Positions 1-10,963 of a stretch of DNA of 10,963 bases are shown here, piece by piece. Numbering within the stretch: the stretch's first letter is position 1; each line of letters opens with the position of its first letter. The DNA is taken from NCBI GenBank assembly GCA_030824255.1, contig JAVBYB010000113.1:1-10963 (forward strand), in the 5' to 3' direction. A program made the position numbers and the translations under genes. The notes beneath the pieces are model-generated. The model saw only the letters and a list, made by a program, of their open reading frames with translations, had not been told where the DNA came from and made no database searches. The DNA comes from a bacterium. Its GTDB lineage: Bacteria; Pseudomonadota; Alphaproteobacteria; Caulobacterales; Hyphomonadaceae.

Positions 1-70
1 AGGCCATTGCACCGGCCCGGCGGGGGGCGCTGCGGAAACACCGCCCGCTTTCGTTTCAGGTCGTAGCGGG

Positions 71-1690
71 TCAGGCGGTTGTCGCCGCGCGCTCCTCGGA
101 CCGGATGTCGACTTCGATGCCTGGCGTGTTGCGGAAGACCATCATGTTGCGTTGCGCAGTGGTGTAAGCGGGCCATTCGCCGACCGTCGGATTTGCGGGG
201 TTTCCCGTCTTCGCGAAGGCGATCCAGCTTTCCGACATCTGGTCGGCGATGGCTTGCGCTTCGGGACCCGTACCCGACATCGATTCCGATTTTGCCACGT
301 TATCGAAGATCATGCCGATATCGAGCGCGTGTGGCACGTAACGCTTGCCTTCCATGACGGGGGTTTCCCAGTCGAGCATGTAGAAGAATACGGGTGCGCC
401 GCCTTGCTCTGCCTTGCGGTCGGCAACTGTCACGCTTCCCCGGAAGAATGTGTTGTCTGAGGACGCCATGAAGAACAATTCGGGCGCTTCGATCTCCGGA
501 TGCCTGGCCTTGTAGAGATCGATGATCGTCGTCTCGTTTTTCGTCGGGAAGGCCTGCTTGATTGCGGCAGGCAGCGTCTCCCAGGTGAGCGCGTGGTTGG
601 GGCTGTCTGCGGGGGTGAGCGAGGTGCCCTCCGTGCGGTTGCAGCCGATAAGCAGCGGCACTGTGGCCGACTGCGGCGGACCATCCGGATTGAACGGGTC
701 GCGCGCAATCGTGCGGCCATCGAGCACGGGGCCGGAGCCCGCCCCCTGCACGCCCGCGGCGGCGGCCTGAATGTCGGCGATGGGTCTGGTGAGGATCTCG
801 CCGATAGTCTCCTGGGTGAGACCGAGCGTCTTGACGACTTCGTCGGCTGCCTTGCCGGAAGCATCCTTGGCCGCGTGATTGATGCGCGGGCCAGATTGCA
901 CGACGGCGCGGTGGAACAGGCCTTGCGCCTTGTCCATCGCCATCAAGGTGCAGACTTTGGAGCCGCCGCCGGACTCGCCAAAGATGAGTACGTTGGCGGG
1001 ATCGCCCCCGAACGCTTCGATATTGTCGCGCACCCATTCGAGCGACTGGATCATGTCCAGAGCGCCGACTGCGCCAGAATCCGCGAACTGTTCGCCGTAG
1101 CCCGCAAGGTTGAGATAGCCGAACTGGTTGAGGCGGTGGTTGGTTGTGACGACGACGACATCGCCGCGCTTGGCAAGGCGTACGCCGTCATACGCATTGG
1201 AAGAGCCTGAGCCCGTGGTGAAGCCGCCGCCGTGGAACCACACAAGGACGGGGCGTTTTTTCGTGTCTGCCGCAGGCGTCCACACATTGAGAAAGAGGCA
1301 GTCTTCGCTGGCGGCGATCGGCGGGTCAGGACGCCACGACTTGAAGAGGCCGCCGCCATCGCCGGAGACAGGCTGGGGCGCCGAGTTAGCAAAGGTGAGC
1401 GCGTCCTTCACGTCGGTCCACGGCTCGGGCGCGCGGGGCGGCTGGAAGCGGGTGGTGGCTGTGTCGGCGCCGTAGCGGACGCCCTTGAAGACGGTGACGC
1501 CCTCTTCGAGGAAGCCTTTCACCTGTCCGTGTTTGGTGGCGACGATCGGGTTTGCATCTGGCGCAGCAACAATCGGCTCAGCCGGTTTGTTGTCGCACGC
1601 GGCAAGCGCGCCGCCGGCAGCGGCAACAGCGATGAGGGCGACGGACGCCTTGAGTATCGCGCGGCGACTGCCGAGCATCGGTATGGTCAT
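71..1690 (-). CDS. Type B carboxylesterase (para-nitrobenzyl esterase family), predicted Tat-exported lipoprotein
   Basis: Serine hydrolase of the carboxylesterase type B family, 539 aa, the usual length; it should cleave carboxylic esters outside the cytoplasm. The N-terminus carries a Tat-like motif SRRAILK (residues 8-14), a hydrophobic stretch, then a lipobox LAAC with Cys32 as the likely lipidation site. Family motifs are in order: EDCLFLNVW (129-137), oxyanion-hole HGGG (153-156), nucleophile elbow GESGGG with Ser240, acidic residue Glu354 in NRTEGT, and His454 in VPHALDIG, giving a complete Ser-Glu-His triad. The ATG is preceded by GGAGAG five bases upstream (minus strand), which supports this start. 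Asp at +2 after the Cys would favour inner-membrane retention if the E. coli rule applied here, which is uncertain. The natural substrate cannot be read from sequence. It is transcribed away from the thioesterase gene. Confidence 0.93.
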   Translation of the reverse strand: MTIPMLGSRRAILKASVALIAVAAAGGALAACDNKPAEPIVAAPDANPIVATKHGQVKGFLEEGVTVFKGVRYGADTATTRFQPPRAPEPWTDVKDALTFANSAPQPVSGDGGGLFKSWRPDPPIAASEDCLFLNVWTPAADTKKRPVLVWFHGGGFTTGSGSSNAYDGVRLAKRGDVVVVTTNHRLNQFGYLNLAGYGEQFADSGAVGALDMIQSLEWVRDNIEAFGGDPANVLIFGESGGGSKVCTLMAMDKAQGLFHRAVVQSGPRINHAAKDASGKAADEVVKTLGLTQETIGEILTRPIADIQAAAAGVQGAGSGPVLDGRTIARDPFNPDGPPQSATVPLLIGCNRTEGTSLTPADSPNHALTWETLPAAIKQAFPTKNETTIIDLYKARHPEIEAPELFFMASSDNTFFRGSVTVADRKAEQGGAPVFFYMLDWETPVMEGKRYVPHALDIGMIFDNVAKSESMSGTGPEAQAIADQMSESWIAFAKTGNPANPTVGEWPAYTTAQRNMMVFRNTPGIEVDIRSEERAATTA

Positions 1691-1843
1691 GCTTCTCTCC
1701 CAGGATCAGCCGGTCTTTTCGCCGGATGTTGTGTGGAGCGTATGGCCTCGCGCATACTGCGTCCAGCAATCGAGAATGAAGATCCGGTGAGATGGCATAG
1801 GGGGGCGGATGGCCCGATGTGCGACCCGTGAGGAGATACCACG
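1691..1843. promoter_or_regulatory. Divergent intergenic region between esterase and thioesterase genes
   Basis: This stretch separates two divergently transcribed genes and should hold both promoters. I see a good Shine-Dalgarno for each: GGAGAG on the minus strand at 1695-1700 and AGGAG on the plus strand at 1831-1835. A short inverted repeat, GTATG/CATAC with an 8-nt spacer (1740-1757), could be an operator, but it may be chance. I could not identify convincing -35/-10 boxes. Confidence 0.45.
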
Positions 1844-2266
1844 ATGACTCATGCCGTCCCGCCAGAGGGCTTTGCTCCGCATTTCCGCAAATCGCCGCTC
1901 ACTGAGCCGTGGGAACCGCTCTATTCGATGCGGCTGCCGGACCGCGTTGTCATCGGGTTGCATGCGCGAGAGGCGCACACAAATTCACGCGGGATGGTGC
2001 ATGGCGGGTTGATCGCGGCGCTGGCGGACAATGCGATGGGGCTGAGTTGCGTGCAGTTGCTGTCAGCGAAGGGATTTACGCCAGAGGGCGGGCTGGTGAC
2101 TGTTTCGCTGGCGATCGACTATGTCGGGACGGCGAAGCTGGGACAGTGGCTGGCAGTCGATACACAGTATGTGAAGACCGGCCGCACGCTATGCTTCGCG
2201 CAGGCCTTCGTGATGGCGGATGGCGAGATCATCGCTCGCGCCGATGCACGCTTTCGCGTGACCTGA
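1844..2266 (+). CDS. PaaI-like hotdog-fold thioesterase
   Basis: A 140-aa single-domain hotdog protein of the PaaI/YbgC-like acyl-CoA thioesterase group, which hydrolyses acyl- or aryl-CoA thioesters in the cytoplasm, usually as a tetramer. The signature is clear: Asn47, then HGG at 53-55, and Asp62 in LADNAMG. These match the Asn, His-Gly and catalytic Asp/Glu positions of PaaI and human THEM2. The C-terminal half shows the expected strand pattern, with IDYVGTAKLG (91-100) and GRTLCFAQAFV (113-123). The start is supported by AGGAG eight bases upstream. Its stop codon abuts the stop of the convergent minus-strand gene. The CoA substrate is unknown; housekeeping clearance of stalled thioesters is one option. 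Confidence 0.92.
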   Translation: MTHAVPPEGFAPHFRKSPLTEPWEPLYSMRLPDRVVIGLHAREAHTNSRGMVHGGLIAALADNAMGLSCVQLLSAKGFTPEGGLVTVSLAIDYVGTAKLGQWLAVDTQYVKTGRTLCFAQAFVMADGEIIARADARFRVT

Positions 2267-2983
2267 CTATTGCGACCAGGGACGCGTGGGCTGGTTGAGG
2301 ATCATGATCTTCTGCCAGATCTTGCGCGAGAGGCTTGTCGTCAGATCCTCAATCTCGTTGACCGCGTCGATGATGACGGGATCGCGCATGTTCTGCATGT
2401 AGAGCGCGGCGAGCTTGCCGGTGAGCGACAGCATCTCGCTGCAATAGTCGAGATAGCGGATCAGCTCGAACTCCGTCATCTCGTGAACCTGCGAAGAGGC
2501 GGTCGAGCTGTAGCCTTTCCAGAGTTGTGTCGGGTCCTTGGTGAGTTGGTGCATGTCCACCACGTGCGCAATGGAGCGCAGCTCGTGCAGGTCGCTCAGC
2601 ACGGCGCGCCGGCGCCAGCGCGATTCAAGGTTCAGCAGGAACCAGCTGGCGGCGCCGGAGAGCACGATGGTGTTGACGGCGGCATCAACACCCTGGAGCA
2701 CGTTGGAGACTTCGCCGTTGAATTCGAGGCCCAGCACGCTGAGGCCGAAGCCAAACGTCAGCAGGACAATTGCCCCCACCGAGATGGCGAGGCCCACGCC
2801 TATGCGAAGCCAGAGGTTGGGCCTGGCGACCCATGAAAGCTTGCGCTTGTCCTCGCGGGCGATTTCCAGCAGCTGCTGGCACAGCGCCGCCAGGCCACGG
2901 TTGGGGAAGCGTTCCTGGATGCGGTGGTGAAGCGTTTCCAGTGTTGCTTCGATGCGGTCAGCGTTTAGTGAGCGGTATGGCAT
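2267..2983 (-). CDS. Uncharacterised two-helix membrane protein
   Basis: I do not recognise a characterised family. From the chosen start the product is 238 aa: an N-terminal helical cytoplasmic-looking part (1-58), two probable membrane helices (about 59-84 and 100-119), then a mostly helical C-terminal domain. Right after the second helix comes a basic stretch (RWRRR at 122-126) and a striking segment HELRSIAHVVDMHQLTKDP (133-151) that reads like a conserved core. The frame stays open upstream to 3148, but that would overlap the exonuclease gene and add an unlikely hydrophilic leader, so the ATG at 2981-2983 (MPYRSLNADR) is preferred. No good Shine-Dalgarno precedes it. It lies 67 nt after the exonuclease gene, with a strong hairpin between them. 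Both termini are probably cytoplasmic; function is unknown. Confidence 0.78.
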   Translation of the reverse strand: MPYRSLNADRIEATLETLHHRIQERFPNRGLAALCQQLLEIAREDKRKLSWVARPNLWLRIGVGLAISVGAIVLLTFGFGLSVLGLEFNGEVSNVLQGVDAAVNTIVLSGAASWFLLNLESRWRRRAVLSDLHELRSIAHVVDMHQLTKDPTQLWKGYSSTASSQVHEMTEFELIRYLDYCSEMLSLTGKLAALYMQNMRDPVIIDAVNEIEDLTTSLSRKIWQKIMILNQPTRPWSQ

Positions 2984-3002
2984 GGCGCAGTAATGCCGTG
3001 CG

Positions 3003-3044
3003 TTGCGCCCGACGCAAAGGCTCCGCGCGTGGAAGTTGCGTCGG
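3003..3044 (-). promoter_or_regulatory. Leader with a 9-bp hairpin and a competing 5-bp hairpin
   Basis: Between the exonuclease stop and the next start there is a perfect 9-bp inverted repeat: CCGACGCAA at 3009-3017 pairs with TTGCGTCGG at 3036-3044 around an 18-nt loop. A further TTGCG at 3003-3007 can pair with CGCAA at 3013-3017 instead, so the two hairpins exclude each other. No T-run follows on the minus strand, so a simple intrinsic terminator is unlikely. It could be an attenuator-like leader, an mRNA processing or stability element, or a DNA operator. Confidence 0.45.
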
Positions 3045-3050
3045 ATGGGG

Positions 3051-4079
3051 TTATTCGCCTGCTTCGTCCTCATAGCCGACGAGGTGGAGCGGGCGAGCCT
3101 TGCGACCTTCCAGTTCGGCCCAACGGGCCAGTGCGTCATCCCGGCCATGGGTGACCCACAGCTCGTCCGGGTTAACCTCGCGGACTGTGGTGGTCAGTTC
3201 GTCCCAATCGGCATGGTCGGAGAGGATCAGCGGCAGCTCGATCCCGCCGGCCTTGGCGCGCTGGCGGATATTCATCCAGCCGGAGGCGAAGGCGACAACA
3301 GGGTCCGGGAAACGTTCGGCCCATGGCGTGCTAACGGCGGAGGGCGGGCAGACGATGATCTTGCCGGCGAACCTGGTCTTGTCGCCCCGCGCGCCTTTCT
3401 CCAGCGTCGCGGGTTCAAGCGGGCCAAGATCGACACCCAGCCGCTGATACATTTCGCACAGCGCTGTCATGGCGCCATGAATGTAGATGGTTTCGTTGTA
3501 GCCCGCCCTGCGTAGCTCCTTGATGACGCGCTGGGCCTTGCCGAAGGCGTACGCTCCAACAAGATGCGCGCGGTCCGGAAAGGCGCGAATGGAGGCGAGC
3601 AGCTTGGCGACTTCGCCCGCGCTGTCCGGATGGCGGAAGACCGGCAGAGCGAAGGTCGCTTCCGAGATAAAGATATTGCAGGGCACGACTTCGAAGGGCG
3701 CGCAGGTTGGGTCGGCGCGGCGCTTGTAATCGCCGGTGCAGACCATGGTGAGCCCTTTCCATTGCACTTCGACCTGAGCGGAGCCGATCACGTGCCCGGC
3801 CGGGTGGAGCGTCACCTGAACATCGCCGATCGTATTGGTCTCCCCATAGGGGGCGGCTTGGCGAGACTTTGCGAACTCCTGTCCATAACGGGTGGCCATC
3901 GCCTCGATCGTCTCGGGGGTGGCGAGCACGGCGCCGTGGCCAGCGCGCGCATGGTCTGAATGGCCGTGGGTTACCACGGCGCGGTCAACCCCGCCGCGCA
4001 CAGGGTCGATGTAGAAATCGCCGGGCGGGCAGTAGAGGCCCTTTGGCGTCGGGCAGAGGAGGTCTTCGGGACGGATCAT
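3051..4079 (-). CDS. DNA ligase-associated type exonuclease, metallo-beta-lactamase/beta-CASP nuclease
   Basis: A 342-aa cytoplasmic metal-dependent nuclease of the metallo-beta-lactamase/beta-CASP superfamily. It matches the group annotated as ligase-associated DNA exonuclease, thought to act in DNA end processing and repair. The opening (GLYCPPGDFYIDP, residues 14-26) is typical for that group. Metal ligands are visible: HGHSDH at 38-43, His96 in PAGHVIGSA and Asp117 in CTGDYK. Beta-CASP motif candidates follow: Glu140 in SEATF, His201 in YIHG and His289 in SDHADWDE. It therefore looks catalytically intact. The start fits the family N-terminus although no clear Shine-Dalgarno is seen. Relatives usually sit beside an ATP-dependent DNA ligase and often an Lhr-like helicase and a PdeM-like phosphoesterase; none of these is in the window, where both neighbours are uncharacterised membrane proteins. 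Confidence 0.9.
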   Translation of the reverse strand: MIRPEDLLCPTPKGLYCPPGDFYIDPVRGGVDRAVVTHGHSDHARAGHGAVLATPETIEAMATRYGQEFAKSRQAAPYGETNTIGDVQVTLHPAGHVIGSAQVEVQWKGLTMVCTGDYKRRADPTCAPFEVVPCNIFISEATFALPVFRHPDSAGEVAKLLASIRAFPDRAHLVGAYAFGKAQRVIKELRRAGYNETIYIHGAMTALCEMYQRLGVDLGPLEPATLEKGARGDKTRFAGKIIVCPPSAVSTPWAERFPDPVVAFASGWMNIRQRAKAGGIELPLILSDHADWDELTTTVREVNPDELWVTHGRDDALARWAELEGRKARPLHLVGYEDEAGE

Positions 4080-4121
4080 GCGAGTGATATGGCGGCGATG
4101 GAGGCTTTCGCCAAATCATGC

Positions 4122-4138
4122 TGACAGCAGCGCTGTCA
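4122..4138 (-). repeat. Perfect 7-bp inverted repeat over a stop codon
   Basis: TGACAGC (4122-4128) and GCTGTCA (4132-4138) form a perfect 7-bp stem with a 3-nt loop. On the minus strand the first three bases of the stem are the TGA stop codon of the membrane-protein gene. No strong T-tract follows, so it is at best a weak terminator; it may instead limit read-through or mark an mRNA end before the exonuclease gene. Confidence 0.5.
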
Positions 4139-5440
4139 TCGCATTCCGATGAAGGAGAGAATGCCGTCGGTGAAGCTCTTTGCTTCGGTTTCAAAAAGCC
4201 TGGCGGCGAAGGGGATCACCGCGGAACCGGCAAAGCCCAGCAACGCAAGCAGTGCGGTGCGTCCATCGCGCTGAGACAGCCATCGGTCGCATTCCAGCGA
4301 TGTTTCGAACGCGACGCCGCGCAGGGTGCCCTTGTCCCGGCGCACAGTGACCAGGCGATTGGCGCGAATGAAGACGAAGAGGCGGTGGTCCGCTTGTTCT
4401 GCTGCAGATGAGTCTTCCTGTGGCGCTGGCCCGATATCCGCCATGTCGCCGTTCTCGATCAGCTGTTGTTCCGGTTGGCCGACCTCTTCAATCAACTTAT
4501 TGAAGCGCTCGTGGAACTCGGCGAGTACGGGCCGATCTTCAACGTTGACGTTGATCAATTGCTGCAGATTACGGAAGCTCTTTCCCATCAGCTCCCGTGA
4601 ATACTCAGGAGAGATCGTACCGTTGGTCGCGATTTCGAGCCGGGCGCATTCGGTTTTGAGGATGCCGAGGTCGTGCGCCTTCTTTACGTCGAAGCGTGTT
4701 CGGCCGACGTAATAGGGAATGATGACGAACATGAGGAACAGGCCGATGACCACGGCCATGCCCATCAGCAGCAGGATCGGTTGGTCTGCAATCTCCTGTT
4801 GCCGGAATGCGTACCACGGATAGCCGACTGTCCATGCGGATACGGCGAAGTGGCTGAAGGAAAATGCCAGCGCATGGATTCGCACCTGCCTGGATGTTTC
4901 CCGTGACAGAAGCTGTATGCCGCGCACGACGTTGGTCAGAACGAATACGATCGCCGTCGGAACTGAGAGAATCCACAAGCCCACGTCGAACAGGCCATCG
5001 GTTGTGGAGATGTCAGTCGAGGTGGATTTCTGGAACGCGAAGTAGACCAGAGCGAACTGGATCAGCAACATCAGGTAGACCAGACCGACCGTCATGCCGA
5101 TATTGCGTTTGCGGAGGAAGAAGCCCTGCAGGACATAAACGTCGTTCGCGCGGCCCTGATTCAGAAGGCCTGCGGCAAGGAAGATTGCGGCGACTGCGCC
5201 GAATCCGACAAGTGCAAGTGGAAATCCGATCGCCAGCAGTTGCCAGGGGAACGATCCTGTCAGCGTAAAGAAGGTGGCCGCCGAGAACACCATGCCCACC
5301 ACGGTGGATGTAAAGGCGTAGAAGATGGTGTTGGGGCCGGCCGGATTCTTCCTGGTCAGCAGAAAGTGCATGACGACGCTGGAGATCAGCAGCATCACCT
5401 GCGTGCCGATAGTCAGCCAACCATTCGGAAAGTCGATCAT
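4136..5440 (-). CDS. Uncharacterised polytopic membrane protein (about 8 helices)
   Basis: I do not recognise the family. From the chosen ATG the product is 434 aa. Probable membrane helices lie near residues 11-28, 39-60, 68-92, 115-136, 153-173, 190-211 and 221-246. A soluble part of about 145 residues (247-393) follows, with helical and acidic segments (AEFHERFNKLIEEV at 307-320; an acidic linker near 327-352). One more hydrophobic segment lies at about 394-414, close to the C-terminus. No enzyme or transporter signature is evident. The frame extends to 5527, but the start MIDFPNGW is preferred because a G-rich GGGGGGA lies just upstream on the minus strand and the helices begin soon after. 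The upstream extension would run into a repeat-rich regulatory region. It may head an operon with the exonuclease gene 56 nt downstream. A sensory or signalling role is only a guess. Confidence 0.75.
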   Translation of the reverse strand: MIDFPNGWLTIGTQVMLLISSVVMHFLLTRKNPAGPNTIFYAFTSTVVGMVFSAATFFTLTGSFPWQLLAIGFPLALVGFGAVAAIFLAAGLLNQGRANDVYVLQGFFLRKRNIGMTVGLVYLMLLIQFALVYFAFQKSTSTDISTTDGLFDVGLWILSVPTAIVFVLTNVVRGIQLLSRETSRQVRIHALAFSFSHFAVSAWTVGYPWYAFRQQEIADQPILLLMGMAVVIGLFLMFVIIPYYVGRTRFDVKKAHDLGILKTECARLEIATNGTISPEYSRELMGKSFRNLQQLINVNVEDRPVLAEFHERFNKLIEEVGQPEQQLIENGDMADIGPAPQEDSSAAEQADHRLFVFIRANRLVTVRRDKGTLRGVAFETSLECDRWLSQRDGRTALLALLGFAGSAVIPFAARLFETEAKSFTDGILSFIGMR

Positions 5441-5675
5441 TGGTCCCCCCACGGGATCGTGACCCGTTGATGAGACATCAGTCGGAAGCGGGCCGCAAGA
5501 GGCCCGTTGACAGGCAGATATCGCCAATCAGGCGAACGCCATGGTTCATCCATGAGAACGCAGGGTCAGCATTACAGGAATGCGGCGAACGTATCTGAGT
5601 GTCGCCTTGAGTTTTCCCTAAATCAGCTGATGCTCGCGCTTGCCCGGTTCTGGGGCGGTGGACACAGGGACGGGT
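5441..5675. promoter_or_regulatory. Divergent regulatory region with clustered short repeats, before the four-gene operon
   Basis: This 235-bp gap lies between the minus-strand membrane-protein gene and the plus-strand HMG-CoA reductase gene, so it should hold promoters for both. It contains a 6-bp stem CGGGCC/GGCCCG with a 6-nt loop (5489-5506), a TCGCC/GGCGA inverted repeat with 5-nt spacer (5521-5535), a CATGG/CCATG inverted repeat of the same geometry (5540-5554), and an 8-bp direct repeat CCCGTTGA at 5463-5470 and 5503-5510. A perfect -35-like TTGACA lies at 5507-5512 on the plus strand, but I see no good -10 at the right distance. These are operator candidates; no regulator gene is nearby. 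Confidence 0.5.
5666..5670 (+). promoter_or_regulatory. Ribosome binding site that sets the HMG-CoA reductase start
   Basis: AGGGA lies five bases before the ATG at 5676. The alternative in-frame TTG at 5640 has no comparable site, so the ATG is preferred and the product becomes 428 aa. Confidence 0.65.
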
Positions 5676-6962
5676 ATGCCAAGCGCATTCGAGGCCGCAA
5701 AGCGAATGATTGCGGCCGTACTGTCCGGGCGTACGCATGCCGATCTCGACAGGCAGAGCCGGCCAGACACGACAACACCGCTGAAGCCCTGGATCCGTCC
5801 GGCCAAGCATCTGGAGCCGACATTCACGGCGGCCAATTGGAGAATTCTGCTCGCGAACTCTGGCGCGGGAGAGGCGGACAAGTCGGAGCTTTATGACGCT
5901 CGGGCACAGGAGCAGATGGAGCGCTACGAGCACAACATCGAGAATTACATCGGCACGCTGCGCTTGCCTGTGGGCGTTATCGGCCCACTGCGGGTGAACG
6001 GCATTTTCGCCAAGGGTGACTATTACGTGCCGCTGGCGACGACGGAAGCCGCTCTGGTCGCCAGTTATGGGCGTGGCGCACGACTGATCTCGTCGGTTGG
6101 CGGAGCGACGACGGGGACGCTTGCCGAAGGTGTGCATCGTTCGCCGGGATTTGCGTTCGCGTCGACGACAGAGGCGGGACTGTTCGTCGCCTGGGTGATC
6201 GGCGCTTTTGACATGCTGAAGGAAGTTGCAGAGACGACAACGCGGCACGGCAAGCTGGTTGAGCTGAGCCCACACCTGGAGGGCGACCACGTCTATCTGG
6301 TGTGCAGCTATACGACGGGCGATGCCGCTGGACAGAACATGGTGACAATCGCGACGGAGGCTGTGTGTCGGGCCATCGAAGCGCATTCACCCGTTAAACC
6401 AACTTACTGGTTCGTCGAAGCCAACTTTTCGGGGGACAAGAAGGCGTCTGCCATGTCCTTTCTGGGCGTGCGCGGGCGGAAGGTCACGGCATCTGTCGAG
6501 CTGCCGGGCGCAGAGATCGAGAAACAACTTCATACGACGCCCAAGCGGATGGAAGACTATTGGCGCATGTCGGCGCTGGGCGGTGTGATGTCTGGCTCGA
6601 TAGGCGTGCAGGGCCACTATGCGAATGGTTTGGCCGCCCTGTATCTCGCGACGGGACAGGATGCCGCGTGTGTGGCGGAGAGCGCAGTGGGGGTGACGCG
6701 CATCGAGTTGCGCGAAGGTAACCGGCTGTTCGTGTCCGTGACGCTGCCCAATGTGATTGTAGGCACGGTCGGCGGCGGCACCGGCTTGCCGACGCAAGCT
6801 GCGGGATTGAATATTCTTGGCCTCAAAGGCGCCGACAATGCGCGGGCGTTTGCAGAGGTGATCGCGGCGGTGTGTCTCGCGGGGGAGCTGTCGATCATCG
6901 GGGCGTTGTGTTCGCACGAGTTCGCGAGCGCGCACAAGAACCTCGCGCGAGGCAAGGCGTGA
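5676..6962 (+). CDS. HMG-CoA reductase, class I-like, soluble
   Basis: A homologue of 3-hydroxy-3-methylglutaryl-CoA reductase, which reduces HMG-CoA to mevalonate with two NAD(P)H. The 428-aa product has only the catalytic domain, without membrane anchor. Conserved blocks resemble class I enzymes: ENYIG (89-93), PVGVIGPL (98-105), PLATTEAALVAS (119-130) with catalytic Glu124, DAAGQNM (216-222), NFSGDKK (250-256) with the catalytic Lys255 region, GQDAA (327-331) with Asp329, VGGGTGLPTQ (365-374) and the C-terminal catalytic His420 in FASAHKN. All four residues used in catalysis appear present, so it should be active. Its GTGA overlap with the prenyltransferase gene makes it the first gene of an operon. 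Most alphaproteobacteria make isoprenoids by the MEP route, so a role in a specialised pathway, or on a related acyl-CoA, is likely. No other mevalonate genes are visible. Confidence 0.92.
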   Translation: MPSAFEAAKRMIAAVLSGRTHADLDRQSRPDTTTPLKPWIRPAKHLEPTFTAANWRILLANSGAGEADKSELYDARAQEQMERYEHNIENYIGTLRLPVGVIGPLRVNGIFAKGDYYVPLATTEAALVASYGRGARLISSVGGATTGTLAEGVHRSPGFAFASTTEAGLFVAWVIGAFDMLKEVAETTTRHGKLVELSPHLEGDHVYLVCSYTTGDAAGQNMVTIATEAVCRAIEAHSPVKPTYWFVEANFSGDKKASAMSFLGVRGRKVTASVELPGAEIEKQLHTTPKRMEDYWRMSALGGVMSGSIGVQGHYANGLAALYLATGQDAACVAESAVGVTRIELREGNRLFVSVTLPNVIVGTVGGGTGLPTQAAGLNILGLKGADNARAFAEVIAAVCLAGELSIIGALCSHEFASAHKNLARGKA

Positions 6963-7924
6963 GCGAAATCGCCAAGGCACACTCTAGCGAGCCGCGGGCA
7001 ACTTTTGTTGTGCGCCTGTGGCAGTATCAGGCTGAGCGTTTCCCGTTGGTCAAACATGGGGCGCTGATAGCGGCTTTTGGCGCGTCTGCGGTTTGCCTGT
7101 CGGCATTGTTGCGGGGGGCGGCTCCGAACCCTGTGGCAATCCTTGTTGCTGTGCTGGTGCTGTTTGGATTCTTCGTCCAGCTCCGCGTCGCCGACGAGCA
7201 CAAGGACAATGAGGATGATGCAAGGTTTCGCCCCGAGCGGCCCGTGCCGCGGGGTCTTGTCACACTGGCTGAGTTGAGGGGTGTCGCGATTGCGGTCGGC
7301 GCGGCGCAGCTTGCGCTGACAGCGTGGCTGGACTGGACATTGATTGTCTTCGTGCTGGCGGTTTGGGCGTACATGGCCGTGATGACGAAGGAGTTCTTCG
7401 TTCCGAAATGGCTCAAGGCGCGGCCGATCATCTACATGGTCAGTCACATGCTGATAATGCCACTGATCGACCTGTTTGCGACCGCATGCGACTGGCATCC
7501 GGCTGGCGTGGCGCTGCATGAGGATTTCGGGCTCACACTTGGCGCGTTCCTGCTGCTGTCACTTGTGAATGGCGCAGCGATAGAGATCGCGCGCAAGAGC
7601 TGGGCGCCGGAGACGGAGCGCGAGGGCGTCGAGACATATTCGAAGCTCTGGGGGGCCGGCGTGGCCGGTGTTGTCGTGATGGCTATTGTGCTGGCTGGCT
7701 TCGGGCTGGCGGCGTTCATCAATGTGAGGTCTGAGGCAGGACTGTGGGTGCTCGGCGGGCTCGCGCTGGTTACTGCCTGGACATCCTGGTGCGCCATCGA
7801 TTTTGCGGGGACGCCTACGTCGAAGACATCCAAAGTTCTTGAAACCTCGAGTGGGGTCTTTGTGCTGGCGAACTACCTGTTGCTCGGCGTGATCCCGCTA
7901 TTGCTGTCGCTGGTCTCCGCATGA
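6959..7924 (+). CDS. UbiA-superfamily membrane prenyltransferase, divergent subgroup
   Basis: A 321-aa integral membrane protein with about nine hydrophobic helices, the size and layout of the UbiA superfamily, which transfers prenyl groups from prenyl diphosphates to aromatic, glycerol-phosphate or other acceptors. The first Mg-diphosphate motif is clear, with Asp79, Asp83 and Asp87 in VADEHKDNEDD, followed by RPERPVPRG (91-99), a typical UbiA loop. The second region is unusual: EIARKSWAPETEREGVETY (209-227) keeps the GVxT-like turn but has Glu209 and Lys213 where classical enzymes have an Asp-rich DxxxD. The start is a GTG inside GTGA, overlapping the HMG-CoA reductase stop; the longer frame from 6872 lies within that gene and is rejected. 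The end overlaps the dikinase gene by ATGA. Acceptor and prenyl chain are unknown; operon context hints at a lipid. Confidence 0.86.
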   Translation: MSEIAKAHSSEPRATFVVRLWQYQAERFPLVKHGALIAAFGASAVCLSALLRGAAPNPVAILVAVLVLFGFFVQLRVADEHKDNEDDARFRPERPVPRGLVTLAELRGVAIAVGAAQLALTAWLDWTLIVFVLAVWAYMAVMTKEFFVPKWLKARPIIYMVSHMLIMPLIDLFATACDWHPAGVALHEDFGLTLGAFLLLSLVNGAAIEIARKSWAPETEREGVETYSKLWGAGVAGVVVMAIVLAGFGLAAFINVRSEAGLWVLGGLALVTAWTSWCAIDFAGTPTSKTSKVLETSSGVFVLANYLLLGVIPLLLSLVSA

Positions 7925-10419
7925 GCGAGACGAAACAATATGTGCTTACAGGTGACGCCGTGCTGTCCTCCGCACTGGCAGGCGGCAAAGGTGCGGCGCT
8001 CGCAAGGCTGGCGGCGACATTTCCGGTGCCGGCTTTCTTTGTCATTTCAGCGGACGCATTCAACAAGGATGGGTTGAAGACATTCGCGGCGGCTGCCGTG
8101 CTTCAAGGGGTATTGCAGCTCGGCGGATCGAACTTGTTTGCCGTCCGGTCTTCCGGATTGGAAGAAGATGGGGCCGCAAGCGCCCATGCGGGACAGTTCG
8201 CAACTGAGCTGAATATAACCGGCGAGGATGTGGCTGCGGCGGCGCATCGCGTATGGCTCTCCGGGTTTACGGACACGCTCGCGCAATACCGGCGGGCACA
8301 TGGACTCTCGGGCGAGCCGCAGCCGCCGGCCGTGATTGTTCAGGTGATGGTGAAGGCGCGCGCGGCGGGCGTGGCGTTCTCGGCCGACCCGGTAACAGGC
8401 GATCGCAACGTCGTGGTCATTAGTGCGATTGCAGGTCTCGCAGACAAGCTGGTGGGCGGCGAGGAGGACGGCGACAGCTATAGGGTTGCGCTGGATGGAA
8501 CAACCATTGAGGCCGAGCTGATCGGCGAGGTCTCGGTTCTCACGGATGCCGAGCGGGCAGCGGTCGCAGCGATGGCCCGACAGGCGGAGGCGCATTTCGG
8601 GTCGCCGCAGGATATCGAATGGGCGTTTGATGACGGCGGTCTCAACATGCTGCAGTCCAGACCGATCACGACACTCGGATCCATAGTGCAGGCTGCGTTC
8701 CAGGATGATGACGTCGTAATCTGGGACAACTCCAATATCGTCGAGAGCTATCCGGGCGTTACATCGCCGCTGACCTTCTCATTTGCTCGATATGTCTACA
8801 GTCATGTCTATCAGGCGTTCTCCAGGCTGATGGGGGTTCGGGATGAAAATGTCGAAGAGCATCGTGCTGTTTTCGAGAACATGCTGGGGCGTGTGGATGG
8901 GCGGATTTATTACAACCTGTTGAACTGGTACCGCGCGCTGGCGCTGTTTCCCGGGTTCAAGGCTAACCGCGCGTTCATGGAGAACATGATGGGCGTGTCC
9001 GAAGCGCTGCCGCAGGAAATGGCGGACCGGATCGCACAGCCGTCAACGAGCGGGTGGGAGCGGTTTGCGGACAACCTGAAGTTTGCACGCGTGGGCTGCG
9101 GCCTGATCTGGCATGAGGTGCGCATCCGCAGGACGATTGCGCAATTCTACGAGCGCCTGAATGAAGCGCTGGCGCGGCCGGACGCGGAGATCGACGGCAT
9201 GTCGGCCGTGGCGCTGGCGGCTGAGTACCGCCTGCTGGAGCGCAGGCTGCTGGCGAAGTGGGATGCGCCGCTCGTCAACGACTTCCTCTGCATGATCGCG
9301 TTCGGCGCGGCGCAGAAGGCGCTTGGCAAATGGGCCGGCGATGATGGCCTCGCCTTTCTCTCGTCCATGCTGATCGGTCAGGGCGATATCGTGTCTGCTG
9401 AACCTGCGAGGATGATCCGCGCCATGGGCGCTATCGTGCGCGGGCGAACTGATGTGATTGACCGGCTGCGTGCGGGCGATCGGACGGCTGTGCATGATCT
9501 GCCGCGGCTGGGCGCAGCGTTCGATGCCTATATCGCGAAATTCGGCGACCGGTGCACGCAGGAGCTGAAGCTTGAGAGCCGAACACTGCACGAGGATGCA
9601 ACGCAGGTGCTGATGGCCATCGCGGCGGCTGCCGATACTCGCAAGGAGGCGGCGGAAGCGGAGCAGGCGCAAGACCTGCATTTGCTTATTCCGGGTTTTG
9701 GACAGCGCGTGATTGCGCGATGGCTTCTGCAATGGGCAAAAGCGCGCGTACGGGACCGGGAGAACCTGCGTTTCGAGCGGACGCGTTTGTTCGGGCGTGT
9801 GCGGCGCATTTTCGTGGCGCTGGGCGCGCGCTTTACCGAGGCCGGCGTGCTGGATGACCGCCGCGACGTCTTCAATCTTACGGTTGATGAACTGCTGGGT
9901 GCGGTCGAAGGCGCGAGCCTGACGAATGATCTGCGCTCGCTGGCCCGACAAAGGGAGCGCGAATTGCGTGACCAGATGGCGCGGCCAGATCCGCCTGAAC
10001 GATTTAGCGTGCGGGGCGCGCATATTACGGGTGTCGCTGGGTTAGAGGCGCAGGCATCATCGACGGGTGAGGGCGGAGAAATCCGCAAGGGTCTCGCCTG
10101 TTGCAAAGGCGTTGTTGTTGCGAAAGTGCGCGTGATCGATGATCCGCGTGTGGAGGCGCTTTCGCCAGGCGAGATTCTGGTTGCGCGCCATACCGATCCG
10201 GGCTGGATCGCGGTCTTCGCCAACGCGGCCGGCGTGATCGCGGAGCGAGGATCATTGCTGTCTCACTCCGCGATTGTGGCGCGTGAGATGGGCGTGCCCT
10301 GCGTCGTGTCGCTTAAAGGTGTTACGCAATGGCTGAAGACGGGGGATACAGTGCGTCTGGACGGCGGGGCTGGAACGGTCGAACGGATGGCTGCTGGGAC
10401 AACGGAGAAAGCCGGATAG
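7921..10419 (+). CDS. ATP-grasp/phosphohistidine dikinase, rifampin-phosphotransferase-like architecture
   Basis: An 832-aa soluble enzyme related to PEP synthase and pyruvate phosphate dikinase. The N-terminal ATP-binding domain (about 1-255) shows GGKGA (21-25), VRSSG (75-79), GVAFSADPVTGD (150-161), QDIEWAF (230-236) and QSRPIT (245-250). The C-terminal swivelling domain (about 720-820) carries the phospho-accepting His782 in GSLLSHSAIV. There is no C-terminal PEP-binding TIM barrel. Instead roughly 450 residues, starting with WDNSNIVESYPGVTSPLTF (268-286), lie between the two domains. This order (ATP domain, substrate domain, His domain) is that of rifampin phosphotransferase. By analogy it would phosphorylate a hydroxyl on its substrate using ATP, giving AMP and phosphate. 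Being in the middle of this operon, its substrate is more likely a pathway intermediate than an antibiotic. PEP synthase is an unlikely function. It is coupled by ATGA to the prenyltransferase gene. Confidence 0.9.
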   Translation: MSETKQYVLTGDAVLSSALAGGKGAALARLAATFPVPAFFVISADAFNKDGLKTFAAAAVLQGVLQLGGSNLFAVRSSGLEEDGAASAHAGQFATELNITGEDVAAAAHRVWLSGFTDTLAQYRRAHGLSGEPQPPAVIVQVMVKARAAGVAFSADPVTGDRNVVVISAIAGLADKLVGGEEDGDSYRVALDGTTIEAELIGEVSVLTDAERAAVAAMARQAEAHFGSPQDIEWAFDDGGLNMLQSRPITTLGSIVQAAFQDDDVVIWDNSNIVESYPGVTSPLTFSFARYVYSHVYQAFSRLMGVRDENVEEHRAVFENMLGRVDGRIYYNLLNWYRALALFPGFKANRAFMENMMGVSEALPQEMADRIAQPSTSGWERFADNLKFARVGCGLIWHEVRIRRTIAQFYERLNEALARPDAEIDGMSAVALAAEYRLLERRLLAKWDAPLVNDFLCMIAFGAAQKALGKWAGDDGLAFLSSMLIGQGDIVSAEPARMIRAMGAIVRGRTDVIDRLRAGDRTAVHDLPRLGAAFDAYIAKFGDRCTQELKLESRTLHEDATQVLMAIAAAADTRKEAAEAEQAQDLHLLIPGFGQRVIARWLLQWAKARVRDRENLRFERTRLFGRVRRIFVALGARFTEAGVLDDRRDVFNLTVDELLGAVEGASLTNDLRSLARQRERELRDQMARPDPPERFSVRGAHITGVAGLEAQASSTGEGGEIRKGLACCKGVVVAKVRVIDDPRVEALSPGEILVARHTDPGWIAVFANAAGVIAERGSLLSHSAIVAREMGVPCVVSLKGVTQWLKTGDTVRLDGGAGTVERMAAGTTEKAG

Positions 10420-10421
10420 CC

Positions 10422-10963
10422 ATGGCCGAAACCGATATCGCCAAACGCGCCAAATTCGACATCATCCGCTATGCGCAGGTGTGGGAGGATGCAGATATCC
10501 TCGTTGCCGCGTTGCGTCCGGGCCCCGGCGACACCGTGGTCTCGATCGCATCTGCGGGCGACAACGCGTTTGCGTTGCTGGCGGAGGGTGCTGAGCGCGT
10601 GATCGCGGTCGATCTCAATCCGGCGCAGCTTGCCTGCGTCCGTCTGAGGATGGCGATGTACAGGATCCATACGCACGACGAATTCCTGGAGCTGATGGGG
10701 TCGCGGTCTTCCGGGCGTCGCAAACACCTGCTGGAGCAGGCGGCAGCGACGCTGTCTGCCGAGGATCAGGCGTTCTGGGCCGAGCAGAAGGACGATGTGG
10801 CCAAGTACGGGATTGGCGGCGTCGGCAAGTTCGAACGCTACTTTCGCATTTTCCGCGAGTGGGTTGTGCCTTTCATCCATACGCGTGAGACGATCGATGA
10901 ACTGTTGAGCCCGCGCGATCCGGCCGACCGGGAACGCTTCTACGATAAGCGTTGGAACAACTG
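10422..10963 (+). CDS. DUF3419/BtaA-like SAM-dependent aminocarboxypropyltransferase, partial (3' end beyond window)
   Basis: The frame is open from an ATG two bases after the dikinase stop to the window end, giving 180 residues of a protein that in this family is about twice as long. It matches the DUF3419 family, whose known member BtaA moves the 3-amino-3-carboxypropyl group of S-adenosylmethionine to diacylglycerol, giving diacylglycerylhomoserine for betaine lipids. Visible hallmarks are IRYAQVWEDADIL (15-27), the SAM-binding SIASAGDNAFALL (41-53), the acidic loop AVDLNPAQLACVRL (62-75) and GKFERYFRIF (135-144). A GGAG lies at 10404-10407, 14 nt before the ATG, and coupling to the upstream gene is likely. 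In this operon the acceptor may be a prenylated or phosphorylated lipid rather than ordinary diacylglycerol. A BtaB-type methyltransferase could lie downstream, outside the window. Confidence 0.88.
   Translation, partial: MAETDIAKRAKFDIIRYAQVWEDADILVAALRPGPGDTVVSIASAGDNAFALLAEGAERVIAVDLNPAQLACVRLRMAMYRIHTHDEFLELMGSRSSGRRKHLLEQAAATLSAEDQAFWAEQKDDVAKYGIGGVGKFERYFRIFREWVVPFIHTRETIDELLSPRDPADRERFYDKRWNN

Follow-up and report, generated by a model that had tools for sequence, protein, structure and literature searches.

The locus studied here raises the question of what an HMG-CoA reductase, a UbiA-superfamily membrane protein, a dikinase and a DUF3419 protein could be making together. The window analyzed is an entire contig of 10,963 bases, from an assembly that is 73% complete and divided into 589 contigs, and its closest relatives are titled Hyphomonadaceae. 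The four genes lie within it as follows:

5676-6962, + strand: HMG-CoA reductase (HMGR) of class I type, first gene of the operon (428 aa; PF00368, E 9e-109)
6959-7924, + strand: UbiA-superfamily membrane protein with a GTG start (321 aa; PF01040, 34.1 bits against a cut-off of 34.2)
7921-10419, + strand: PEP-synthase/RPH-like dikinase (832 aa; PF01326 (PPDK_N), E 1.2e-46; PF00391 (PEP-utilizers), E 4e-25)
10422-10963, + strand: DUF3419 protein, BtaA-related, first 180 of about 365 aa (PF11899, E 2.4e-41, model positions 4-177 of 385)

All four frames are open. As read on the sequence, stop and start overlap as GTGA between HMGR and UbiA (6959-6962) and as ATGA between UbiA and the dikinase (7921-7924), and a 2-nt gap (TAG-CC-ATG, 10417-10424) separates the dikinase from DUF3419; the HMGR start at 5676 is consistent with relatives of 428 residues. 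The domain matches together with this reading confirm the original prediction of four plus-strand genes joined by GTGA, ATGA and 2-nt junctions. The genes and their tight packing thus stand, but the predicted size of the operon does not, because the contig end truncates DUF3419 and the operon appears four genes long for that reason only. In relatives, full-length copies of DUF3419 are followed by three more genes, giving the order HMGR-UbiA-dikinase-DUF3419-KIN-GNAT-AMPL, the last three of which would be expected past the end of the window. KIN is a phytol/dolichol-kinase-like membrane protein, GNAT a GNAT-like acyltransferase, and AMPL an OleC-like AMP-binding ligase.

In a first comparison of 14 neighbourhoods of relatives, KIN, GNAT and AMPL came after DUF3419 wherever the contig continued. 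A UbiA alignment yielded 194 relatives in named genomes, from which the best 80 loci were taken by UbiA alone, and partner-gene profiles, each built on 3 to 5 copies from the window's taxonomic order, were run over all frames of these loci. Within the best 80 of the 194, the loci with room for the gene concerned contained the dikinase in 76 of 76 cases, DUF3419 in 69 of 69, KIN in 66 of 67, GNAT in 63 of 66, AMPL in 60 of 62 and HMGR in 61 of 69, and the complete seven-gene set was present in 52 of the 58 loci with room for it. Wherever the seven genes occurred among all 80 loci, whatever their room, they were in identical order on a single strand (59/59). The median intergenic gap in the loci is -4 at five of the six junctions and -8 at the sixth, with the start codons picked by script. 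As the loci were picked by UbiA similarity alone, the recurrence of the same genes near UbiA indicates an association beyond chance.

Co-occurrence across phyla was the check that the original prediction had proposed, and the seven genes were indeed kept together in nine phyla by locus titles (Pseudomonadota, Gemmatimonadota, Chloroflexota, Planctomycetota, Verrucomicrobiota, Acidobacteriota, Melainabacteria, Eremiobacterota and Elusimicrobia), in loci that are non-independent, because many Rhodobacterales rows are close kin, and many of which are MAGs. Prevalence of the cluster is low and patchy, and a search of 72,556 plasmid records returned one plasmid copy, on a Roseinatronobacter plasmid. 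Cultured carriers of the complete set include Roseovarius nubinhibens ISM, Ruegeria halocynthiae DSM 27839, Neomegalonema perideroedes DSM 15528 and Sulfitobacter undariae DSM 102234. For a Burkholderiales MAG (L065), the most similar cluster is that of a locus titled Akkermansia (L097; UbiA 60%, DUF3419 66%), which suggests transfer between phyla, and the best reading is that the cluster moves horizontally as the gene set of one dedicated pathway. The further claim that no characterised pathway has these genes agrees with the literature searched (with few subscription papers and no bioRxiv preprints), which shows no description of one; the four papers in it that mention DUF3419 include nothing on this gene set, as judged by title. 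A lipid with a homoserine-type head group, the product suggested by the original prediction, is still an inference, so that this prediction is supported in part. No cluster representative scanned scored over a curated NCBIfam cut-off among the matches listed, and the one annotated cluster copy bears generic gene names only. We estimate at roughly 0.9 the probability that the seven genes constitute one dedicated, membrane-associated biosynthetic pathway.

Departures from the seven-gene arrangement were also found. HMGR is missing upstream of UbiA in 8 of 69 loci (L046, L051, L057, L060, L065, L078, L108 and L109), L047 has UbiA, dikinase and DUF3419 only, and by the profiles used L062 is without GNAT and AMPL and L098 without GNAT. 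Lone UbiA relatives (256-276 bits), with no partner gene adjoining, were detected in three genomes of one genus of the window's taxonomic order (L169, L170 and L171), in one of which the contig ends 0.6 kb away from UbiA. Beside them is a TolC/ABC-exporter-like gene set, its genes named by eye; these lone proteins may be the stock from which the cluster UbiA came, or what remains of it. In the one-contig genome G023 (L028:6866-11684), HMGR and the dikinase are each broken into two frames, by either sequencing error or decay.

The UbiA protein has 15 invariant residues across 45 rows, including D79, D83, D87, E209, R212, K213 and E220. Its clear UbiA fold and first acidic motif are shared with archaeal DGGGP synthase (6m31, the best PDB sequence match, E 3e-6) and other UbiA prenyltransferases. 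The second acidic motif of UbiA prenyltransferases is DxxxD; when E209, R212, K213 and E220 were set against it by reading, the motif appeared altered in the cluster protein, so that prenyl transfer is uncertain. Unlike the archaeal system, moreover, the cluster contains no other archaeal ether-lipid gene, as judged by its families.

The cluster dikinase has the ATP-binding and phosphohistidine domains of PpsA, RPH and the PigC/RedH dikinases, and 71 proteins show conservation of at least 95% at R76, E82, D83, D231, E233, R247 and H782; we take the roles of these residues to be catalytic, with H782 as the phosphohistidine. It differs from those enzymes in scoring under every NCBIfam cut-off among the matches listed (best 643.3 bits, 883 needed) and in being fused to DUF3419 in three lineages, where both proteins are full-length in one frame (L039, Hyphomonadaceae; L054, Coxiellaceae; L078, Obscuribacter). 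These fusions suggest that both act on one intermediate. The earlier description of the protein as an RPH-like dikinase holds for its PPDK_N and PEP-utilizers domains, but identity as an RPH equivalog is ruled out by a score of 236.6 bits against an NCBIfam cut-off of 999.

Alignment of cluster DUF3419 proteins (28 rows) with BtaA-type proteins (9 rows) gave 19 columns in common, presumably those of the SAM site. Identity between the two groups is 19-29% (mean about 24%), compared with 38-79% and 46-99% within them; the cluster proteins thus share a domain with BtaA of BtaA/BtaB betaine-lipid synthesis but form a distinct subfamily. A separate BtaA-type gene (334-380 bits) is present in 10 of 42 cluster genomes, and inspection by eye of the five loci listed placed a BtaB-like methyltransferase beside it in L115 and L121. 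A phmmer search with the L115 BtaB-like protein at E 1e-5 found no BtaB relative in 96 cluster stretches.

Regarding the last three genes, KIN has 424-449 aa in most copies and 222-289 aa in some. Most members have no Pfam match, DUF92 being found in 2 of 43 and PF01148/PF01940 occasionally, and the fold match is weak. Among the matches listed, 120 rows include relatives named phytol kinase (25), dolichol kinase (3) and diacylglycerol/polyprenol kinase (2), and these names, like the occasional Pfam matches, liken it to CTP-dependent dolichol/phytol kinases. In the GNAT-like acyltransferase (265-328 aa), the GNAT domain was recognised in 4/4 distant copies and 0/2 closer copies scanned. The best curated matches of AMPL (461-569 aa) are PRK09274 (264.1 against 478 bits) and the OleC beta-lactone synthetase (141.9 against 900 bits), both far under their cut-offs, and its assignment as an OleC equivalog was accordingly rejected on the NCBIfam threshold; nor was an OleA, OleB or OleD gene noticed in passing in the cluster. 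F151-T-S-G154, G157 and K460 are at least 95% conserved in 66 AMPL proteins, and we assume catalytic roles for F151-G154, G157 and K460. AMPLs are similar in genomes with and without HMGR (56% between L097 and L051).

As in the mevalonate pathway, the cluster HMGR is a class I reductase (best PDB match 6hr7, E 9.8e-83), in which E89, D254-K255-K256, D329 and H420 are at least 95% conserved across 62 cluster proteins; E89, K255, D329 and H420 are presumably the catalytic residues. What the original prediction missed is that this reductase occurs without the remaining genes of that pathway. HMGR (PF00368) is present in 37 of 42 cluster genomes and IspH in 40 of 42, whereas HMG-CoA synthase (PF01154 and PF08540) was detected in none of the 42, with controls positive in 7/14 each, and mevalonate-diphosphate decarboxylase scored over the cut-off in one (G534; 5/42 at E 0.001). 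These counts indicate that the cluster HMGR is probably not feeding IPP, and we regard it as likely that it serves something other than IPP synthesis. The HMG-CoA synthase result may be partly a detection matter, since the two models failed to pick up a synthase in G534 as well, although later genes of the mevalonate route are present there. Leucine breakdown is a possible origin of HMG-CoA.

Three of the genomes carry a reductase outside the cluster. In G534 (Coxiellaceae SSA3), a second reductase adjoins the decarboxylase in an operon separate from the cluster, with apparent mevalonate kinase, phosphomevalonate kinase and prenyl synthase genes, as identified by eye. Lentibacter has a second reductase beside a relative of the AMP ligase. 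The Anaerolineales genome G555 has no IspH, a decarboxylase match that stays below threshold (111.7 bits) and a reductase away from a cluster that is itself without HMGR; this housekeeping reductase could supply mevalonate. These three reductases fall into a single group, separate from all 60 of the cluster (100/100), in a tree with long branches and a bootstrap that is not settled. Five of the 42 cluster genomes (two Melainabacteria, one Burkholderiales, one Chloracidobacterium and one Elusimicrobia) yielded no HMGR anywhere, and one of them, also without IspH, may be incomplete. Mevalonate is thus not obligatory unless supplied from elsewhere, and nothing found here in these five genomes constitutes such a source.

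Concerning the product, we give even odds to a dedicated lipid-type pathway with a reductase that does not serve IPP, and consider the presence of an aminocarboxypropyl group on a lipid-type product to be equally balanced. The likely chemistry of each step is taken from fold and conserved residues, and we infer the order of the steps and their substrates. UbiA would couple an acceptor with an isoprenoid chain, and alcohol intermediates would be phosphorylated by two enzymes, the dikinase and the CTP-kinase-like KIN. DUF3419 would transfer the 3-amino-3-carboxypropyl group of SAM to a hydroxyl of the same intermediate, giving a homoserine-ether group, the amine of which would be acylated by the GNAT protein. 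Mevalonate made by HMGR would enter the product and not IPP, which would come from the MEP route, and AMPL would activate it: an OleC-like ligase suits beta-hydroxy acids, of which mevalonate is one, and is therefore the likeliest enzyme for this step. From these reactions one would expect an unusual lipid of the amino-, phospho- or isoprenoid type. That mevalonate is the acid activated by AMPL is a tentative and doubtful proposal, the main argument against it being the five genomes without HMGR. We hold with similarly low confidence the complete version, in which this interphylum operon would build mevalonate itself, not IPP, into a new membrane lipid, with an N-acylated aminocarboxypropyl (homoserine-ether) group on an isoprenoid/phospho lipid joined to mevalonate.

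Two variant loci, each a single case, bear on the head group. L109 (1-12067) has the order AMP-binding/carrier/reductase protein, SDR, SAM synthetase, broken DUF3419, KIN, formyltransferase, AMPL, UbiA and dikinase, with SAM synthetase adjoining DUF3419, the formyltransferase replacing GNAT and the dikinase truncated by the contig end. L033 (5811-12659) is a distant five-gene variant with a dikinase, DUF3419, a UbiA (26-29% identical), a GNAT-like protein and a gene of the PS-decarboxylase family. The formyltransferase and SAM synthetase of the former and the PS-decarboxylase-type gene of the latter are consistent with acylation of an amine and with a lipid head resembling an amino acid.

Other explanations for the operon were considered. 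The families of HMGR and UbiA both belong to isoprenoid metabolism, and the operon might simply boost ordinary isoprenoid supply, HMGR providing mevalonate for IPP, and UbiA and the kinases a quinone-like product. The conserved catalytic residues of HMGR, the genuine mevalonate genes of G534 and the sub-threshold decarboxylase match of G555 are in its favor; we consider it improbable, given the HMG-CoA synthase, decarboxylase and IspH counts, the fact that mevalonate genes, where present, have their own reductase, and the lack of any role for DUF3419, GNAT and AMPL. Salvage of phytol or geranylgeraniol followed by prenyl conjugation, in which the dikinase and KIN would take the prenyl alcohol to the diphosphate in two steps, UbiA would attach this to an acceptor and the other genes would decorate the acceptor, is supported by the names of the KIN relatives and by DUF92 in two KIN proteins. 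Those names are annotations and not tests, HMGR is left unexplained, and L047 retains the dikinase and UbiA without KIN, all of which makes this scheme rather unlikely.

A soluble siderophore-like metabolite is an unlikely product as well, although the AMP ligase adjoins GNAT with HMGR in the same operon, and AMPL could by analogy activate mevalonate that GNAT would pass to an amine. In fungi, SidI and SidF are reported to act in this way with mevalonyl/anhydromevalonyl-CoA (PMC3709128). The likeness of a ligase and an acyltransferase beside a mevalonate source is a working analogy, organisms and products differ, UbiA and KIN are predicted integral membrane proteins, and no siderophore receptor or NRPS was recognised by eye among the neighbouring families recurring in at least six loci. 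Finally, membership of the same Pfam family and the 19 common columns would be compatible with DUF3419 taking the part of BtaA in a variant of betaine-lipid (DGTS) synthesis. We judge this highly unlikely because of the low identity to BtaA-type proteins, the failure of the BtaB-like query to match any of the 96 cluster stretches at E 1e-5, and the separate BtaA-type genes, with their BtaB-like neighbours in L115 and L121.

The window also has, divergent from HMGR, a 463-residue membrane-protein-like frame (4136-5527, - strand) that matched nothing in Pfam, NCBIfam or PHROG. None of the 14 neighbourhoods compared contains a relative of it, and in several of them a lipocalin-like gene stands at this position. 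The gene at 3051-4079 (- strand) encodes a ligase-associated DNA damage response exonuclease (NCBIfam, 464.4 bits against a cut-off of 325). Of 82 loci compared, 11 have a member of a cytochrome P450 family near the cluster and 7 a member of a sulfotransferase family (L064:6285-7556, L055:7562-8677), possibly as tailoring genes or as chance neighbours.

Seven enzymes whose order is the same across nine titled phyla should yield a useful product, and so compact a gene set puts that product within reach of gene deletion combined with mass spectrometry in strains that can be cultured. If the reductase serves a product other than IPP, this would explain the presence of HMG-CoA reductase in bacteria whose IPP is MEP-derived.
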